Shown: piece after piece, positions 1 through 64,000 of the stretch
Position numbering within the stretch: position 1 is the stretch's first letter
Layout of the letters: every line of letters begins with the position of its first letter
Assembly: GCA_023135165.1 (NCBI GenBank)
Contig: JAGLTS010000028.1
Location: forward strand, 64,001-128,000
Origin: Phycisphaerales bacterium
GTDB lineage: Bacteria; Planctomycetota; Phycisphaerae; Phycisphaerales; JAGLTS01
DNA length: 64,000 nucleotides
Reading direction: 5' to 3'
Position numbers and translations under genes: made by a program
Notes under the pieces: model-generated
Told to the model about the DNA's origin: nothing
What the model saw: the letters and a program-made list of their open reading frames with translations, nothing else
Databases searched by the model: none

Positions 1-1
1 T

Positions 2-298
2 TCGATCGTCACACTGCCCACGGATCATGCGGATCGGCTGAGCATCCTCGACGAGATGCGGTACCTTCGCGCACGTGACGGCACGGACCCCATGACGCTC
101 CTCACAATGGCGACCGTCAACGGCGCGATTGGCCTCCGGTTCGACCCAGCCTTCGTGACGTTCAGTCCGGGGCCGATCGCAGGCGTCGCAGCTGTTGCTT
201 TGGATGGCGACGCGGCGCGCGACCCGTTGACGGCGGCTCTCGATGGCGACGCCCCGATCACGCTGCTTCCGCTCGCGCCGCATTCCGCGAGCAGTTGA
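2..298 (+). CDS. Amidohydrolase family protein, C-terminal fragment
   Basis: This is the 3' end of a gene cut by the window edge; the frame is open from base 2 to a TGA at 296-298 (98 residues). The stretch LLTMATVNGAIGLRFD resembles the late helix of metal-dependent amidohydrolases of the chlorohydrolase/SAH-deaminase type (ATxnGAxaLG), and the following FSPGPIAGVAAVALD resembles the usual G.i..Gk.ADlv segment, though here it lacks the Asp. The metal ligands would lie upstream, outside the window, so the substrate cannot be judged. Family assignment is by motif likeness only. Confidence 0.6.
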   Translation, partial: SIVTLPTDHADRLSILDEMRYLRARDGTDPMTLLTMATVNGAIGLRFDPAFVTFSPGPIAGVAAVALDGDAARDPLTAALDGDAPITLLPLAPHSASS

Positions 299-332
299 GC
301 GCCGACCGAATGCACATCATGCTGTGCCCACC

Positions 333-1007
333 ATGCCGCGCCGCACAACATCAAGGTCCGACCGCACGCGCATCCCCGCTGCGGAGTACGCGCGCGATGC
401 CACTGCGCTCGCGCCTCGCCTGATCGGCAGGCGACTTGTCCGCGAGATCGACGGGACTCGTCTCGCGGGGATCATCGTAGAGACCGAGGCCTACGTCGGT
501 ACACAGGACCGCGCGTGCCATTCCTTCGGCGGGCGACGCACTGCCCGAAACGAGACGATGTACTGCGCAGGCGGATGCGCCTACATCTACTTCACATACG
601 GCATGCACGATATGTTCAACGTCGTCTGCAGCCGGGCGGGTGATCCCGTGGCTGTCCTGATTCGCGCCTTGGAGCCGACCGAAGGGGTCGATGTCATGCA
701 TCGCCTGCGATCAGCACGTCCGCGAAAGACCCCCCTGCGTGACTGTGACCTCTGTAGCGGTCCGGGAAAGCTCTGCCAGGCGCTGGGAATCAACCGGGAT
801 TTGGATCAGGCCGATCTACGAACAGGTAAGCGTGTCTGGATCGAGCAGGGAGAAGGCCCAGCCGAGCCGACGGAGTTGACGGTCACGACGAGGATCGGCG
901 TGGAGAACTGCGGGGAATGGGCAAACGCGCCGCTGCGCTGGCTCCGCCGAGGGAGCCGATACATCAGCGTCCCGGCCAAGCCTTTGGTGGACTTTGCAGA
1001 TTCTTGA
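333..1007 (+). CDS. mpg: DNA-3-methyladenine glycosylase (AAG/MPG family)
   Basis: This base-excision repair enzyme removes alkylated purines such as 3-methyladenine from DNA. The 224-residue protein carries the family landmarks: VETEAYVGTQDRACHSFGG near residue 50, which contains the catalytic Glu, followed by YIYFTYGMHDMFNVV and a PGKLCQALGI segment. The ATG at 333 was chosen because the in-frame sequence upstream of it (from 243) is low-complexity Arg/Pro coding that overlaps the preceding gene, and because the length from 333 matches the family. It follows the amidohydrolase fragment by about 35 bp on the same strand. Confidence 0.93.
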   Translation: MPRRTTSRSDRTRIPAAEYARDATALAPRLIGRRLVREIDGTRLAGIIVETEAYVGTQDRACHSFGGRRTARNETMYCAGGCAYIYFTYGMHDMFNVVCSRAGDPVAVLIRALEPTEGVDVMHRLRSARPRKTPLRDCDLCSGPGKLCQALGINRDLDQADLRTGKRVWIEQGEGPAEPTELTVTTRIGVENCGEWANAPLRWLRRGSRYISVPAKPLVDFADS

Positions 1008-1077
1008 CGCATTGTGTCGAAAGTGAGCCTGCCGTCGGAGTACCATTCCCGGTCCACGCCCATGCGGGCGTGATGAG

Positions 1078-1482
1078 GTGAGCGGATTGAGCGACGACCC
1101 ATCGACCAACTGGAAGCGGATGATCCACCAGACCGGCGAGTACCCGGAGCAGGCGTTCCACTTCGTGCGCGAAGGGCTTGCCTACACCGCTGAGTTGATG
1201 AGCCGAGCCGAGGCGCAGCTTGTCGAGGATGAGCATCACGTCAGCGGGCAGGAGCTGTGCATGGGCATGCGCGACTTGGCCATCAAGGAATACGGCGCTC
1301 TGGCCGGGCTTGTCCTCACCCACTGGCATATCCACCGCACCGAAGACTTCGGCAGGATCGTCTTCGCCATGGTCGATGCGGGCCTGATGCGAACGACCGC
1401 GGACGACACGATCGAAGACTTCCGCGATGTCTACGACTTCGACGAGGTCTTCAACCTGCACGAGCTCGCCGCACGCCTGTGA
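1078..1482 (+). CDS. Minf_1886 family protein (Planctomycetota/Verrucomicrobia conserved)
   Basis: This 134-residue protein has no known function. The block YPEQAFHFVREGLAYT, followed by HVSGQELCMGMRDLAIKEYG and a C-terminal VYDFDEVFNLHEL, matches what I recall of the small protein family largely restricted to Planctomycetota and Verrucomicrobia (named after Minf_1886). The start is a GTG at 1078 in a TGATGAGGTG context that provides a weak ribosome-binding site. It has no signal peptide or membrane segment, so it is probably cytoplasmic. The family name is from memory and should be confirmed by a profile search. Confidence 0.8.
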   Translation: MSGLSDDPSTNWKRMIHQTGEYPEQAFHFVREGLAYTAELMSRAEAQLVEDEHHVSGQELCMGMRDLAIKEYGALAGLVLTHWHIHRTEDFGRIVFAMVDAGLMRTTADDTIEDFRDVYDFDEVFNLHELAARL

Positions 1483-1668
1483 CGGGCATCAAGCAACACG
1501 ACATGCGCTCCGTAGCGAGCCGGCTTGTTCCCGGCTGAGGTCTTTGCACAACTCCGCCGCAGGGATGACAAGCCGCCGTCTCTCGGTTTCGCCTGCCGGG
1601 CCTTTCGAGGGTCAGGTCCGATGAAGCCGCGCGCCTCCACTGCGCCCGGTCGTCCGTCGATGATGTAC

Positions 1669-2562
1669 TTATCCGCTCTCCTTCCCCCGATTTGGGAGCG
1701 GGTACGCCGTGTCGTGTTCGTGGGTCATTGCTCTCACCTCGGAGAGAGAGACGGCAATCGCGCCATCGGGGAGGGCTGTGCGCTCATATCCCCCCAACCA
1801 AGGCAGTCCCCGGAGACCGAGGCCCTCTGAGTGCCTTTGGACATTCGGAACGCAGAGCGCCCACCAGCACTGGAAGTGATCAGACACGCGAAGCCACATC
1901 GCCTTGTACGTACATCGTCCCGACCAGAACTCCACCGTGTTGGCCCGCCCATCATGCGAGACCAGTTCGATTGCCTGGAGGATTAGCTCTCTTTGCCTTT
2001 GCATCTGGGAGACGGAGAGCCCAGGCATCCGCCGTCCGGTGCCCCTCTCGGTCGTGTACAGGAACTCCTGCGGCATCGGAAGGAACGCGTGCTGTCGCGT
2101 GTCGTTCGGCAAGTACTCGGCAAATAGTCCCGCATGGAAGCCGCGGACCCAATTCCATACACCGTCCGGGATTCGCGTGTCAATACTCACGGGAGTGGCT
2201 GGAAGGAGACCATCCTGCTGGTTCAGTGGCGTGCACACCTTGCGTACTACTGCGACGTCTTGCCTGTTGTAGATCTCCGAATCTCCGGACATGACGCGAT
2301 GCCAGGGCGTAAGAATGTCGTCCGCTACGCTGTTCTTCTGCCCGTGGCACGTAGCATGTACGCGAAGTATGAACGGCCAATCGCCGTGGTCGCGTGAGGG
2401 CAGAAGAACAGCCTTTGGGATGATGTGGTCGTTGGTGATTCGAGACCGTGTATCGCCCGGCGAGCGCAACTGTTCACCACAGAGGTAGCAGAACCGCGTT
2501 GCTTTTCTGGCGGCCTGCGCTTCCGCTTGTGTTCGTATCACATTGGGACCGTTCGGGGACAT
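1669..2562 (-). CDS. HNH-endonuclease-like protein
   Basis: This 297-residue protein has an N-terminal zinc-binding HNH-like region. CYLCGEQL supplies a CxxC pair, RITNDHIIPKAVLL holds the NDHIIP core that corresponds to the catalytic His of HNH nucleases, and HATCHGQKNSVADD supplies a downstream Cys-His and Asn. The remainder (residues about 90-297) has no domain I recognise, although it is rich in Trp and ends in a plausible globular fold. It stands alone with no toxin, integrase or methylase next to it. It may be a stand-alone nuclease of defence or mobile origin, or a non-catalytic zinc-binding protein. Confidence 0.7.
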   Translation of the reverse strand: MSPNGPNVIRTQAEAQAARKATRFCYLCGEQLRSPGDTRSRITNDHIIPKAVLLPSRDHGDWPFILRVHATCHGQKNSVADDILTPWHRVMSGDSEIYNRQDVAVVRKVCTPLNQQDGLLPATPVSIDTRIPDGVWNWVRGFHAGLFAEYLPNDTRQHAFLPMPQEFLYTTERGTGRRMPGLSVSQMQRQRELILQAIELVSHDGRANTVEFWSGRCTYKAMWLRVSDHFQCWWALCVPNVQRHSEGLGLRGLPWLGGYERTALPDGAIAVSLSEVRAMTHEHDTAYPLPNRGKESG

Positions 2563-2642
2563 CCGACCACAGTATATCGCGCGTGGTCGATTGGCTCACC
2601 ACTCAACCCCACCGCTCGGCGCGGGCATCTGCCCGCCGCCTC

Positions 2643-3461
2643 TCACTCGCACGTTTGGCCGTACACCGACAGAAGGATGCCCAAGTCGTTCTGGTCTGTG
2701 TCGCCATCCCTGTCAACGTCTCCACCGTCACCCAGGCCGTACCAGCCAAGCAGGATGCCTAAGTCGTACTGGTCAACCACGCCGTTGCCATTCAGGTCTG
2801 CAAGGCAGGCTGCATCCACCTCCACCGTCAGCGTGAGGCGCGCATGCGGCCACTCCATGCTCTCACGAGAAGCGAACGTATCCCCGCGCACGCCGTTTGG
2901 ATTGCCGAAGTGGTACTCGTCCACGAACTGAACCTTGATGCCGTCGTTGGATCGCACGCCGTCAATCCATTGTTGCGCAACTGATGCGAGAGCCGTCGAG
3001 TCCAGAACAAGGTATTCCAGAATGGCGTTGGGCAAGTGACCAACGTAGAGACCTGCATCTGGCTGCGTGTCCCAGTTGACGCCGTATTCCGTCCAATCTC
3101 CGAGCGCCGCATAGACTGAAAATCCGTCTGGGTAGATGATGCCGTCCGTCTGGTACAGCTCAAGATGAGCACCGGTAACGGTTGCCTGAGTGGGAATGCC
3201 GCTGATGTCGAATGCGAACAGGCCGCGACTGCGACCGTCGCCACCACCCTCCCAACCACTGTGGTACGAAGTGACGCGGATGAGTGGCAATGTCCCGAAG
3301 TTCTCATCCGGGTACTTCTCCATGACTTGCGTGTCGCGCGCTGCGTACCTTACGAGCGTCAGTTCAACCTCCCCGGCTAACACAGCCTGCTCACTGATCA
3401 ATGCGCAGGCCACCAGCACAGCCAGCGCCGCACAGGCTGTTGTTCCACGTCGGTGCATCAT
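2643..3461 (-). CDS. Secreted DNRLRE-like protein with dockerin-like C-terminal tail
   Basis: This 272-residue exported protein starts with a signal peptide (residues about 1-30, hydrophobic core AALAVLVACALI). The middle (about 33-215) reads like a DNRLRE/TGF-beta-propeptide-like domain: ARDTQVMEKYPDENFGTLP, then GLFAFDISGIP and a VTGAHLELYQTDG strand. These domains are common in planctomycete surface proteins. The C-terminus holds two EF-hand-like loops, DLNGNGVVDQYDLGILL and DVDRDGDTDQNDLGILL, as in the tails of the proteins at 14350 and 19955. The tail may anchor the protein to the cell or to partner proteins; this is an inference from dockerin resemblance. Confidence 0.78.
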   Translation of the reverse strand: MMHRRGTTACAALAVLVACALISEQAVLAGEVELTLVRYAARDTQVMEKYPDENFGTLPLIRVTSYHSGWEGGGDGRSRGLFAFDISGIPTQATVTGAHLELYQTDGIIYPDGFSVYAALGDWTEYGVNWDTQPDAGLYVGHLPNAILEYLVLDSTALASVAQQWIDGVRSNDGIKVQFVDEYHFGNPNGVRGDTFASRESMEWPHARLTLTVEVDAACLADLNGNGVVDQYDLGILLGWYGLGDGGDVDRDGDTDQNDLGILLSVYGQTCE

Positions 3462-3761
3462 GTGTGTGTCCCTTCCTCAGATGTCGGCATGTGCTCGCCA
3501 CGCCCCAAGCCGGCGAGCGGGTGCCCGGAATCCTCCCAGTCACTTATGAAAGGATCGCGCGCAACCGGCCCCGCGTCAAGCAAATACGGCCCACTTCGCG
3601 CTGCATTGTCAGAAGCTGTGGACGGGAACCGGAGTATGTGCGGTGTGCGGGTGGTCGGTCCCCGCAGGAACAAGTTCCTGCGGCTTTGGGGAATGCGGGC
3701 GAGGATTGACAGACCGACGCTCCGCTACGGCGCATCGCCGGGCTTGCTGCTGGAATGTGGT
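3462..3761. other. Intergenic spacer holding palindromic repeat R1 copy A
   Basis: No convincing coding sequence is visible in these 300 bases. The only clear structure is the perfect palindrome at 3662-3683, listed separately. The weak open frames that cross the region have no start signal and show no family resemblance. Confidence 0.6.
3655..3693 (-). repeat. R1 palindromic repeat, copy A
   Basis: CCGCAGGAAC (3662-3671) and GTTCCTGCGG (3674-3683) form a perfect 10-bp inverted repeat with a 2-base centre, followed by CTTTGGGG. Read on the minus strand it matches the other R1 copies (CCCCAAAGCCGCAGGAAC then GTTCCTGCGGG). It lies about 70 bases 3' of the gene that ends at 3762 and has the same orientation. 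Confidence 0.85.
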
Positions 3762-5033
3762 TCACGCGTCCTGGGGCGGGGCTTCGGTCAACTCGTGCAT
3801 CATCACGATCGACGTGGGAATGACCGGGAACTGCATCGCCACGCGATACACGTCGAACCGCTTGCCATCCCATCCGAGCCTGTCCAGCGTGTGGCGGATC
3901 ATCTCCGAATGGCGGGGGACGTGCGGCGTGTGGACGACGGATGGACCCTTTCCGAGGTACTCGACGGATTCCCAGACCGTCATTTGATCGCGCTCTCGAC
4001 CCTCGATCGGGGGCACCGGCGTTCCACCGGCTAGCTCGCTGAAGACAGCCAACTCCGGTTCGATGAGTCCGAACAGGTCCTCGTGCACACACAGATCGAA
4101 GATGAGCTGTTCACAAGGCGTGTGCATTCGGACGACGAGCGCCGCGCACTGATTGTGTTCACTGCGGTGGTAGGATGCCGCGCCGCGTGTGACCTCACCG
4201 GTGATGCAGGTCACAGCGCCGATGTTGCCGACTTCGCCTTCGACGAGTTCATCTTCGAGGAATCCGTGCGGACCGACGATGCGTCGGAACTGCGGCAGCG
4301 GATTGGAGCAGAACTCGCGCAGGAGCGGCGCGCCCATCATGCCGTCCGGGTCATCCTCGACCGGGTCAAGCGGTTGGCGGGCAGCGGGTGCGAGCAGCGT
4401 GCCTTCATCGTCAGCGATCCTCGCCCGGGCGATGACCCATGGCACGTCGGGTCGGATGCGCCGCAGGCCGACGAAACCGCGGAGCGTCGCGATGTCCAGA
4501 GTGCCCTTGTCCGCTGCGGGATGCAGCAGATCGACCTTCACCTGTGTCTTGGCCTGAACGCCCCAGATGTAGCTTCCCGCGGAGAAGGCAGCTTTGCGCT
4601 GCGCCAACGCCGCCGGCGCTCGGCCGGCCCCGGCGTACCCGAGCAGCATCATCTCCATCGTCGCTCGATCACCCGCGTGAACGTCGACAAGCCGGTCATA
4701 CTCCTTCACCGCCGCCACGACCTTATCGGTGAGTGAGTCGGGCACTCCCTGCTTCGACGCCGTCGCGAGGAAGCGCTTGATCGCCGCGGACCCCGGGATG
4801 TGCTGGGCGATCATGAAGAGGTCGGCTGCGTGTGCGACCTTGATGATCTTCCACGCGAGCTTCATGTCGAGCTTGATCGCCTTGACAAGCTCGTGCGGGC
4901 GCGTGATATGTCCTGGGAGGGCGTCAATGACCTCCGCAAACGCGCCTCGCACGCCCTGAAGCACGTGCTTGGCGTGCTTCTCAAAAGAAATCCCGTCATC
5001 TCGTTCCGGCTGCATGTTCATTTCCCCGGCCAT
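3762..5033 (-). CDS. Conserved protein of unknown function
   Basis: This protein is about 423 residues long and I do not recognise its family. The N-terminal half is helical and Lys/Ala-rich (ITRPHELVKAIKLDMKLAWK, residues about 40-60). The C-terminal part has mixed alpha/beta character with conserved-looking segments HTPCEQLIFDLCVHEDLFG and HTPHVPRHSEMIRHTLDRLG. There is no signal peptide and no membrane segment. The longest frame begins with TTG, so I favour the ATG at 5033; an ATG at 5015 preceded by GGGGA is an equally good start. Isolated His and Cys residues could bind a cofactor, but no motif supports a named function. Confidence 0.6.
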   Translation of the reverse strand: MAGEMNMQPERDDGISFEKHAKHVLQGVRGAFAEVIDALPGHITRPHELVKAIKLDMKLAWKIIKVAHAADLFMIAQHIPGSAAIKRFLATASKQGVPDSLTDKVVAAVKEYDRLVDVHAGDRATMEMMLLGYAGAGRAPAALAQRKAAFSAGSYIWGVQAKTQVKVDLLHPAADKGTLDIATLRGFVGLRRIRPDVPWVIARARIADDEGTLLAPAARQPLDPVEDDPDGMMGAPLLREFCSNPLPQFRRIVGPHGFLEDELVEGEVGNIGAVTCITGEVTRGAASYHRSEHNQCAALVVRMHTPCEQLIFDLCVHEDLFGLIEPELAVFSELAGGTPVPPIEGRERDQMTVWESVEYLGKGPSVVHTPHVPRHSEMIRHTLDRLGWDGKRFDVYRVAMQFPVIPTSIVMMHELTEAPPQDA

Positions 5034-5104
5034 TAGAAGAGCATTCCCGCTGTTGTGCAAGCGGGTCGTGACTTCGGTCAGGTGCTACGGGCTGTCGCGC
5101 GCGG

Positions 5105-5326
5105 TCAGTCGGCATCTTCGCGTTCGTCGTGCCATATCATCTGGATCGCTTCGAGAATGCGCTCGTTGACGGGGCTGCCTTCCTCTTCCTGGAAACCGTC
5201 AAGCTCCGTGACCAGTCGGCGCAGCTCAACAAAGCTCACCGTGAGCGGGTCGAGGCCCGGATACGCCTCGCGGAGTTCCTCTCCGATCCGATCGACATCC
5301 AGCCAATGAAACGTGTCATCCATCAT
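5105..5326 (-). CDS. iscX: Fe-S cluster assembly adaptor protein IscX
   Basis: This small acidic protein (73 residues) closely resembles IscX. WLDVDRIGEELREAYPGLDP and LTVSFVELRRLVTEL correspond to the family signature (W.D..eIge.L.e.yPd.dP..vrFtdL..wv.eL), and NERILEAIQMIWHDE to the conserved C-terminal helix. IscX binds IscS and modulates iron-sulphur cluster assembly. The start at the first of two ATGs (5326) is supported by GAGGAG about 10 bases upstream. No other isc gene is nearby, which is unusual because in Proteobacteria it usually ends the isc operon. Confidence 0.88.
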   Translation of the reverse strand: MMDDTFHWLDVDRIGEELREAYPGLDPLTVSFVELRRLVTELDGFQEEEGSPVNERILEAIQMIWHDEREDAD

Positions 5327-5473
5327 GGCGGTGCTGCTCCTCGCATGTGACGAAAGCGGCATCGTACACAACGGCTCGGCAGTTGCCTGTCGAAGCGAGC
5401 CGCGGCGTCCTCGCCAGCGGTCCTTAGAACACCCACAGGCGTCGCTCCAGCGAGCCTGGGCTACCCGGCAACA

Positions 5474-6049
5474 TCACGACGGCCGGTCGTCACGCGGAGT
5501 CTCATCGAGGCGATGGGTTCGACAGCGCGGCTCGAACATGCCTTCGCCTCCAATGACGATGTCGCGCTCATCGTCGATCAGGCGCTGCGTGTGCGTGGCG
5601 GGCTCACCACAGACGCTGCATCGGGCGGTCAGCTTCACCACGGTGTTCGCCTCGCACATGAGTCTGCCCATCTCATCGAACGGAACGTGAAAGCTCGTCC
5701 GATCCAGTCCCGCGCAGATGACATGGCAACCACGGTCGAGCAGTTCGACAATGACCGCTATGAGGTTTTCGCGGAGGAAGTGCGCTTCGTCGAGGCCGAT
5801 GACGTCTGCTTCGATCTTGAGTAGTTCCGCCGGGGCGTCGATGCACCGAGCTGGGAACGACTCGCCCGTGTGAGCGACGAGATCGGTCGGGTGGTATCGC
5901 GTGTCGATGCGCGGTTTGACGGCGACGACGACCGAGCCGGTCTGCTGCGCTGCCTGGAGCCGGCGCAGCAACTCCGTCGTCTTCCCGGAGAACATCGGAC
6001 CGGTGATGACGTCGAGCCGGCCCATGCGAGATGGCGATGCGCCCGTCAT
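5474..6049 (-). CDS. tdk: Thymidine kinase
   Basis: This enzyme phosphorylates thymidine to dTMP in nucleotide salvage. The 191-residue protein has the type II thymidine kinase layout: a P-loop GPMFSGKTTELLRR near residue 17, the Walker B-like segment DVIGLDEAHFL near residue 83 with the catalytic Glu, the lasso loop with its CSVCGEPATHTQR zinc pair, and the nucleoside-binding block VIGGEGMFEPRCRTH. It is divergently oriented from the methyltransferase gene at 6134, with an 84-base shared upstream region. Confidence 0.96.
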   Translation of the reverse strand: MTGASPSRMGRLDVITGPMFSGKTTELLRRLQAAQQTGSVVVAVKPRIDTRYHPTDLVAHTGESFPARCIDAPAELLKIEADVIGLDEAHFLRENLIAVIVELLDRGCHVICAGLDRTSFHVPFDEMGRLMCEANTVVKLTARCSVCGEPATHTQRLIDDERDIVIGGEGMFEPRCRTHRLDETPRDDRPS

Positions 6050-6133
6050 GCAAGGATTCTACAGGCCGGTGAAACTTGTGGATAATGCGTCGCGGTGATC
6101 GAGAGCATGTTGCGTCGTCGGATGGGATGAACG

Positions 6134-7327
6134 ATGTCGAGTCAGCGGGATGCCATTGCGGTGTGGGAGGAACTCCTTGCCCCGGCGTGTGCGCCGCTTC
6201 GTGACGAGGTTGCCGCGTGTGATGAGATCACCGCATCGGCGATCCAGCGGTGGCGAACTCGCTGGTCAACGGACGTGGTGCATGCCGCGATTGAACTGGC
6301 AGCAGCCCGGGTGAAGGCGGCGCGGAAGTTCCCCGATCGCCCGGATGTCGTCGCTGATGTTTCCGGCATCGAGCAAGCGACGTCACAACTCATCGCTGAA
6401 CACAAGGCGGAGCGTTTCGCGGCGCTCAGACCGGCGCGCATCGTCGATCTGTGCTGCGGAATCGGCGGCGACGCGATGAGCCTGGCCCACATCGGTCCGA
6501 CGCTGGCGGTGGATATGAGTCCGCTTCGGGCATGGATGGCCGGGCGGAACGCTGGTTGCCCAACCGAGGCGGCGGATGTGGAGGCGATGGATCTGGAGGG
6601 TGGCGCGCTGCGCGAGTCGGCCTTCCACATCGATCCGGCGAGGCGGGATGAGTCGGCAGGTGGCGCGGTGAAACGACATCACCGGTTCGACGACTACCGA
6701 CCAGGCCCGGCGTTCCTGGACCGGCTGCTGCATGCATGTCCGACCGGCGCGATCAAGCTCGGGCCGGGTGTGGACTTCGATGCGCTTCCCAAGCCGGCTC
6801 GATGTGAACTTGAACTGATCAGCGAGCACGGCGCGCTCGTGCAAGCTGTGTTGTGGACGGGTGAGTTGGCCCGCCAACCGGGGATGCGCACCGCGACATG
6901 CCTGCCGCTGCGCGCCGTGTTCACCGGGTGCGTCGAACCGATACCCGTGGGCGAAGTGAGACGGTACGTGTTCACGCTCGATCCGGCTGTGGAACGCGCG
7001 GATCTCGTCGGCGCGCTCGCCCGCCGACTCGGCATCGAGGCGGTTCATCCCAAGCTCGGCCTGCTCACAGCCGACGAGGCGTTGCAGCACCCGTTGCTCA
7101 CCCGCTTTACGGTGCATTGCGACATGCCGTGGCGCGAGAAGAAGGTCAAAGCATGGCTGCACGCGCACGATGCTGGGATCATCGAAGTCAAAACGCGAGG
7201 TGGCGAGGTCGATCCGGACGCGGTGCAGCATCGGCTGCGCGGCGGCGGGTCGCACACCTACACCGTGTTCATCCTCCGCTGGGATCGCGCACATCGCGCG
7301 ATGATCTGCTCGCGCGCCGCCCGCTGA
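6134..7327 (+). CDS. Class I SAM-dependent methyltransferase with THUMP-like C-terminal domain
   Basis: This protein has 397 residues. Residues about 1-95 are helical. IVDLCCGIGGDAMSLAH (near 105) is the glycine-rich SAM-binding motif I, followed by an acidic strand end in TLAVDMSP. The core then shows a DPAR motif (FHIDPARRDE) where N/DPPY-type motifs sit in related enzymes. The C-terminus (about 320-395), with HCDMPWREKKVKAWLHAHDAG and a GGGSHTYTVFILR ending, matches the THUMP-like domain paired with such methyltransferases. The substrate is probably RNA (the family includes trimethylguanosine-synthase-like folds), but it is not fixed by sequence. Confidence 0.82.
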   Translation: MSSQRDAIAVWEELLAPACAPLRDEVAACDEITASAIQRWRTRWSTDVVHAAIELAAARVKAARKFPDRPDVVADVSGIEQATSQLIAEHKAERFAALRPARIVDLCCGIGGDAMSLAHIGPTLAVDMSPLRAWMAGRNAGCPTEAADVEAMDLEGGALRESAFHIDPARRDESAGGAVKRHHRFDDYRPGPAFLDRLLHACPTGAIKLGPGVDFDALPKPARCELELISEHGALVQAVLWTGELARQPGMRTATCLPLRAVFTGCVEPIPVGEVRRYVFTLDPAVERADLVGALARRLGIEAVHPKLGLLTADEALQHPLLTRFTVHCDMPWREKKVKAWLHAHDAGIIEVKTRGGEVDPDAVQHRLRGGGSHTYTVFILRWDRAHRAMICSRAAR

Positions 7328-7415
7328 CAGCCGTATCCATCGGCGAGCCACTACAATGCCGCCAGTCTCATTGCAGCGGGTGGGTTCGCCCGAAGCCCAT
7401 GAAAGGCCGGCACCG

Positions 7416-9806
7416 ATGACTGATGCTCCGGAAACAGCGTTCGCCTTCGACGATGCGCTGGTGGACCCCAAGCCGCCGCGCACGCGCATCGCCGCTGTCG
7501 CCATCGCGCTGACCATCATCGTCGCCGCGCTGGTCGCCTACATCCCAGCGATGCAGGCCGGCTATATCTGGGATGATGATGACTACGTGACGGAGAATCG
7601 GGCGGTGCAATCACCCACCGGCCTGACCGAGATATGGTCGTTCTACCATGACCCGGCGACCGACAAGATCGTCCCGCATACGCCGCAATACTACCCGTTC
7701 GTCTTCACGACGTTCTGGATCGAACACCAATTGTGGGGGCTCAACCCGGTCGGCTACCATATCGTCAACATAGCGATTCATATAGCAAGCGCGCTGCTTG
7801 TGTGGCGCATCGCGCGCCGCATCGGCATCCCCGCTGCGTGGTTCATCGGCGCAGTGTTCGCCCTGCATCCGGTGCACGTCGAATCGGTGGCCTGGATCAC
7901 CGAGCGCAAGAACGTGCTCTCGGGGCTGTTCTATCTTCTGTCGATGTCAGCCATGCTGCGCTTCTGGGACATGCGCGGCGGGCGATCGTGGCGGAGGTGG
8001 GGGTGGTGGGGGGTCTATGGTCTGTCATTTCTGCTGTTCATCGCAGCGCTCTTGAGCAAGAGTGTCACATGCACCTTGCCCGCGGTCCTGCTACTGATCC
8101 ACCTTTATCGCGGCACGTGGCTGTCGCGGCGCACAGTCGCCGTCGCGGTGCAGATGATCCCGTTCTTTGTGATCGGCATCGCGGCGGGCTTGATGACAGC
8201 CCACATCGAAGTCGCCAAGGTCGGTGCGACGGGGCAGGAATGGGACTACTCGCTGTTCACCCGAACGCTCATCATCGCGCCCACCGCCTATGCGTTTGAC
8301 GCGATGAAGATCGCTTGGCCGAACCCGCTTATCTTCATCTATCCGAGATGGGACATCGCGCCAGGCCAGTGGATGTCATATATCCCGTTCACTGTGCTCG
8401 TAGGAGTACTTGTGGCGTTCATTGTGTTGTGGCGGCGGATTGGACGCGGGCCGGCGCTACTCATGCTCTTCGGCGCGGGCACGCTGTTCCCCGCACTCGG
8501 GTTTGTCAATGTCTATCCGCACCGCTTCTCATGGGTCGCGGATCACTTCCAGTACCTCGGCAGCCTGGGCTTTATCATTCTGTTCACTGTGATCGTCTGG
8601 TGGGTGATGACACGCCTGCTTCCGATGCAGACCGCGCGACGTGTGGGGGTGGTCGTTGCCATCATCGTGCTTGCCATCCTTGCATCGCTCACGTTCAGTC
8701 ATGCGCGCGATTTCAAGGACAAGGAGACGCTGTGGCGAGCGACGCTTGATGCCAACAGTGAAGCATGGATCGCAGCGATCAACCTCGGCATTGAGTATCG
8801 GGAAGCGGGGCGAGTGGATGAGGCGATGGCGCTCTTCAAGCAGGCGGAATCGCATCCGTGGGCGCGGGCGCAAGCGCTCAACAACCAAGGCCTGATCTTC
8901 GCCGAGCAGGAGGAATACGCCCAGGCTGTCCCGCTCTTTCAGGCGGCGATCGAGGCTGACCCGGAGCACGGCCGAGCATACCGCAGCCTCGGCGGCGCGC
9001 TGGAGAAGCTCAGCCGGTTGGATGAGGCGGGTGATGCTCTGGTATCGGCGGTGAAGTACCTACCCCGGTCGCTGCCGACTCGGCACATGCTTGCTCGCGT
9101 TCGGTTCGCGCAGGGGCGACATGCCGATGCCGCCGACGTGTTTGAGACGATCATCGAAGTGGAAGAGGATGATGAACTCGCGCAGGCGGGCCTCGGCGAG
9201 GTGCTGCTTCGTCTGGATCGTTTCGATGAGGCGGTGGAGCACTGCCGGCGAGCGATGGAGTTGAATCCTGCGCGTCTGAGCAAGTACCGGGCGATTGCGG
9301 ACCAGCTCGTGCAGCGAGGTCGCGTCGATGATGCCGTGGCGTACTACAAGATCGCAGCAGCGATCGGTCCCGCCAATCTCAACGCGCATCAGGTGCTTGT
9401 GCAGGTGCAGCAGTTCCGTCAGCGCGACTATGCCGGCGCGCTGACGAGTTGTAACGAAGCGCTCGACTATTTCCCGGATGACCCATCGCTTTTGCTGCAG
9501 CTTGCTTGGCTGCGCGCGACATGTCCGGTCGATTCATTGCGTGATGGCAACGAAGCGGTGGGCATCGCATCGTTGCTGCGCGACCGCCTTGGTGATCAGC
9601 CGAACGTCCTCGACACGCTCGCCGCTGCGTACGCTGAGATCGGCGACTTCGAGGAGGCGGCGAGAGTCGCAAGTCAAGCAATCGAAGCAGCCACCGCAGC
9701 GCGCAACGGCCGGCTTGTTCAACAGATCGCCGCTCGTCTTGATCTGTACCGCGAAGGCAAGCCATACCGCATGCCGGCTGCCGTGCCGCGGGAATCGGGC
9801 GGATGA
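7416..9806 (+). CDS. TMTC-like integral membrane protein with C-terminal TPR repeats
   Basis: This protein of about 796 residues has two halves. Residues about 25-445 are membrane-embedded with roughly ten hydrophobic segments. The first external loop contains YIWDDDDYVTEN, the acidic motif position of PMT/TMTC-type GT-C glycosyltransferases, and ALHPVHVESVAWITERKN is the hallmark of the DUF1736/TMTC group. Residues about 450-780 are helical TPR repeats (AINLGIEYREAGRVDEAMALF, AYRSLGGALEKLSRLDEAGDAL, AGLGEVLLRLDRFDEAVEHC). Eukaryotic TMTCs are O-mannosyltransferases; a protein-glycosylating role here is inference. The ATG at 7416 was preferred over 7356 because of the GAAAGG element just upstream and because the extra residues look non-coding. 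Confidence 0.82.
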   Translation: MTDAPETAFAFDDALVDPKPPRTRIAAVAIALTIIVAALVAYIPAMQAGYIWDDDDYVTENRAVQSPTGLTEIWSFYHDPATDKIVPHTPQYYPFVFTTFWIEHQLWGLNPVGYHIVNIAIHIASALLVWRIARRIGIPAAWFIGAVFALHPVHVESVAWITERKNVLSGLFYLLSMSAMLRFWDMRGGRSWRRWGWWGVYGLSFLLFIAALLSKSVTCTLPAVLLLIHLYRGTWLSRRTVAVAVQMIPFFVIGIAAGLMTAHIEVAKVGATGQEWDYSLFTRTLIIAPTAYAFDAMKIAWPNPLIFIYPRWDIAPGQWMSYIPFTVLVGVLVAFIVLWRRIGRGPALLMLFGAGTLFPALGFVNVYPHRFSWVADHFQYLGSLGFIILFTVIVWWVMTRLLPMQTARRVGVVVAIIVLAILASLTFSHARDFKDKETLWRATLDANSEAWIAAINLGIEYREAGRVDEAMALFKQAESHPWARAQALNNQGLIFAEQEEYAQAVPLFQAAIEADPEHGRAYRSLGGALEKLSRLDEAGDALVSAVKYLPRSLPTRHMLARVRFAQGRHADAADVFETIIEVEEDDELAQAGLGEVLLRLDRFDEAVEHCRRAMELNPARLSKYRAIADQLVQRGRVDDAVAYYKIAAAIGPANLNAHQVLVQVQQFRQRDYAGALTSCNEALDYFPDDPSLLLQLAWLRATCPVDSLRDGNEAVGIASLLRDRLGDQPNVLDTLAAAYAEIGDFEEAARVASQAIEAATAARNGRLVQQIAARLDLYREGKPYRMPAAVPRESGG

Positions 9807-9815
9807 GCGATCCGG

Positions 9816-10565
9816 TCAGGATGGCGAGCGCGCCCAGCCGCACTCGGGGCAGCCGCGATGGAAGTCGCCTCGCAGGTGGTAGCCGCAGCGCGGGCATCGA
9901 CCGGCTCGGCGGCGCATCATCTGACGCACCGTGGTGAGAACACACAGCGGGACGGCGAACAGCATCGCATAGAGCAACGTGTTGACCGCGAAGCCAGTCC
10001 AGATCGGGCGGAGGGGGATCATCGCGCCTTCTGGACGGTAGCGCGCGCGGAGGATCGGCAGGGGGTCCATCGCGCCGATGAGTAGCACGCCGCCGGGGTA
10101 GATCTGTCGCTCGCCGCGCATGGACCGCATGGGGAAGCCGGTCGTCTCGATGACCAGGCGGTGCTCAGCCTGTGTGAAGCTCGTTCGGCCTCCGATCGAC
10201 TGTGAGGGCGAGGGCATGGGCGTGATGATGCTCGTCTTGCCGAACGCCAACACCAAGTAATAGGTGCGGCCGACCTGCGATGACGCCTGCTCGACGAAGT
10301 AGTCGACCGGTTCGCCGAGCTTCGCCTCGCGGTCCCCCCACACCGGGCCCGGCTCTGGGCCGAGGTGCGACCCCGTGACGTTCAGGCGGGCGGGCTGCTC
10401 GGCCCACAAGGCGCAGCTCCAGGCGACCGCGACGTTGATGGCAGCCCCGGCAAGCAGACAGCAGATGAGCAACCGCCACAGTCGGCCGGTGCGAGGTGTT
10501 GTGTGCATCGCATCACATATCGTCGATGCATCGGTCGCCGAGGTTGTCGCGCTGTCGGTTGCCAT
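9816..10565 (-). CDS. Membrane protein with C-terminal CPxCGY zinc ribbon
   Basis: This protein is about 249 residues long. A first transmembrane segment lies near residue 30 (LLICCLLAGAAINVAVAW). A periplasmic beta-rich region of about 140 residues follows, then a second hydrophobic segment (FAVNTLLYAMLFAVPLCVLTTV). The last 35 residues form a zinc ribbon with two CxxC knuckles, RCPRCGYHLRGDF and CPECGWARS, an arrangement I associate with planctomycete membrane proteins. The start at 10565 avoids a basic 63-residue extension that overlaps ispG. The function is unknown. It is convergent with the TPR protein gene and nine bases apart from it. Confidence 0.72.
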   Translation of the reverse strand: MATDSATTSATDASTICDAMHTTPRTGRLWRLLICCLLAGAAINVAVAWSCALWAEQPARLNVTGSHLGPEPGPVWGDREAKLGEPVDYFVEQASSQVGRTYYLVLAFGKTSIITPMPSPSQSIGGRTSFTQAEHRLVIETTGFPMRSMRGERQIYPGGVLLIGAMDPLPILRARYRPEGAMIPLRPIWTGFAVNTLLYAMLFAVPLCVLTTVRQMMRRRAGRCPRCGYHLRGDFHRGCPECGWARSPS

Positions 10566-10645
10566 GTCGTGAGTGATACCGGCGAAGCCCGCGACGTGTT
10601 CAGGGAAGGTGAGAACAGGAGAACAGGCGAGCGTCGGTCGCAGTG

Positions 10646-11851
10646 TCAGGTGGTATTGATCGTTACATCCTGTGCGTCGGGAGGAGCGATGGTGACGTGC
10701 TTTTCGCCGAGCGTCGTCTCGCCGCGCTCGATTCTCGCTTGGAGCGTGCGGCACTCGTGCAGAAGGCGGTCGAGAATCTCATCTTCAGGAATGTTGGCGA
10801 CCTGCTCGCCCTGCACGTAGATGATGCCGCGACGATCGCCTGCGAAGACCGCCACATCGGCGCCTTCGGCTTCGCCCGGGCCGTTCACGATGCAGCCCAT
10901 GACGGCGACTTTCATCGGCAGCGTGATCTCGTCGGCGAGCTTGCCGCGGACATCTTGAACGAGCGTGAGCAGATCGACCTGGATTCTGCCACACGTTGGA
11001 CATGCGATCAGTTCGGCGCCGCGCCTGGTGCGCAGGCCGAGGCTCCAGAGCAGTTCGCAGGCGTCTTCAACTTCATGCACGGCGTCGGATGCGTAGCTGA
11101 TTCGGATCGTGTCGCCGATGCCGCGACTGAGCAGCGAGCCGAGCGCCGCGACGCTGCGGATGCAGCCGGTCTCGCGCGGCCCTGCATGTGTGACGCCCAG
11201 ATGCAGCGGGTAGTCGAAGCGCTTCGAGATCGCGGCATAGGCATCGATGGCGATGGATGCATCCATCGACTTGGCGGAGATGACGATGTCATGGAAGTCC
11301 CGCTCGTGGAAGATGTCGAGGTACTCCTCGAGCTTGGCGACCATGAGCGCGATGAGTCGGCCGTGCTTGTGATCGCTGAAGACGGCGGCGAGTTCGGCTT
11401 GTCGTTTCTTTTTGTCCTTGCGTTCAACGATTGAGCCTTCGTTGACGCCGACGCGGATGGGGATGGAGCGTTCCTTACAGGCGTCGATGACGGTGTTGAC
11501 GTGGGAGCGGTCGGCGATGTTGCCGGGGTTGAGTCGGATCTTGTGGACGCCCGCCTGGACGGCCTCGATCGCCCTCTGGAAGTGGAAGTGCACGTCGGCG
11601 ACGATCGGCACCTGCGTCTGGCTCAGGATCTCGGGCAGGGCTTGCGTGTCCTTGCGCGTGGGAACGGCGACGCGGACCAGCTCGGCGCCGGCGTCGTGCA
11701 GCCGGTGGATTTCTCGGACACACGCGTCGATATCGCACGTCGAGCAGGCGGTCATCGTCTGCACGGAGACGGGGGCATCACCGCCGATTCGGACGATTCC
11801 GGTTCGGTCATCGCCCACGGAGATGGTTCGGGTCGGCCTTCGTGGTTCCAT
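10646..11851 (-). CDS. ispG: (E)-4-hydroxy-3-methylbut-2-enyl-diphosphate synthase
   Basis: This is the penultimate enzyme of the MEP isoprenoid pathway, a 4Fe-4S enzyme that converts ME-cPP to HMBPP. The 401-residue protein has the TIM-barrel N-terminal part (GAELVRVAVPTRKD, PIVADVHFHFQRAI, VHKIRLNPGNI) and the reductase-like C-terminal part. The iron-sulphur ligands are present in IACPTCGRIQVDL and VAVMGCIVNGPGEAEGADV. The ATG at 11851 is preceded by AGGGA. The gene is divergent from the Fur-family gene at 11972. Confidence 0.97.
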   Translation of the reverse strand: MEPRRPTRTISVGDDRTGIVRIGGDAPVSVQTMTACSTCDIDACVREIHRLHDAGAELVRVAVPTRKDTQALPEILSQTQVPIVADVHFHFQRAIEAVQAGVHKIRLNPGNIADRSHVNTVIDACKERSIPIRVGVNEGSIVERKDKKKRQAELAAVFSDHKHGRLIALMVAKLEEYLDIFHERDFHDIVISAKSMDASIAIDAYAAISKRFDYPLHLGVTHAGPRETGCIRSVAALGSLLSRGIGDTIRISYASDAVHEVEDACELLWSLGLRTRRGAELIACPTCGRIQVDLLTLVQDVRGKLADEITLPMKVAVMGCIVNGPGEAEGADVAVFAGDRRGIIYVQGEQVANIPEDEILDRLLHECRTLQARIERGETTLGEKHVTIAPPDAQDVTINTT

Positions 11852-11971
11852 TCCCTGATTGTATGACCGATCATCGGTGAAGGATCGCGCCGATTTTCGG
11901 TGTTCGGCGGTGGTCCTGCGGGGCTACATGCCGAATAATGGCCTGAACCCTTTGCGACTGCGGAACCGCCC

Positions 11972-12421
11972 ATGACTCAGCAACGCCCACCGTCGGAACT
12001 TCGTTCGGTCTTTGCCCGCCACGGCCTTCGCTGTACGCAACAGCGTCAGGTGCTCTACGAGGTCCTGGTGTCCACGGATCGTCATCCGACGGCTGAGCAG
12101 TTGTACCGGATGGTCGGTGAGCGTGACTCGGGGCTGAGCATGGCGACGGTGTACAACACGCTTGAGGCGTTCTGCGAGGCGGGGCTGTGTCTGAAGCTCG
12201 CGGCGCTGAACGGGTCGTGCCGATATGACGGGGCGACGCACGATCATCTGCATTTCAAGGATGTCAGAACCGGTGAAATCCGCGATGTGCCCGAGGAGAT
12301 CAGCGAGATGCTGCTGGACAGCATCCCGCGCGAGGTGCTCTCCGAGATCGAGAAGAAGATGGGGATCAAGCTACACCGGATTGACGTGGATCTGATCGGC
12401 GAGGACATCCCACCGGGCTGA
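11972..12421 (+). CDS. Fur-family transcriptional regulator
   Basis: This is a 149-residue winged-helix metalloregulator. GLRCTQQRQVLYEVL and HPTAEQLYRMV form the DNA-binding half, and LSMATVYNTLEAFCEAGL is the recognition-helix signature of the Fur family. The dimerisation half begins RYDGATHDHLHFKD, with the His/Asp cluster expected of the regulatory metal site. The two CxxC pairs of the structural zinc site found in many Fur/PerR proteins are absent, because the segment after HLHFKD reads VRTGEIRDV. Whether it senses iron, peroxide or another metal cannot be read from the sequence. It may act on its divergent neighbour ispG, an Fe-S enzyme gene, but no operator was identified. Confidence 0.9.
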   Translation: MTQQRPPSELRSVFARHGLRCTQQRQVLYEVLVSTDRHPTAEQLYRMVGERDSGLSMATVYNTLEAFCEAGLCLKLAALNGSCRYDGATHDHLHFKDVRTGEIRDVPEEISEMLLDSIPREVLSEIEKKMGIKLHRIDVDLIGEDIPPG

Positions 12422-12589
12422 GGCTCGCACATGACGATCGGGTACGGGGGTCATCGCGGGGCGGGGAATGGCCACGCATCGGTCAAACGGGGTGAAGTCG
12501 GCTGCCCGCGGTGACGATAACCACCCTGTGTGACCTGGCTGTACGGGCATGCGCGCCCCGTCGAACATGGTGAAGACCAGAGGTGCCTG

Positions 12590-12967
12590 ATGAGCATCAA
12601 CCGCCGACAATACGACCGCTACCTTCTCCCCGCCGGCTACACGCCGGTCTCGGTCCGTCGAGGCGACTGCGACGAGTACGAGCTGCACGGGCACGCATAC
12701 AACATCAGTGAGGGGGGCGTCTGTTTCGAGCTGGATGAGCCGCTTGAACCCGGCGCACAGGTCGGGCTGATGATCACGCTTCCAGGTGATGCAGCGTCGG
12801 ATACGCGCCGGGCTGCATTCGCGCTGGCGAACGTGATTTGGGTGGGCGATGTCGATGAGCCGGGCCCGGTGCAGCACGCCGCTGCGTTCACGCTCTTTGC
12901 GCGCGAGGGTGACAGAGAAGCGCTGATCGGCACGGTTCGAGCGCGCAGATACACGATGGCTGCGTGA
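12590..12967 (+). CDS. PilZ-like domain protein
   Basis: This is a 125-residue single-domain protein. It opens with NRRQYDRYLLPAGYTPVSVR, equivalent to the RxxxR region of PilZ, and continues with AYNISEGGVCFELDEPLEPG, which corresponds to the D/NxSxxG motif that binds c-di-GMP; the usual D/N is Asn here. PilZ proteins transmit c-di-GMP levels to motility and surface functions. The ATG at 12590 follows AGAGGTG with suitable spacing, while an earlier frame start at 12530 lacks a site. Direct c-di-GMP binding is inferred from the motifs. Confidence 0.78.
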   Translation: MSINRRQYDRYLLPAGYTPVSVRRGDCDEYELHGHAYNISEGGVCFELDEPLEPGAQVGLMITLPGDAASDTRRAAFALANVIWVGDVDEPGPVQHAAAFTLFAREGDREALIGTVRARRYTMAA

Positions 12968-12985
12968 TCGCGTTCACCGCGCATG

Positions 12986-13507
12986 TCACATGACGAGGCG
13001 GACGATGAACTGGGCTGCCTCCACCGGCGAGAGAACGTCAACATCCAGCACTTGGTCGGCGAGATCCTGATACACGGGATCACGCTTCCGCAAGATCGCA
13101 GCGATTTCGTCGATCGTGCCCGCATCGGTGAGGCTCGGACGATCGCCCGGCTCCGCTTCGAGCCGGCTGCGCAACGTCGCCTCGCCGGCTTTGAGATAGA
13201 CGATCTTGATCTCATCCGCCATCTGTGATGTCGTGAGCATTTCGCGCGCCTGGGGGATCATCGGAGCGCCCCCGCCGAGCGCGATCACGTCGTCCGATCG
13301 GCCCAGGACATCGCCAAGCGCCTCGACCTCAGCCTCGCGCCACGCCGCTTCGCCATGCGCCGACCACACGTCCGAGACCGTCGATTCGGCGAACCGCGCG
13401 AGCGCCAGATCATCGAGGTCGACGAAGTCGCACCAGAGTTGCTCGGCCAGTTCCCGGCCGATCGTTGTTTTGCCGCTGCCTCTCAGACCGATGAGCGCGA
13501 TGTTCAT
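12986..13507 (-). CDS. aroK: Shikimate kinase
   Basis: This enzyme phosphorylates shikimate at the 3-hydroxyl in aromatic amino-acid biosynthesis. The 173-residue protein has the P-loop IGLRGSGKTTIGRELAE at residue 6, the shikimate-binding DLDD segment (DFVDLDDLALARF), the FR-equivalent AAWREAEVEAL, and the GGGAPM motif (VIALGGGAPMI). The lid Arg lies in EPGDRPSL and the C-terminal Arg in RKRDPVYQDLAD. It is convergent with the PilZ gene. Confidence 0.93.
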   Translation of the reverse strand: MNIALIGLRGSGKTTIGRELAEQLWCDFVDLDDLALARFAESTVSDVWSAHGEAAWREAEVEALGDVLGRSDDVIALGGGAPMIPQAREMLTTSQMADEIKIVYLKAGEATLRSRLEAEPGDRPSLTDAGTIDEIAAILRKRDPVYQDLADQVLDVDVLSPVEAAQFIVRLVM

Positions 13508-13526
13508 TGGTGTCCTCGCAGATGTG

Positions 13527-13646
13527 TCAGTCCGCCTCGGTGCCGATGCCGAGCGGGCGCACGGTGAAGGTCGGCTCGGCGATGGTCCCGCCGATGTCGT
13601 AGGTGACGATCGCGTCCGTCAGCAGGTCGAGCACGTCGTGAGCCGG
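13527..13646 (-). pseudogene. Relic of the C-terminal tail of a larger protein
   Basis: A 39-residue frame bounded upstream by a stop reads DLLTDAIVTYDIGGTIAEP followed by TFTVRPLGIG and ends 19 bases before aroK. The pattern of a helix ending in a beta-strand pair with a GT..(E/N)P.f.vrPl closing motif is what I would expect at the end of AsmA/DUF-type planctomycete membrane-assembly proteins. There is no body to the protein: the frame is blocked at 13647-13649, and the next gene on this strand (to 13663) is unrelated. I read it as the leftover 3' end of a deleted gene. A genuine tiny gene starting at an internal GTG is possible but less likely. Confidence 0.45.
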
Positions 13647-13662
13647 TCATGCGGTCTCCCAG

Positions 13663-14064
13663 TCAGCGGATTTCATCATGCGGCGCCGTCGGGGACCGCG
13701 CGCCGGTGAGCCCCAGTGACCGCAGCGCGCTGTAGCTGTTCCACAGGCCGAAGAGCAGGAGAATGATGCCGGTCGCGTTGCCGATCCCCGCGACGAGGAG
13801 CAGCCACACGCCCGCGATGATGAACAGGACACCGGTGACAGCCCCGGCGACGGCGTACAACACATCCGCCATTCGCACACGAGCGAGTGCAAGGATGCCG
13901 CTCAGCCCGAAGAGGACCGCCCCGCCGCGCAGGGACCAGATGATGAGCAGATACAGCGCAACGGGAAGCGAGCCTTGCCCGAGCCTGAACCCGAAGAAGG
14001 CGAAGATCGCGGCGCTGAAGAACATGATGACGACATCGGATCGTGTCTCCGGTTTCTGAGTCAT
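13663..14064 (-). CDS. Small multi-pass membrane protein, function unknown
   Basis: This 133-residue protein has four probable transmembrane helices. The first is the FFSAAIFAFFGFRLG segment, followed by VALYLLIIWSLRGGAVLFGL, VLYAVAGAVTGVLFIIAGVWLLL and TGIILLLFGLWNSYSALRSL. The N-terminus (MTQKPETRSDV) and the C-terminal tail are polar and probably cytoplasmic. The ATG at 14064 was chosen because the longer frame adds residues encoded by the repeat-rich spacer. I recognise no family. Confidence 0.65.
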   Translation of the reverse strand: MTQKPETRSDVVIMFFSAAIFAFFGFRLGQGSLPVALYLLIIWSLRGGAVLFGLSGILALARVRMADVLYAVAGAVTGVLFIIAGVWLLLVAGIGNATGIILLLFGLWNSYSALRSLGLTGARSPTAPHDEIR

Positions 14065-14100
14065 GCCGCCAGAATAGGCGTTCGCCTCGCCGCCCGCGAC

Positions 14101-14225
14101 CCCCCCAAGCCGCGGCAACTCGTTCCTGCGGGAGCAAACACACGCAACCCGCCGTTACGCTTCGGAACCGAATCCGCCGTGTAGCCGCGACGCGCAGCGG
14201 AGCGCTGACCACTCGTTGTTGCGCT
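14101..14225 (+). repeat. R1 composite repeat, copy B (both ends, middle missing)
   Basis: The left module at 14103-14134 is a degenerate R1 palindrome (CCCCAAGCCGCGGCAACT, CGTTCCTGCGGG). The right module at 14178-14207 reads TAGCCGCGACGCGCAGCG followed by GAGCGCTGA and is the same as at 16321 and 18862. The CCGGATTC hairpin that joins the two modules in the full copy (18721) is missing. No gene lies between 14065 and 14349. Confidence 0.75.
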
Positions 14226-14349
14226 TCGGAATTGAATCCGCCAATCCGCCAAATGAAAAAGCGCCCCGATTGCTCGAAGCGCTTGGATCGTCAGATGGTG
14301 ATGATCGCACGGTTACCCGACCGAGCGGGTGGTGCTCACTCATGAGGGT

Positions 14350-15846
14350 TCAGCAAGGCTGATTGTACATGCCGAGCAACTCGCCGAGGTCCGCCTGGTC
14401 GGTGTCTCCATCGCCGTCGATGTCGCCGCCCGCGCCTTGGCCGTAGTGTTCGAGCAATACGCCCAGGTCGGCCTGATCGACAAAGCCGTCGCCAGTGAGA
14501 TCCTCGGGGCAAGAGCCGTCGATGGCCTGGAGCGTTTGAGCGGCGTTGATGCGTCCGTAGCCGAACCAGATGTCGAAGCCGGGGTCGCCTAGATCATCCG
14601 CGTTGTCGCGCAGCAGGGCGCGGATGTCATCAGGCGTCAAGCTGGGATCGACGGAAAGGCAGAGAGCGACCAGACCGCAAACATGCGGCGTGGACATGGA
14701 AGTGCCGGTGATCGTGTTGTAGGAGTTGCTCCCATCGTCCCAGCAGGAGTAGACATCAACGCCGGGCGCCGCCACGTCAATCCAGTTGCCGTAGTTGGAG
14801 GAGGTGTAGCGGTTGTCGAAGCAGTCCGTTCCGGAGACGGCGATGGCGTTGGTGTAACTTGCCGGATAGAACGGGCTGGAGGAGTTCCAGTTGCCGGCAG
14901 CGCAGATGACAGGCAAACCGGCTGCGTAGGCGTAATCAACTCCATCGGCAGCGTCGGGGGTGCCGCCCCCGCCCCCGCCGGAGATGTTGTAGGCGACAGC
15001 GCCGTTGTCGGCGGCGTAGTAGAGCGATTCGGCAAGCCCCTCCCACGTGCCGCCTCCACCACCACTGAAGATCTTGATGGGCATGATCGTCACCTGGGCC
15101 ATACCCGCCATGCCGATGCCGTTGTTGATGCGGGCAGCGAGGATGCCCGAGACGTGGCTGCCGTGACCGTTGTCGTCCAGGATGAACTTGTTGCCGGAGT
15201 AGGTGTTCCAGCCGTTCACATCGTCGATGTAGCCGTTGTTGTCATCGTCAATGCCATTGCCGGGAATCTCGCCCGTGTTGACCCAGAGCATGCCCTGCAG
15301 ATCTTCGTGGTTGTAGTTGAAGCCGGTGTCAGCGACGGCGATCACCAGTGAGTTGTTCCCCATGGTGATGTCCCACGCCCCGGGGGCATCGACGATCTGC
15401 GGGCCGTACTGCGACCCGTCCACATAGCGAGGATCGTTCGGCTCAAAAGCGATGGTGGTGAGCCAGTTGGGGTTGGCGTATTTGACGCCGGGCAGACTCT
15501 GCAATGCTGCCGCGGCTGTGGGTACGTTGCTACCGGCGGGCAGGGAGATGATGCGCACCTTGGCAAGCGGGTGCACGCCGGTCGGATCGTTGACCGGATG
15601 TGGTGCATGGCGCATGCTGCGGACAGCCGTTACGCCGTAGGCGGAGCTGATGGCGTCGAGCTGGGCCGGGGTGGGTACGTTCTCGAAAGTGACGATGATC
15701 TCCCCGGGGACGAACTGATCGGTGACATCGACGCCCAAGCCGGGTAGCGAAGGGATCTGGATCGAGCCTGCGTCGGCGAGGGTCAAGGGGACCAGCATCA
15801 GCGAGGCCGCAACGAAAGCATGACAGCGAAGCGAAGTTGTAAGCAC
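14350..15846 (-). CDS. Secreted subtilisin-like serine protease (S8) with dockerin-like tail
   Basis: This 498-residue exported protease has a signal peptide (about 1-25) and an inhibitor-like propeptide (GEIIVTFENVPTPAQL). The S8 catalytic domain has its triad Asp in VIAVADTGFNYNHEDL, His in DDNGHGSHVSGILAARI and Ser in TITGTSMSTPHVCGLV. The C-terminus after IDGSC carries two EF-hand-like loops, DLTGDGFVDQADLGVLL and DIDGDGDTDQADLGELL, as in the proteins at 2643 and 19955. The start is a GTG at 15846 with GAGGAG seven bases before it. Expected role: extracellular or cell-surface proteolysis. Confidence 0.94.
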   Translation of the reverse strand: MLTTSLRCHAFVAASLMLVPLTLADAGSIQIPSLPGLGVDVTDQFVPGEIIVTFENVPTPAQLDAISSAYGVTAVRSMRHAPHPVNDPTGVHPLAKVRIISLPAGSNVPTAAAALQSLPGVKYANPNWLTTIAFEPNDPRYVDGSQYGPQIVDAPGAWDITMGNNSLVIAVADTGFNYNHEDLQGMLWVNTGEIPGNGIDDDNNGYIDDVNGWNTYSGNKFILDDNGHGSHVSGILAARINNGIGMAGMAQVTIMPIKIFSGGGGGTWEGLAESLYYAADNGAVAYNISGGGGGGTPDAADGVDYAYAAGLPVICAAGNWNSSSPFYPASYTNAIAVSGTDCFDNRYTSSNYGNWIDVAAPGVDVYSCWDDGSNSYNTITGTSMSTPHVCGLVALCLSVDPSLTPDDIRALLRDNADDLGDPGFDIWFGYGRINAAQTLQAIDGSCPEDLTGDGFVDQADLGVLLEHYGQGAGGDIDGDGDTDQADLGELLGMYNQPC

Positions 15847-16618
15847 GAAATCTCTCCTCTTTCAGGTCGCCAACCGAGACAGCGTTTCAGTTAAGTGGGC
15901 CGGCCTTGACGCGCCGAGACCCGGCGCAGGCATGAGCCCGAAGGGACGGTCTGAATAGACTGTAGGCCCAAACCCGCTCCGCACAACCATCGAGCCAACA
16001 AATTTCAGCAACGAATGGGCTGATAACCACTGAAAAGATCCGCGTCTTCACAATTGGACGCGGATGAATCCAGCGTCGAGGTGGTTGAGCAAACGCGCGA
16101 TGCATCTCGGATGTTTTTGTCCGGGTCAAGGGACTCGCGGCGCGTCAGCGCAGCCGTACGCCTTCCTCGATTGACATAAAGCCGCGACCGTCGGTCGCGC
16201 TCCGGACTCACCGCAGTGCGTACAGCGCCGCGCCGGGCCTCCGGATTCACAGACCCCGGCTCCGCCCGCCCCCCGCAACGTACGTCATCCGTTCACCATC
16301 GCAAACACGCGCAACCCCCCGTGTAGCCGCGACGCGCAGCGGAGCGCTGACTGTTCGATGCGGGCATGCATCGTACGTTCCGCACATCATGTGTTACGCA
16401 AGCGCCGCCGTCACGCAGCGCATCCCGTCGCACCGGGGCCCCGAAACGGCTCCGAAACGGTATCCGACACCGTTTCCGCCCCCCACGCCACGCTTGGCTC
16501 AGAATTCGGGGCCAAGCGCGGTATTCGGGCAGAAGATGATGTGAGGGTGGGCTTGGCTGCGATATAGTCGTGTTCGGAATGTTGCGCCTCGGCGGCCGAG
16601 ATACGGGAGGTCACTCAG
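15847..16618. other. 772-bp repeat-rich spacer between divergent genes
   Basis: I find no convincing gene here; the open frames on the minus strand (15887-16250) are Arg-rich and lack start signals. Visible structures are a perfect 9-bp hairpin (ATCCGCGTC at 16038-16046, GACGCGGAT at 16057-16065), the right half of the R1 composite repeat (16229-16375) and an 8-bp hairpin GAAACGGT/ACCGTTTC at 16454-16476. A GGGAGG ribosome-binding site precedes the gene at 16619. Confidence 0.6.
16229..16375 (+). repeat. R1 composite repeat, right half
   Basis: This copy begins with CCGGATTCACAGACCCCGG, a decayed form of the hairpin seen intact at 18780 and 41340. It continues through CCCCGCAACGTACGTCATCC and CAAACACGCGCAACCCCCC to the module TAGCCGCGACGCGCAGCG. 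The order of modules and the spacing follow the full copy at 18721. The left palindrome (R1 proper) is missing. Confidence 0.8.
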
Positions 16619-18670
16619 ATGAAGACGACGAACCGGCGATCAGCGATGCGGGCACTGATGTTGGCCATGACGCTGATCCCAATCGCAACTGCCGGCGCGC
16701 TGCGGATGGTGGGTGGGAGCGCGGCGGACCTGAAAGCTGCGCTCGAGGCGCACGCAGCGGAACTCTCGGAATCTACCGGATACGGCGTCACGTTGATCTT
16801 CAACGACGAGCGTCTCGTGGATTGGTGGGTGAGCGTCTCAGATCCGAGGATCATCATGCCCGCGGACGAACTCGCACCCGAGGCCGACTTCGACGCCGCA
16901 TTTCAGCGATGGGCTGATCATCTTCATGCCAAGCTCTTCGCGACGACGGTGGCGCTCGAAGATGAGATCGGCTGCGATCCGCACTTCAACGCGCAGACCG
17001 ATGTCAGCGGCATATACTTCGCCGACTTTCGCAAAAACGAGTGGTGGCGCGAGAACGTCGACGCCTCCGGCAAAACGGGTTTCATGGGCGTCGCCTACCG
17101 AGGATCGAGGCACTCGTTCATCGGCGGCGATGAAGACTCGGATACGGATCTGCGGCCGGAGGATATGGACGCGCTTGCGGGCATCGAGCTGACCGCGACG
17201 ATCCTGCCTCGGAGGCTCGTCTGGGACCACCGAGAGCCGATCGAGGGAATGGTCCACTATCGCAACACCGGCGAGCGACGCATCCCGCTGGCGCGTAGCT
17301 CCATGGACGTCGTGAGGATCCTCTCGAATGATGGTCGCAAGCCGGAGTTCTTCTTTATGCAAGGATCCGTCAGCTATCCGCGCTGGGACTGGCACAATAA
17401 GTTCCTCATGCCTGGCGAGACGCTGGAGGTGCCGTTCATCGTCCACACCGATCCGCAGGAACCGCTGCAATGCGGCCACATTCTGCCGCCCGGCGGATGG
17501 GTGCTCTCGCCGCGGGATTTCCTCAACATGAACATCCCAACGGTGGCGACGAGGGTCCCCATCACGGTTGCTGCAAGGCCGGGCGACTACGTCGGCCCGC
17601 GCATCGTGCACATGTTGGCTGCGGGATCGCGACTTCTGCTTATTCGCGAATCGAGCATCGTCGAGTTGGTGCATCCGTGGACCGGAGAGCGTCTGGATGC
17701 TCCGGCGCAGATGGCTGTCAAGCAGGGTCCCTGGCCCCCGTCGTGGTGGAACATCGTCATGTCGCCAGACGGGGCGCTGCTCGCCACCGGGTTCCGCGAC
17801 CCGCCGTCCCGGGACGAAGACGCAGTCGATCAACGGGTGCGGACCCGTCGCGACGGTGTGGTGCTTCACGACGTTGCCAACCCCGAGGCCGAGCCGCGCC
17901 GCTTGATGGCGCCGGAGGATGTGTGGGTCCCTGTCTTTGTCCTGGAAGTAATGCGCTTCACGCCGGACGGAAAAAAGATCTTTGCGAAGACGCACCACGT
18001 GATCCTCGTCTTCGATGTCGCGTCCGGTGAGGTCGAACGGGTCATCCGCAATGAGGAGGAGATGTGGCCGCTGATTTCGCCCGATGGCTCGCACGTCGTG
18101 CATCCGAACCCGAGATTCGTGCACGGGCTGAGGTTTCCGGAGCAGTTGACGTTACACGTGAGGCCGGTTGCAGAGGATGGTCCAGCAGTCAGTTTCTCGA
18201 TTCAAACCGGCGGTGAGGAGCCGTCGGTTCACCTTGCTGCTGATGGGCTGTATGTCATATTCGGCGACGGGGGGGGCGTGGTGTATTACCCCTACGACGG
18301 TACGCCCAGGGTTGAACTCATGAGTTGTCCGATCGAATTCGGTGACATGAGCGCCGACGGCAGCCTGATCTGTTTCGTCTCGCCGCCCGGGGAGATGATG
18401 AATGAGCCGGAGGGCGCGTGCGTGGTGCAAGTCTGGTCGACGAAGACACAACGGAAGCTGTCCGAGATTAGGTCTGCCGAGCGACTGCGGCCGATGTTCC
18501 TGTCGAATCCGACGCGTCTGGCATGTGCGGTGGTGCGGCAACGGGGCGGTGCCAAATGGCTGGACGAGCAGGTGCTGCTGTACGACCCGTTGACAGGGGA
18601 AAAGGTAGGCGAGGCCAACCTGACGCCGCCGCATGGCAGTGCAGCGTGGGAGGCAGGTCCCAACGACTAG
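16619..18670 (+). CDS. Exported protein with WD40/YVTN-like beta-propeller segment
   Basis: This 683-residue protein has an N-terminal hydrophobic segment (MRALMLAMTLIPIATAGAL) that looks like a signal peptide. Residues about 30-330 are mixed and unrecognised; they include GIELTATILPRRLVWDHREP and VPFIVHTDPQEPL, the latter resembling immunoglobulin-like strands. From about residue 330 the sequence shows repeated propeller-like blades: NIVMSPDGALLATGFRD, VMRFTPDGKKIFAKTHHVIL, PLISPDGSHVVHPN, DMSADGSLICFVSPPG. A secreted or periplasmic scaffold is likely; no enzyme motif is visible. It follows a clear GGGAGG site and stands alone. Confidence 0.65.
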   Translation: MKTTNRRSAMRALMLAMTLIPIATAGALRMVGGSAADLKAALEAHAAELSESTGYGVTLIFNDERLVDWWVSVSDPRIIMPADELAPEADFDAAFQRWADHLHAKLFATTVALEDEIGCDPHFNAQTDVSGIYFADFRKNEWWRENVDASGKTGFMGVAYRGSRHSFIGGDEDSDTDLRPEDMDALAGIELTATILPRRLVWDHREPIEGMVHYRNTGERRIPLARSSMDVVRILSNDGRKPEFFFMQGSVSYPRWDWHNKFLMPGETLEVPFIVHTDPQEPLQCGHILPPGGWVLSPRDFLNMNIPTVATRVPITVAARPGDYVGPRIVHMLAAGSRLLLIRESSIVELVHPWTGERLDAPAQMAVKQGPWPPSWWNIVMSPDGALLATGFRDPPSRDEDAVDQRVRTRRDGVVLHDVANPEAEPRRLMAPEDVWVPVFVLEVMRFTPDGKKIFAKTHHVILVFDVASGEVERVIRNEEEMWPLISPDGSHVVHPNPRFVHGLRFPEQLTLHVRPVAEDGPAVSFSIQTGGEEPSVHLAADGLYVIFGDGGGVVYYPYDGTPRVELMSCPIEFGDMSADGSLICFVSPPGEMMNEPEGACVVQVWSTKTQRKLSEIRSAERLRPMFLSNPTRLACAVVRQRGGAKWLDEQVLLYDPLTGEKVGEANLTPPHGSAAWEAGPND

Positions 18671-18998
18671 GTTTCGTCCCATGGGCAGCGCCGCGCCGGG
18701 CTGAGGATCGCCGACAACGCCTCCCCCAAGCCGCGGGAACTCGTTCCTGAGGGAACCCACCACCTGCACGTCGCGCATACTCCGGATTCACAGAATCCGG
18801 CTCCGCCCACCGCCGCAACGTACGCCATTCATTCACCTGCGCAAACACGCGCAACCCCCCGTGTAGCCGCGACGCGCAGCGGAGCGCTGACCGCTCGATG
18901 CGGGCATGCTCGCATCCGCCGAGCATTCAGGGGTTTCCACAGAGCAGGTCAGGAACCTACGCCTTCGGATGGCGGTTCGCTCGAATGATCTCCGACGC
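18671..18998. other. Spacer occupied by the full R1 composite repeat
   Basis: The 328 bases between two convergent genes hold no visible gene. Most of the spacer is the complete copy of the R1 composite repeat, listed separately. Confidence 0.7.
18721..18906 (+). repeat. R1 composite repeat, full-length copy C
   Basis: This is the most complete copy. It consists of the R1 palindrome (CCCCCAAGCCGCGGGAAC, TCGTTCCTGAGGG), then CACCTGCACGTCGCGCATAC, a perfect 8-bp hairpin CCGGATTCACAGAATCCGG (about 18782-18800), a CGCAACGTACG block, CAAACACGCGCAACCCCCC and the terminal TAGCCGCGACGCGCAGCG/GAGCGCTGA module. The total is about 185 bp. It begins about 50 bases after the stop codon of the gene ending at 18670, in the same orientation. 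Confidence 0.85.
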
Positions 18999-19856
18999 CT
19001 ATAGGTGATACTGATCCGCGACCCAGAACTCCGCCCTCGCTATGCGATAGTCGGAGTACACGGCCCCAATGAAGCCCAAAACGCCGGCGATCACCAGCAG
19101 GTAGATGCCTGTAGGCGATCCGGCAAGCGTCACCGCAATGAAGCCCAAAACACTGGCGCTCACCAAGACAAAAGACCAGATGCCGAGGGAGAGGAAGGCT
19201 CCAATCAAGCCCCAAACGCCAGCGATCATGAGGAGCCATCCCCAGAGGGTCATCTCACTGACGTGGAGCACGTAGCCGACCGGCACGAATATGAGGGAGT
19301 AGCTCACGCCGTAGAGATACTTGATGAGCGAGGCCCACATGTCGAGCTCCCGCTGGAGTGTCCTGCGGGGATTCCCTTCCGGGCATCCTCGTCGGAGCCA
19401 GCGCTGAACATCGAGATCCCACATCGTCTCGGAGATAGCCGGTTCCTCATTGGTATCCGATTCCCCTTCGTTGGATCTATGGGCAAGCCAGCGGCAGATC
19501 CGCACAACCGCGTCACAGATCCACGCACACGGCGAGCACATCGCATGCCAGAGAAATGCGAGTAATGCGTCTTCACACTCCTGCGTATCCCGTGCTCGTC
19601 GAACAACGCACGGCCAGATAAGGATGCGGTGCACGAGCAGCGTGTGGAAAACATATATCGTCACGCCCACGAGACTGGCTGCAAGCAGCGCGAGCCACGG
19701 TGATGATGCCGCCAGCTTCCACAGCTTGACTTGGTTCAGACTATGTGGTGCGGATGACTCCAACAGAACAAGAATGAACATGGCCGCGAGGCCGGGCGCG
19801 ATGTACCTGAGGAGCATCTCGAAGCGATCCAGGATCACTTTCAGGCTATCTGCCAT
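18999..19856 (-). CDS. Multi-pass membrane protein with internal C-terminal repeats
   Basis: This protein is about 285 residues long. The N-terminus has two membrane segments (YIAPGLAAMFILVLLESS and ASSPWLALLAASLVGVTIYV). A cytoplasmic stretch rich in Cys, Trp and charged residues follows, including the acidic SNEGESDTNEEPAISET. The C-terminus has hydrophobic repeats of about 22 residues: MIAGVWGLIGAFLSLG, SASVLGFIAVTLAG and VIAGVLGFIGAVYSDYR. The underlying DNA repeats at 65-67 base intervals. No family was recognised. The ATG at 19856 was preferred to 19895 because GGTGG lies upstream. Confidence 0.62.
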   Translation of the reverse strand: MADSLKVILDRFEMLLRYIAPGLAAMFILVLLESSAPHSLNQVKLWKLAASSPWLALLAASLVGVTIYVFHTLLVHRILIWPCVVRRARDTQECEDALLAFLWHAMCSPCAWICDAVVRICRWLAHRSNEGESDTNEEPAISETMWDLDVQRWLRRGCPEGNPRRTLQRELDMWASLIKYLYGVSYSLIFVPVGYVLHVSEMTLWGWLLMIAGVWGLIGAFLSLGIWSFVLVSASVLGFIAVTLAGSPTGIYLLVIAGVLGFIGAVYSDYRIARAEFWVADQYHL

Positions 19857-19954
19857 GTGTTTGCCACCGTGAGATGTTGATACCAATGGAAGCACGGGAC
19901 ATCAGCATGATTCCCGTCTGTTATCTCGTGCCGGCCTCGCGCGAGCGTGCTGCG

Positions 19955-21793
19955 TTACTCGCAAATCGTGCCGTAGTTGGCAAGGAGGATGCCGAGGTCG
20001 GATTGGTCCGTGTCACCGTCGCTGTCGAGGTCACCGCCGGTGGACCAGCCGTAGAACGCGAGCAAGATGCCCAGATCGGTCTGATCCACGACACCATCAC
20101 CCGATAGATCGCCTGGGCAAGGGATCATCTCAATCACGTATCCCATCTGCGCGGTATCCAGGGGTCCGACCCACTGGTTGACATCCGGGACATCGTTCCA
20201 GTGGCCCCGCCGATCGTAGGTCGGCTCGTCCGGTGATTCCGTCCAGATGATCTGAGCGCGGTCTTCGGCACCCTCGTTGTTGTTTGGTTCGCCTGCCAGC
20301 CAGTACGTGAAGTCGAGCGGTTCATCCGTGACCCACTCGTATTCGCCCTCGATGTCTGTCTCTCGTAGGCCGATCCAGTAGCCACCCGTCTGCGTGGGCG
20401 ACACTTCGAGGAGGTTCTCCACGAAGACCTGTTCGTCCAGCGAGGTGATGGTCGCCAAGTATCCCCCCTGCGCCTCCGCCCAACTCATGGCTTGCGTCCA
20501 GGTCAGAGTTGGGTTCGTGACCACCTCGTAGAAATGCCCGTTTCCGCCCTCGGCGACAGGCCATTCGACCGGCCGCAATGGCGCAAAGACATACGCCGAG
20601 CCGGAATCCGCGCCGTGGTCATCATGCCGTATGGCGCCAACGAGGACCGTCTCACCGGATATGGCAACGGAATAGCCAAACTCATCGCCCATCGCGCCAT
20701 CGGATGCGGCGATCTTCCCGACCTGCACCCACGCACCGTCAACCGCTCGGAAGACATAGGCCGATCCGGAGTCCTCACCGTTGCCATCATCGTGCCATGC
20801 CCCGGCGACAACAGTCTCGTCCACACTGGCAACTGAGCAACCGAACTCGTCGCCCGATGACGCATCATCGGCTCTCAACTTGACCGTCTGCGTCCACACT
20901 CCACGTCCCTGCTCGAAAACATACACTGCACCTGCATTGCCACCCCCGTCGTCGTCGTGCCTCGCGCCAACGATCGCTGCATCACCAGCGAGTGAAACGG
21001 CATAGCCGAACTCGTCGCCGCCGCTGCCGTCATCGGCAATGAGCTTGGCGGTCTGTATCCAATCACCCCCTACTCGCGTGAGGATGTACGCCGAACCGGA
21101 GTCACTTCCGTTATCGTCATCGTGTCGGGCTCCCACCAGCATGCAGTTATCACTGATCGCAATCGACCACCCAAACCGATCTCCCGCCGATCCATCTTGC
21201 GCGAGGAGCTTCGCGCTGAGACCCCAGGCTGTACCGGCCTTCTCATAGATGTAGACTGATCCCGAACTTGCCCCGAGGTCGTTGTCCTCGGTTGCACCGA
21301 TGACCAGTGTGTCACCGCTGACCGCTACACTGATCCCAAAAACGTCGCTAGCTTCTCCATCGTCCGGCACCAGTTTCGCAGCCTGCACCCAAACACCACC
21401 CACATTTTCAAAAACGTACGCTGAGCCGGAGTTGACGCCATTGTCATCGGCATTGGGGGCTCCGACGACTATCGCCTCACCGGCGATCGCCACGGACCAC
21501 CCAAACCGATCGCCCGCTGCGCCATCATCAGGAATGAGCTTCGCGACCTGTGTCCAAACACCACCGATCAGCTCGAAAACGTATGCCGACCCTGACGTCT
21601 CACCATTGTCGTCATCGAGGCAGGCGCCGATGACCGCCACCGTATCGCTCATGGCAACCGAGTAGCCGAACTGGTCCCCAGGCGCGCCGTCTGATGCACC
21701 CAGTTTGCCCCGCTGCATCCAATCAGCGTGCGCGTTGGAGAGTGCAGCCGACAGGATTAGGAACAAGCTCGCTGTTCTCTTCAGCCACGTCAT
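19955..21793 (-). CDS. Secreted FG-GAP repeat and C-type lectin-like protein with dockerin-like tail
   Basis: This 612-residue surface protein begins with a signal peptide (LKRTASLFLILSAALSNAHA). About seven FG-GAP-type repeats of some 50 residues follow, each with GD.FGYSVA, a short hydrophobic strand, a D.D.NG acidic loop and SGSAYVFE. From about residue 395, GGNGHFYEVV and TWTQAMSWAEAQGGYLATITS open a C-type lectin-like domain that also holds YWIGLRETDIEGEYEWVTDEP and FTYWLAGEPNNNEGAEDRAQI. The tail has two EF-hand-like loops (DLSGDGVVDQTDLGILL and DLDSDGDTDQSDLGILL). The ATG at 21793 has AAAGGAG at proper spacing; the frame upstream to 22396 is not coding-like. It is probably an adhesin or carbohydrate-binding protein. 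Confidence 0.9.
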   Translation of the reverse strand: MTWLKRTASLFLILSAALSNAHADWMQRGKLGASDGAPGDQFGYSVAMSDTVAVIGACLDDDNGETSGSAYVFELIGGVWTQVAKLIPDDGAAGDRFGWSVAIAGEAIVVGAPNADDNGVNSGSAYVFENVGGVWVQAAKLVPDDGEASDVFGISVAVSGDTLVIGATEDNDLGASSGSVYIYEKAGTAWGLSAKLLAQDGSAGDRFGWSIAISDNCMLVGARHDDDNGSDSGSAYILTRVGGDWIQTAKLIADDGSGGDEFGYAVSLAGDAAIVGARHDDDGGGNAGAVYVFEQGRGVWTQTVKLRADDASSGDEFGCSVASVDETVVAGAWHDDGNGEDSGSAYVFRAVDGAWVQVGKIAASDGAMGDEFGYSVAISGETVLVGAIRHDDHGADSGSAYVFAPLRPVEWPVAEGGNGHFYEVVTNPTLTWTQAMSWAEAQGGYLATITSLDEQVFVENLLEVSPTQTGGYWIGLRETDIEGEYEWVTDEPLDFTYWLAGEPNNNEGAEDRAQIIWTESPDEPTYDRRGHWNDVPDVNQWVGPLDTAQMGYVIEMIPCPGDLSGDGVVDQTDLGILLAFYGWSTGGDLDSDGDTDQSDLGILLANYGTICE

Positions 21794-22509
21794 TGGTTCG
21801 CTCCTTTGCCCGTGAGTGCTCGGTCTCGTGTTGGGGGAATGACCCCCGGAGCGCGAACCCCCGCACCCCACACCCGGCAGCCCCGTAGCACTACGGATTC
21901 TAAGATCACTATCTCCGCCAACCTGACCCAGTGCAAGTGTATTGTCCGCAGTTCGATCGGATTTCGCTCTGCGAGATCCGGGCCGCATCCGCCGCCACTT
22001 CTGCCTCTGCACCTCGCGCGTATTGCTTGTCTTGGCGCAGGCGGCGAGCGCTGGTTTGACGACTGTGGGGACGGGGGAACCCGGCCAAGATGGCCGAGCT
22101 ATGTGGAGCGGAGGCGTCGCACAAGGTGGGACATCCGGTCCGGCGCGCACGGGACCGGCGATGGTCACCGATGTTGACGGACCGCCTCGCCAATGCGCGC
22201 GCGGTCCCGATCGAGCGTCGAAATGTCGCTCAAAACCGACCCAAAACGCGCCGAAACTGATCGAAAACGCTCCGAAACGATCCCAAACCGGCCGAAACTC
22301 GCCCAAAACTCTGGTCCGATAACACGTTTTCAGCGATTCCGTGCGCACATCCTGAACGCGAACCACCACAATCGGGGGGGCTGGCACGCCGTCCACTCGG
22401 TCGGCAGCACCACATCGCGCTGCATCATCTCGTCGAGTGCGACCGTGGCGAGCGCGGCCCTGGGGGTGGGCGAGGTAGGATGGATGCCGTCTGGTGAAAG
22501 GAGACCCGC
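21794..22509. other. 716-bp spacer carrying the R3 phased A-tract repeat
   Basis: This is the divergent spacer between the FG-GAP protein gene and the CoA-binding protein gene. The open frames through it (both strands) are Arg/Lys/Ser-rich and lack family resemblance. The notable element is R3 copy 1 (22190-22385), ending in a run of seven G. GAAAGGAGACC precedes the gene at 22510. Confidence 0.65.
22190..22385 (+). repeat. R3 repeat copy 1 with nine helically phased A-tracts
   Basis: A-tracts of 3-4 bases start at 22221, 22232, 22243, 22254, 22264, 22275, 22285, 22295 and 22305, so the spacing is 10-11 bases, about one helical turn. This arrangement gives intrinsically bent DNA. The tract is followed by TCCGATAACACGTTTTC and CGATTCCGTGCGCACA, both also present in copy 2 (44364-44557), and by GAACCACCACAATCGGGGGGG. 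The whole unit is conserved between the two sites without length change across the core. Confidence 0.85.
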
Positions 22510-22869
22510 ATGCGTGTCATGGTCATCGGTGCGTCAACCAACCCCGACAAGTACGGCAACAAGTCCGTCCGGGCATACATCCGCCAGGGACACGAGGTGC
22601 TGCCCGTGAATCCGAAAGCGGATGAGATCGAGGGCGTGCGGTGCTATAGCAGCATCACGGAGGTTCCCGGGCCGATTGATCGCGCGACGGTCTACCTGCC
22701 GCCAAAGCACGGGATCGAGGTGGTGGAGGCGTTGGCGAAGCGAGGCGATGTGCAGGAGGTCTGGCTCAATCCCGGTGCTGAGTCGCCTGAAGTGATCGAC
22801 CGCGCCAAGGCGTTGGGGCTGACGCCGATTGTGGCGTGCTCGATCGTGGCGATCGGTGAGGAGCCGTAG
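22510..22869 (+). CDS. CoA-binding domain protein (YccU-like)
   Basis: This 119-residue single-domain Rossmann-fold protein opens with VMVIGASTNPDKYGNKSVRAY, the nucleotide-binding glycine-rich loop of the CoA_binding_2 family. It continues HEVLPVNPKADEIEGVRCY, then VYLPPKHGIEVVEALAKRG, and EVWLNPGAESPEVIDRAKALG, the family's conserved NPG block. Family members resemble the CoA-binding half of succinyl-CoA synthetase; the physiological role is unknown. The start has a strong GAAAGGAG site. Confidence 0.88.
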   Translation: MRVMVIGASTNPDKYGNKSVRAYIRQGHEVLPVNPKADEIEGVRCYSSITEVPGPIDRATVYLPPKHGIEVVEALAKRGDVQEVWLNPGAESPEVIDRAKALGLTPIVACSIVAIGEEP

Positions 22870-22871
22870 CA

Positions 22872-22912
22872 ACCCCCAACCCCCACGGCCCGCCCACGAC
22901 CCCCAAGTCCTG
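22872..22912 (+). repeat. R2 repeat, short copy
   Basis: The segment begins three bases after the stop codon at 22869 and reads ACCCCCAACCCCCACGG followed by CCCACGACCCCCAAG. It is the CCCCCACGACC part of R2 without the CCGCC/GGCGG palindromes. Confidence 0.6.
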
Positions 22913-23047
22913 TGCATCAAGCTCACGCGAGAGGCTTGGTCTCACCGCTCAACCCGTCGCCGATTGGCTGTTTTATGCGGAAGTTGCAGCCCGCATCGGC
23001 CGACCTATGATGACGCCCTGTCACTTCCCTATCAGCGAAAGGCAGCG

Positions 23048-23686
23048 ATGACCTTGCACCCCAGCCACGTCACAGAGCCGATGCAGGCGTCTCCCCGGGC
23101 AGCGGTCCAGTACCAGCGCACGCGCGAGATGACGATCGACGAACTGCTTCTGGAGAACCGCGTCGTCTTCCTGATCGGCGAGATCAACCAGGGGACCGCC
23201 GCTCGCGTCATGATGCAGATGCTCTACCTGGACAACCAGAAGCGAGGCGATGAGATCCACTTCTACATCAACTCGCCGGGCGGGTCGGTGGATGACACGC
23301 TCGCCCTGTACGACACGATGCAGTTCCTCGCCAGCCCGATCGCCACGTACTGCCTCGGTCGGGCGTACTCGGGAGGGGCGATTCTGGTCACGGCCGGGGC
23401 GAAGAACAAACGCTTCATCCTCCCCCACGCCAAGGTGATGATCCACCAGCCCTACGGCGGTATGAGCGGCCAGACCGAGGACATCCGCATCCAGGCGGAG
23501 CAGATCATCAAGGCCAAGCGGCAGCTCAACGAGATCCTCGCCAAGCACACCGGCAAGAGCGTTGACACCATCCAGGAAGATGGCGAGCGCGACAAGTACT
23601 TCTCCGCACACGAGGCCAAGGAGTACGGCCTGGTCGATGAGGTGATCGAAGAAAAAGAGAAGCCGAAGAAAGCTGGCAAGTCCTGA
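23048..23686 (+). CDS. clpP: ATP-dependent Clp protease proteolytic subunit, paralogue 1
   Basis: This is a subunit of the self-compartmentalised ClpP peptidase (212 residues). FYINSPGGSVDDTLALYDTM is the oxyanion-region signature. The catalytic Ser lies in CLGRAYSGGAILVTAG, the His in AKVMIHQPYGG and the third residue in IQEDGERDKYFSAHEA. The Ser motif departs from the usual GQAASMGA form, although the Ser is kept. The ATG at 23048 matches the family length; the longer frame to 22829 overlaps the previous gene. A second paralogue follows 148 bases downstream, so the two may form mixed rings. Confidence 0.92.
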   Translation: MTLHPSHVTEPMQASPRAAVQYQRTREMTIDELLLENRVVFLIGEINQGTAARVMMQMLYLDNQKRGDEIHFYINSPGGSVDDTLALYDTMQFLASPIATYCLGRAYSGGAILVTAGAKNKRFILPHAKVMIHQPYGGMSGQTEDIRIQAEQIIKAKRQLNEILAKHTGKSVDTIQEDGERDKYFSAHEAKEYGLVDEVIEEKEKPKKAGKS

Positions 23687-23702
23687 CCCGGCGCGCCATG
23701 GC

Positions 23703-23786
23703 GCGTCACATCCACGACCCCCACGACCTTGAGCAACGCGAAATCCGCCACCGGCGGACCCACGACCCCAACGACCCCCACAGCCG
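23703..23786 (+). repeat. R2 repeat, full copy between the two clpP genes
   Basis: The copy starts 17 bases after clpP1 and reads ACGACCCCCACGACCTTGAG, GCGAAATCCGCCACCGGCGG, ACCCACGACCCC. The TCCGCC/GGCGGA palindrome is intact. The unit lies in the gene orientation and could form a hairpin in the intergenic mRNA. Confidence 0.8.
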
Positions 23787-23834
23787 ACTCTCGGATGCAG
23801 AGCACGACCCGCAAGAGCGGCTAGGAGATACGAC

Positions 23835-24446
23835 ATGTCGCATTTGGTCCCGATCGTCATCGAGCAAACCGGTCGCGGCGAGCGGTCCTACGACATCTAT
23901 TCCCGCCTGCTCAAGGACCGCATCATCTTCCTCGGCGGGCCTGTCAGCGACGAGATCGCCAATCTCGTCATCGCGCAACTCCTTTTCCTGACGAACGAGG
24001 ATTCCAAGGCGGACATCCACTTCTACGTCAACTCGCCGGGCGGGGCGGTGACGGCAGGGCTGGGCATCGTCGACACGATGAACTACATCAACCCTGATGT
24101 GTGCACTTACTGCATCGGCCAGTGTGCATCGATGGGGTCCGTGCTCGCCGCCTCCGGCGCCAAGGGCAAGCGCTATGTCCTGCGCAACAGCCGAAACCTC
24201 ATGCACCAACCCCTTGTCGGCGGCGTCATCGAAGGCCAGGCGACCGACCTGGAGATCGAAGCCCGTGAGATGCTCCGCCTGCGCGACCGCATCTACCAGA
24301 TCTACGCCGAGGCCACAGGCAAGAGCATCGAGCAGATCGAGAAGGACTGCGACCGCAACAAGTGGCTCGACGATGAGGAGATGATCGAGTACGGCCTGGC
24401 GGACCAGGTTCTCAGTCGGATGCCCGAGCAGAAACCAAACGCCTGA
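23835..24446 (+). CDS. clpP: ATP-dependent Clp protease proteolytic subunit, paralogue 2
   Basis: This 203-residue ClpP is nearer to the canonical form than its upstream neighbour. It has [20 protein letters not shown], the canonical catalytic-Ser motif [17 protein letters not shown], the His in [10 protein letters not shown] and an Asp in [20 protein letters not shown]. The N-terminus [18 protein letters not shown] is the standard ClpP start. A strong hairpin terminator follows at 24628. No clpX is in the window. Confidence 0.95.
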
Positions 24447-24627
24447 GTCGAAGGGGCGGCAGCGGCGATTCCGAAAAGAAAACCCGGAATCCCCTGCGAA
24501 CCGCCGAACCACACCCTGTCGCACGCCGTAATGGAAGGTAGCAACAGCAACGAACTTCAGACGCATCTTCCTTTCTCCCGCAGCGACACGGTTTCCTCCA
24601 AGCAAGTGCTTCTTCCTCCTCCTTCGA

Positions 24628-24668
24628 AACGCCTCGACCAATCAGTCGAGGCGTTTCGTTTTTCGTGG
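24628..24668 (+). terminator. Rho-independent terminator after clpP2
   Basis: AAACGCCTCGAC (24628-24639) pairs perfectly with GTCGAGGCGTTT (24646-24657) around a six-base loop, followed by CGTTTTTCG. It is a 12-bp stem plus a T-run, about 180 bases after the clpP2 stop codon. Confidence 0.9.
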
Positions 24669-24718
24669 GTGGGTTGATCGCTCGACGCCCAGCTTGGCGC
24701 TGCCGTACACTGCACCGC

Positions 24719-24985
24719 ATGAGGCCCTCCACGCGACACCTGACCGACGTGCGACACGCTGTTCGGCGCGGAGGCGCCCGGCTGACGTTCGCTCCTGTGG
24801 TCATGGTCGCCCTTGCATCGCTGGTTCTCGCAGGCTGCTACCAGCCGTTGTTGACATCGAGCGAGGATCGGACGCAGTTCGACGACTACGATCGCCGCCG
24901 GTACCGTCTTCCACCAGCCACGGTCATGGATGAGTTCGGCCACGAGCAGCCGAATCTGCGAGGCAGGCTCAGCCCTGATCGTTGA
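24719..24985 (+). CDS. Small putative lipoprotein
   Basis: This 88-residue protein has an N-terminal basic region, a hydrophobic stretch and the lipobox VLAGC (FAPVVMVALASLVLAGC), so Cys about 40 should be lipidated and retained at a membrane. The mature part is about 48 residues, acidic and aromatic (FDDYDRRRYRLPPATVMDEF), with no recognised domain. The ATG at 24719 was selected because the earlier in-frame start at 24665 lies next to the terminator. Confidence 0.68.
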   Translation: MRPSTRHLTDVRHAVRRGGARLTFAPVVMVALASLVLAGCYQPLLTSSEDRTQFDDYDRRRYRLPPATVMDEFGHEQPNLRGRLSPDR

Positions 24986-25251
24986 ACCACCACACAGCCC
25001 TGTGATGCGGCTCGTCAGCGCGTCCGAGAAGCGCGCCGGTGCGGCGTGCGCTGCCCGGTAACGTGACGTCCGTTGTCACCTTGCGCGCCGGGTGCTGATG
25101 TAGCGAAGATGACGACCAGAACGAACGAGCCTGATGCAGCGGCGGATCGTCGCGCTTTTTAAGAAGTCGTCACGCTTTTTCGACCGATTCGCCCTGAACT
25201 CCCGATAGGTTGGGAGTGTTGTTTAAGCTTGCGCGACAATCCGTCAATTCT

Positions 25252-25884
25252 ATGGGACGAAGCCTGTCACGCTCGACCATCGTGTGGGCTGCCCTGCTCG
25301 CGTCCATGACGGTCGGCGGCGGGACGTTGCTTGTTCTCGACGAGCCTTCCTTCGCGCGGAGCACCGATCGCGTGCTCGCCTTCCCGAACGGGCCGCAGGT
25401 CGGTCCGCTTGAGGCGATCTGGAGAACGCGGAGTGAACTCGATCGGCAGCGGTGGACGCACATCGTCATCCACCACTCCGGTGCGTCACACGGCAGCGCT
25501 CAGACGATCACCGAACAACACAAACGCCGAGGCTTCCAGGGTTTGGGGTATCAGTTCGTCATCGGCAACGGCCGCGGCTCCGCTGATGGGAGCTTGCACA
25601 TCGGCTACCGCTGGCTCGATCAGCTTCCCGGAGCACACACCGGCGGACCCGATGCGGACTACCTCAACCGGTACGCCATCGGAATCTGTCTGATCGGTGA
25701 TGGGGACCGCAAGCCGCCAACCACGGCTCAGATGCACCGGTTGATCGACCTCGTGCGGTCGCTCCAGGCCGAGTTAGGCATCTCCAGCGGGCAAGTCGTG
25801 TTCCACAGCGACGTGGCAAACACCTCCAGCCCCGGCCGGTTCTTCCCCGGAGCGGAGTTCCGGGAGCGCCTCGACGTTCGCTGA
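25252..25884 (+). CDS. N-acetylmuramoyl-L-alanine amidase / PGRP-fold protein
   Basis: This exported protein of about 210 residues has a signal-anchor (TIVWAALLASMTVGGGTLLV) and an amidase_2 domain from about residue 75. Zinc ligands are expected at the first His of THIVIHHSGASHGS and at the His of GAHTGG; the third ligand position lies in FHSDVANTSSPGRFFPG. Amidases of this family usually read (H/R)xxV..T.CPG, and here the Cys ligand position is Ser, so zinc binding or catalysis may be altered. The ATG at 25252 is favoured; a TTG at 25210 would add 14 residues. Expected role: peptidoglycan cleavage or binding in the periplasm. Confidence 0.8.
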   Translation: MGRSLSRSTIVWAALLASMTVGGGTLLVLDEPSFARSTDRVLAFPNGPQVGPLEAIWRTRSELDRQRWTHIVIHHSGASHGSAQTITEQHKRRGFQGLGYQFVIGNGRGSADGSLHIGYRWLDQLPGAHTGGPDADYLNRYAIGICLIGDGDRKPPTTAQMHRLIDLVRSLQAELGISSGQVVFHSDVANTSSPGRFFPGAEFRERLDVR

Positions 25885-26181
25885 GGCCTGCCGAGGCGTC
25901 CGGAAACCACCGCGAATTCCGCGCATCAGGCGGCAGGCTGAACTGCTACCGTCAACTGGACGATGGCATGGGGATATGTGGTGTCTCGCAAAACGGCCAC
26001 TTCAGGTCGGATTGGACCACCGACGCTTGTTGATCTTTCCGCCTACCGAACCGATACTCCGTCGCGGGATTCCTGATCGTGCTTGCAACGTCGCCCGGCG
26101 CGACCTGCGGATGGAACCCGCCGGCTCAGCGCCGATGTGGGCTGGAGAGATGGACCTCAGCAACGGGATGCAGCGAGCAGG

Positions 26182-27069
26182 ATGAAAGCGGGCAAACAGA
26201 TCGCCGGTTTCACGATCCTGGCCGAGATCGGCCGGGGGGCCGCGTCGAAGCTCTTCGCGGTCCAGGATCCGAAGACCAAGCAGGTCTGGGCGCTCAAGCA
26301 CGTCATCAAAAAACAGCCCAAGGACCAGCGGTTCCTCGACCAGACCGAGACCGAGAGCGAGGTCGGCCAGAAGCTCGATCACCCGAACATCCGGAAGATC
26401 TACAAGCTCATTCGCGGCAAGAGAATGCTCAAGACCGTCGAGATGTTCCTCCTCATGGAACTGATCGACGGCGTCAGCATCGAACAGTACCCCGTGCCGA
26501 CCCTGGATCTGGTTCTCGATGTCTGGACCCAGGTCGCGGACGGCCTGTCACACATGCACGGCTGCGGCTTTGTCCACGCCGACATGAAGCCGAACAACAT
26601 CATCCTGACCGACGGCGGGACGGCCAAGATCATCGACCTGGGTCAATCCTGCCCCGTAGGCACTGTGAAGGAACGCATCCAGGGCACACCGGACTACATC
26701 GCGCCCGAGCAGGTTCATCGGCGCGAGATCACCGAGAAGACGGATATCTACAACCTCGGCGCGTCGATCTACTGGTCAATCACCGGCCAGCACATCCCCA
26801 CCGCGCTGCCCAAGGGTGATTCGCTCCTCTCCGGCGCTCAGGATGACCATCTGATCGAGCGTCCGGTCTCGCCGAGCGAACTTCTCTCCGGCACGCCCGA
26901 GTTGCTCAGCACCCTGGTTCTCCAATGCGTCGAAGTCGATGTGGGCAAGCGGCCGGACTCGATGCACGACGTCGTGGACATGCTTCGCGACATTCACGAA
27001 GCCTTGACGCTGCACAATCGGGGATTGCTTGTGCAGGGTGCTGAGCCTCGCGAGCGGGCGTGTGGGTGA
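26182..27069 (+). CDS. Eukaryotic-like Ser/Thr protein kinase
   Basis: This protein of about 295 residues consists only of a kinase domain. The glycine loop is IGRGAASKLF (near residue 15), the ATP-anchoring Lys lies in VWALKHVIKK, the catalytic loop is HADMKPNNI (HxDxKxxN) and the metal Asp is in AKIIDLGQS, where DLG stands for DFG. GTPDYIAPEQVH matches the APE motif. There is no transmembrane segment or sensor domain. It overlaps the phosphoesterase gene at 27062 by eight bases, so the two are probably translationally coupled. Confidence 0.92.
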   Translation: MKAGKQIAGFTILAEIGRGAASKLFAVQDPKTKQVWALKHVIKKQPKDQRFLDQTETESEVGQKLDHPNIRKIYKLIRGKRMLKTVEMFLLMELIDGVSIEQYPVPTLDLVLDVWTQVADGLSHMHGCGFVHADMKPNNIILTDGGTAKIIDLGQSCPVGTVKERIQGTPDYIAPEQVHRREITEKTDIYNLGASIYWSITGQHIPTALPKGDSLLSGAQDDHLIERPVSPSELLSGTPELLSTLVLQCVEVDVGKRPDSMHDVVDMLRDIHEALTLHNRGLLVQGAEPRERACG

Positions 27070-27946
27070 GTTGGTGGACTTCCAGACAAATCTCCAAGAC
27101 GCCGTCGCCGTCCGCGAGCTATTCGAGCATGCCGTTGACGCCGCTCGATCCGCGAGATGTCGAGCCGGTTCGGTCGATCGGATCAGCGCGCCCGGGACGC
27201 TCCTGGCGACAGGCGACATCCACGACAACCCCGTTCACCTGCAGCGCATCCTGACGCTCGCTCGACTGGATGAATCGCCCGACCATCACGTGACATTCCA
27301 TGAGGTGATCCACGGCGACACGTTGTTGCATGACATGGACTTCTCCTACCGTATGCTCGCGCGCATCGCGGAACTCAAGACGCGGTACCCGGAGCAGGTC
27401 CATGCGCTGCTCGGCAATCACGAACTCTCGCAGATCGTCGGGTCGGGCGTCATCAAGCACGGCATCAACTGTGTCTACGCCTTCACCGATGCCATCGAGC
27501 AGGTCTTCTCGCGTGATGCTGGACGCATCAACGATGCGATCGAGGCGTTTATCCGGTCGATGGCGCTCGCGCTTGTCACTGATTTGGGCATCCTGTGCGC
27601 CCATTCGCTGCCCGGGCCGTACGACATGGAAGCGTTCGACCCGTCGATCCTGGAGCGTGAACTGACGGATGAGGACTATGCGCCGCGGGCCGGCTCAGCC
27701 CATCGCATGGTCTGGGGTAGACGGCACACACCCGAGCAGCTTGCAGCCCTCGCCGAGCAGTGGGGCGTCAAACTCTTTGTCATCGGCCACGAACTCGCGG
27801 AGACGGGGTTTGAGTTCTGCCCGCCGAACACGGTGATCCTCAACAGCGATCACCAGCAAGCCCGCGTCCTCCCGCTCGACCTGGCTGAGCTTCCCCCGAT
27901 CGACGCACTGCGTGACCGCACCATCGCGCTGCACACCATCACATAG
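27062..27946 (+). CDS. Metallophosphoesterase (PPP-type phosphatase fold)
   Basis: This protein has 294 residues. The calcineurin-like motifs occur in order: ATGDIHDNPVHL (GDxHxN), FHEVIHGDTLLHD (second metal site), HALLGNHELSQ (GNHE), CAHSLPGPYD and VIGHELAET (GHxxx). The GNHE spelling is that of PPP-type protein phosphatases and related enzymes. I chose the GTG at 27062, which overlaps the end of the kinase gene. Coupling to a Ser/Thr kinase suggests it reverses that kinase's phosphorylation; this is inference from position and family. It may equally act on a nucleotide. Confidence 0.85.
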   Translation: MGELVDFQTNLQDAVAVRELFEHAVDAARSARCRAGSVDRISAPGTLLATGDIHDNPVHLQRILTLARLDESPDHHVTFHEVIHGDTLLHDMDFSYRMLARIAELKTRYPEQVHALLGNHELSQIVGSGVIKHGINCVYAFTDAIEQVFSRDAGRINDAIEAFIRSMALALVTDLGILCAHSLPGPYDMEAFDPSILERELTDEDYAPRAGSAHRMVWGRRHTPEQLAALAEQWGVKLFVIGHELAETGFEFCPPNTVILNSDHQQARVLPLDLAELPPIDALRDRTIALHTIT

Positions 27947-27998
27947 TCCTGCCATCCTGCCCGAATCGTTTGCGCAAAGACGAGCAATCCGCGCCCGT

Positions 27999-28045
27999 TT
28001 CCCCAAAGCCGCAGGAACTCGTTCCTGCGGGAGCACGCACGAGTC
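27999..28045 (+). repeat. R1 palindromic repeat, copy D
   Basis: TTCCCCAAAGCCGCAGGAAC followed by TCGTTCCTGCGGGAGCACG lies about 50 bases after the phosphoesterase stop codon in the same orientation. The arms pair as CCGCAGGAAC with GTTCCTGCGG around a two-base centre. Confidence 0.85.
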
Positions 28046-28125
28046 TACATCGCACGCCCGAACTGCGACACGCATCCGTGCTGCGTGCACTGGCCACGCG
28101 GTGCGTTTCTCGCGATGATGGGCGC

Positions 28126-29085
28126 ATGGCAACACCGACAGTCATCCAGACGGAACATCTTGAAAAGGAAGCCGTGGACTGGCTCGCGGCACGCTGCAAC
28201 CTCGTCGCCTGCAACAGCGAAAGCGATGAATTCGCATCGCACATCGGCGAGGCGCAAGGCCTCGTCGTGCGGACGTACACGCAGGTCGATCAGGCGCTGC
28301 TCGACAGAGCACCGAATCTTAAGGTCGTCGGCCGAGCTGGCGTCGCGCTGGAGAACATCGACATCCCCGCCTGCCGAGCGCGAAGCATCGAGGTCGTCCA
28401 CTCGCCCACCGCGAATACGCAAGCCGTCGTCGAATACGCCACGGCACTGATTCTCGACGCGCTTCGACCACGCTCGACCGTCGATCGCGGTTTCGCTGTT
28501 GAAGAGTGGAAGACGTTGCGCGACACCTACCCGATGGGCAGGCAACTCAGCGAACAGGTGCTCGGCATCTATGGTCTTGGGCGGATCGGCAAACGCATCG
28601 CCCAGGTTGCCGGGGCGATCGACGCGCGTGTGATCTACTGCGATCTGCTCGACATCGAGCCGGCGCTGCGTCACGGCGCTGAGCCGGTCGATCGTGAGAC
28701 GCTGCTGCACGAATCGGATGTGCTCACAATCCATGTGGACAGTCGTCCGTCGAACCGCCACCTGATCGACGCGGCCGCGATGTCGCTTCTCAAGGCCAAC
28801 GTCGTCTTCGTTAACACGAGCCGGGGCTTTGTTGTGGATTCCGCGGCGCTGGCGGGTTTCCTTCAGCGAAACGACGCGGCGACAGCCCATCTGGATGTGC
28901 ACGATCCGGAGCCATTCGGCGATGACTACCCGCTTCTCGCCGTCGAGAACGCCCACGTGTACCCGCACATCGCAGCCCGTACGGAGACGGCGCTTCTGAA
29001 CATGAGTTGGGTCGTCAAGGATGTCTGGGCGGTGATCGAGGGTCGGTCGCCCGAGCACCCCGCGCCGTCGCTACCGGTACAATGA
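28126..29085 (+). CDS. D-2-hydroxyacid dehydrogenase, SerA/PdxB-like
   Basis: This is a 319-residue NAD-dependent dehydrogenase. LKVVGRAGVALENIDIPACRARSI is the substrate-side signature. LSEQVLGIYGLGRIGKRIAQ holds the GxGxxG NAD-binding loop, with the NAD-ribose Asp at YCDLLDIE. The catalytic Arg lies in FVNTSRGFVVD, the Glu in LDVHDPEPFGDD and the His in YPHIAARTETA. It lies four bases upstream of pdxJ. In the DXP-dependent pathway PdxB (erythronate-4-phosphate dehydrogenase) belongs to this superfamily and feeds pdxJ, so a PdxB-like role is possible; phosphoglycerate dehydrogenase is the main alternative. Confidence 0.85.
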   Translation: MATPTVIQTEHLEKEAVDWLAARCNLVACNSESDEFASHIGEAQGLVVRTYTQVDQALLDRAPNLKVVGRAGVALENIDIPACRARSIEVVHSPTANTQAVVEYATALILDALRPRSTVDRGFAVEEWKTLRDTYPMGRQLSEQVLGIYGLGRIGKRIAQVAGAIDARVIYCDLLDIEPALRHGAEPVDRETLLHESDVLTIHVDSRPSNRHLIDAAAMSLLKANVVFVNTSRGFVVDSAALAGFLQRNDAATAHLDVHDPEPFGDDYPLLAVENAHVYPHIAARTETALLNMSWVVKDVWAVIEGRSPEHPAPSLPVQ

Positions 29086-29089
29086 GCGC

Positions 29090-29845
29090 ATGTGCCAGCT
29101 TGGAATGAACATCGACCACGTGGCGACCATCCGCCAGGCCCGACGAACGTATGAACCCGACCCGATCTGGGCTGCGGTGGAAGCGCAGCTCGCCGGGGCT
29201 GACTGCATCACGATTCACCTGCGCGAGGATCGTCGGCACATCTGTGACCGCGACCTCGAACGGCTCAAGGAGACGGTGCAGGTCAAGCTGAACCTGGAGA
29301 TGGCGGCGACGGATGAGATGGTGGCCATCGCATGTCGAGAGCAGCCGCAGATGGCGACGCTCGTGCCGGAGGGCAGACTGGAAGTGACGACCGAGGGCGG
29401 GTTGGACGTCGCGGGCCAGCGGGATCGCCTGACGGAGGTCGTGTCGCGTCTGAGCGATGCGGGTGTCAGCGTCAGCGCGTTCATTGACGCGGATGAGGAC
29501 CAGATCGACGCAGCGGCAGTGGCGGGTTTCGCATGGTGCGAGGTTCACACCGGACCGTTCGCACATGCGCATTATGAAGCACACGGCGACATGGCGGACG
29601 ATCGCGTGCTGGATGGACTGGACGTGGTGATCCGTGCCGGCGAGCAGATCATCGACGCCGGTATGCGTTTCAACGCCGGCCACGCGCTGAACTACCGCAA
29701 CGTCAGCCCCATCGCTGCGATTCCCGGTGTGCAGGAGTTGCACATCGGCCACTCGATCATCGCACGTGCCGTCTTCGTCGGCCTGCGCGAGGCGATCGAA
29801 GAGATGAAGGCGCTCATCGACGCGGCCGAAGCGCTTGGTGACTGA
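29090..29845 (+). CDS. pdxJ: Pyridoxine 5'-phosphate synthase
   Basis: PdxJ condenses 1-deoxy-D-xylulose 5-phosphate with 3-amino-2-oxopropyl phosphate to form pyridoxine phosphate. The 251-residue protein starts LGMNIDHVATIRQARRTYEPDP, the family signature. It continues through ITIHLREDRRHICDRDLERL, MATLVPEGRLEVTTEGGLDV and EVHTGPFAHAH, and ends with ELHIGHSIIARAVFVGL, the phosphate-binding C-terminal block. It forms a tight cluster with the upstream dehydrogenase (4 bases) and downstream dapA (26 bases). Confidence 0.97.
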   Translation: MCQLGMNIDHVATIRQARRTYEPDPIWAAVEAQLAGADCITIHLREDRRHICDRDLERLKETVQVKLNLEMAATDEMVAIACREQPQMATLVPEGRLEVTTEGGLDVAGQRDRLTEVVSRLSDAGVSVSAFIDADEDQIDAAAVAGFAWCEVHTGPFAHAHYEAHGDMADDRVLDGLDVVIRAGEQIIDAGMRFNAGHALNYRNVSPIAAIPGVQELHIGHSIIARAVFVGLREAIEEMKALIDAAEALGD

Positions 29846-29871
29846 CCCTCCCCACGGCAAGGAGCAGCACG

Positions 29872-30813
29872 ATGGCTGCGGCGACGACCGATCACCGCTG
29901 GCTGGCCGGGGCGTTCACCGCCGTCACCACACCGTTCACTCCCGACGGATCGGCTGTCGATGAAGACAAGCTCATCGAACAGATCGCATTCCAAGCGAAC
30001 CCCCACGACCCCCACGACCCCAACCACAGCGACAACGGCGTGCATGGCATCGTGGTGCTTGGAACAACCGGCGAGTCGCCGACCATCACGGACCGCGAAG
30101 CACGACTGATCGCGGAACGCAGCATTGCGCACGGCAGATCGCTGGGTCTGCGCATCATCATCGGCGCTGGGTCGAACAACACCGCCCACGCTGTCGAGTT
30201 GCAGAAGCAGGCGGCGAGGATGGGAGCCGATGCGACGCTCAGTGTCGTGCCGTACTACAACAAGCCGATGCAGGAGGGGCTGTACCGTCACTTCATGATG
30301 GTCGCCGATGCTGCTGACATCCCTGTCATGCTCTACAACATCCCAGGCCGATCCGGTGTCGCGTTGACGATCGACACGATCGAACGCCTCAGCAGACATC
30401 CGAACATCGCAGCGCTCAAGCACGCGACGGGGTCCGTGGATGAGGCTTCACGCATCTGCGCGCGGTGTGAAGACCTGATCCTGCTCTCCGGAGATGACCC
30501 CCTCACCTGGCCGCTTGCGAGCGTCGGCATCACAGGCGCGGTCAGCGTGATCGGCAACATCCTGCCCGGCAGGCTCCGTGCGCTCATCGATGCGATCCAT
30601 CACGGCGATTGGCGTGGTGGGCAGCAGATCCACTTCGAGCTGGCGCCCCTCGCTGCCGGGCTGATGTCCCTCGCCACGAACCCGATCGGCATCAAGACCG
30701 CCATGCGTCTCCTCGGGCGCGACAGCGGCGTGCTGCGGCTACCGCTCACCGAATCGGACGATGCGATCACCGGAGCGGTCCGTGAGTTGCTCGTTGGCGC
30801 CGGGCTGCTGTGA
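29872..30813 (+). CDS. dapA: 4-hydroxy-tetrahydrodipicolinate synthase with repeat-derived insert
   Basis: DapA condenses pyruvate with aspartate semialdehyde in lysine/diaminopimelate synthesis. The 313-residue protein has GIVVLGTTGESPTIT (the GTTGE loop), the proton-relay Tyr in VVPYYNKPMQEGLYRHF, MLYNIPGRSGV and the Schiff-base Lys in IAALKHATGSVDEA. Between the first helix (EDKLIEQIAFQ) and the GTTGE strand there is an extra low-complexity stretch, ANPHDPHDPNHSDNG, about 12 residues longer than usual. It is encoded by an R2-type repeat at 29998-30030. The frame is kept, so the enzyme is probably active. AAGGAG precedes the ATG. Confidence 0.95.
   Translation: MAAATTDHRWLAGAFTAVTTPFTPDGSAVDEDKLIEQIAFQANPHDPHDPNHSDNGVHGIVVLGTTGESPTITDREARLIAERSIAHGRSLGLRIIIGAGSNNTAHAVELQKQAARMGADATLSVVPYYNKPMQEGLYRHFMMVADAADIPVMLYNIPGRSGVALTIDTIERLSRHPNIAALKHATGSVDEASRICARCEDLILLSGDDPLTWPLASVGITGAVSVIGNILPGRLRALIDAIHHGDWRGGQQIHFELAPLAAGLMSLATNPIGIKTAMRLLGRDSGVLRLPLTESDDAITGAVRELLVGAGLL
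29998..30030 (+). repeat. R2 repeat segment inside dapA
   Basis: The bases ACCCCCACGACCCCCACG followed by ACCCCAACCAC match the leading part of R2 found 3' of other genes. Here it lies in frame within dapA and encodes Asn-Pro-His-Asp-Pro-His-Asp-Pro. Confidence 0.75.
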
Positions 30814-30943
30814 CTGGGGCGCATCGGTCCCATCGTGCCAAATGATGCGTATGCTCGACACAACCGCGCCGACGCTGGCGGAATCTGTTGATTTCACGCA
30901 ACATCCGATCAATTGCGGACCTTGACTTGTCGATCCAACCCAT

Positions 30944-31719
30944 GTGGATGACACACCCTCCGATCAGCCGATTCTGCGTCTGACCGATGCTGAGGACCAC
31001 CTCGGCCCGGAGGCGGGCGTGCAGATCCAGGCAACGTCCGATCAGCGCCTCGCCATGCTCGCGCACGAGTTGGGCAGCCTCCTCGACGGGTCGCAGCGGT
31101 ATCTGAATCTCGCCCTGCGTCACCTCACGACAGGGGCTGACCAGACCGACCCCGAGACGATTATCCGGCAGCTTCGGGCAGTTCATAGCGCACTGGATCG
31201 CATGACCCACGCTGTCAGCGCGTTTCGTCAGTCGACAGGTGGATCGTCGATGACGGTTTCCATCATGCCCGATGAGTCGCTGACATCGGTGATCGAGCAT
31301 GCGGTCAACGTGCTTCGGCCAGCCGCTGATGAGCACGGGATCGACGTTGTTGTTGATGCGGACGGAGCCTTGGCGGGCGTTCCCGCTGGGCCGGTCTACC
31401 CGATTATCTCAAACGCGCTGCGCAACGCGCTTGAGGCGAGTGAATCCGGCGGGACGATCCACGTTGAGGCGTCGCGCCGTGGCGGCGACATCCACATCAC
31501 CGTCACCGATCACGGGACGGGCGTCGATCCCAACGTGCTGCCGCGCGCTTTTGACTTCGGCGTCACCACCAAATCGCGCGGACACGGCATCGGCCTGGCG
31601 CTGAGCCGTGACATCATCCGTGAGATCGGCGGCACGATCGCCCTCGTCAACAACCCCCAGGACGGCGCCACGCTGCGCATCACCTTCCCTGTGCCTCACA
31701 CGAAGGATGGCGGCCAAGC

Positions 31720-31723
<4 letters not shown>
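30944..31723 (+). CDS. Sensor histidine kinase, NtrB-like, lacking a membrane sensor
   Basis: This 259-residue soluble kinase opens with a short variable N-terminus. LAMLAHELGSLLDGSQRYLN is an H-box variant with the phospho-accepting His near residue 41. The ATPase domain has ISNALRNALEAS (N box), VTDHGTGVDP (G1), FDFGVTTKSRGHGIGLALSRDI (F and G2 boxes) and GATLRITFPV. There is no transmembrane segment or recognisable PAS domain, so the input is cytoplasmic or comes from a partner. The GTG at 30944 lacks a strong binding site, so the exact start is uncertain. It overlaps the response regulator gene by four bases. Confidence 0.85.
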
Positions 31724-33174
<1,451 letters not shown>

Positions 33175-33523
33175 TACGCGCGTGGCCTCGGTGAACGGTT
33201 TCGCTCACGTGTGCGGCGCTCGCACGCAGGAGAGGACATTGCCCCTTTCGCAGCCCAGCCTGGCAAGGCTGGGTTCGCTCCCAACCGTGCAGGTGCGACA
33301 AACCCTACATTGCCCCACTCGCGCGCCCCTGCGACGCACCGCATGCGACACAACCGGCTCGGCCGAGATATGGGGAACGGTGAGCCTTGCCAGGCGAGGC
33401 TGTGATGTGCGTGCTGAGAGACGGCGTTGTGGCGCGCCGGTTCTGGCGGTACCCTGCATTGCCTTCAGGGCGTGCCGGGACCGGCGACCGATGCGCTTTG
33501 CTCGATCAAGGGAATCGCGGCGC
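33175..33523. other. 349-bp spacer with a hairpin, between regulator and glycosyltransferases
   Basis: I see no gene. CCCAGCCT (33254-33261) and AGGCTGGG (33266-33273) form a perfect 8-bp hairpin with loop GGCA. A decayed relative, GAGCCTTGCCAGGCGAGGCTG, occurs near 33382. No sigma-54 promoter (GG-N10-GC) was confidently identified, although the neighbouring regulator makes this the place to look. Confidence 0.5.
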
Positions 33524-34777
33524 GTGCGAATTACGCTCGTCAATACACATGACGTGATCGGCGGGGCTGAACGGTGCAGCCACGACCTCGCCATCCAACT
33601 CGGGGCGCTCGGCCACAAGACATCGTTGATCGTCGGTCGAAAGCTCGGGTCCGATCCGTTCACCACACAGATCCAGTACCCCGGCCTGGACTGGCGACTC
33701 CGAGCGCTGACGCATCTGAAGTTCGGCCTGACCGAAACCACGCTCACATCCCCGCTGCACGTCGTCCGCACCTGGCCTGACTTCACCCGCGCTGATCTTG
33801 TCAACATCCACAACATGCACGGCGCGTACTGGAACTTCTGGACGCTGCCCTTGCTCGCTCGCCGAGTCCCGGTCGTCCTCACGCTGCACGACACGTGGTT
33901 TATGACAGGCGACTGCGCATATCCATACGATTGCGACCGCTGGCGGAAAGGGTGCGGCAAATGCCCGCAGGCGACGGCGGACGACCCGCTCGATCGCGTC
34001 TGCATCGGCGGCGGCGACCTGACGTGGCTGAACCTCAAGCTCAAACGAGCCGCGATGCGACTCACTCGCGCCGGGCGCGTGGCGCTGATCTGCCCCAGCA
34101 GATGGATCATGCGCCAAGCTGCCGCAAGCCCGCACCTGCGCGATGTCCGGGCTGAGCACATCGAGTACGGCATCGACCTGCACCTGTGTCAGCCGCGGGA
34201 CAAGGCCCAGGCCCGCCGTGCGCTGGATCTCCCGGTGCAAGGCACGTACGTCTTCGCCTCGGCTGCGAACCTGCACGATCGGCGGAAGAACTTCGCGCTG
34301 ATCGAGGGCGCGCTGCGAAGCGGCGCCTGGCCGAAAGGGTTGACGCTCGTGTGCGTGGGCGAAATGAATCAGCAGGACCGCGCACGGTTTGACGGGCTGC
34401 CGATTCGGATGCTCGGGTTTCTGGGCGATCGTCATGCCATGGCGCAGGCGATCAACGCCTGCGATGCGGGGCTGGTCGTGTCGAGGGCGGACAATCTTCC
34501 CTACTCGGCGCTGGAACTTGCCGCTTGTGGTAGGCCGGTCATCTGCACAAGCGTGGGCGGCCTGCCTGAGATCGTGGACAGTAGGGACATGGGGTGGCGC
34601 TTGCCCGCCGATGCGTCGCAGCGCGATCTCATCGAGGCGCTTGCCAACCTGGCGGAGCAGACGCCCGAGCAACTCGCGGCGCGCAGCGTGAAGATCCGGC
34701 GTCAGGCTGAGGCGCGATATGATATGAACGCCTTTGCCGCGAAGACCTTAGCGCTCTACGAGGAGATGGTCGCCTGA
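33524..34777 (+). CDS. Glycosyltransferase family 4-like protein
   Basis: This protein is about 417 residues long and has the GT-B fold. RITLVNTHDVIGGAERCSHDLAIQL is the N-terminal GT4 strand-loop with the GGAER motif. The middle contains a Cys-rich insertion (CAYPYDCDRWRKGCGKCPQA) typical of a subset that acts on lipid-linked saccharides. The C-terminal donor-binding half has SRADNLPYSALELAACGRPVI, the E-x7-E-like sugar-nucleotide motif. I chose the GTG at 33524 (AAGGGA upstream); an ATG at 33491 is an alternative. Its stop overlaps the next start (TGATG). Likely product: part of an exported polysaccharide or cell-surface glycan. Confidence 0.87.
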   Translation: MRITLVNTHDVIGGAERCSHDLAIQLGALGHKTSLIVGRKLGSDPFTTQIQYPGLDWRLRALTHLKFGLTETTLTSPLHVVRTWPDFTRADLVNIHNMHGAYWNFWTLPLLARRVPVVLTLHDTWFMTGDCAYPYDCDRWRKGCGKCPQATADDPLDRVCIGGGDLTWLNLKLKRAAMRLTRAGRVALICPSRWIMRQAAASPHLRDVRAEHIEYGIDLHLCQPRDKAQARRALDLPVQGTYVFASAANLHDRRKNFALIEGALRSGAWPKGLTLVCVGEMNQQDRARFDGLPIRMLGFLGDRHAMAQAINACDAGLVVSRADNLPYSALELAACGRPVICTSVGGLPEIVDSRDMGWRLPADASQRDLIEALANLAEQTPEQLAARSVKIRRQAEARYDMNAFAAKTLALYEEMVA

Positions 34778-35985
34778 TGAGGATCGCGCTGATCACACGC
34801 GAGTACCCTCCCGAAACGGGATGGGGCGGTATCGCCACCTTCTACCATCGTTTCGCGCACGCGCTGTGCGAGCAAGGCCATGATGTCGAGGTCTTCGCAC
34901 AAGCCGTCACATCGCCGCGCATCGAGATGGACGGCCCGGTCATGATCCACCGTTTCATGCCCCGGCGGTACCTCATCCTCAAGAGATGCGGCGGCGACCT
35001 CGCGGGAATGGACCGCCACCTGGGCATCTTCAGCACGGCGCTTGCGTGGGAGGCGACCCGTGTCTTTCGGAAACGCCACAGAGAAGCGCCCTTCGATCTG
35101 GTCGAGGGACAAGAGCACCTCGGCCTCAACGCCTTCATCAACGTCATTCCAGGGCGTTCATTCGCCACCGTCACGCGATACCACACCGCATACCACACCT
35201 TCGTCCGTCGTGAACTGGTCGATTGGCCTCCGTCGGGCATCATCCGCAGGCTTGAGCGATGGAGCCTGACCTCAGCCGACATGCGCATCAGCGCTTCGCG
35301 GTTCATCGACGATGCGGTGCAGGAGGACTTCCCCGGCGTACCGCGCGCAGACGCCGTCGTACCGCTGCTTTCACCGCTTGATGTCAGCCGCAACGACGAC
35401 GCCGATCGTGAGCCGCTCATTCTTTTCGTCGGTCGATTCGTGCCGAATCACAAGCGCCCGCACCTGGCGGCGGAGGCGTTCGCCCGTGTGGCGGCGGATG
35501 CGCCCGACTGGACGATGGAGTTCGCCGGCCCCGATTACCCGATGAACAGCGAGCAGACCGTGTGGCAGGTGTGCGAGCAACTCCTTGCGCAGGCGGCGCC
35601 GGGTCGCTACACCCATCACGGATCGCTCCCACCCGAGCAGGTCGAAGCGCTTTACCGCAAGGCGTCGATCATCATCATTCCATCGCGGTTCGAGTCGTTC
35701 GGTCTCGTCGCGCTTGAAGCGCTCGCTTGCGGCTGCGTTCCCATCGTGAGCGACAACACCGCGATGGCGGAGGCGGTCGGCGATGCGGGGGTTGTCTTCC
35801 GCAACGGCGATATTGATGATCTGGAATCGAAACTGCGTGATCTTCTTGCGTCTCCGCATCGCCTCGCCGAGCGGCGGGCGGCTGGATACGAGCACGTCGC
35901 TCGCGTCACCGACACCGCCTCGCTCATGGAGCGGAACCTCGCGCTCTTCGAGCAGGTCATCGAGGCGAAGCGAGGTGGTGCATGA
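34777..35985 (+). CDS. Glycosyltransferase family 4 protein
   Basis: This is a 402-residue GT-B enzyme. ALITREYPPETGWGGIATFYHRFA is the N-terminal acceptor-side motif (EYPP..GG), and ILFVGRFVPNHKRPHLAAEAF opens the donor-binding domain. IIIIPSRFESFGLVALEALACG gives the E-x7-E motif. It overlaps the previous gene by one base and the next by four (ATGA). Sugar donor and acceptor cannot be deduced. Confidence 0.93.
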   Translation: MRIALITREYPPETGWGGIATFYHRFAHALCEQGHDVEVFAQAVTSPRIEMDGPVMIHRFMPRRYLILKRCGGDLAGMDRHLGIFSTALAWEATRVFRKRHREAPFDLVEGQEHLGLNAFINVIPGRSFATVTRYHTAYHTFVRRELVDWPPSGIIRRLERWSLTSADMRISASRFIDDAVQEDFPGVPRADAVVPLLSPLDVSRNDDADREPLILFVGRFVPNHKRPHLAAEAFARVAADAPDWTMEFAGPDYPMNSEQTVWQVCEQLLAQAAPGRYTHHGSLPPEQVEALYRKASIIIIPSRFESFGLVALEALACGCVPIVSDNTAMAEAVGDAGVVFRNGDIDDLESKLRDLLASPHRLAERRAAGYEHVARVTDTASLMERNLALFEQVIEAKRGGA

Positions 35986-38900
35986 CAGGCCGACCCTTCG
36001 TCGAATCCGAACGCCTTTGCATTCTCAAGGCGGATCGCATCGGCGACATCATTCTCCTCAGTGGGTATCTGAAGCTGCTTGCTGAACGTCTGCCCGACGC
36101 GCGGATCGACGTGTGGGTTGCGCCGGACATGGTACGACTCAAGGATCTGCTGCATCCGCATCTTGGCGTTCATGCCCTGCCCTTCACGCGCCACGCCGAA
36201 GCCCCCGACGAAGTTCTTGCATCGTGGCTCTGGCAGGTGGATCAGGGCGGTTACGACCACATCATCATTCCTCGCTTCACGCTCGGTGAAACCGATGTGC
36301 TCGCGCTTCGTTATCTGGAGACGCCTTCACGCCACGGGTTTCCGAACTTCGAGAACACGTTGCCCGAGGATTGGCTCACGCTTCGGCTCGGACCTGCGAG
36401 GCGACCGCTCGAAGCGAGCGTTGAAGGGCCGGAGGTGGATCCGTGGTCGCACGAGATCGACAAGTACCGGATGCTGGCCGAGTGGCAGGGCATCGACACG
36501 GCGGACGATCCGCTTAGGCCTGCGATCTACATCGATGGAGAGCCGTTTCGGCCGACTCGTCGGCAGCAGGGGATCCTCGTCTGGCCGGGCGCGTCGGAGC
36601 CGCGCAAGCGCTGGCCCGTCGAGTATTTCGCGGAGGTGATCGGCAAGCTCGCTCAGCCCGGCATGCCCGTCGTGGTCGGTGGCACGCCCGACGAGCAGCC
36701 CATCGCGCAGGCGCTGGTTGACGAGCTTTCCAATCGGCTCGACGCTGAGACATGGATCTGCGATACCGACAACTTCTCTGCGACGTTTCGCCGCATCGCT
36801 CGGTTCAGGACGGTCTTGGCGAACGACACGGGCATCGCCCACCTCGCCGCCGCGGCAGGCTGCCGTGTGGTCAGCATTAGCTCCGCGGTCCACGATGGGC
36901 GGTTCGGCGTGCGCAGCGGGCGCTCGATGACGGTCGTCGCCGACGTTCCGTGCAGGCGATGCAACGGCGTGTGCCTGTTCGATGAACCGGTCTGGCCTTG
37001 CGTCACGGAGATCACGCCTGCCGCGGTCGCCGACGTGTTGAACACTCGCAAGAGACTGCCGCGCAGCCTTCGCGTTCCAGCCCAGCGGTTTGAGCGTGAG
37101 CCGCGCGATCTCTTCGCCCATGCCGTTCGCCACAAGGCCCAAGCGATCCTCGCGCGCGATCGTCAGCACGCGCAGCTCGTGCTCGAACGCAAGATGGCGG
37201 AGGATCTCCGCGCCAGGGCTGAGATGCGCGTGCAGGAACTGGAAGTCGAAGCGGCGAACATCGAGTCCCGTGTTGCCCAGTTCGAGAATCGCGTTACAGA
37301 TCTGAAAGATCGAATCGGCGCATCGGAACGGCGTGAAGGCGACCTGCTGGCGCAGCTTGAGCGCATGACGACCACGGTCGATCGATGCACGGAGATCGCC
37401 GAGGCGAAGCAGGCGGATGCGGAACGCTTCGAGGCGCTGCAGCGTGAACGTTTGGCGGAGGCCGAGGAACTTGCATCGCTGCGCGCTCAGCTTCAGCAGG
37501 CGACGCGCGAGCTTGCCGACATGACGCAGCGCCTGGGCGATGCCGATGCCCGTGGCGCGCAACTGAAACAGGAGATCGAGCAGGCTCGGATACGGCTGGA
37601 TGAGACATCCGCCGAGCGGGATGACTTCATTGAACGGCTGACTGCGCACGAGACGCGGTGCGGTGAACTCGGCGTGCGGATCACTGAACTTGACGCTGAG
37701 TCACGTCTGCTGCGCGACAAGCTCGCCGACCGTGATCGACAATGCGAGGCGCTTGCTCAGGTGGAGGAGGCGCTGAGCCGTGAGAAGCAGACGACGGACC
37801 GTCTCACGTTGGATGTCGATCGGCTGGAAGTCGTCGTGGAGGAGACCGCGACCGTCCGGGATGATCTCAGGAACAAACGGCGTGCAACGGCGTCGAAACT
37901 GCGCGATGCGCGCGAGAAGTCCCTCGGCGCCCGCGCGTTCGCCGCATCGCACATCGACGCCAACTACGACCCGTCCCCGCAACGCCACACATGGCTGGGG
38001 CCGCCCACATCGTCCGCCGCGCAGCCTGAACCCCCACGATGCCCACGCATCAGCATCATCACACCTTCGTTCAACACCGCGCCGTTCATTGAAGCCAACA
38101 TCCAAAGTGTTCTGAATCAGAACTACCCGGATTTTGAACACATCATCGTGGATGGCGGATCGGGCGACGGCACAGTCGACATCTGCGCTCGTCACCGGCA
38201 CCTGCGCTGGACCGTTGAGAAAGATCGCGGGCAAACACATGCGATCAACCGAGGCATGCTGCTGAGCACCGGTGAGATCGTCGCGTATCTCAACTCGGAT
38301 GATGTGTATTGCCCCGGTGCATTCGATGCCGTCGCCGAGTACTTCCACGCACATCCCGATTGCATGATCCTCGTCGGCGACTGCGATCTGATCGACGAAC
38401 AGGGCGAGACGACCGGACACTGGCGGGCCGAGGCTGGCCGATGGGTCGATCGCGTGCGGTACTGGGGATGGGAGAAGACGCACTGCATCCCGCAGCAGGG
38501 CATCTTCATGCGGCGAGAACTGCTCACCAAGGTCGGCCTTTTCGACGCGGATCTCGCCATGGTCATGGATCTGGACATGTGGCTGCGCGCCACGCGCGAG
38601 CATGAGCTGGGCGTCGTGAACCGAACATTGGCAGGCTTCCGCCTGGTCGAAGGCACGAAGACGATCTCACGCACGCACGAGATGTACGCCGAGCAGCTTG
38701 CGATCTGTCGGCGACACGCCCGGCATCTCCCGCTTGGGCAGCGCCTGGTGACGCGCATCGGCGCGCGCAGACACTTCGCAAACATGATGCTCAAGATGAG
38801 TGAGCACTATCTTTTCAGTGACAGGCAGCGCCGTCTTCCGCTGGGACTGCTCATGCGGGGCATCGACGAGTGGCCGATCCTGCTTGCGAATCCGCGCACA

Positions 38901-39011
38901 TGGTTCACGTTGGCGCAGGGCGTCACGCGCAAGACGCCGCTCTGGCCGATCGTCGCGCAACCGCACCGGGCCTACCTGGGCGTGCTCTGGCGGCTGCGAC
39001 GCCAACGGTGA
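35982..39011 (+). CDS. GT9 - coiled coil - GT2 fusion glycosyltransferase
   Basis: This 1009-residue protein is made of three parts. Residues 1-360 resemble heptosyltransferase-type GT9: LCILKADRIGDIILLSGYLK at the start, LVWPGASEPRKRWPVEYFAEV as donor-binding strand and VLANDTGIAHLAAAAGCRVV as family signature. Residues about 390-650 are a long, Arg/Glu/Ala-rich heptad region (coiled coil). Residues about 686-1009 are a GT2 domain: RISIITPSFNTAPFIEANI, the DxD-like LNSDDVY and the acceptor Asp region. A single polypeptide with two different glycosyltransferase folds is unusual; it could add two sugars in sequence. It overlaps the preceding GT4 gene, so the three form one unit. Confidence 0.9.
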   Translation: MTGRPFVESERLCILKADRIGDIILLSGYLKLLAERLPDARIDVWVAPDMVRLKDLLHPHLGVHALPFTRHAEAPDEVLASWLWQVDQGGYDHIIIPRFTLGETDVLALRYLETPSRHGFPNFENTLPEDWLTLRLGPARRPLEASVEGPEVDPWSHEIDKYRMLAEWQGIDTADDPLRPAIYIDGEPFRPTRRQQGILVWPGASEPRKRWPVEYFAEVIGKLAQPGMPVVVGGTPDEQPIAQALVDELSNRLDAETWICDTDNFSATFRRIARFRTVLANDTGIAHLAAAAGCRVVSISSAVHDGRFGVRSGRSMTVVADVPCRRCNGVCLFDEPVWPCVTEITPAAVADVLNTRKRLPRSLRVPAQRFEREPRDLFAHAVRHKAQAILARDRQHAQLVLERKMAEDLRARAEMRVQELEVEAANIESRVAQFENRVTDLKDRIGASERREGDLLAQLERMTTTVDRCTEIAEAKQADAERFEALQRERLAEAEELASLRAQLQQATRELADMTQRLGDADARGAQLKQEIEQARIRLDETSAERDDFIERLTAHETRCGELGVRITELDAESRLLRDKLADRDRQCEALAQVEEALSREKQTTDRLTLDVDRLEVVVEETATVRDDLRNKRRATASKLRDAREKSLGARAFAASHIDANYDPSPQRHTWLGPPTSSAAQPEPPRCPRISIITPSFNTAPFIEANIQSVLNQNYPDFEHIIVDGGSGDGTVDICARHRHLRWTVEKDRGQTHAINRGMLLSTGEIVAYLNSDDVYCPGAFDAVAEYFHAHPDCMILVGDCDLIDEQGETTGHWRAEAGRWVDRVRYWGWEKTHCIPQQGIFMRRELLTKVGLFDADLAMVMDLDMWLRATREHELGVVNRTLAGFRLVEGTKTISRTHEMYAEQLAICRRHARHLPLGQRLVTRIGARRHFANMMLKMSEHYLFSDRQRRLPLGLLMRGIDEWPILLANPRTWFTLAQGVTRKTPLWPIVAQPHRAYLGVLWRLRRQR

Positions 39012-39094
39012 CGGGGCTTGGCATCAGGCGCAGCCGAGGCGAGGTCGAGTCCGCACGAACGCCACGCGATCGGCCGACCCGCTACCCTGAACGC

Positions 39095-39652
39095 ATGGCC
39101 AAGCGTCCTCCCACGATGAGGCTGTTTGTCGCGATCTATCCGCCGATCGAGATCGCCTGCGCAGCGCTCTCCACGCTCGCGAACCTCGACTTGCCGGACC
39201 ATCGCGCAACGCCTGATCAGCAGATCCACATGACGGTCCAGTTCATCGGCGATACGCCCGTTACGCATCTCGACGCGGTGATCGAGACCACCGAGCGAGC
39301 CGCAGCGGGACTCAACCCGTTCGACCTCACACCCATCCGCTTCATCACACTGCCCAAGCGCCGTCCTGCACGGCTGGTCGCACTGGAAACCGATGCGCCG
39401 CCGCCGCTCGTCGAGCTGCACACCCGTCTCGCCGGTCGCCTCGCGCACCGTCCCAGGCCTCGCCCGTCCGATCGCTTCCTCCCCCACATGACGCTGTGCA
39501 GGTTCAGGCAACCGGGAGCCGTCCCAGGCCTCACAGTGGATCACCCGGTCGACCTCCCGTCCTTCCACGTGCGGTTCATCTCGCTTGTGCGGAGCACACT
39601 CCAGCCGACCGGGGCTGTCCATAACGTCATGGCACGAGCCGAGTTGGGCTGA
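39095..39652 (+). CDS. thpR: RNA 2',3'-cyclic phosphodiesterase (LigT/ThpR family)
   Basis: This is a 185-residue 2H phosphoesterase. The two catalytic HxT motifs are QIHMTVQFIGD (near residue 48) and FLPHMTLCRF (near residue 130). The N-terminus MRLFVAIYPPIEI is the usual ThpR opening. Family members hydrolyse 2',3'-cyclic phosphates on RNA ends. The ATG at 39095 was chosen because the preceding in-frame sequence overlaps the glycosyltransferase gene. A full R2 repeat starts right after the stop codon. Confidence 0.92.
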   Translation: MAKRPPTMRLFVAIYPPIEIACAALSTLANLDLPDHRATPDQQIHMTVQFIGDTPVTHLDAVIETTERAAAGLNPFDLTPIRFITLPKRRPARLVALETDAPPPLVELHTRLAGRLAHRPRPRPSDRFLPHMTLCRFRQPGAVPGLTVDHPVDLPSFHVRFISLVRSTLQPTGAVHNVMARAELG

Positions 39653-39725
39653 ACCCCCACGACCTTGAGTCCGCCGTGGCGGACGAAATCCGCCTCTGGC
39701 GGACCAACACCTCCCAGCCGCAACA
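39653..39725 (+). repeat. R2 repeat, full copy after thpR
   Basis: The copy reads ACCCCCACGACCTTGAG, TCCGCCGTGGCGGACG, AAATCCGCCTCTGGCGGACC. Two palindromes are visible: GTCCGCC/GGCGGAC and TCCGCC/GGCGGA. It starts at the base after the stop codon of thpR. The same double palindrome occurs in reverse at 44657-44762. Confidence 0.85.
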
Positions 39726-39768
39726 CTCCGTTTTATCGGACGATGAGGAGAACTTGGCGCTTTCTGTC

Positions 39769-39796
39769 GTGACAAACGTCATCTTGCCGTTATAAT
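39769..39796 (+). promoter_or_regulatory. Strong sigma-70-like promoter
   Basis: GTGACA (39769-39774, five of six matches to TTGACA), a 16-base spacer and TATAAT (39791-39796, a perfect match). Transcription should start near 39803, 236 bases before the next coding start. It is the clearest housekeeping promoter in the window. Confidence 0.8.
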
Positions 39797-39802
39797 AGAG
39801 AT

Positions 39803-40008
39803 GGAACCGCAGGCCCCTTGAGCGCACGTGTTGCGCAGCGGCCTCGGTCGGCGACGGAAACGTCGTGACATTACTGAGCGTTGTCACTCGAGCCCATGTT
39901 GGGAAGAGGGAGGCTCGAGTTCGGTGAGTGGGAAGCATCTGTAGGGAAGCAAATCACCCACCGACAACTGATCTCAGGACTGGTCTTCGGGCCAGTCCTG
40001 TGTTTTTT
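39803..40008 (+). ncRNA. Candidate structured small RNA of six hairpins (or leader RNA)
   Basis: Between a consensus promoter and a strong terminator lies a roughly 206-base unit that folds by inspection into consecutive stems. P1 pairs ACCG-c-AGGCC (39806-39815) with GGCCTCGGT (39840-39848), with an inner GCGCA/TGCGC helix. P2 is CGACG-GAAA-CGTCG (39852-39865). P3 is TGACA/TGTCA (39866-39886). P4 is CTCGAGCC/GGCTCGAG (39887-39919). P5 is TCGGTGAGTG/CACCCACCGA (39921-39964, one mismatch). P6 is the terminator. Loops of P4 and P5 hold four GGA motifs (39902, 39909, 39931, 39945). This differs from 6S, SRP and tmRNA. A titrating RNA for CsrA or a leader for the acetyltransferase gene are the main possibilities. 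Confidence 0.6.
39976..40008 (+). terminator. Rho-independent terminator with UUCG loop
   Basis: AGGACTGGTC (39976-39985) pairs with GGCCAGTCCT (39990-39999) around a TTCG tetraloop, followed by GTGTTTTTTG. This is a textbook terminator, 30 bases before the GTG of the next gene. Confidence 0.93.
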
Positions 40009-40038
40009 GCACATGTGACACAGCCGACGGAGACACAC

Positions 40039-40512
40039 GTGCCCGTTACGATCCAAGGCCCGCGCCTGAACCAGGCATCCACATGCGAACCGATCCTCCG
40101 CGCGCTGCCTGACTGGTTCGGCATCGAGGATGCGATCGTTCACTACGTGCGGGAGATCGAATCGCTCCCCACCTTCATCGCCGAAGCGGACAATCAACCC
40201 GTCGGCTTCCTCTCCGTCAAACGTGCGTTCGACTGCGCAGCCGACATCTACGTCATGGGCATCCTTCGTGAACATCACCGCAACGGTGTGGGGCGGGCGC
40301 TCCTGGAACACGCCGAGGCATGGCTCGCAGCAGAGGGTGTGCGGTTCCTTCAGGTCAAGACGCTCTCGCCATCGCATCCGAGCAAGGACTACGCCCGCAC
40401 CCGCGCGTTCTACCAGGCCGTCGGCTTCCATCCGCTCGAGGAGTTCCCGACACTGTGGGGCGAAGCCAGCCCCTGTCTCCAGATGATCAAGGCCCTGCCG
40501 CCGTCGAGCTAA
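40039..40512 (+). CDS. GNAT-family N-acetyltransferase
   Basis: This 157-residue protein follows the GNAT fold. FIAEADNQPVGFLSVKRAF is the beta-2/beta-3 region, IYVMGILREHHRNGVGRALLEHAEAWL is motif A with the acetyl-CoA pyrophosphate loop (RxxGxG/A), and ARTRAFYQAVGFHPLEEF is motif B. The GTG at 40039 was selected because GGAG lies six bases upstream and the terminator ends at 40008; a GTG at 40015 would add eight residues. The substrate is unknown. It precedes the radical SAM gene by 22 bases. Confidence 0.85.
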   Translation: MPVTIQGPRLNQASTCEPILRALPDWFGIEDAIVHYVREIESLPTFIAEADNQPVGFLSVKRAFDCAADIYVMGILREHHRNGVGRALLEHAEAWLAAEGVRFLQVKTLSPSHPSKDYARTRAFYQAVGFHPLEEFPTLWGEASPCLQMIKALPPSS

Positions 40513-40534
40513 GCAGCCGTTCTCACGAAAGACC

Positions 40535-41278
40535 ATGCCCAAGAACCCCGCCGTCGCCGTCGTCTTCCTTCAGCCGCAGTGCAACATGACCTGCACGTTC
40601 TGCGTCACCGAAGACGACTTCTCCTCCATGACGTTCGACCAGGCGATCAACCTCCTCGATCACCTCAAGAGCCTCGGCATCACAACCGTCGTCATCGGCG
40701 GCGGCGAGCCGTTCGACTGGCCCGGCGACGTGGTCAAGCTCTCACGCATCGCCAAGAAGCTCGGCTTCACCGTTCAGGTCGGCACCAACGCCGTCGCGCT
40801 CCCCGAAGGCTTCGAGCACATCGACTCGATCGACCGTTACGTCATCCCCATCGAATCCGCCCAGCCCGAACCGCACGACGCGATGCGCCTCTACAAGAAC
40901 AGCCACCACAGCGTCATTCTCAATGTACTTGACAAGCTACGCACCGCGCGCAAGTCCGTGACGCTCTCCACGGTCATCACGACCGTCAACCGGGCCGGCA
41001 TCGTCGATCTGGCGCACTACCTTCAGCGGTACAACGTCGGCCACATCCACGCATGGCATCTCTACCGCCTCATCACGCAAGGCAGAGGCGGCGCACACAC
41101 CGGCCGCACCCTCCAGATCCCCGAGGATGAGTACCACCGGATCTGTGATGCCGTCCGCGCCATGGACCTCGGTTTCCCCGTCTACAAGCGAATCGACATG
41201 TACAACTCGCGGACGGTCGAGTTCTTCTGGTATGAAGGCGACCGCATCATCACCGGCAGCGACGCCCGCAACGCCTGA
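40535..41278 (+). CDS. Radical SAM protein
   Basis: This 247-residue protein has the cluster motif CNMTCTFC (CxxxCxxC) at residues 14-21 and the SAM-binding GGGEP segment in TTVVIGGGEPFDW. Later strand motifs include VQVGTNAVALP and VTLSTVITTVNRAGI. There is no C-terminal Cys-rich SPASM domain, so it is a short single-domain radical SAM enzyme of the MoaA/PqqE-like fold. The reaction is unknown. It shares a likely transcript with the GNAT gene, which suggests a modification followed by acetylation of a product; that is inference from proximity only. Confidence 0.87.
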   Translation: MPKNPAVAVVFLQPQCNMTCTFCVTEDDFSSMTFDQAINLLDHLKSLGITTVVIGGGEPFDWPGDVVKLSRIAKKLGFTVQVGTNAVALPEGFEHIDSIDRYVIPIESAQPEPHDAMRLYKNSHHSVILNVLDKLRTARKSVTLSTVITTVNRAGIVDLAHYLQRYNVGHIHAWHLYRLITQGRGGAHTGRTLQIPEDEYHRICDAVRAMDLGFPVYKRIDMYNSRTVEFFWYEGDRIITGSDARNA

Positions 41279-41405
41279 CCCCCCAAAGCCGCAGGAACTC
41301 GTTCCTGCGGGAACGTACCACCTGCACGTCGCACATGCTCCGGATTCACAGAATCCGGCTCCGCCCGCCGCCGCAACGTACGTTATCCGTTCACCTGTGC
41401 AATCA
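41279..41405 (+). repeat. R1 composite repeat, left part, copy E
   Basis: The copy begins at the base after the radical SAM stop codon. CCCCAAAGCCGCAGGAAC, TCGTTCCTGCGGG is followed by CACCTGCACGTCGCACATG, the perfect hairpin CCGGATTCACAGAATCCGG (41341-41359), CCGCCGCCGCAACGTACG and TTATCCGTTCACC. It matches the full copy at 18721 module by module but lacks the final TAGCCGCGACG module. Confidence 0.85.
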
Positions 41406-41634
41406 CCTGCACAAAGACAAGCAGCACGCGCCCGACTTCGCAACGGAAGGAGCCGGACTCTGTGAGTCCGGTGCACCCCCGAGCAGCAACACGCGCTCGC
41501 TTCCCTCCCCCCTTCTGCCTTTGTGCCTATGCCCCTCTGCCCCTTCCTCGGTTCACTTACTGTACTTATCCGCTTCTTCCGCCCTCGGACCGCAGTAGGT
41601 CGCGGACGACGAATCCTCGCCGGTGTTCCTTGAG
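41279..41634. other. Spacer between convergent radical SAM and FRG genes
   Basis: The first third is R1 copy E. After it, GGAGCCGGACTCTGTGAG and TCCGGTGCACC (near 41450-41476) form another short inverted repeat, followed by a C/T-rich stretch with no visible gene. Confidence 0.6.
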
Positions 41635-42387
41635 CTACTGCTCATTCCTGCGAGCTACTGATTGGCGAGTTTCCCAATCCACGAATTCAGAGAGCCCTTC
41701 AAGGTCAGGGAAACAGGTTCTTCTGTTGATGCCGACGTCGTTAAGCTGCCGTTGGAGCATGGCTTTCCACTTCGCGAGGACTCTAATCACCACGAGGTTG
41801 ACATCTACTTCCGATAGCTCTTTGACCGCGTCCTCCTTGATGCCTTCTGCCTGAAGTGGCACTTCGGGACGTGGGTGGTATGTGAACAATCCGCCCTGAG
41901 CAAGGATGCGGCGATCGAAGGGTCTCGGAGTGTATCTCGCAACCACCCCAAGTTCCTCAGGTGTGCAATTGTCCGGCGCGACGCAGGTTTGCGTGTAGTA
42001 ACAATAAACCGCCCCATCAACATCGTCCTGACCCTCTACGGCGAAAAACAGCGCTACCAGCGGATTGGACGACCAGTCGAGTAGTCTGGTTGCCAAGCCA
42101 TAGTGTTGAGCGAAGGCTAGGCATTCGAAATCATTACTCGGGAGGCGTTCACAGAACGCGACAGCCTGCTCCCGCCATGCTCGGAAGCGCCCCAAATCGG
42201 CGGATGCCTGCCCCTTCTCAATCCAATAGTCCGTTGCTTTCAGGTAGAACTCGGGCCGACCGGCCCTGGGGCGCAGAGGCCACGAGATATCGGTTTGCCC
42301 GCGATGCATCCAAGCGATGGCCGGATACCGCTGAACGAGTTGAACAAACTGCGCGAGAGTAACAAACGTGTGCTCAGGAGAATCCAT
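41635..42387 (-). CDS. FRG-domain protein
   Basis: This 250-residue protein matches the FRG domain. AIAWMHRGQTDISWPLRPRAGR carries the (F/W)RGq motif, and ECLAFAQHYGLATRLLDWSSNPLVALFFAV is the second diagnostic block. The C-terminus (about 130-250) has no other domain. FRG proteins are of unknown biochemistry but are often found near restriction, toxin and phage-defence genes. Here the neighbour upstream on the same strand is the methyltransferase-nuclease gene (115 bases away), fitting an accessory role in that pair. Confidence 0.85.
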   Translation of the reverse strand: MDSPEHTFVTLAQFVQLVQRYPAIAWMHRGQTDISWPLRPRAGRPEFYLKATDYWIEKGQASADLGRFRAWREQAVAFCERLPSNDFECLAFAQHYGLATRLLDWSSNPLVALFFAVEGQDDVDGAVYCYYTQTCVAPDNCTPEELGVVARYTPRPFDRRILAQGGLFTYHPRPEVPLQAEGIKEDAVKELSEVDVNLVVIRVLAKWKAMLQRQLNDVGINRRTCFPDLEGLSEFVDWETRQSVARRNEQ

Positions 42388-42501
42388 CGAATCACCATTA
42401 CTACTGTAGCAATGTACGCGGAGTAAACAAAGGGGACAACTAGACTAAGTGGACTTCGCTCGCTGCCAGCCGGGGAAGGCATGCCTTTATTGCGTCTCGT
42501 G

Positions 42502-44076
42502 TCACATCTTCTGCACATGCTCCTCGTCGAGAATCTCCTGAACCGTCAGGAGTTTGATGATTCTACCTGTTCTCTTGTGGAAGGCGGCGCATTCCTGCTC
42601 GGCGTTCTTTGTGTAACTGAACGCCACAAAGAAGCCCCGCTGCCGGCCCCCGGAGCCCTCTCGCTCCATCACCGCCTCGAACTTGTCGATCTCGGGGCGG
42701 CCGACCTTCTCTGACTGCTTCACCTGTACGGGGAACCAGTCTTCGGCGAACATGCTGTCGGTGTCGGCGGGCTTCGAGCCGACGGGGAAGATCCGGCCGT
42801 CGATGCCCATGTCGCCGACCTGCACCTTGTTGGGAATGCCACCGAGCGCAATGACCGCCCAGTTCTCGAACTCGAAGTGTGGGATGGCCTTGAGCTTCTC
42901 GATTGTCCATGGCAGTCCACGGACAATGAACCCGCGCCCGACTTGCCACAGCATGTCATCCTCGCGCATCTTGCACACATCACGGAGGCGCTTGGCCATG
43001 ACGCGGCACGCCGTGGGCGAAACATCTACGCCGATCCATTGACGACCAAGGTTCTGCGCGGCGACCAGCGCCGTTCCACAGCCGCAAAAGGCATCGAGAA
43101 CGATGTCGTTGGGGTTTGAGGAAGCTTTGATGATGCGGTCCAGAAGGGCGAGAGGCTTCTGCGTAGGGTAACCGAGGCGCTCGGACGCTTGCGCCTGAAC
43201 AGGCAGGATGTCTTCCCATACTGTGTCAACCGGCATGCCCTTCATCTCATCGAGATACCGCTTCTGGGAGGCGAGGCCGGTAGATGAGTAGTATATGATG
43301 CCTTTGTCGTGTGCTTCTTGCATCCGATCCTTCGTCCACCGCCACACACGCTTGTGACCGTTCCATTCGTAGGTGAGGTTCGGGCGGTTTGGGTTAGGGT
43401 TCGTGAGATCGCTAAGCCGGTACCGACGCCCTGTTTCATCCTCAATGTAGCGATAGAACTGCTTGATGTAGTCAGGATCGTATTCCTTGAACGGTCGGTT
43501 CCATGTGAAAGTATCAGGCCCTGTGTAGTAGAAGATATTGTCGTGGTTGTTCGGAAAACCCTTGAATGCGAGACCCTTCGCATTTGTGCGGCGCCAAACG
43601 ATATCACTGCGAAAGTTATTCTCTCCGAGAATCTGATCGAGCATCACCTTGACGTAGTGGCTGGCGTGCCAGTCGCAGTGGTAGTAGAAGCTGCCGGTCC
43701 TCTTGAGCACGCGGGCCAGTTCCACGCAGCGCGGGCGCATGTAGTCGATGTACGCCGCCGTGCTGGCGTGGCGATCGTCGAAGGCGCGTTTCTCCTTGGT
43801 CTCGCCCCAGAAGACTTCGTAGTTGCGGTTGCTGTTGAAAGGCGGGTCGATGTAGATCAGATCAACGCAGCCATCCGGGAGCGTACGCAACTGCTCCAGA
43901 CAATCGCCGCAGTGGACGATGCGCGTGTCAATCAGGGCCGAGGGCTTGCCCTTGGCAACTGCCGGGGCGTGTTCTTCGGTCTTCTTGCTCCCCCGCTTGG
44001 CAGGTGCTCGCTTCTTGGTCGGAGTCTTGGCGCTCCGTTTCACCGTTTTCTTCGCGGTAGTCCGCTTCTTGGCCAT
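42502..44076 (-). CDS. Adenine-type DNA methyltransferase fused to an Mrr-like nuclease domain
   Basis: This 524-residue protein has three regions. Residues 1-50 are Lys/Ala/Thr/Pro-rich (AKKRTTAKKTVKRSAKTPTK), resembling a histone H1-like DNA-binding tail. Residues about 55-360 are a beta-class methyltransferase: motif IV DLIYIDPPFNSN precedes motif I VLDAFCGCGTALVAAQNLG, with a target-recognition stretch between. Residues about 400-524 look like a PD-(D/E)xK restriction domain: GDMGIDGRIF gives the acidic residue, PVQVKQSEKVGRPEIDKF the QxK, and RQRGFFVAFSYT a core strand. Together they imply a single-chain restriction-modification enzyme. The ATG at 44076 is chosen; upstream residues are not family-like. 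Confidence 0.87.
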   Translation of the reverse strand: MAKKRTTAKKTVKRSAKTPTKKRAPAKRGSKKTEEHAPAVAKGKPSALIDTRIVHCGDCLEQLRTLPDGCVDLIYIDPPFNSNRNYEVFWGETKEKRAFDDRHASTAAYIDYMRPRCVELARVLKRTGSFYYHCDWHASHYVKVMLDQILGENNFRSDIVWRRTNAKGLAFKGFPNNHDNIFYYTGPDTFTWNRPFKEYDPDYIKQFYRYIEDETGRRYRLSDLTNPNPNRPNLTYEWNGHKRVWRWTKDRMQEAHDKGIIYYSSTGLASQKRYLDEMKGMPVDTVWEDILPVQAQASERLGYPTQKPLALLDRIIKASSNPNDIVLDAFCGCGTALVAAQNLGRQWIGVDVSPTACRVMAKRLRDVCKMREDDMLWQVGRGFIVRGLPWTIEKLKAIPHFEFENWAVIALGGIPNKVQVGDMGIDGRIFPVGSKPADTDSMFAEDWFPVQVKQSEKVGRPEIDKFEAVMEREGSGGRQRGFFVAFSYTKNAEQECAAFHKRTGRIIKLLTVQEILDEEHVQKM

Positions 44077-44233
44077 GAGCGGAGAGTACCGGGCAAGTCC
44101 CGAACAGGCAATCCCGGTGCGTCTCACGACTGTCAACAAAACGACTGATTTGCTGCACGGCTGACAGCCAGCCGGCTCGTGCCGAGCCGGGCTCGCGCGA
44201 TGACCAGGCGACGCGCCGCGCGGGTGTTCGGCG

Positions 44234-44255
44234 GACCCCCACGACCCCCCGATCT
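44234..44255 (+). repeat. R2 repeat fragment
   Basis: GACCCCCACGACCCCCCG is the leading part of R2 without the palindromes. Confidence 0.5.
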
Positions 44256-44363
44256 ACATTGTCCCATCTTTGCATCGGCGATCATCGCCTCCCCACATGG
44301 CCGCGCAGCGCGCGCACCAAGCGCGCCACTGCCAGCATCGCGGATCTTCGCCGCACATCCTCA

Positions 44364-44557
44364 CCAATGCGCGCGCGGTGCCGAGCGAGCCTCAAAATGT
44401 CGCTCAAAACCGACCCCAAACGGACTGAAACTGATCGGAAACGCACCGAAACGAGCCAAAACCGGCCGAAACTCGCTCAAAACTCTAGTCCGATAACACG
44501 TTTTCCGCGATTCCGTGCGCACAGATCTGTCGTGAACCACCACAACCGGGGGGGGAC
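44364..44557 (+). repeat. R3 repeat copy 2 with nine helically phased A-tracts
   Basis: A-tracts start at 44394, 44406, 44418, 44428, 44439, 44449, 44458, 44469 and 44479 (spacing 9-12 bases). The 3' flank repeats TCCGATAACACGTTTTCC, CGATTCCGTGCGCACA and GAACCACCACAACCGGGGG of copy 1, and the 5' flank shares CCAATGCGCGCGCGGT. Substitutions between the copies spare the A-tracts and the spacing. Confidence 0.85.
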
Positions 44558-44656
44558 ACCCACGCTGCGGCGCGCATTGGCGCTGCGGTGATGACGCGGC
44601 AGTTGGCCGGTCGCTGACCCGCTCAGTCGGCTGAAATGACCTCCGCCACGGTGGAC

Positions 44657-44762
44657 GATGTGGTCGGGGTCGTGGGAGTCGTGGGTCCGCCGGTGGCGGA
44701 TTTCGTCCGCCACGGCGGACTCAAGGTTGTGGGGGAGTCGTGGGGGGTCGTGGGGGTCGGCT
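44657..44762 (-). repeat. R2 repeat, longest copy, after xer
   Basis: Read on the minus strand it starts at the stop codon of the recombinase gene: CGACCCCCACGACCCCCC, ACGACTCCCCCACAACC, TTGAGTCCGCCGTGGCGG, ACGAAATCCGCCACCGGCGG, ACCCACGACTCCCACG. It has the same double palindrome as the copy after thpR with an expanded leader. Confidence 0.85.
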
Positions 44763-45697
44763 CATGGGCGAGGGTGGTACTTCTTGTGGATCGACTTGAG
44801 CCTGCGTTGATCGACGTGCGTGTAGATCTGCGTCGTCGTGACATCGCTGTGGCCGAGCAATTCCTGGACAACGCGCAGGTCGGCACCCCCCGACAGGAGG
44901 TGGGTCGCGAAGCTGTGCCGCAACATGTGGGGGTGGATGTGCTTCAGACCTGCCTTCGCTGCCGAGCGCGTGACGATCTGCCACAGTGCGATGCGCTCCA
45001 ACGGCCGACCTGTGCGGGAGAGGAACAGGCATCCCTCATCGCGGACGTCAGGCCGAGCGAGTCGGGGTCGGCACTCGCGCAGGTAGGTGTGGATCGCTGC
45101 GAGTGCGGGCTTGCCGATCGGAATGAGGCGCTCCTTGCCGCCCTTGCCGGTCACGCGGATGACGCGCAGCGTGTCGTGGACGTTGTTTGTGGTCAGCCCG
45201 GTCGTCTCGCTGGCTCTAAGTCCTGCTGCGTACATGACTTCCAGTATCGCCCGATCGCGCAGGTGCAGCGGCGGCGCATCGGGGTTCTCCAGTGGCCTGG
45301 GCGCGTTCAACAGCGCCGTAACCTGTTTCAGGGAAAGGACATTCGGCAGGTGGCGCCACCGTGTCGGGCGTTCGAGCAGATCCGCAGGGTTCTCCTCGAT
45401 TCGTCCTTGCGCGTGGAGGAATCGGCAGAACATGCGGATCGTCGCGAGGTGCCGAATGATGGATGTCGCAGCCAAGTCGCGGTCGGTCTTGAGAACCCGA
45501 AGGTGGTCCGCAAGGTGTTGCGGCGCAAGGTTTAGCGGGTTCAGTACACCTCGCGATGCGAGATCGTTGATCAAGTCGCGCAGGTCACTCTCGTAGGCGA
45601 TCAGCGTCGCCCTCGCCAGCCCACACTCCACGCGCAGGTAGGTCAGGAAGTCGCGGACATGGGGTTGCCAGTCGTGTTGTGTCGTGCGGTTCGCCAC
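44762..45697 (-). CDS. Tyrosine recombinase, XerC/XerD type
   Basis: This is a site-specific recombinase of about 311 residues. The N-terminal SAM-like domain reads VRDFLTYLRVECGLARATLIAYESDL. The catalytic domain has Arg in YAAGLRASETTGL, Lys in VTGKGGKERLIPIG, HxxR in HPHMLRHSFATHLL, the second His in LLGHSDVTTT and the nucleophile Tyr in TQIYTHVDQ. This is the full Xer set, so it may resolve chromosome dimers. I chose a GTG at 45697 because it gives the normal Xer length; the frame remains open much further upstream, without family likeness. It is divergent from the flagellar locus. No dif-like site was recognised here. Confidence 0.92.
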   Translation of the reverse strand: MANRTTQHDWQPHVRDFLTYLRVECGLARATLIAYESDLRDLINDLASRGVLNPLNLAPQHLADHLRVLKTDRDLAATSIIRHLATIRMFCRFLHAQGRIEENPADLLERPTRWRHLPNVLSLKQVTALLNAPRPLENPDAPPLHLRDRAILEVMYAAGLRASETTGLTTNNVHDTLRVIRVTGKGGKERLIPIGKPALAAIHTYLRECRPRLARPDVRDEGCLFLSRTGRPLERIALWQIVTRSAAKAGLKHIHPHMLRHSFATHLLSGGADLRVVQELLGHSDVTTTQIYTHVDQRRLKSIHKKYHPRP

Positions 45698-45900
45698 TGG
45701 TCCTACCGTCGGTTCGATCACGCGGGGCGCTCCAACACGCCACGAACGCCAACGCGCAACATCGCATGGCAGGCCAGTCGTCCGTACGCAGATCTTGCGC
45801 GTCGGTCCCCCTGGCGCATATGCCAACGCGGTTTTGGGCCTCGGCACGGACGTTGCGGAGGTTCGGCGGAACGTTGTCGTCATCGCGCAAGGAGCGATTT

Positions 45901-46140
45901 GTGGTCTATCCGAAAAGAGCACGCACGGATGCGGCGCTTGATGAGCAGCTCGGCAGTGCCGGGGCGCTCGGGGCACAGCTCGTCGAGTTGGCGCGGCTGG
46001 CGACAACGATCCACATGCATGAGGCGACATTGATGTACGCAGGTCGATCGCAGCTCGGTGGAGCCGAGCGAGCATGTCCGCAAGTCCGCACGGATGCGGG
46101 TGTTGCGGGCAGTGCGCCGGCAGGGGAATCGCAAGGATGA
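45901..46140 (+). CDS. Small protein translationally coupled to flgF (orf79)
   Basis: This 79-residue protein of unknown function begins at a GTG at 45901 with a near-ideal AAGGAG six bases before it. Its stop overlaps the flgF start (ATGA at 46137-46140). It has an N-terminal helix-prone stretch (LDEQLGSAGALGAQLVELA) and a low-complexity C-terminus. I know of no flagellar protein with this sequence. Its position at the head of the flagellar locus suggests an export, assembly or regulatory role, which is inference. The length makes a spurious call possible; the ribosome-binding site and the stop-start overlap argue against it. Confidence 0.55.
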   Translation: MVYPKRARTDAALDEQLGSAGALGAQLVELARLATTIHMHEATLMYAGRSQLGGAERACPQVRTDAGVAGSAPAGESQG

Positions 46141-46916
46141 ACTACGGCCTGTACATCTCAGCATCGGGCGTCCTGACGAACCTGTATCGTCAGGACGTCT
46201 ATACGAACAACCTCGCCAACCTGGACACGACCGGGTTCAAGCCGAGCCTGGTCACGTTTCAGCAGCGAGATGCAGCGAGCGTCGAGGATGGGCTGCACAG
46301 CCTGGACTCGAACGCCATGCTCGAAAAGCTCGGGGCGGGCCTGCTCCTGGGACGGAATCGGATCGACTTCCGGCAAGGCACGCTCGCGCAAACCGGGCAG
46401 GCGCTTGATCTTGCGGTCGAGCGGGACGGTTTCTTCGTTGTCTCGACAGAGTCCGGACAGGGTGTGGAGCGCCTGGGATTGACGCGCGATGGGCGGATGA
46501 TGCTCGATGGAGACGGCAGGCTTGTCCTCGCAGCCAACGGGATGCCGGTGCTGGATGTGAGCGATCGGCCGATCGTGCTTGATCCTAATCAAGGCGTGGT
46601 GGTGCAGACGGACGGGTCGGTGGTTCAGGATGGGGCCGTCATAGCGCAGATCCAGCTCACGGATGTGCCGAACCGCCGGGCACTGGTCAAGGTCGGGGAT
46701 GGCGTTTTCGCAGCGCCCAACACCGAGCAAGAGAATCGCAGGCCCGCGACGGGGCTGATCCGGCAGGGTTGGCTTGAGGGGTCGGGCGTCAATCCGATTA
46801 CCGCGCTGATGCAGCTCTCTGCAGCGGGCAAGGCGGCGAAGGCCAACGCCACGATGCTCAAGTACCACGACGAGGTCATGCAGCGCGCGGTGAGCAGACT
46901 CGGTCGAGTGGCGTAG
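46137..46916 (+). CDS. flgF: Flagellar basal-body rod protein FlgF (or FlgG paralogue)
   Basis: This 259-residue rod component has the N-terminal flagellar rod motif YTNNLANLDTTGFKPSLVTF (NNLANxxTxGFK). The central domain has QALDLAVERDGFFVVST and LTRDGRMMLDGDGRLVLA, and the C-terminal rod helix begins WLEGSGVNPITALMQLSAAG. It builds the proximal rod below FlgG. The assignment to FlgF rather than FlgG follows from its order before the more canonical FlgG. Confidence 0.88.
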   Translation: MNYGLYISASGVLTNLYRQDVYTNNLANLDTTGFKPSLVTFQQRDAASVEDGLHSLDSNAMLEKLGAGLLLGRNRIDFRQGTLAQTGQALDLAVERDGFFVVSTESGQGVERLGLTRDGRMMLDGDGRLVLAANGMPVLDVSDRPIVLDPNQGVVVQTDGSVVQDGAVIAQIQLTDVPNRRALVKVGDGVFAAPNTEQENRRPATGLIRQGWLEGSGVNPITALMQLSAAGKAAKANATMLKYHDEVMQRAVSRLGRVA

Positions 46917-46980
46917 CTCAGCGTGTCATTGACAGGTGCCAGCCGACACGCCGGCGCGAGACGGAAAGGCAGATAAGTCC

Positions 46981-47793
46981 ATGGCAATCAACGCACTGAA
47001 CGCTTCCGCGACGGGCCTCTCCGCCCTTTCCACACAGCTTGACGTGATCGCCAACAACCTCGCCAACGTCAACACCGACGGTTTCAAGGCGTCGCGCGCG
47101 AACTTCCAGGACTTGCTCTACATCGAGAAACAGCAGCCGGGTGTGCGAAACGCCAACGGCGATGAGCGACCGACCGGCCTGTACATCGGGCTCGGCGTCA
47201 AGACGTCGGGTACGCAGCAGGACTTCGCACAAGGCGCGGCGCGACAGACGGGCAGGCAACTTGACGTGATGATCGAAGGCGACGGCTTCTTCGTCGTCAC
47301 CGTCGAGGATTCACTGGCGGGCGGCGGCGTCGCGTACACGCGGGCGGGCAACTTCGCGGTCAACTCGGACGGCCAGATGGTCATGACGAACACCGAAGGG
47401 CGGATCCTCGATCCGGTGATTGAGATCCCGGATGACGCGGAGACGATCGGTATCAACATCAATGGGCTTGTCACTGTGCGGCTGCCCGGCCAGGTCGATC
47501 CGCAGGAGGTGGGGAGGATTGAGCTGGCCAAGTTCATCAATCCCGCTGGGCTTAAACAGATAGGCGAGAACCTCTGGGCGGAGTCGCCCGCATCGGGGTC
47601 GGCGACGGTCGGTGAGCCGAATACGGACGGCCGTGGCCGAGTGCACCAGAACATGCTCGAAGCATCGAACGTCGATCCCACGATCGAACTGATGAACCTG
47701 ATCCGGACGCAGCGTGCGTTCGAGCTTAACGCACAGGCGATCAAGGCAGCGGATGACACGCTGCAGCAGGTGAGCAACTTGAAGCGGTTCTAG
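46981..47793 (+). CDS. flgG: Flagellar basal-body rod protein FlgG
   Basis: This 270-residue distal rod protein begins INALNASATGLSALSTQLDVIANNLANVNTDG, an almost canonical rod N-terminus. The core has DVMIEGDGFFVV, AYTRAGNFAVNSDGQMV and ENLWAESPASG. The C-terminus SNVDPTIELMNLIRTQRAFELNAQAIKAAD is the family hallmark. It is separated from flgF by 64 bases and followed by flgA. Confidence 0.96.
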   Translation: MAINALNASATGLSALSTQLDVIANNLANVNTDGFKASRANFQDLLYIEKQQPGVRNANGDERPTGLYIGLGVKTSGTQQDFAQGAARQTGRQLDVMIEGDGFFVVTVEDSLAGGGVAYTRAGNFAVNSDGQMVMTNTEGRILDPVIEIPDDAETIGININGLVTVRLPGQVDPQEVGRIELAKFINPAGLKQIGENLWAESPASGSATVGEPNTDGRGRVHQNMLEASNVDPTIELMNLIRTQRAFELNAQAIKAADDTLQQVSNLKRF

Positions 47794-47821
47794 CACCTGA
47801 CTGACTGAGGTATGCACCACG

Positions 47822-48904
47822 GTGCGGACACACGTGCGACAACTCGCCTCGGCAAGGACACAGGGATGCCCTCGCGCCCAGCGATGGTGCGGCGCAGTGG
47901 TGATGTTCGTTGCGGCCATGATGTGTGCGCCAACTCACGCGGATACGGTCGCCCTGCGTTCGTCCGCCCGTGTCGTAGTGCTTGATGCGGTCACGCTGGG
48001 TGATGTGGCGGACCTTGACGGTTCGTATGCCGAGCAGTTTGGATCGCTTTCGATCGAGGTAAACACGCGGGGCAGCGTCGATCTGGCGGCGGTGCGTTCG
48101 GCACTCGATGCAGCCGATGTGAACTGGGGCAGGATCTCGCTGCAAGGGCTGCGGTGCAGCGTAAAGATCCATCGACAGCGCGCCGGCGTCGACGAATCGG
48201 ATGCGGATGCAACACGGACTGAGGATGACGGGCTGGACCCGGGTGGCCCGCCGACGCTTCGGCTCCGGCTTGCACGGTACATCTCACGCTGGACCGATTT
48301 GCCGCTTGATGATCTTCGACTCGCGTTCGACGACCGAGATGCGGAGCTTCTCGGTCTCACGGAGTTTGAGTACCGCTTCGAACTCAAGCCGATCAGCACG
48401 CCCGGCTCGTCGCGCATCCCGATCGCGGTCCGCGTCTGGCGGGGAGATGAGCCGATTCGCAGGGAGACGGTGACGATTGATGTCACGCGAAGGATTCCGG
48501 TCGTCATCCTCAAGCGCGATGTTCGGCGGGATCAGCAGCTCACGGCTGACGACCTGGATGTGCAGACGATCTGGACGTCGGCGGGCGGGCCTGAACCGAT
48601 CGCAACAATCGAGGATGTGGTGGGGAGGGTCGCGGTGAAGCGGCTGCTAGTCGGTGCGATTCTCCGCCGAACCGATCTGGATCAGCCGATCATCATCCGC
48701 CGGGGCGATCCGGTGGATGTGAAGTGCATTGTGGGCAACCTGATGCTGACGCACAGAGCCAGGGCGCAACGCGATGCGCGGCTCGGCGAATGGGTGATGC
48801 TGCGTCTGGACGGGCGTAAGAAGACGTTTCGGGCCAGGGTCCAGGGGCGAGGGCTGGCGGTCGTCAGCATTCGGACGTTGTCCATGCAAGGAGACGATCA
48901 GTGA
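47822..48904 (+). CDS. flgA: Flagellar P-ring assembly chaperone FlgA
   Basis: This 360-residue periplasmic protein has a signal peptide (CGAVVMFVAAMMCAPTHA). Its C-terminus, from about residue 215, contains VVILKRDVRRDQQLTADDLDV, GRVAVKRLLVGAILRRTDL and a final beta-rich SAF domain (PIIIRRGDPVDVKCIV). FlgA assists folding and assembly of the FlgI P-ring. The protein is about 140 residues longer than the E. coli form because of an N-terminal extension. It starts with GTG and overlaps flgH by four bases. Confidence 0.88.
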   Translation: MRTHVRQLASARTQGCPRAQRWCGAVVMFVAAMMCAPTHADTVALRSSARVVVLDAVTLGDVADLDGSYAEQFGSLSIEVNTRGSVDLAAVRSALDAADVNWGRISLQGLRCSVKIHRQRAGVDESDADATRTEDDGLDPGGPPTLRLRLARYISRWTDLPLDDLRLAFDDRDAELLGLTEFEYRFELKPISTPGSSRIPIAVRVWRGDEPIRRETVTIDVTRRIPVVILKRDVRRDQQLTADDLDVQTIWTSAGGPEPIATIEDVVGRVAVKRLLVGAILRRTDLDQPIIIRRGDPVDVKCIVGNLMLTHRARAQRDARLGEWVMLRLDGRKKTFRARVQGRGLAVVSIRTLSMQGDDQ

Positions 48905-49602
48905 CTGCGGGGCGATTGATCAAGAGCGTGTTGTGCGCAGCGGCGTTTTTCACAGCGGGCGAAGCCGCTGGGCAGAGCGTGTACCTGCGCACACCCGATG
49001 CGGAGGCTGCGGCGGAGGAGGCTGAGCATCCCGGCGAGGCGCGTGCCGAGGCGAGTACGATCGCGACGCCGCCGCCTGAGCCGAGGGTCTTTGGCAAACA
49101 CGACATCGTGCACATCGTCGTTTCCGAAGCGACGAAGGTGAAGAGCGAGCACGATCTGAGCACTGAGAAGGACGGTGAGATGGGGGCCGAAGTCACTGCC
49201 TTTCCCGAGCTTCTTGAGTTCCTCGAACTGCGATTCAAAGCAGGTGATGAAACCGCGGGCGAACTGCCGAAGCTCGGCGTCAAGGCGGACCGCGCGTACG
49301 ACGCGGCGGGCGAGTACGAGCGGAAGGACACCTTCACCGCACGGATTGCGGCGACCATCCTTGAAGTCAAGCCGAACGGCACGCTGGTTCTGGAGGCGAG
49401 GCAGCGCATTGAGACAGATGGCGAGGTGCAGTTGATGGTGTTGTCGGGTTCGTGCCGTGAGGAGGATGTCACGGCTGCGAGCACGGTGTTCAGCTACCAG
49501 CTCGCTGACTTGCGCATCGTGCGTGAGACGGAGGGTGAATTGAAGCAGAACGCGCAGAAGGGGTTCTTCACGAAGGTTCTGGAAACGATCTTCTCGTTCT
49601 AG
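48901..49602 (+). CDS. flgH: Flagellar L-ring protein FlgH
   Basis: This 233-residue outer-membrane ring protein contains KHDIVHIVVSEATKVKSEHD, FTARIAATILEVKPNGTLVLEARQRI, LMVLSGSCREEDVTA and LADLRIVRETEGEL, all in FlgH order. FlgH is normally a lipoprotein. Here the N-terminal segment (LIKSVLCAAAFFTAGEAAGQ) has no LxGC-type lipobox, so anchoring may differ. It starts with GTG at 48901. Confidence 0.9.
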   Translation: MTAGRLIKSVLCAAAFFTAGEAAGQSVYLRTPDAEAAAEEAEHPGEARAEASTIATPPPEPRVFGKHDIVHIVVSEATKVKSEHDLSTEKDGEMGAEVTAFPELLEFLELRFKAGDETAGELPKLGVKADRAYDAAGEYERKDTFTARIAATILEVKPNGTLVLEARQRIETDGEVQLMVLSGSCREEDVTAASTVFSYQLADLRIVRETEGELKQNAQKGFFTKVLETIFSF

Positions 49603-49611
49603 CGCGAGGGT

Positions 49612-50778
49612 GTGAAGGCGATGGCGATGACGAATGCACGGATGCACATCAGGGTCGGCCAAACGAGTCGCGGGCGCAGCTGGCTGTTGGCCTGGGTGAT
49701 GACCGCGGTGGTGGTGCTGTTCGCCGCCGGTCCAGTCGATGCGCAGCGGGTCAAGGACATCGCGCGACTGGCGGGCCACGGCGAGTCACGGCTGGAGGGC
49801 ATCGGTCTGGTGACGGGCCTGCGCGGTACGGGGGACAAGGCCAAGGATGCGATCGTGACCGCCAAGGCGCTTGCGGAGAGCATGCGCCACGCGGGACTGT
49901 TCGTTGATTCGCTCGAAGACCTCACGGCCGGGGCCGGCGTTGCACTCGTGATGGTGTACTGCCATGTTCCCAAAGAGGGCGCGAAGACCAATGATAAGCT
50001 CGACGTGCTTGTCTCCGCCACGGGGAACGGCGGGGCGACGAGCCTTGAGGGTGGAACGCTGCACTTCGTGCCGCTTTTCGGTCCGCTTGCGGGACAGAAC
50101 CAGGTTTGGGCGATCGCGCAGGGCAGGCTCAGCGTCGATGAAGATCACCCGCTCAGCGCGACGGTGCGACTCGGCGCGCAGATGGTCCGCGACCTGGACA
50201 TGGATGTTCTCGAATCAGGCGGCGCGACGCTGCGCCTGATTCTTCAACCCGCCCACGCGGGTTTTGAGAACGCGGAACTGATCGCGGGCGCCATCAACAA
50301 CGACCTGGGCGATGAGGGTGAGATCCTCGCCAGAACGATCGACGCCAAGTCCGTGCTTGTGCGGATTCCATCAGCTCAGCGTGAGAACCATGCGACATTC
50401 ATCGCCAACGTCATGGATGTGTACATCCCGCTGTCGCTCATTCGGCATCCCGCGCGTGTGACGATCAACGAGGCGGAGGGGACGATCACGGTGTCCGGCG
50501 ATGTCCGCATCAAGCCGACCGTCGTCTCGTATGAGGGGCTGTCGATCACGACGATCACCCCTCCCCCAATCGCCACGCCCACCAACCCGCTCGTGGATAC
50601 GAATCGCATGTTCAGCGTGTCCACCGAGCTGGCCAGGAGTGAGGAAGAGGCGACGCGACTGACTGATCTGCTCACAGCGCTGCAGACGCTCGATGTCCCG
50701 ATCGAAGGGCAGATCGCCATCATCCAGAGCCTCAGTGACAACGGGAGCCTGATCGGTGAGTTGCAGATCAAGAACTGA
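49612..50778 (+). CDS. flgI: Flagellar P-ring protein FlgI
   Basis: This 388-residue protein has a signal peptide (LLAWVMTAVVVLFAAGPVDA) followed by QRVKDIARLAGHGESRLEGIGLVTGLRGTGDK, the FlgI signature. It continues through NVASV-equivalent VMVYCHVPKEGAKTNDKLDV, GGTLHFVPLFG and VVINEAEG-like VTINEAEGTITVSGDVR, and ends with the C-terminal LTDLLTALQTLDVPIEGQIAII. It forms the ring around the rod in the peptidoglycan layer. The GTG at 49612 could be replaced by an ATG at 49621. Confidence 0.96.
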   Translation: MKAMAMTNARMHIRVGQTSRGRSWLLAWVMTAVVVLFAAGPVDAQRVKDIARLAGHGESRLEGIGLVTGLRGTGDKAKDAIVTAKALAESMRHAGLFVDSLEDLTAGAGVALVMVYCHVPKEGAKTNDKLDVLVSATGNGGATSLEGGTLHFVPLFGPLAGQNQVWAIAQGRLSVDEDHPLSATVRLGAQMVRDLDMDVLESGGATLRLILQPAHAGFENAELIAGAINNDLGDEGEILARTIDAKSVLVRIPSAQRENHATFIANVMDVYIPLSLIRHPARVTINEAEGTITVSGDVRIKPTVVSYEGLSITTITPPPIATPTNPLVDTNRMFSVSTELARSEEEATRLTDLLTALQTLDVPIEGQIAIIQSLSDNGSLIGELQIKN

Positions 50779-50790
50779 TGGAGGTTCGGC

Positions 50791-51222
50791 ATGACGCCGA
50801 CCGCGAACCCATTGAGCGCCTCGCTGTTTGATCCCGCGCCGCTGCTGCGGGATGTGACGCTGCGCGCCCGGGTTGCGGATGGCGAACGGTTCGCGGACAC
50901 GTTGGCGTCGCGGCTTGATGCCAGCGACGGCGTGAAGAGTGACGCCCGGAAGGCGGCTGAGGAGTTCGTCGCCATCGCGCTGGTGCAGCCGTTGCTTTCG
51001 CAGCTTCGCGAGCATCATCTCGTGGATGAGGAAGACATGGGGCCGTTCGCGCCGGGGCGTGCGGAAGAGACGTTCGGCCCACAGTGGGATGCACAGATCG
51101 CCCGCCGAATCGTGACAGCTTCAAACTACCCGCTTGTCGACGAACTGGCGCGCAGGCTGGCTGAGTACTCAATGCCCGCGCAGGTCGGGCAGCGGATGCA
51201 CGAGGTGGATGTCCATGGATGA
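50791..51222 (+). CDS. flgJ: Flagellar rod-binding protein, FlgJ N-terminal type
   Basis: This 143-residue protein corresponds to the rod-binding half of FlgJ: AEEFVAIALVQPLLSQLREH stands for the EsmFl.mmLksMR region and AQIARRIVTASNYPLVDELARRL for the C-terminal helix. The muramidase domain found in enterobacterial FlgJ is absent, so another enzyme must open the peptidoglycan. GGAGG precedes the ATG and the gene overlaps flgN by eight bases. Confidence 0.8.
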   Translation: MTPTANPLSASLFDPAPLLRDVTLRARVADGERFADTLASRLDASDGVKSDARKAAEEFVAIALVQPLLSQLREHHLVDEEDMGPFAPGRAEETFGPQWDAQIARRIVTASNYPLVDELARRLAEYSMPAQVGQRMHEVDVHG

Positions 51223-51730
51223 ACTGATCGAATCACATCTCGCCGCCCTTGAAGATCACTTGCGCGGAATGATCGATGTGCAAGAGCGCATGCTCGCTGT
51301 CTTCGCGGACAAGCGAGAAGCGATCCGCACCGCGGATGGTGACAAGCTCATGGCCGTGGTCCGGCGGGAGCAGACGTTGGCGGAGGAGCTTGTGGCGCTC
51401 GACGGACTGCGAATAGAGGCGGCCTCGCAGCTTGCGGAGCAACTGCTCGCCCGGCGTGGTCAGTCCGCCACGATCGCTGAGTTGGCGGAGTACATTGATG
51501 AGCCGAGCCGGTCTCGGCTGCTGAAGCTCGGCGAGGAGCTGCGAGAGGTGGTGCAGCGAGCAGCGGGGGAGGCGTCAGTGCTGCGCGATGCGATGGAGCG
51601 GCTCACGGGCCACCTGCGAGGACTGAGATCGCTGATGCACGGCGCGCTGGATCGCGCTCGCACGTACAGCCGGTCCGGTGCGATGCACATCACGCCGAGG
51701 CTGACATCGGCGCTGGATATCACGTTGTAG
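51215..51730 (+). CDS. flgN: FlgN-like flagellar export chaperone
   Basis: This 171-residue, almost entirely helical protein is encoded between flgJ and flgK, the usual place for FlgN, the chaperone of FlgK and FlgL. Heptad-rich helices such as LEDHLRGMIDVQERMLAVFADKRE and MAVVRREQTLAEELVALDGL fit the FlgN fold. The sequence family is poorly conserved, so the call depends on position, length and composition. Confidence 0.75.
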   Translation: MDELIESHLAALEDHLRGMIDVQERMLAVFADKREAIRTADGDKLMAVVRREQTLAEELVALDGLRIEAASQLAEQLLARRGQSATIAELAEYIDEPSRSRLLKLGEELREVVQRAAGEASVLRDAMERLTGHLRGLRSLMHGALDRARTYSRSGAMHITPRLTSALDITL

Positions 51731-51775
51731 ACGCGGCGCCGAGCGAGGCGCCTTTGAGAGAAACGAGGAATAGGC

Positions 51776-53506
51776 ATGGGCCTGAGCAGCGCACTGCAGA
51801 TCGGTCGGTCGGCCATGGCGATCAGCCAGGCGGCGATCCAGGTCGCGGGCAACAACATGGCCAACGCTGCTACGGCAGGGTACACACGGCAGGTCGCCGA
51901 GATCGTGCCGGCGCGTGGTGAGCGCCTCCAGGCGAGCGGGTTCGTCGGGCGCGGCGTTCGGCTCGAAGGCATCAGCAGGCAGGTCGATGAGGCTGTGCGC
52001 GCTCGCCTTCGCCAGGCACTCTCCGATGAGCACGCATCAATCGTCGATCAAGATATCCTCAGCCAGGTCGAGGCCATCCTCGGCGAACTGAGTGACAGCG
52101 ATCTGTCCAGCCAACTCAGCCACTTCTTCAACGCATGGTCCGAACTGGCGAACACGCCCAACGACGGCACCGCGCGCAGCGTCGCCATCAGCGAGGGTGA
52201 AACGCTGGCCGGCTTCGTCAGGCAGCTTCGCAGCAACCTCGTGGACATGCGATCCCAGATCGAGGACTTCCTGCGAGCCGAGACATCGCACGCCAACGAA
52301 CTGCTCGATCGCATCGCTGAGTTGAACGAGGCGATCATCACAGCGGAGCAAGGCAAGGGGCCGGCAGGCGGACTGCGCGATCAACGCGACATCATGGTTG
52401 CTGAACTCTCGCAACTCATGGATATCACCGTCGTTGAGCAGCCTGCGGGCAACGTCGACATCCTGGTCGGCTCGATCCCCGTCGTGCTCGGCAACGATTC
52501 GCGCGGCGTCGAAGTGCATGTGCGGACCGTCGACGGCGAGCACGAGTACTCCATCCGTGTGGCGTCGGACGGCTCGAAGCTCAACGTCCGCTCCGGCGCG
52601 CTCGGTGCCAGGCTCGCCCAGCGCGACGGACTTATCCAGCCGACGATCAGCGATCTGGACGCGTTCGCGAACGCGCTGATCTACGAAGTCAACCGCATTC
52701 ATTCGCAAGGGCAGGGCACGGTAGGTTTCTCGACCGTGACCGCCACGATTCCCTTCACGCCTGAACAGGCGGCGCTTCCGCTGAACGATCCGGACCTGGA
52801 CCTGCCGTTTGAGATTCACAACGGCTCGCTTCAGATCAGCTTGACTAACATCGACAGCGGGCAACGCAGGACGTTTGTGATTCCCATCGACCTGGACAAC
52901 GTGAACGCATCAGGCACGACGGGGTTTGAAGATGATGCTTCGCTGAACGACGTGATCGCACTGATTGACGCGGTCGAGGGGGTTGACGCATCACTCAACG
53001 CTGAGGGCAGGCTCGAAATCAGCAGCAGCGGTGAGCGCGACGTGGTTACGTTCTCCAATGATTCGAGCGGATTGCTCGCTGCGGTGGGCATCAACACATA
53101 CTTCACCGGCATTGATGCGGAGAACATCGGTGTCAACGCAACGATCACGGGCGACCCAGCGAGGCTCGCCGCGGGATTGACGCATGTTGACGGCGACAAC
53201 GGCGCGGCATTGGAGATCGCGCTTCTCCAGAACCAGCCGATCAGTCAACTCGGCGACCTGAGCCTTCGCGACAAGTGGCTCACAACCGTCAGTGATGTCG
53301 GCGTGGCGGCATCGGCTGCGAATACGCGGGCGCAGTCCGCCGTGCTGATCCGCGCGAGCATTGAAGCGCAGGATCAAGCAGTGTCCGGCGTGAGCCTCGA
53401 TGAGGAAGCAATCAACCTGATGAACTACGAACGCCAGTTCCAGGCGGCAGCCCGGTTCATCAACGTCATCGACGAGATGATGCAAACGCTCCTATCCATT
53501 GTGTGA
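51776..53506 (+). CDS. flgK: Flagellar hook-associated protein FlgK
   Basis: This 576-residue hook-filament junction protein has the N-terminal SSALQIGRSAMAISQAAIQVAGNNMANAATAGYTR motif in two pieces (GNNMANAATAGYTR is diagnostic). The segments LSHFFNAWSELANTPND and ELNEAIITAEQGKGPAGGLRD follow. The C-terminal GVSLDEEAINLMNYERQFQAAARFINVIDEM forms the D0 helix. The long central region is variable, as usual. Confidence 0.95.
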   Translation: MGLSSALQIGRSAMAISQAAIQVAGNNMANAATAGYTRQVAEIVPARGERLQASGFVGRGVRLEGISRQVDEAVRARLRQALSDEHASIVDQDILSQVEAILGELSDSDLSSQLSHFFNAWSELANTPNDGTARSVAISEGETLAGFVRQLRSNLVDMRSQIEDFLRAETSHANELLDRIAELNEAIITAEQGKGPAGGLRDQRDIMVAELSQLMDITVVEQPAGNVDILVGSIPVVLGNDSRGVEVHVRTVDGEHEYSIRVASDGSKLNVRSGALGARLAQRDGLIQPTISDLDAFANALIYEVNRIHSQGQGTVGFSTVTATIPFTPEQAALPLNDPDLDLPFEIHNGSLQISLTNIDSGQRRTFVIPIDLDNVNASGTTGFEDDASLNDVIALIDAVEGVDASLNAEGRLEISSSGERDVVTFSNDSSGLLAAVGINTYFTGIDAENIGVNATITGDPARLAAGLTHVDGDNGAALEIALLQNQPISQLGDLSLRDKWLTTVSDVGVAASAANTRAQSAVLIRASIEAQDQAVSGVSLDEEAINLMNYERQFQAAARFINVIDEMMQTLLSIV

Positions 53507-53514
53507 GCTGACCG

Positions 53515-55545
53515 ATGAGTACGATTCCATCCAATCTCGCTCGAGTTCCGAACCTGCTCGTCTCGTCCATGCAGCTTCGTAATCTGACCAGGACGAACGT
53601 GCAGTTCGTGAACGTGCAGTCGCAGTTGGCGACCGGTAGGCGCGTGAATCGGCCGAGCGATGACGCTTCGGCTGCGGCGCAGATCGGCGTGCTCGACAGC
53701 GACCTGGAGCGGTCCGAGCAGCGTGTGCGCAACCTGCAGCACGCAGGCTCGGTGCTCGACGTGACCGACAGCGCGCTGAGTGAGATCAGCAGGATCCTCC
53801 TTGAAGCGCAGGGGATCGCGAGCAGCCAGATCCAGTCGGATGCCGAGACGCGCGACGCCCAGGCGGTCGTCATCGAATCGCTGCTCACCGAGCTGCAAGC
53901 TCAGGCCAACCGCGAGTTCCTCGGGCTGCACGTCTTCGGCGGGAACCGCACCGCGGAGCCGCCCATCGTCGAGCAGCTCGGCGGGCTTCGCTACGGCGGG
54001 CAAGGTGAAGGGTTGCTCACCGACTTGGGCGGTGGGTTGCACATCCCCGTCACGACCAATGCGGAGGAAGCGCTGGGCAGCCTCTCCGCTCGTGTGCGAG
54101 GACAGCGAGACCTGACGCCTGAGCTGACTGAGGCGACGCGCATCAGTGACCTCAACGGCGCGCGGGGCGTCGGCGCAACGCTCGGCGTCATCCAGTTCAG
54201 CTATGACGGCTCCTCCTTCGTATCCGTCGACCTCGCCCGCGCGGATACGGTCGGTGATGTCATGGACATGATCGGCGCCGCGATTGCAGAGTACGAAGAT
54301 GACTCCGGCGAGACCGTGCTCGAAGGATCACGCATCTCGCTCAGCGGCGAGCAGATCGTCTTCGACATGGCCAGCGGCGGCGGGGCGCTCGTGTTCCAGG
54401 ATGTCGCGGCGAGCATGACCGCTGCTGACCTCGGCCTGACGCAGACGGACTTCCAGGACGGCGTCAACGAGAATGGGGCGGAGCTAAACCCCCGCGTCAC
54501 CTCGCTCACCGCCATCTCGGCAATCCCGGGACTCACAGCACTCGGCTCAATCCGCATCACCAACGGCGGGCAGACACGTATCGTCGATTTCAGCGCTGCG
54601 GAAACGCTCGAAGATGTAAAGAACGCGATCGAAGCGGAGCAACTCGGCGTGCGCGTCGAGATCAGCGAAGGCGGGACCGGTATCGACCTGCTCAACGAGT
54701 GGTCCGGCGCACATCTCTCGGTTGCGGAGGTGGATGACGGGTTCGGCCAGACCGCTGAGACGCTCGGCATCCGTACGCTTATCGGCGCGACGCCGCTCAC
54801 CGACTACAACTTCGGCCGCGGCGTCGATGTCGTCTCGGGCAACGTCGATCCGATGACCGGCCTGCCCGATCCGACGCGGGATGTGGACTTCACCATCACG
54901 CTTGCGGACGGCAGCAGTTTCGATGTGAATCTCCACCCGGAGGACACCACGACACAGGCGGTGATCGACCGGATCAACAGCGAAGCGGCTGCTGCGGAGG
55001 CTGCGGGCGACATCGCGGCTGGGTCGTTCACCGCGTCGCTTGGGATCGAGGTGAACGCCATCGTCTTCAACGACGCCACGGGAGGCGCCGGCCAGCTCGA
55101 CGTTGCAGCGCAGAACGGTTCGTTCGCTGCTGAGAATCTTGGCTTCATGGATGGCACGTGGGATGCCGGAAGCGCAACTTTCACCGGTGAGGACCGCACA
55201 ACCGTGCGCGTTGACAGCGCGTTCAGCACGCTGATGGCCCTGCGCGACGCATTGAGGCGCAACGATGTGCGTGGCATCACATTTGCGGGGGAACGACTGG
55301 TTGAAGATGTAGATCGTGCTGCCAAGGCCAGAGCATTGGTCGGCGGGCGCGCCAATCGCGTGCAGATCGCCACGGAGCGCGAAGAGGACAGACAGGTGCA
55401 GACGATTTCAGTACGAAGCCAACTGCGTGACTTGGATTACACCGAGGCTTCGATTCGTTTCAACCTGCTTCAGACACAGTTGCAGGCAGGCTTGATGAGC
55501 GTGGCGCAAAGCACGCAACTCAGCTTGCTGAACTTCCTTGGGTAG
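53515..55545 (+). CDS. flgL: Flagellar hook-associated protein FlgL, enlarged
   Basis: This 676-residue FlgL is about twice the usual length. The N-terminus (QLATGRRVNRPSDDASAAAQIGVLDSDLER) and the C-terminus (RDLDYTEASIRFNLLQTQLQAGLMSVAQ then LSLLNFLG) are flagellin-like. The extra length is in the middle: flagellin_IN-type repeats such as GSIRITNGGQTRIVDFSAAETLEDVKNAI and a second set around DVDFTITLADGSSFDVNLHP. The gene is eight bases after flgK. The extended domain may decorate the junction surface. Confidence 0.93.
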   Translation: MSTIPSNLARVPNLLVSSMQLRNLTRTNVQFVNVQSQLATGRRVNRPSDDASAAAQIGVLDSDLERSEQRVRNLQHAGSVLDVTDSALSEISRILLEAQGIASSQIQSDAETRDAQAVVIESLLTELQAQANREFLGLHVFGGNRTAEPPIVEQLGGLRYGGQGEGLLTDLGGGLHIPVTTNAEEALGSLSARVRGQRDLTPELTEATRISDLNGARGVGATLGVIQFSYDGSSFVSVDLARADTVGDVMDMIGAAIAEYEDDSGETVLEGSRISLSGEQIVFDMASGGGALVFQDVAASMTAADLGLTQTDFQDGVNENGAELNPRVTSLTAISAIPGLTALGSIRITNGGQTRIVDFSAAETLEDVKNAIEAEQLGVRVEISEGGTGIDLLNEWSGAHLSVAEVDDGFGQTAETLGIRTLIGATPLTDYNFGRGVDVVSGNVDPMTGLPDPTRDVDFTITLADGSSFDVNLHPEDTTTQAVIDRINSEAAAAEAAGDIAAGSFTASLGIEVNAIVFNDATGGAGQLDVAAQNGSFAAENLGFMDGTWDAGSATFTGEDRTTVRVDSAFSTLMALRDALRRNDVRGITFAGERLVEDVDRAAKARALVGGRANRVQIATEREEDRQVQTISVRSQLRDLDYTEASIRFNLLQTQLQAGLMSVAQSTQLSLLNFLG

Positions 55546-55675
55546 TGGGGATCGGTAGGACTCACCGGGGGAACCGAGCGGTGCATCGGCCGCACCGACG
55601 GTGAACGAGACAGGATGTCGTCCGGCCACGGAGGTCGGAGCCAGGATTGGCGGGCCGATAGATTGGAGCGTTCGG

Positions 55676-56122
55676 ATGAACGTTGAAACCACACGGTTTG
55701 GAACCGTGGAGATCGAGGACGATCGTGTGATCACGTTCCCCAATGGGCTGCTCGGGTTTGCCGCCTACAGGCGGTTTTGCCTCCTGAGACCCAACGACGA
55801 CGGCGTGTTCTTCTGGCTTCAGTCGCTGGAGGAGCCGTCGCTCGCGTTTGTGGTGACGGACCCGAGTGTGTTCGTGCCCGACTACGTCGTCCCAATCAGG
55901 CCTGAGCAGATGCAGTCCCTTGGACTGAGGAGCATCGACGACGCTCAGGTCCTGGTGATCGTGAACAAGCAAGACGACCACCTGACGGGCAACCTTCAGG
56001 GGCCGGTCATCGTGAGCACGATCAGCAGGCTCGGTGAGCAACTCGTGCTTGCGGAGAAGCGGTGGACGACACGGCACACGCTTGTGGAGCTGTCACAGGT
56101 TCCGCAGGCAGCGTCGGCGTAG
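55676..56122 (+). CDS. fliW: Flagellar assembly factor FliW
   Basis: FliW binds flagellin and CsrA and relieves CsrA repression of flagellin translation. The 148-residue protein has TTRFGTVEIEDDRVITFPNGLLGF, LLRPNDDGVFFWLQSLEEPSLAFVV and VPIRPEQMQSLGLRSIDDA, all in family order. The ATG at 55676 fits the FliW N-terminus. It lies directly upstream of csrA and the flagellins, the arrangement described in Bacillus. Confidence 0.94.
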   Translation: MNVETTRFGTVEIEDDRVITFPNGLLGFAAYRRFCLLRPNDDGVFFWLQSLEEPSLAFVVTDPSVFVPDYVVPIRPEQMQSLGLRSIDDAQVLVIVNKQDDHLTGNLQGPVIVSTISRLGEQLVLAEKRWTTRHTLVELSQVPQAASA

Positions 56123-56303
56123 CGGGACGCGACGAGCCGTCTTTCGATTCGACCTGGTCCGTAGGACCGGTCGGATGCGGCGCGATCGGCGCGCGATCAC
56201 GGAGACGGCATGGCTGACGCCTCGACGTACGGATGCGTCGAGTGGCACGAGCGTGGCTGCGGATCAGTACCGGCTGCAGCCTCGACGAGGAAGGAGCCAA
56301 CCG

Positions 56304-56603
56304 ATGTTGGTGCTCTCACGTCAGCGTGATGAAACGATCATGATCGGCGACGAAATCGAAGTGACCGTCGTCGACATCAGAGGTGACAAGGTCAGGCTGG
56401 GCATCAATGCGCCGACGCGCATCGCCGTACATCGCAAAGAGATCTACGAGGCGATCAAGCGCGAGAACGAACAGGCGGCGCACCTGCTCGACCCGGAGGA
56501 CATTGATGTGCTCAGCCGGGCCATCGCACCGGGGCCTCATCGCAACCGCGTCGGGCCCAAGCTCAAAGCGACCAAGCCCGCCAAGGGCAGCAAGTCGGCA
56601 TGA
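56304..56603 (+). CDS. csrA: Carbon storage regulator CsrA
   Basis: This RNA-binding translational regulator recognises GGA motifs in hairpin loops. The 99-residue protein has MLVLSRQRDETIMIGDEIEV, TVVDIRGDKVRLGINAPTR and IAVHRKEIYEAIKREN, the complete CsrA fold, with the RNA-contacting Arg residues of strands beta-1 and beta-5. About 30 extra residues at the C-terminus form a basic tail (VGPKLKATKPAKGSKSA) not found in the 61-75-residue model proteins. AAGGAG lies seven bases before the ATG. Confidence 0.96.
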   Translation: MLVLSRQRDETIMIGDEIEVTVVDIRGDKVRLGINAPTRIAVHRKEIYEAIKRENEQAAHLLDPEDIDVLSRAIAPGPHRNRVGPKLKATKPAKGSKSA

Positions 56604-56694
56604 AGTTCCACACCCACGTGCGCGCCGTGCGCCGCACGCAGTTCAAGACGCACCGCCAAGGTGCGATGAGAGATAGACACCCACGGCTGCATCG

Positions 56695-56710
56695 GAACGA
56701 CGGATCGTTC
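56695..56710 (+). promoter_or_regulatory. Candidate CsrA-binding hairpin in flagellin 1 leader
   Basis: GAACGA-CGGA-TCGTTC forms a perfect 6-bp stem with GGA exposed in a tetraloop, 43 bases before the start codon. A second GGA site overlaps the ribosome-binding site (AGGGAGGATTG). Two GGA sites, one in an upstream hairpin and one over the ribosome-binding site, is how CsrA represses flagellin translation in Bacillus. Confidence 0.55.
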
Positions 56711-56753
56711 AGCAGCCGGCCCACCGGGCGGTTAGCAATCAGGGAGGATTGAC

Positions 56754-58271
56754 ATGGCTCGGATCAATACAAACGTCCCGTCGCTCGTTGCTCAGCAGCA
56801 TCTGAGTCGCGCCAACTCCGATCTCATGGTTCGGCTCGAACGGCTCAGTACCGGGCTGCGGATCAACCGAGGTTCGGATGATCCAGCGGGCTTGATTACG
56901 TCGGAACGCCTCCGAAGCGATCTGCGCGGCATCGACCAAGCCATCGCCAACTCCGAGCGGGCCTCGTCCGTCATCGCGGTCGCCGAGGGCGCGCTCATCG
57001 AGGTGTCCGACCTTCTCAACTCGATCAAGGCGATGGTCGTTGAAGCGGCGAACACGGGCGGTGTCTCCGAAGACGAGATCGCCGCCAACCAGCTTCAGGT
57101 CGATTCCGCCATCGAGTCGATCACGCGCATCGCCAACTCGACCAACTTCGCCGGCCTGAAGCTCCTCAACGGAGAGCTTGACTACATCCTCAGTGGTGTT
57201 GACAGCAGCGACATCTCCAAGGCGCAGATCTTCTCCGCCAACTTCGGCGATAACGACACGCTGCCTGTCAGCGTCGAGGTGCTCGGCTCCGCGCAAGTCG
57301 CGCAGCTCTTCCTCACGGGTAACGCTGGCGCCACAGCCGGCACGATCCCCAGCGGCTTCACGATCGAGATCGCAGGCAACGAAGGCGTGGCGACGCTCAC
57401 CGTCACGTCCGGTCAGTCGATGAGTCAACTCGTCACGGCCGTCAACAACCTCAAGGGCGTCACCGGCGTCTCCGCTTCGCTTGTCAGCGCGACCAACGAC
57501 AGTTCGGGCGTGATCTTCTCGAGCACCGAATATGGATCGGATGCCTTCGTGTCGGTCGAGCGGATGGGCGACCTCGGCTCGACTTGGTTCAACATGTATG
57601 CTGCGGATGACTCGTCCGAGCTCCTCAACTCCGGCAACATCGATCTCTCCGAGCCGGTGAATCGCGACATCGGGCAGGACGTCACCGCACTGGTTAACGG
57701 CTTGCTCGCCGCGGGTGACGGCCTGCGGGTCTCGACCAACGCGCCGACGCTCTCTCTGTCACTGCTGCTGGAAGCCACTCTCGCGCAGGATGTCGGCGAG
57801 TCATCGACGTTCACGATCACGGGGGGCGGGTCGGTCTTCCAACTCGGCCCACAGGTCAGCAACAGCCAGCAGGTGTCGCTCGGACTGCAATCGGTGTCGG
57901 CATCGCGGGTCGGTGGCACGCTCGTCGAGGGCGAGCTGATGTTCCTCAACTCGCTGGTTTCGGGCGGCAGCTACGATCTGGACGGCGGCAACCTCCAGTC
58001 TGCGAGCAAGATCCTCGAAACCGCGATTGCTGAGGTCGCCATCATGCGAGGCAGGCTTGGGGCGTTTGAGCGCAATACACTCGAAACCAACATCCGCTCC
58101 ATGCAGGCGGCCTTCGAGAACATCACCGCCAGCGAGTCCGCCATCCGGGATGCCGATTTCGCAGCCGAGACAAGCGCCCTGACCCGCGCGCAAATCCTCA
58201 CACAGGCGGGAACTTCAGTCCTGGTGATGGCGAACACGACGGCGCAGAACGTGCTGCAGCTTCTCGGCTAA
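56754..58271 (+). CDS. fliC: Flagellin 1
   Basis: This 505-residue filament subunit opens with the typical RINTNVPSLVAQQHLSRAN and ERLSTGLRINRGSDDPAGLI and closes with IRDADFAAETSALTRAQILTQAGTSVL and a terminal LQLLG. The central variable region (about 180-400) includes FTIEIAGNEGVATLTVTSGQ, related to the centre of flagellins 2 and 3. It is the most divergent of the three copies. A clear GGGAGG precedes the ATG, and a terminator follows at 58314. Confidence 0.95.
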   Translation: MARINTNVPSLVAQQHLSRANSDLMVRLERLSTGLRINRGSDDPAGLITSERLRSDLRGIDQAIANSERASSVIAVAEGALIEVSDLLNSIKAMVVEAANTGGVSEDEIAANQLQVDSAIESITRIANSTNFAGLKLLNGELDYILSGVDSSDISKAQIFSANFGDNDTLPVSVEVLGSAQVAQLFLTGNAGATAGTIPSGFTIEIAGNEGVATLTVTSGQSMSQLVTAVNNLKGVTGVSASLVSATNDSSGVIFSSTEYGSDAFVSVERMGDLGSTWFNMYAADDSSELLNSGNIDLSEPVNRDIGQDVTALVNGLLAAGDGLRVSTNAPTLSLSLLLEATLAQDVGESSTFTITGGGSVFQLGPQVSNSQQVSLGLQSVSASRVGGTLVEGELMFLNSLVSGGSYDLDGGNLQSASKILETAIAEVAIMRGRLGAFERNTLETNIRSMQAAFENITASESAIRDADFAAETSALTRAQILTQAGTSVLVMANTTAQNVLQLLG

Positions 58272-58313
58272 ACGTAACGGTCACAATGGTTTGAACGATT
58301 CCACCACCTCCAG

Positions 58314-58347
58314 CACCCCGGCGATGACCTCGCCGGGGTGTTTTTAT
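58314..58347 (+). terminator. Terminator after flagellin 1
   Basis: CACCCCGGCGA (58314-58324) pairs with TCGCCGGGGTG (58330-58340) around a five-base loop and is followed by TTTTTAT. Confidence 0.9.
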
Positions 58348-58393
58348 CTGGACCGTCCCGAAAGAAAAAAGCACCGCTCTTGTTCTGGGGCCT

Positions 58394-58420
58394 TAATCCT
58401 CTCATCTCCGCGACCGATAG
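58394..58420 (+). promoter_or_regulatory. Possible sigma-28 promoter for flagellin 2
   Basis: TAAT (58394-58397), a 15-base spacer and ACCGATAG (58413-58420) match the sigma-28 pattern TAAA-N15-GCCGATAA in three of four and six of eight positions. It lies 112 bases before the start codon and after the flagellin 1 terminator, so flagellin 2 probably has its own transcript. Confidence 0.45.
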
Positions 58421-58531
58421 CTTTTCCCGGCCCGAGAATCCACGGTTGGACCTTGGGCCGAGTGCACGTTTCGTTCATGCCAGCCTGTCCATGATGGACG
58501 CACAGGCCGGGCTCGGTTCACGGAGGACACC

Positions 58532-60043
58532 ATGAGTCGCATCAACACCAACGTGAGTTCCCTCATCGCTCAGCGCGTGTTGGGCCAACAGAATCTCGCC
58601 TTGACCACCTCGCTGGAACGGCTCTCGACCGGTCTGCGAATCAATCGAGGCAAGGATGACCCCGCCGGCCTCATCGCCAGCGAGAACCTGCGCTCGGAGA
58701 AGGCAGCCATCTCCGCTGCCCTCACCAACGCAAGTCGGGCCGAGCAGGTCGTCAACGTCGCTGAGGGCGGACTGCAGGAGGTCAGTATCCTCCTCACTGA
58801 GATGCAGGGATTGGTGACGACCGCCGCCAACACCGCGGGCCTTTCCGATGAAGAGAAAGATGCCGCCCAACTCCAACTCGACTCGATCTTGCAGACGATC
58901 GACCGGATCGCCGGCTCGACGAGCTTTGAGGGTATGAAGCTGCTCAACGGCAACCTCGACTACACGGTGTCGAGCCTCGCCACGACCGTCTCCGACTACG
59001 AGGTCCGCGGCGCGAAGCTCTCGACAGGCGGGACGCTTGCCGTCGAGGTGATCGTGACGACCTCGGCTCAGACGGCCGGGATGATCATGTCCACGAACGG
59101 CGCGCTGGATCTCGGTACCGGCTCGACGTTCACGATCGAGATCGCTGGTGAGGAGGGGACGCGCGAACTGAGCTTCGCGTCAGGCACCACCGTCGCTCAG
59201 ATGGTGACCGCCATCAACACCTACAAGGATGTGACCGGCGTCTCCGCTGCGGCGCTCAGTTCCGGCACGACCGACGGCGTCGAGCTTCGTTCGACCGAAT
59301 ACGGCAGTGACGCCTACGTCTCCGTCAAAGTCATCGACGACGGCGGGATTGGTGCAGGGCTCGGCCTGTACGGCTTCCAGTCCGACAATGCGGAAGCCGC
59401 GAACACGACGATCCTGTCCACCTTCGCCCTCGCTACGAACGCAGTCAAGGACGACGGCCAGGATGTCGGCGCGAGCATCAACGGCATCACAGCCACGACC
59501 GATGGCAAGACCGCTCGGATCAACAGCGACTTCCTCGACGTGGAGATCACACTGACCAACGCCGGTGCGGGGGCTGTCGGTTCGATCAGCGCCTTCACGA
59601 TCACGGGCGGCGGGGCGGACTTCCAGCTCTCGCCGAGCGTTGATATCGCCGGGAAAGTGAGCATCGGGATGTCCAATGTCGCCGCGCGGACGCTCGGATC
59701 GGCGGCGCACGGCTACATTGACGACCTCGGCTCAGGTCAGAGCTACAACTTGTCAAGCGGCGACCTCACACTGGCGCAAAAGGTCGTCAGTGAGGCGATC
59801 AAGCAGGTCAGTTCGATGCGAGGCAGGCTCGGCGCGTTCCAAAAGAACGTCGTCGGCGCGACCAACCGCTCGCTCGCCGTTGCCCTTGAGAACACGACAT
59901 CCGCTGAGTCGGTCATCCGTGACACGGACTTCGCGAGTGAGACCGCGAACCTGACGCGAGCACAGATCCTCGTCAACGCAGCGACGAACGTCCTGAGCAT
60001 CGCAAACAGCCAGCCGCAGAACGTCCTGACATTGCTCGGATAA
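58532..60043 (+). CDS. fliC: Flagellin 2
   Basis: This 503-residue filament protein begins MSRINTNVSSLIAQRVLGQQ and continues with ERLSTGLRINRGKDDPAGLI. The C-terminal D0/D1 block reads RGRLGAFQKNVVGATNRSLA, then FASETANLTRAQILVNAATNVL and a terminal LTLLG. Its central domain shares long identical DNA with flagellin 3 (77 bases at 59117-59193), stronger identity than in the conserved ends. CACGGAGGACACC lies directly before the ATG. Confidence 0.96.
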   Translation: MSRINTNVSSLIAQRVLGQQNLALTTSLERLSTGLRINRGKDDPAGLIASENLRSEKAAISAALTNASRAEQVVNVAEGGLQEVSILLTEMQGLVTTAANTAGLSDEEKDAAQLQLDSILQTIDRIAGSTSFEGMKLLNGNLDYTVSSLATTVSDYEVRGAKLSTGGTLAVEVIVTTSAQTAGMIMSTNGALDLGTGSTFTIEIAGEEGTRELSFASGTTVAQMVTAINTYKDVTGVSAAALSSGTTDGVELRSTEYGSDAYVSVKVIDDGGIGAGLGLYGFQSDNAEAANTTILSTFALATNAVKDDGQDVGASINGITATTDGKTARINSDFLDVEITLTNAGAGAVGSISAFTITGGGADFQLSPSVDIAGKVSIGMSNVAARTLGSAAHGYIDDLGSGQSYNLSSGDLTLAQKVVSEAIKQVSSMRGRLGAFQKNVVGATNRSLAVALENTTSAESVIRDTDFASETANLTRAQILVNAATNVLSIANSQPQNVLTLLG

Positions 60044-60070
60044 CACAGATACACGGACGAATACGAATCC

Positions 60071-60101
60071 AAAGCCCAGGGAAAGCCTTCCCTGGGCTTT
60101 C
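60071..60101 (+). terminator. Probable terminator after flagellin 2
   Basis: AAAGCCCAGGGAA (60071-60083) pairs perfectly with TTCCCTGGGCTTT (60088-60100) around AGCC. The stem is strong but the T-run is short. Confidence 0.75.
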
Positions 60102-60404
60102 TACGTGGGATGCGCGAGCCAGCCTCCTACCTCTGAGGTCCATATACAGCTCAGCACGTCGCCGGATCGCCCGTCGCGCTGCGGTTTCGTTGCAGGTTAA
60201 CGGGCCATCTCCGCAGCGGGTGGGTCGTGCTGTGCGATCTGTGCAGGCGGGCGAATGGCGATAACACGTGATGCTCGGCGATTGGCTTGACAGGCGTGAT
60301 ACCAGCCTTGCGGGCACCCGATCCACCATATGAAAGCGGCGCCGTGTAGGCGTCGGCTCTACGTACAACAGAGAAAGTTGATCGCCCGCGTTGGGCCGTC
60401 GCAA
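60102..60404. other. Upstream region of flagellin 3
   Basis: No gene is visible in this 300-base stretch. GGCGATAA at 60257-60264 resembles a sigma-28 -10 element in seven of eight positions, but no matching -35 was found at 15 bases. Confidence 0.5.
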
Positions 60405-60421
60405 GTGTTCACGGAGGACAC
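60405..60421 (+). promoter_or_regulatory. Hairpin with GGA loop masking the flagellin 3 ribosome-binding site
   Basis: GTGTTC (60405-60410) pairs with GGACAC (60416-60421) around ACGGA, ending one base before the ATG. The loop exposes GGA and the stem contains the ribosome-binding site, so it is a possible CsrA site. The flagellin 2 leader has the same bases except GG for GT at the stem base, giving a weaker four-pair stem. Confidence 0.5.
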
Positions 60422-60422
60422 C

Positions 60423-61934
60423 ATGAGTCGCATCAATACAAATGTTAGCTCGCTGATCGCCCAACGCGTGCTGGGCCAGCAGAATCTCTCGCTGAGCAAG
60501 TCGCTCGAAAGGCTCTCAACCGGTCTGCGGATCAACCGCGGCAAGGATGACCCGGCAGGGCTGATCGCCAGTGAGAACCTTCGGGCCGACATGTCCGCAC
60601 TCGGGTCGGCGATCGGCAATGCCGAGCGGGCGGAGCAGATGGTCAACGTCGCGGAAGGCGGCTTGCAGGAGGTGAGCACACTGCTGACCGAACTGCAGGG
60701 ACTGACCACCACCGTCGCCAACACAGCCGGCCTGTCCACTGAGGAGAAGGAGGCTGTCCAGCTTCAGGTCGATTCGATTCTCCAGACGATCGACCGCATC
60801 GCGGATTCCACGACGTTCCAGGGCATCAAGTTGCTCAACGGCAACTTTGACTACAGCGTCTCGAACGTCGCCACGACCGTTTCCGACTACAAGATCAACG
60901 GGGCCAAGCTCGAAAGCGGCGGAACCCGTGACGTGCAGGTGCTTGTCACAACCTCGGCACAGCTGGCTGGCATGATCATGTCCACGAACGGTGCGCTGGA
61001 CCTCGGCACCGGCTCGACGTTCACGATCGAGATCGCTGGTGAGGAGGGGACGCGCGAACTGAGCTTCGCGTCAGGCACCACCGTTGCCCAGATGGTGACC
61101 GCTATCAACACCTACAAGGATGTGACCGGCGTCTCCGCTGCGGCGCTCGCCTCCGGCTCGATCGATGGCGTCGAACTCCGCTCGACCGAGTTCGGCAGTG
61201 ACCCCTACGTCTCCGTCAAGGTCATTGACGACGGCGGGATCGGTGCGGGGCTCGGCCTGTACGGCTTCGAGTCCGCCAATGCGGAAGCTGCGAACACGAC
61301 GATCCTGTCCACGTTCGCCAACGCCACGAACGCGGTCAAGGACAGCGGCCAGGATATTGGCGCGAGCATCAACGGCGTCACGGCCACGACCGATGGCAAG
61401 ACGGCGCAGATCAACACGGACTTCCTTGATGTGGAAGTCACGTTGACCGACACCGGGGCCGGCAATGTCGGCTCGATCAGCGCCTTCACCATCACCGGCG
61501 GCGGAGCGGACTTCCAGCTCGGCGGAACGGTGAATATCGCTGGAAAGGTGAGCTTGGGCGTCCAGAACCTCGCTTCACGCAAGCTGGGCAACTCGGCACT
61601 GGGGTATCTGAACTCGCTCACATCAGGCGATGCCAACAACATGGTGGATGGCGATCTGACATCCGCCCAGAAGATCCTGGCTCAGGCCATCAAGGATGTC
61701 AGCGCGACGCGAGGCCGACTCGGCGCGTTCCAGAAGAACACAGTCGGTGCGACCGTCCGGTCGCTCGGCGTGGCGCTGGAGAACACGACCGCAGCCGAGT
61801 CGACGATCCGTGACACGGACTTCGCCAGTGAGACGGCGAATCTGACTCGTTCGCAGATCCTCGTCAACGCGTCGATGAACGTGCTGAGCATCGCGAACGC
61901 GCAGCCTCAGAACGTCCTGTCCCTTCTGGGATGA
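60423..61934 (+). CDS. fliC: Flagellin 3
   Basis: This 503-residue flagellin closely resembles flagellin 2 along its whole length. It starts MSRINTNVSSLIAQRVLGQQ and ends with ANLTRSQILVNASMNVLSIA and LSLLG. Its central region includes EIAGEEGTRELSFASGTTVA, identical to flagellin 2. An in-frame extension to 60330 exists but ignores the perfect upstream GGAGG and the family N-terminus. It is followed by a strong terminator. Confidence 0.96.
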   Translation: MSRINTNVSSLIAQRVLGQQNLSLSKSLERLSTGLRINRGKDDPAGLIASENLRADMSALGSAIGNAERAEQMVNVAEGGLQEVSTLLTELQGLTTTVANTAGLSTEEKEAVQLQVDSILQTIDRIADSTTFQGIKLLNGNFDYSVSNVATTVSDYKINGAKLESGGTRDVQVLVTTSAQLAGMIMSTNGALDLGTGSTFTIEIAGEEGTRELSFASGTTVAQMVTAINTYKDVTGVSAAALASGSIDGVELRSTEFGSDPYVSVKVIDDGGIGAGLGLYGFESANAEAANTTILSTFANATNAVKDSGQDIGASINGVTATTDGKTAQINTDFLDVEVTLTDTGAGNVGSISAFTITGGGADFQLGGTVNIAGKVSLGVQNLASRKLGNSALGYLNSLTSGDANNMVDGDLTSAQKILAQAIKDVSATRGRLGAFQKNTVGATVRSLGVALENTTAAESTIRDTDFASETANLTRSQILVNASMNVLSIANAQPQNVLSLLG

Positions 61935-61960
61935 CGTCCTGATCCCCTGTGAACACTTCA

Positions 61961-61995
61961 CGCGGCGGTTCTTCGGAGCCGCCGCGTTTCTTTTT
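61961..61995 (+). terminator. Terminator ending the flagellar locus
   Basis: CGCGGCGG (61961-61968) and CCGCCGCG (61979-61986) form an 8-bp GC stem, followed by TTTCTTTTTG. It is 27 bases after the flagellin 3 stop codon. Confidence 0.9.
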
Positions 61996-62007
61996 GTGTG
62001 TGTTCGT

Positions 62008-62226
62008 TCAGGTGAGGCCGCACATTCCGCCGCTGCAGCACGACGGGCAAGCGGGGGCGCTGGATGCCGTTCCGGTGCCGGCCTTGGCCTCAAACGTGGA
62101 GAGGACTCGGCTAAACGTCCGTCCCTTGCCTTCCGGATCTTCAACGGGGGCATCCGCCTGGCTCATCGTCCGGAGCAGTTCGATCTTCGTGCCGTCTTCC
62201 TTACAGAGGTATTCATACAGGGGCAT
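62008..62226 (-). CDS. FmdB-like small regulatory protein
   Basis: This 72-residue protein starts MPLYEYLCKEDGTKIELLRTMSQADAPV, the opening of FmdB-family zinc-ribbon proteins (MPiYeY.C..Cg..fe). The usual N-terminal CxxC is reduced to a single Cys (LCKEDG). The second knuckle is displaced to the C-terminus (ACPSCCSGGMCGLT). It may bind metal differently from FmdB. It is convergent with flagellin 3. Confidence 0.72.
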   Translation of the reverse strand: MPLYEYLCKEDGTKIELLRTMSQADAPVEDPEGKGRTFSRVLSTFEAKAGTGTASSAPACPSCCSGGMCGLT

Positions 62227-62295
62227 GGTCGTGATCCTTGCTGTGTGCCGCCGCATCGTAGGCGGGGTACATCATAGGCTCAAGAAGTTATGAGG

Positions 62296-63057
62296 TCACG
62301 CAGGCGGTCGGCCGAGCAGCTTCGCCCGGGCGAGCAGCGTGTCGAGCATCGCCGGCGTGAGCCTGCCCGTGAACGTGTTCTGCTGGCTGACGTGGTAGCA
62401 GGCGAGGATGTGCCGATCGGCGAGGGTGAGCTTGGCGCCGTGTGCGAAGCGGGGTCTGGGACGGGGGATCGTGCAGCCGGCGCGTCCGAGCGTGCCCAGC
62501 GCCGCGCGCCATGCGATCCCGCCGAGGCAGAAGATCACGCGGACATCACGAAGGGCTGCGTATTCCTGGTCGAGATAGGCGGCGCACGTGGCAAGCTGGT
62601 CCGCGTTGGGCTTGTTGGCGGGTGGAGCGCATCGGCAGGCGGCGCTGATGTAGACGCCGGTGAGTGTCAGGCCATCCTCGCGCGAGACGGATTCAGCCTG
62701 GCTCGCAAGGCCTGCGCGATGCAGAGCGGCGTAGAGGAAGTCGCCGGACCGGTCGCCCGTGAACATTCGGCCGGTGCGGTTCGCGCCGTGGGCGCCCGGG
62801 GCCAGCCCGAGAACCCAGATGGCGGCGTGGTGGTCGCCGAAGCCGGGGACGGGTTTGCCCCAGTAGTCGCAGTCGAGATACGCCTTGCGTTTGGTGCGAG
62901 CCACCTTTGCGCAGTAGTCGCGCAGGTCGGCGCATCGCGTGCAGCGTGGAATGGTCTGCTCGATCCGTGCCAAGCTTGACCGCGGTGATCCGCGCCGTGT
63001 GGGGCGTGTGGGTCCGCCGGAGGCAGATTTCGCTTCGCTCAAGGTGGGGGTGGTCAT
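62296..63057 (-). CDS. Uracil-DNA glycosylase, family 5 type
   Basis: This is a 253-residue Fe-S DNA repair enzyme. The iron-sulphur ligands begin IPRCTRCADLRDYCAKVA and recur in YISAACRCAPPANKPNADQ. The catalytic region is WVLGLAPGAHGANRTGRMF (motif 1, lacking the acidic residue of family 4), with motif 3 at YHVSQQNTFTGRL. The first 25 residues (TTPTLSEAKSASGGPTRP) are encoded by a repeat of the R2 family, so the natural N-terminus may have been replaced. The ATG overlaps the stop codon of the upstream gene (ATGA). Confidence 0.9.
   Translation of the reverse strand: MTTPTLSEAKSASGGPTRPTRRGSPRSSLARIEQTIPRCTRCADLRDYCAKVARTKRKAYLDCDYWGKPVPGFGDHHAAIWVLGLAPGAHGANRTGRMFTGDRSGDFLYAALHRAGLASQAESVSREDGLTLTGVYISAACRCAPPANKPNADQLATCAAYLDQEYAALRDVRVIFCLGGIAWRAALGTLGRAGCTIPRPRPRFAHGAKLTLADRHILACYHVSQQNTFTGRLTPAMLDTLLARAKLLGRPPA
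63000..63057 (-). repeat. R2 repeat at the start of the uracil-DNA glycosylase gene
   Basis: On the minus strand it reads ACCCCCACCTTGAGCGAAGCG, AAATCTGCCTCCGGCGGACC, CACACGCCCC, matching R2 (ACGACCTTGAG.., AAATCCGCC..GGCGGACCCACGACCCC). It begins right after the stop codon of the gene ending at 63054, as other R2 copies do after other genes, yet is also coding here. Confidence 0.75.
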
Positions 63058-63800
63058 GGGTCCGACAGCATCGCAGCCTCGACAGCCGGATCAAGCGCCT
63101 CGACGATCAGGTTCATCCCACCCGCCGCGTCAACGGTGAGTCGGTAGAGGCGGCCGGGCAGGAGGGGCTTGTACACCGCCTCGCCCTGGGCAACGCGCAC
63201 ATCCATCTCACGGGCGAGATCCGGGTTGGTGGCGATGTCCCAGAACCGCTCCCACACCTGCTCCTCAAAGCGTGAAGGCTCCTCAGCGGTCGCGTACGCG
63301 GTCGGCACCGAGCCGGGCGTGTCGAGCATGATCCCATCGTCCGGGGCGATTCGGCTTGAGTAGATGCGCTGCATCAAGATGAGCGTCTTGCCCCGCAACG
63401 GATTCCCTCGCGCCACATCCTCGCTGCGGAACTTGACCGTCAAGGCGTCGAAGTAGGCGACATCGCCCGCAATGGTGAAGCTTCGGCGAGTGATCGGCTG
63501 CCCCTTGCCGTCTAACTCGACGTACAGCAGGTCGGTTTCCGCGACTTTCCAACCTGGCGCATCAAGCGGGGCGGGCTGCCCATCGGCGAGGCGTCGCGCG
63601 GTGACCACGATCTCGGCAATCCGCCGCTCCGCCCCCAGACGGGTGATCATCTGCTCATAGGTGCGGGTAAGCTCAGCGGACCTCGCTTCGAGCAGGGCCA
63701 GCTCGCGCTCATGCCGGGCGGAATCGCTGCGGATCACCAGCGTGTAGGCGATAGCGACGGCAAGCGCGAAAAGCACGGTGCTGCCCAGCAGTTTGCTCAC
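63054..63800 (-). CDS. Membrane-anchored conserved protein of unknown function
   Basis: This 248-residue protein has a single N-terminal membrane segment (LLGSTVLFALAVAIAYTLVI), a short coiled-coil (ALLEARSAELTRTYEQMITR) and a globular domain with LLYVELDGKGQPITRRSF, FRSEDVARGNPLRGKTLIL and GRLYRLTVDAAGGMNLIV. It has no recognised enzyme motif. The GTG start at 63800 has AAGGAG five bases upstream. It is translationally coupled to the glycosylase gene. The function is unknown; the domain probably faces the periplasm. Confidence 0.7.
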   Translation of the reverse strand: MSKLLGSTVLFALAVAIAYTLVIRSDSARHERELALLEARSAELTRTYEQMITRLGAERRIAEIVVTARRLADGQPAPLDAPGWKVAETDLLYVELDGKGQPITRRSFTIAGDVAYFDALTVKFRSEDVARGNPLRGKTLILMQRIYSSRIAPDDGIMLDTPGSVPTAYATAEEPSRFEEQVWERFWDIATNPDLAREMDVRVAQGEAVYKPLLPGRLYRLTVDAAGGMNLIVEALDPAVEAAMLSDP

Positions 63801-63899
63801 AGGAACTCCTTGTCCACGCGATCCAGGCCGAGCCGAACAGATACCGCGACGCTGGGCGCATGTTTGAGCCGGCGTCGGTATCCATCCGATAGACGTTGT

Positions 63900-64000
63900 A
63901 TGGGTTTCATCGTCCGATCGGCCTATCTGATTGCGGTTTTGGTGGCGGGGATGGTTGGGGCGCTGGCGGCGACCGCGAACGCCCAGACAACGCTGGCTGA
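63900..64000 (+). CDS. Start of a secreted protein (cut by window edge)
   Basis: The ATG at 63900 opens a frame that runs to the window end (33 residues). GFIVRSAYLIAVLVAGMVGALAATANA is a typical signal peptide with an ANA-QT cleavage site. Nothing further can be said about the protein. It is divergent from the gene at 63054-63800, with 99 bases between. Confidence 0.6.
   Translation, partial: MGFIVRSAYLIAVLVAGMVGALAATANAQTTLA

Follow-up and report, generated by a model that had tools for sequence, protein, structure and literature searches.

Results

The window analysed here, the whole stretch of 64,000 nucleotides (64 kb) from a contig of a Phycisphaerales bacterium, contains a unit made of a promoter, a predicted RNA and a terminator in a 386-base gap between two genes. 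Upstream, a gene encoding an RNA 2',3'-cyclic phosphodiesterase (LigT-type) ends at 39652 on the plus strand. Downstream lies a gene encoding a GNAT-family acetyltransferase (40039..40512, plus strand; Pfam PF13508/PF00583), with a GTG start codon preceded by GGAG; a longer frame from 39928 was rejected since ortholog alignments begin at the 40039 start. After a gap of 22 bases follows a gene for a radical SAM protein (40535..41278, plus strand; Pfam PF04055), which probably forms one operon with the GNAT gene. The LigT-type gene, the unit and the GNAT and radical SAM genes share the same orientation. The nearest GNAT sequences were mostly from Chloroflexota genomes, and the LigT-GNAT gene order was not conserved. 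Just 5' of the promoter, at 39655-39716, lies a palindromic, REP-like dispersed repeat of ca. 62 bases that was found at 29 places in the genome at E<=0.02, itself included, one of them at 44673-44734 of the window on the opposite strand. The region 40535-44139 may constitute a small defence-related cluster, in which the radical SAM gene, whose product is weakly similar to prokaryotic viperin models, lies together with genes for a DNA methyltransferase and for a protein with an FRG domain (PADLOC PDC-S15, E 8e-57).

The promoter is of the sigma-70 type (39769..39796, plus strand) and consists of GTGACA, a 16-base spacer and TATAAT, matching 11 of the 12 consensus positions. It was the sole match of at least 11/12 on both strands of the 64-kb window, whereas 0.07 such sites would be expected from dinucleotide shuffles, so the near-consensus promoter claimed by an earlier sequence-only reading proved correct. 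No promoter-like site above 7/12 was observed within 39797-40038, so that no separate promoter is evident for the GNAT gene, which fits a leader. The strong UUCG-capped terminator of the same reading was also confirmed: its stem-loop (39975..40000, plus strand) has 11 pairs and a UUCG loop, with an energy of -20.5 kcal/mol, and is followed by a T run to 40008 (terminator sequence CAGGACTGGTCTTCGGGCCAGTCCTG then TGTTTTTT). It was the strongest terminator in a 4-kb scan, lies on the same strand as the promoter and at a fitting distance from it, and its hairpin formed in all folds of the completed RNA. The GNAT start codon at 40039 is 38 bases past the end of the terminator stem at 40000.

Placing the start of the RNA 6–8 bases past the -10 box and its end at the T run, the promoter and terminator would delimit an RNA of about 206 nt (39803..40008, plus strand). 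No coding frame in it is plausible: just one, of 6 codons, follows a Shine-Dalgarno-like site. Including the terminator, its fold had a z of about -4 compared to shuffles; omitting the terminator, z was -2.3, a moderately unusual value reached by about 2% of the 173-nt stretches of the window. The lowest-energy structure predicted for the terminated RNA has, ahead of the terminator and on the same strand, the hairpins P1 (39806..39848, present also in the centroid fold), P2 (39851..39866), closed by a GNRA (GAAA) tetraloop, P3 (39867..39885), P4 (39886..39920), with GGGAAG and GGGAGG in its loop, and P5 (39921..39964), which carries two copies of GGGAAG and has a weak inner stem (-2.2 kcal/mol). 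The six consecutive hairpins described earlier were thus recovered in this fold, but not as the only arrangement. An alternative long-range helix of CUGAGCGUUGUC (39874-39885) with GACAACUGAUCUCAG (39963-39977), spanning 39874..39977 on the plus strand and enclosing P4 and P5, competes with P3. In the nascent transcript up to 39988 it was predicted to replace P3 at about 96%, falling to about 16% after formation of the terminator. Because of this competition the six-hairpin arrangement is not certain and is best regarded as one of two plausible folds.

The RNA contains, as had been counted, seven GGA motifs (39803, 39856, 39902, 39909, 39931, 39945 and 39977). This number, previously taken as a modest excess, turned out to be ordinary for the length, as 8% of the window stretches had as many and shuffles gave a P of about 0.2. 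Nor did the placement of the motifs in loops, which had been considered the stronger sign, stand out: a single GGA of the seven was wholly inside a hairpin loop in the best fold, not above shuffles (P 0.30). Among the four GGAs attributed to the loops of P4 and P5, the one at 39902 is indeed fully unpaired, but those at 39909 and 39931 are half open and that at 39945 is paired; the GGA of P2 has its first G paired in the stem. Half-open GGAs numbered four, above shuffles (P about 0.01) and found in 1.2% of window stretches, and ANGGA motifs were also four, above shuffles and equalled in 0.4% of window stretches.

A stronger sign than GGA loop placement is the clustering of GGGARG motifs, four of which (39901, 39908, 39930 and 39944) occur within 49 bases (39901..39949, plus strand), distributed over the two hairpins P4 and P5. 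For a motif picked post hoc, after the cluster was noticed, 0.19 copies were expected in shuffles and none of 5000 shuffles reached four; the few window stretches with four copies were about as many as those expected to include the cluster 39901-39949 itself. The threefold occurrence of GGGAAG alone is unremarkable, since some 6-mer occurs three times in 24% of window stretches, and of the four GGGARG motifs just two carry the upstream A of ANGGA.

For comparison, these GGA measures were also computed for CsrB and CsrC from the annotated E. coli genome. Both were above shuffles for the total of GGAs and for the in-loop and half-open counts, but not for ANGGA, indicating that the ANGGA count does not discriminate. 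GGAs wholly in hairpin loops amounted to 9/22 in CsrB (P<0.005) and 4/14 in CsrC (P 0.02), versus 1/7 in the predicted RNA.

Relatives of the unit and known RNA families were then considered. Rfam searches of the locus, at the gathering threshold and at E 10, gave no relevant match, so that the known family envisaged as an outcome by the sequence-only reading was not encountered. In particular, no CsrB, CsrC or Rsm covariance model matched within 39600-40200 at E 10, though the same library strongly matched E. coli CsrB and CsrC, included as positive control. A DNA search against 100 relatives of the order returned short, chance-level matches only. Covariance models of the two folds, each built from a single sequence and thus liable to miss remote homologs, yielded no convincing homolog in overlapping sets of about 200 genomes of the order, 397 of the class and 392 of the phylum; the genomes searched were at order level and wider, none belonging to the genus or family of the source genome. 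Two matches of model R1 with E below 1e-4 (sets of 201 and 397 genomes) proved on inspection to be just UUCG terminators linked through deletions and were discarded. A third R1 match, scoring 21 bits over portions of the model, was judged to be chance, and a weak match of model R2, which represents the alternative fold without the terminator, lay within a long reading frame on its antisense strand. Phages and plasmids yielded no homolog, nor did viral contigs searched with one exact pattern. No model matched any of 87 GNAT loci (80 GTDB records and 7 relatives), and no homolog of the unit was present at the LigT loci of the 21 relatives. Direct reading of the regions upstream of GNAT orthologs in order relatives revealed no such spacer, indicating no tie between the unit and GNAT. 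Judging from these searches, the locus would be a lineage-restricted, unconserved promoter–RNA–terminator unit with no detectable relatives in the sets searched.

The identity of the RNA as 6S RNA was considered and rejected. RF00013 was not found in the source genome, which is 92% complete, whereas 17 of 40 genomes from the order-level set gave a match. A 6S model made from order relatives scored its own members at 164–187 bits; in the region of the unit it reached at most 6.1 bits, with no match over the RNA. Elsewhere in the window, at 4217-4380 on the plus strand, this search gave a weak match (13 bits, E 0.07) that overlaps reading frames and is probably due to chance.

The sequence-only reading had also stated that the genome encodes CsrA and FliW, and this was verified. 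The window carries fliW (55676..56122, plus strand), identified by NCBIfam FliW models with E values to 1.7e-39, below their strict cut-offs, and adjoining it csrA (56304..56603, plus strand), for which PF02599 and TIGR00202 were both over cut-off. In other bacteria, FliW is a protein that antagonises CsrA. A second CsrA gene is located on the same contig at about position 49295, some 14.7 kb ahead of where the window begins; the region upstream of it is GGA-rich near the start (AGGATGTGG, ACAGGAGG).

Discussion

The sequence of the locus shows a promoter, a terminator, a predicted fold, a motif cluster and no detectable relatives in the sets searched. The strong promoter and terminator, with a folded RNA predicted between them, make a genuine small-RNA gene, or else a gene leader, probable. 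Our preferred reading, held tentatively and at somewhat under an even chance, is that of a lineage-restricted sRNA gene whose RNA would act in trans. Several features argue for it: a promoter that is the only near-consensus one in 64 kb and of the kind an abundant RNA would be expected to have; a strong terminator formed in every completed fold, and a fold better than those of shuffles; the lack of a plausible coding frame together with the GGGARG cluster; and the missing evolutionary tie to GNAT, along with an antiterminator that is not significant. Against it stand the failure to find a homolog, and hence any covariation or sign of selection, the 38-base distance from terminator to GNAT gene, the lack of an evident GNAT promoter and the modest folding score obtained once the terminator is removed. 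Under the sRNA gene reading, RNA polymerase would start at the strong promoter, a compact structured RNA would be made, and synthesis would stop at the intrinsic terminator. This RNA would most likely be trans-acting, and the GGGARG segments of P4 and P5, rich in purines, would be the surface by which it contacts a partner, either a pyrimidine-rich stretch of an mRNA or a protein that binds RNA. Polymerases that now and then pass the terminator may also supply transcripts of the GNAT and radical SAM genes downstream.

The main rival, which remains close to the stand-alone sRNA, is that the RNA forms the 5' leader of the GNAT-radical SAM operon and attenuates its transcription. The terminator would then stop most transcripts until a signal (a ligand, a protein or a stalled ribosome) shifted the fold and allowed read-through; we regard this reading as possible but the less probable of the two. 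The short distance between the terminator and the GNAT start codon with its GGAG, the lack of other promoter-like sites above background between promoter and GNAT gene, and the prediction of two competing folds are consistent with a leader. In addition, pairing is possible between a 5' segment (39806-39823) and the 5' arm of the terminator (39971-39990), and it was predicted to occur transiently, at about 78%, in a folding series when the polymerase was near 39992. However, the best candidate antiterminator pairing was no stronger than in shuffled sequence (P 0.36), the antiterminated fold was less favourable than the terminated one by about 13 kcal/mol, and the long-range helix shares only 3 bases with the terminator. 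Rfam offered no riboswitch or leader match at the locus, and the GNAT orthologs of relatives, like the 87 GNAT loci, have no such leader. That the whole arrangement arose by chance, as an ordinary spacer of GC-rich DNA flanked by a promoter-like site and a terminator that may just end upstream transcripts, would agree with the lack of conservation in the sets searched, with the moderate folding excess outside the terminator and with the dispersed repeat immediately upstream. This appears unlikely, given how rarely the window should contain a promoter of such quality and that the strongest terminator of the 4-kb scan lies on its strand at a fitting distance.

The sequence-only reading had proposed a special case of a stand-alone sRNA, namely a CsrA-titrating RNA like CsrB or RsmZ, whose GGAs in P4 and P5 would bind CsrA dimers and free target mRNAs. 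The two CsrA genes of the genome, the four ANGGA and four half-open GGAs and the GGGARG motifs shared by two hairpins point in this direction. By contrast, the total of GGAs is ordinary and their number in hairpin loops does not exceed shuffles, as it does in CsrB and CsrC; half of the GGGARG motifs lack the upstream A, and the Rfam models for CsrB, CsrC and Rsm RNAs are unmatched. SELEX and structural work favours a GGA in the six-base loop of a short hairpin (summarised in PMC7652899), and no hairpin of the predicted RNA presents one in this way. The presence of FliW also argues against titration: 340 of 346 CsrA-encoding genomes surveyed had FliW or BarA-UvrY, not both, so that FliW almost excludes BarA-UvrY, which drives sRNA antagonists of CsrA (PMC4682653). 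Planctomycetes were listed among the groups that may use FliW (PMC4682653), and Campylobacter, which has FliW, is without antagonist RNAs (PMC4894983). With evidence that is mixed and mostly negative, the CsrA sponge is a possible but weak idea, and titration seems very unlikely. Slighter still is the probability of an independently arisen CsrA-sequestering RNA, with clustered GGGARG in two hairpins, alongside FliW in a non-gammaproteobacterial genome, a situation in which a protein and an RNA would both antagonise CsrA within a single cell.

The predicted RNA shares traits with several known systems. Like CsrB/CsrC and RsmX/Y/Z (RF00018, RF00084), it would be an sRNA of a few hundred bases delimited by promoter and terminator, with several hairpins and GGAs, in a host having CsrA; unlike them, it has far fewer exposed GGAs, no short ANGGAN hexaloop hairpins and no Rfam match or homologs, and its host has FliW. 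It resembles attenuators and riboswitch leaders in being a structured RNA of leader length with an intrinsic terminator just 5' of a start codon and competing folds, but differs from them in the absence of a significant antiterminator, of an Rfam match and of conservation upstream of the GNAT genes of relatives. With 6S RNA (RF00013) it has in common a similar length, a single copy and a strong promoter, whereas it is predicted to form separate hairpins and 6S RNA forms one long rod.

As it stands, the evidence supports only an unconserved promoter–RNA–terminator unit. To our knowledge, few structured sRNAs or leaders have been described in this group of bacteria (Planctomycetota-type), to which the RNA, if made, would add an orphan structured sRNA or gene leader. 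According to a 2020 review, it has yet to be determined whether FliW and sRNAs jointly act on CsrA within a single species, a question on which the RNA would bear if it bound CsrA (PMC7652899).

Follow-up and report, generated by a model that had tools for sequence, protein, structure and literature searches.

Flagellar circuits that join FliW, CsrA and flagellin have been described in both Bacillus subtilis and Campylobacter jejuni. In the former, the fliW and csrA genes overlap and are coupled in translation (Oshiro 2019, PMC6529632); the known circuit amounts to a ‘balance’ that is held via this tight coupling of two genes, and the passages of that paper drawn upon here include the prediction that FliW-CsrA abundance must be kept in check by other systems. 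In the latter, CsrA binds two GGA stem-loops of the flagellin leader, FliW antagonizes CsrA, and the flagellin leader is itself able to titrate CsrA (Dugar 2016, PMC4894983). The Escherichia coli csrA leader harbors four CsrA sites, one of which lies over the ribosome-binding site (Yakhnin 2011, via PMC7652899). No report of CsrA acting upon fliW mRNA was found in the literature.

The window analyzed here (64,000 nucleotides of contig JAGLTS010000028.1, from a Phycisphaerales bacterium) contains a flagellar stretch, all features of which are on the + strand: flgL, the gene before fliW (53515-55545; located after flgK, with Flagellin_N/C Pfam matches); fliW (55676-56122; PF02623, 1.6e-34); csrA (56304-56603; PF02599, 3.4e-24); and flagellins 1, 2 and 3 (56754-58271, 58532-60043 and 60423-61934; PF00669, 3.6e-31, 6.2e-31 and 5.6e-31). 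The best PDB matches of FliW (5dmb_A, 3.6e-19) and CsrA (5dmb_D, 4.7e-18) are two chains of a single entry. This CsrA is 99 residues long, of which the 5dmb_D alignment covers residues 2-61, and judged by its sequence it is of the FliW-binding type with an extended C-terminus, the part that FliW contacts (PMC7652899). Same-order genomes that lack FliW, three of which are not counted among the 58 loci compared below, were without flagellin in all four cases seen, and in the three searched for CsrA they retained only a divergent copy. The best explanation of the results as a whole, and probably the correct one, is that the CsrA of Phycisphaerae acts as a repressor of flagellin, of its antagonist FliW and of itself, with fliW the strongest predicted target and csrA the next.

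Across the fliW leader and the start of the gene (55609-55724), six consecutive hairpins each carry GGA in the loop. Hairpins were scored by the authors’ own rule (a stem score of at least 4, or 5 where stated, with G-U counted as 0.4; at most three loop bases before the GGA and two after it), which was set on the window, following a first and looser inspection, before the relatives were examined. In 5000 dinucleotide shuffles the mean number of such hairpins was 0.45 and the maximum 3, and among the 64 trinucleotides none but GGA reaches three loop hairpins in this stretch. Hairpins A (GACA-GGA-UGUC, 55609-55619), B (UCCGGCC-ACGGA-GGUCGGA, 55621-55639) and C (GCCA-GGAU-UGGC, 55640-55651; a CCAGGAUGG type is seen in many relatives) are enclosed by a closing stem, P1 (5' arm ATCGGCC, 55585-55591; 3' arm GGCCGAU, 55653-55659), the inner pairs of which have a pair probability of about 0.97. 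The corresponding values are 0.5-0.76 for A, 0.75-0.99 for B and 0.64-0.99 for C, and those of A and B are 0.16-0.25 and 0.48-0.64 when the P1 arm is left out of the fold. Further along are a GGA in the ribosome-binding site (UUGGAGC; 55665-55667), a hairpin spanning the start codon (AGCGUUC-GGAU-GAACGUU, 55667-55684; about 0.83-0.94 in two folding contexts, but 0.09 in another), and, as the array extends into the reading frame, one hairpin within the first codons (CACGGU-UUGGA-ACCGUG, 55692-55708; 0.82-0.94) and another within the early codons (GAUCG-AGGA-CGAUC, 55711-55724; weak alone, 0.14-0.31). The predicted folding of the start-codon hairpin and of hairpin A varies with the stretch folded. 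When set against the CsrA SELEX consensus RUACARGGAUGU, whose winning stems typically have four pairs or fewer (PMC7652899), site A lacks the R, and several of the GGA stems are longer.

The feature is conserved. Of 58 fliW leaders from the order, 53 contain at least one GGA hairpin and 43 contain two or more, with none in four leaders (L050, L063, L088 and L089) scanned from -160 to +60; among leaders outside the set in which the pattern was found, the counts were 67/71 (80 minus eight repeats and the too-short L177) and 7/7. GGA is the leading loop word of the 58 leaders (112 hairpins), followed by AGG (53); in a slightly different leader window AGG occurs in 54 hairpins, of which only four are without GGA in the loop. 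In that comparison GGA occupies 116 loops and its complement, TCC, three, so that the signal is a property of the RNA strand, and DNA operator palindromes were rejected on the same counts (for the 74 ‘named’ leaders of the strand count, only repeats of the 58 were removed). An upstream hairpin with a score of at least 5 precedes fliW in 45/58 loci and only one of 38 control frames, which were putative genes picked by rule from the same loci (open frames of at least 200 codons, with ATG and with GGAG at -16 to -4). The spacing between successive loop GGAs is 10-63 bases in 113 of 115 cases, which is the range bridged by a single CsrA dimer (PMC7652899). The repeat of the CsrB RNA, CAGGA(U/A/C)G (PMC7652899), is present in hairpin A as CAGGAUG; it occurs in 39/58 fliW leaders versus 3.1 expected and in 44/71 of the new ones versus 3.6, and in only 3/21 fliW leaders from the remaining orders of the class (0.8 expected).

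The structure that P1 forms with hairpins A, B and C covaries. In an alignment of 43 leaders that had been fitted to the model’s own structure, both sides had changed in 20 of 22 pairs, helix 1 among the covarying elements, and the covariation score was 0.269 versus 0.133 for shuffled and at most 0.101 for slid alignments; within hairpin A, the G-C pair is retained in 40/40 rows with letters, and the A-U pair is A-U in 25/38 and G-C in 13/38. A repeat on 52 named leaders, likewise fitted to the model and partly overlapping the first set (the rows are model matches in the 80 named loci, and some repeat earlier leaders), gave 19/22 pairs and a score of 0.229 versus 0.102 shuffled, with at most 0.058 when slid. 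The covariance model R1, trained on 30 rows that included the window, matches the whole element at 55566-55678, with its 3' end at the fliW start codon (58.6 bits, E 6.3e-10); R2 was built from 43 R1 matches. A model search of 298 genomes of the class matched 34, each directly 5' of fliW and seven of them out of sample; one run within this search had stricter filters, so that the misses from it count as lower bounds. With E values up to 1 allowed, R1 gave 51 matches, four of them away from fliW, and across the whole genome from which the window derives it gave one strong match, the fliW leader, and another at E 0.69. No Rfam family reached its gathering score over 55300-60600, the weak matches (21.6 bits with gathering at 60, and 16.6 with gathering at 40) both lying off the fliW and csrA leaders, and the idea of a known Rfam element was rejected; the structured RNA of the fliW leader has no match in Rfam.

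Such an array could also act chiefly as a ‘sponge’, in which the fliW leader mainly traps CsrA and transcription of fliW inactivates CsrA before any FliW protein exists. Six sites in 116 bases resemble a small CsrB or RsmZ, the CsrB repeat is enriched, a flagellin leader, that of flaA, has been described as a sponge in C. jejuni (PMC4894983), and the array is the sole site with at least four GGA hairpins per 131 bases in the 653,362 bases of its own genome scanned on both strands (of 3.9 Mb), a scan in which no second CsrB-like RNA was found. However, most relatives have one to three sites, the sites reach as far as the ribosome-binding site and the start codon, an arrangement superfluous for a sponge, and fliW mRNA is unlikely to equal flagellin mRNA in abundance; trapping as the main function is judged unlikely.

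Repression by CsrA, the preferred reading, would extend to csrA itself. The csrA leader contains a hairpin of nine pairs, CUCGACGUA-CGGA-UGCGUCGAG (56221-56242), six of which have pair probabilities of 0.98-1.0; its score was matched in 0.15% of shuffles. A hairpin with a score of at least 5 is found in 32/58 csrA leaders and in none of the other 26, and csrA leaders show no enrichment of the CsrB repeat (3/58 versus 2.6 expected). The window’s fliW and csrA genes do not overlap, being 181 bases apart (median 125.5, range 12-498 across the 58 loci). The csrA hairpin is absent in all ten loci with gaps below 90 bases and present in 32/48 above, but this link is confounded, because a short gap places the scanned stretch inside fliW, and gap length as a determinant was set aside; inside the order, gap length does not predict how many hairpins fliW has (Spearman 0.17, P 0.21). 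Outside the class (35 loci, two from one genome, with the gap counted for 31), fliW GGA hairpins are at the level of chance, fliW and csrA mostly adjoin, and a csrA hairpin was seen by eye in 6/31 loci. Phycisphaerae appear to have separated fliW from csrA, with CsrA-type leaders on both, that of fliW being the most marked.

The flagellin portion of the proposal is the known Bacillus/Campylobacter system. The original prediction had placed the FliW-CsrA switch at the flagellin leaders of this planctomycete on the basis of two hairpins, both of which are present: GAACGA-CGGA-TCGTTC (56695-56710; pair probability 0.78-1.0), separated by 43 bases from the flagellin 1 ATG at 56754, and GTGTTC-ACGGA-GGACAC (60405-60421; 0.35 or 0.96-0.99 by context), one base 5' of the flagellin 3 ATG at 60423. 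Both genes do carry GGA in the ribosome-binding site, but the flagellin 3 loop GGA lies within that site and so is not a second one. An equal or better GGA hairpin arises in 1.5% of dinucleotide-shuffled flagellin 1 leaders and 2.3% of flagellin 3 leaders, so that each hairpin alone is only mildly unusual; the features being individually near chance, a grading of the three flagellins by stem strength is unsupported. The flagellin 2 leader stretch (58515-58531) is bulged, with no intact hairpin scored. The exact flagellin 1 upstream hairpin was seen (by eye, in a leader listing of relatives) in the window only, and GGA hairpins scoring at least 5 between -110 and -24 lie upstream of 8/52 first flagellins of the order, 13/46 later ones and 1/38 control frames.

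What is conserved is a second flagellin 1 hairpin, CAAUC-AGGGAG-GAUUG (56736-56751; pair probability 0.32 or 0.99 by context), which constitutes a candidate CsrA site over the ribosome-binding site. A GGA-loop hairpin at this position (score of at least 5) was found for the first flagellin in 39/52 genomes of the order versus 0/38 control frames, and for later flagellins in 10/46 (downstream flagellins were located in 52 of the 58 loci); first flagellins carry the CsrB repeat no more often than by chance (1/52 versus 2.2 expected). The expected conservation of a loop GGA thus holds for this hairpin and not for the one originally named, and the proposed switch is supported in part, by the 5dmb match and the conserved first-flagellin site, with fliW and csrA as predicted targets having been overlooked. 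Neither this site hairpin, the csrA leader hairpin nor the six-hairpin array figured in the original prediction. An unlinked flagellin-like gene, the start of which is uncertain, has just one weak upstream hairpin.

A less probable alternative still is that the leader is structured for a role apart from the flagellar CsrA: as a site between flgL and fliW for processing by an RNase, as a thermometer, or for another RNA-binding protein such as a divergent second CsrA. The closing stem and hairpins are predicted to fold ligand-free, a further CsrA gene lies 14.7 kb before the window begins, and at least two CsrA matches were found in 50/61 genomes; against this, GGA is the most enriched loop word, on the RNA strand only, and the feature is common to the fliW, csrA and first-flagellin leaders and to few control frames. 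Chance GC-rich structure at fliW was rejected on the shuffles and the GGA and strand counts, and the view of the hairpins as by-products of GC-rich sequence and GGA-requiring ribosome-binding sites, for which the shuffle rates of the single flagellin hairpins speak, is scarcely credible, being contradicted at fliW by the shuffles and the control trinucleotides, by the strand bias, the control frames and the covariation, and by the model matches out of sample; for flagellins 2 and 3 it may still apply.

In the proposed circuit, the ligand of the hairpins in the fliW, csrA and flagellin leaders (the first flagellin above all) is likely to be CsrA, and its effect fairly likely to be repression; CsrA can, however, also activate (ymdA and moaA; PMC7652899). 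At fliW, CsrA dimers would occupy hairpins A, B and C, kept together by P1, and bridge to the ribosome-binding-site GGA and the start codon, leaving fliW untranslated. At flagellin 1, CsrA would bind and stabilize the hairpin containing the ribosome-binding site, and at csrA the single hairpin would give weaker self-repression. Export of flagellin would then free FliW to bind CsrA, releasing flagellin, csrA and fliW. This circuit logic is a guess. Control by CsrA of its own inhibitor could turn a balancing circuit into an on/off switch, and a two-way lock, in which FliW disables the CsrA protein and CsrA silences fliW RNA more than csrA, giving all-or-none filament production with memory, is a possible though doubtful extension. 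A small simulation with author-chosen parameters showed two stable states if repression of fliW exceeded that of csrA in the absence of cytoplasmic flagellin, one state when cytoplasmic flagellin was added, and one in each of three other settings. Were the lock real, output would be all-or-none, unlike the finely balanced coupled form of Bacillus, and a cis RNA element outside Rfam would have taken over from translational coupling.

The wider proposal, if true, would provide a post-transcriptional circuit for planctomycete flagella and one answer to the limitation of FliW and CsrA levels that the Bacillus authors predicted without a mechanism. The locus shares with the B. subtilis Hag-FliW-CsrA switch (PMC6529632; Mukherjee 2011 as cited there) its FliW, CsrA and flagellin, CsrA at a flagellin ribosome-binding site (here predicted) and an extended CsrA C-terminus; it differs in the 181 bases between fliW and csrA and in the GGA-hairpin leader on each, and the passages of PMC6529632 consulted describe no CsrA action on fliW. 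With the C. jejuni network it shares GGA stem-loops in a flagellin leader and, by prediction, FliW as the CsrA antagonist, whereas the parts of PMC4894983 consulted describe no fliW leader array, and Table 1 there has no fliW or csrA row. As in E. coli autoregulation, the csrA leader carries (predicted) CsrA sites, here in the form of one long hairpin some 60-80 bases upstream. Like the sponge RNAs CsrB, CsrC and RsmZ, the fliW element is a row of GGA hairpins with the CAGGA(U/A/C)G repeat, but here that row makes up the leader and beginning of a protein gene, encoding the CsrA antagonist. A natural comparison would be between coupled and uncoupled forms of a single module.

The flagellar genes of the window form one run, on the + strand throughout (flgI, flgN, flgK, flgL, fliW, csrA and three flagellin genes), in which fliW (55676-56122, + strand) and its neighbouring copy of csrA (56304-56603, + strand) are secure Pfam assignments; PDB entry 5dmb supplies the best matches for both FliW and CsrA, as two separate chains. 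A scan for perfect stems with GGA in the loop places the strongest array immediately before fliW, where six consecutive + strand hairpins occupy 55609-55724: hairpins A (GACA-GGA-TGTC), B (TCCGGCC-ACGGA-GGTCGGA) and C (GCCA-GGAT-TGGC) of the leader, a fourth that spans the start codon (AGCGTTC-GGAT-GAACGTT), and two more within the first codons. Their loop GGAs lie at 55613, 55630, 55644, 55674, 55700 and 55717; the GGA of the ribosome-binding site is at 55665, and successive GGAs are 9 to 26 bases apart. In 5000 dinucleotide shuffles the mean was 0.45 hairpins and the maximum 3, and none of the other 63 trinucleotides yields three hairpins in the same stretch. The source assembly comprises 119 contigs and 3.9 Mb; in 653,362 bases of it (window included, both strands) there is no second place with four GGA hairpins per 131 bases. 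Three such hairpins, one of them AGGCA-GGA-TGTCT, fall inside 131 bases at about 43100-43220 of the window (+ strand). Some pairings depend on the folding context, the pair probability being 0.83-0.94 or 0.09 for the start-codon hairpin and about 0.75 or 0.25 for hairpin A. The csrA leader carries a single GGA hairpin (56221-56242, + strand; nine pairs, loop CGGA), whose score is reached by 0.15% of shuffles.

The fliW array is widely shared among relatives, which were examined as genome assemblies, the named ones being mostly metagenome-derived. Of 61 genomes searched, the window's own among them, 58 encode FliW, and between -100 and +10 at least one GGA hairpin occurs in 53 of the 58 leaders and at least two in 43, with a total of 112 for GGA and 53 for the next trinucleotide, AGG. 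The hairpins are concentrated between -80 and -21 (30, 36 and 27 in successive 20-base bins), the remaining bins from -400 to +300 holding at most 10 each and mostly 1 to 6. A DNA palindrome as their cause is ruled out by the strand bias between -110 and +10 (116 GGA hairpins on the RNA strand versus 3 for the complement, TCC), which argues for RNA structure. Out-of-sample leaders from named records behave similarly (at least one hairpin in 67 of 71, at least two in 43 of 71, shuffles giving 0.34 each), and all seven from further genomes of the order outside the discovery set carry one; four fliW leaders of the order lack GGA hairpins altogether. Judged by FliW, the closest named records mostly carry the label Phycisphaerales or Phycisphaeraceae, Planctomycetota. 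Two records (loci L197 and L235) bear the titles Leptolyngbya sp. PLA1 and Isosphaera sp. WM.009, yet their FliW proteins are 66% and 67% identical to that of the window, so those two organism labels may be wrong. In 14 of the 71 new leaders (for example at loci L170, L176, L187, L190 and L234) a short hairpin of the form GCAC-(C/A)ATGGA(N)-GTGC has both the start codon of fliW and a GGA in its loop, an arrangement that the window achieves similarly with different sequence.

Beyond individual hairpins, alignment reveals a closing stem, P1, that encloses A, B and C and ends immediately 5' of the ribosome-binding site. A covariance model of this leader (R1), built from 30 sequences and searched against 701,611 bases at E <=0.002, returned 43 fliW leaders, 13 of them outside the training set, and no other matches. 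Across these 43, 20 of 22 pairs are altered on both sides, and the A-U pair of helix A is retained in 25 rows and replaced by G-C in 13, five rows having gaps and none a mismatch. The covariation score was 0.269 versus 0.133 for shuffles (none of 500 as high) and a slid maximum of 0.101, and for 52 named leaders 0.229 versus 0.102, with a slid maximum of 0.058 and 19 of 22 pairs altered; fitting the two alignments to the model favours it, an effect to which the slid controls are only a partial answer. A refined model (R2) matched 34 of 298 whole genomes of the class, each being the window's own genome or another of its order, with every match terminating by coordinates at the fliW start and seven coming from genomes new to the analysis; the search covered 61 FliW-bearing genomes of the order, so 27 had no match under its strict filters. 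At E <=0.01, 52 of 80 named loci matched, the end of the match never lying more than 15 bases from the fliW start codon, and within the own genome the fliW leader is the sole strong match. Rfam holds no family that matches the element.

The leaders also carry the CsrB repeat element CAGGA(U/A/C)G, found in 39 of the 58 (3.1 expected; two copies in 20) and in 44 of the 71 new ones (3.6 expected). Its enrichment is not seen in csrA leaders (3/58, 2.6 expected) or first flagellins (1/52, 2.2 expected), and it occurs in 3 of 21 fliW leaders from other orders of the class (0.8 expected), a distribution by which the fliW element of Phycisphaerales is, on sequence grounds, a type of its own.

The original prediction had placed GGA-loop hairpins in the leaders of flagellin 1 and flagellin 3, as parts of a FliW-CsrA switch. 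Both are present in the sequence at the positions given, and equally good ones arise in 1.5% and 2.3% of the respective shuffled leaders, so that each is singly only mildly unusual. Conservation of the flagellin 1 hairpin was not borne out: an upstream GGA hairpin scoring at least 5 occurs in 8 of the order's 52 first flagellins, as it does in 13 of 46 later flagellins and in 1 of 38 control frames (open frames of at least 200 codons with an ATG and a GGAG site, chosen by rule from the same loci). What is conserved is a hairpin which that prediction did not include, CAATC-AGGGAG-GATTG (56736-56751, + strand), with the ribosome-binding site of flagellin 1 within its loop. Such ribosome-binding-site hairpins are found in 39 of 52 first flagellins versus none of the 38 control frames at a score of at least 5, and in 44 versus 3 at a score of at least 4; in some relatives both sides of the stem are altered (for example GACAAAC/GTTTGTC). 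They occur in 10 of 46 later flagellins and, beyond the order, in 12 of 21 first flagellins from other orders of the class and 2 of 15 outside it (by eye). Pair probability again varies with the flank folded (0.32 or 0.99 for the flagellin 1 site hairpin, 0.35 or 0.99 for that of flagellin 3). A flagellin-like gene away from the cluster (L282, from about 2007 onward, contig 37) has an uncertain start codon and a single weak upstream GGA hairpin.

In other orders of the class, GGA hairpins occur in 16 of 21 fliW leaders (1.33 per leader versus about 0.28 in shuffles), and R2 found no element of the order's type there. Planctomycetes outside the class are at chance, with hairpins in 5 of 35 fliW loci (0.17 versus about 0.16); comparing the 21 from other orders plus the seven further genomes of the order with those outside gives 23/28 versus 5/35 (Fisher P 1e-7, kinship ignored). 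Hairpins scoring at least 5 precede csrA in 10 of 21 loci from other orders and 6 of 31 outside the class (by eye). The median fliW-csrA gap is 125.5 bases in the set of 58, 84 in seven further loci of the order, 210 in the 21 from other orders and 16 outside the class. In 25 of 31 loci of this last group (among L095-L140) the two genes overlap or have at most 32 bases between them, a layout that would permit translational coupling of the Bacillus kind. Hairpin counts and gap medians both differ between the class and its outside, so CsrA-type fliW leaders accompany separated fliW and csrA genes at the level of the class; among members of the order, the size of the gap is no predictor of fliW hairpin number.

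At least two CsrA matches are present in 50 of 61 genomes, one adjoining fliW and usually another, divergent, elsewhere; that of the window's genome lies at contig position ~49295 (L002 1465-1734), 14.7 kb upstream of the window start. Four FliW-less genomes of the order (G036, G044, G050 and G280) also lack flagellin, and the three of these searched for CsrA (all but G280) have a single match each, of the divergent kind, which suggests that the CsrA beside fliW is dedicated to the flagellum and disappeared together with it, and that the divergent one may serve a non-flagellar function.

CsrA dimers are able to span a pair of GGA sites separated by 10 to 63 bases; a dimer anchored at a hairpin site can go on to contact the ribosome-binding site, and RsmA can make a hairpin that covers this site more stable (PMC7652899). 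In the leaders, 113 of 115 steps between loop GGAs fall within the bridging range. The median distance from the last upstream hairpin to the GGA of the ribosome-binding site, measurable in 108 of 129 leaders, is 37.5 bases. Since this spacing fits bridging and tethering, CsrA is expected to act as a repressor of fliW and flagellin 1 and, less strongly, of csrA; FliW would in turn free its own gene from CsrA. The main rival, which can coexist with repression, is that the fliW leader serves as a CsrA sponge, a role demonstrated for the C. jejuni flaA leader (PMC4894983). If CsrA does repress fliW, bistable logic is possible: a toy simulation with chosen numbers, which shows no more than that, gave two stable states when repression of fliW exceeded that of csrA and cytoplasmic flagellin was absent, and one state under the remaining settings tried.

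CsrA and FliW are known to control flagellin in B. subtilis and C. jejuni (PMC6529632, PMC4894983), and csrA is known to be autoregulated in E. coli (PMC7652899). A full-text search of open-licence papers, in the portions available, returned no report of CsrA acting on fliW mRNA, and neither fliW nor csrA is among the entries of Table 1 of the C. jejuni CsrA paper (PMC4894983). In C. difficile, a fliC mutant shows reduced fliW transcription and a fliC csrA double mutant does not (PMC11898703), which hints at a network effect on fliW at the level of transcription, and at a possible influence of CsrA on fliW beyond the planctomycetes. In B. subtilis fliW and csrA overlap and are coupled (PMC6529632); in class Phycisphaerae the two genes appear to have been separated, with a CsrA-type leader on fliW.
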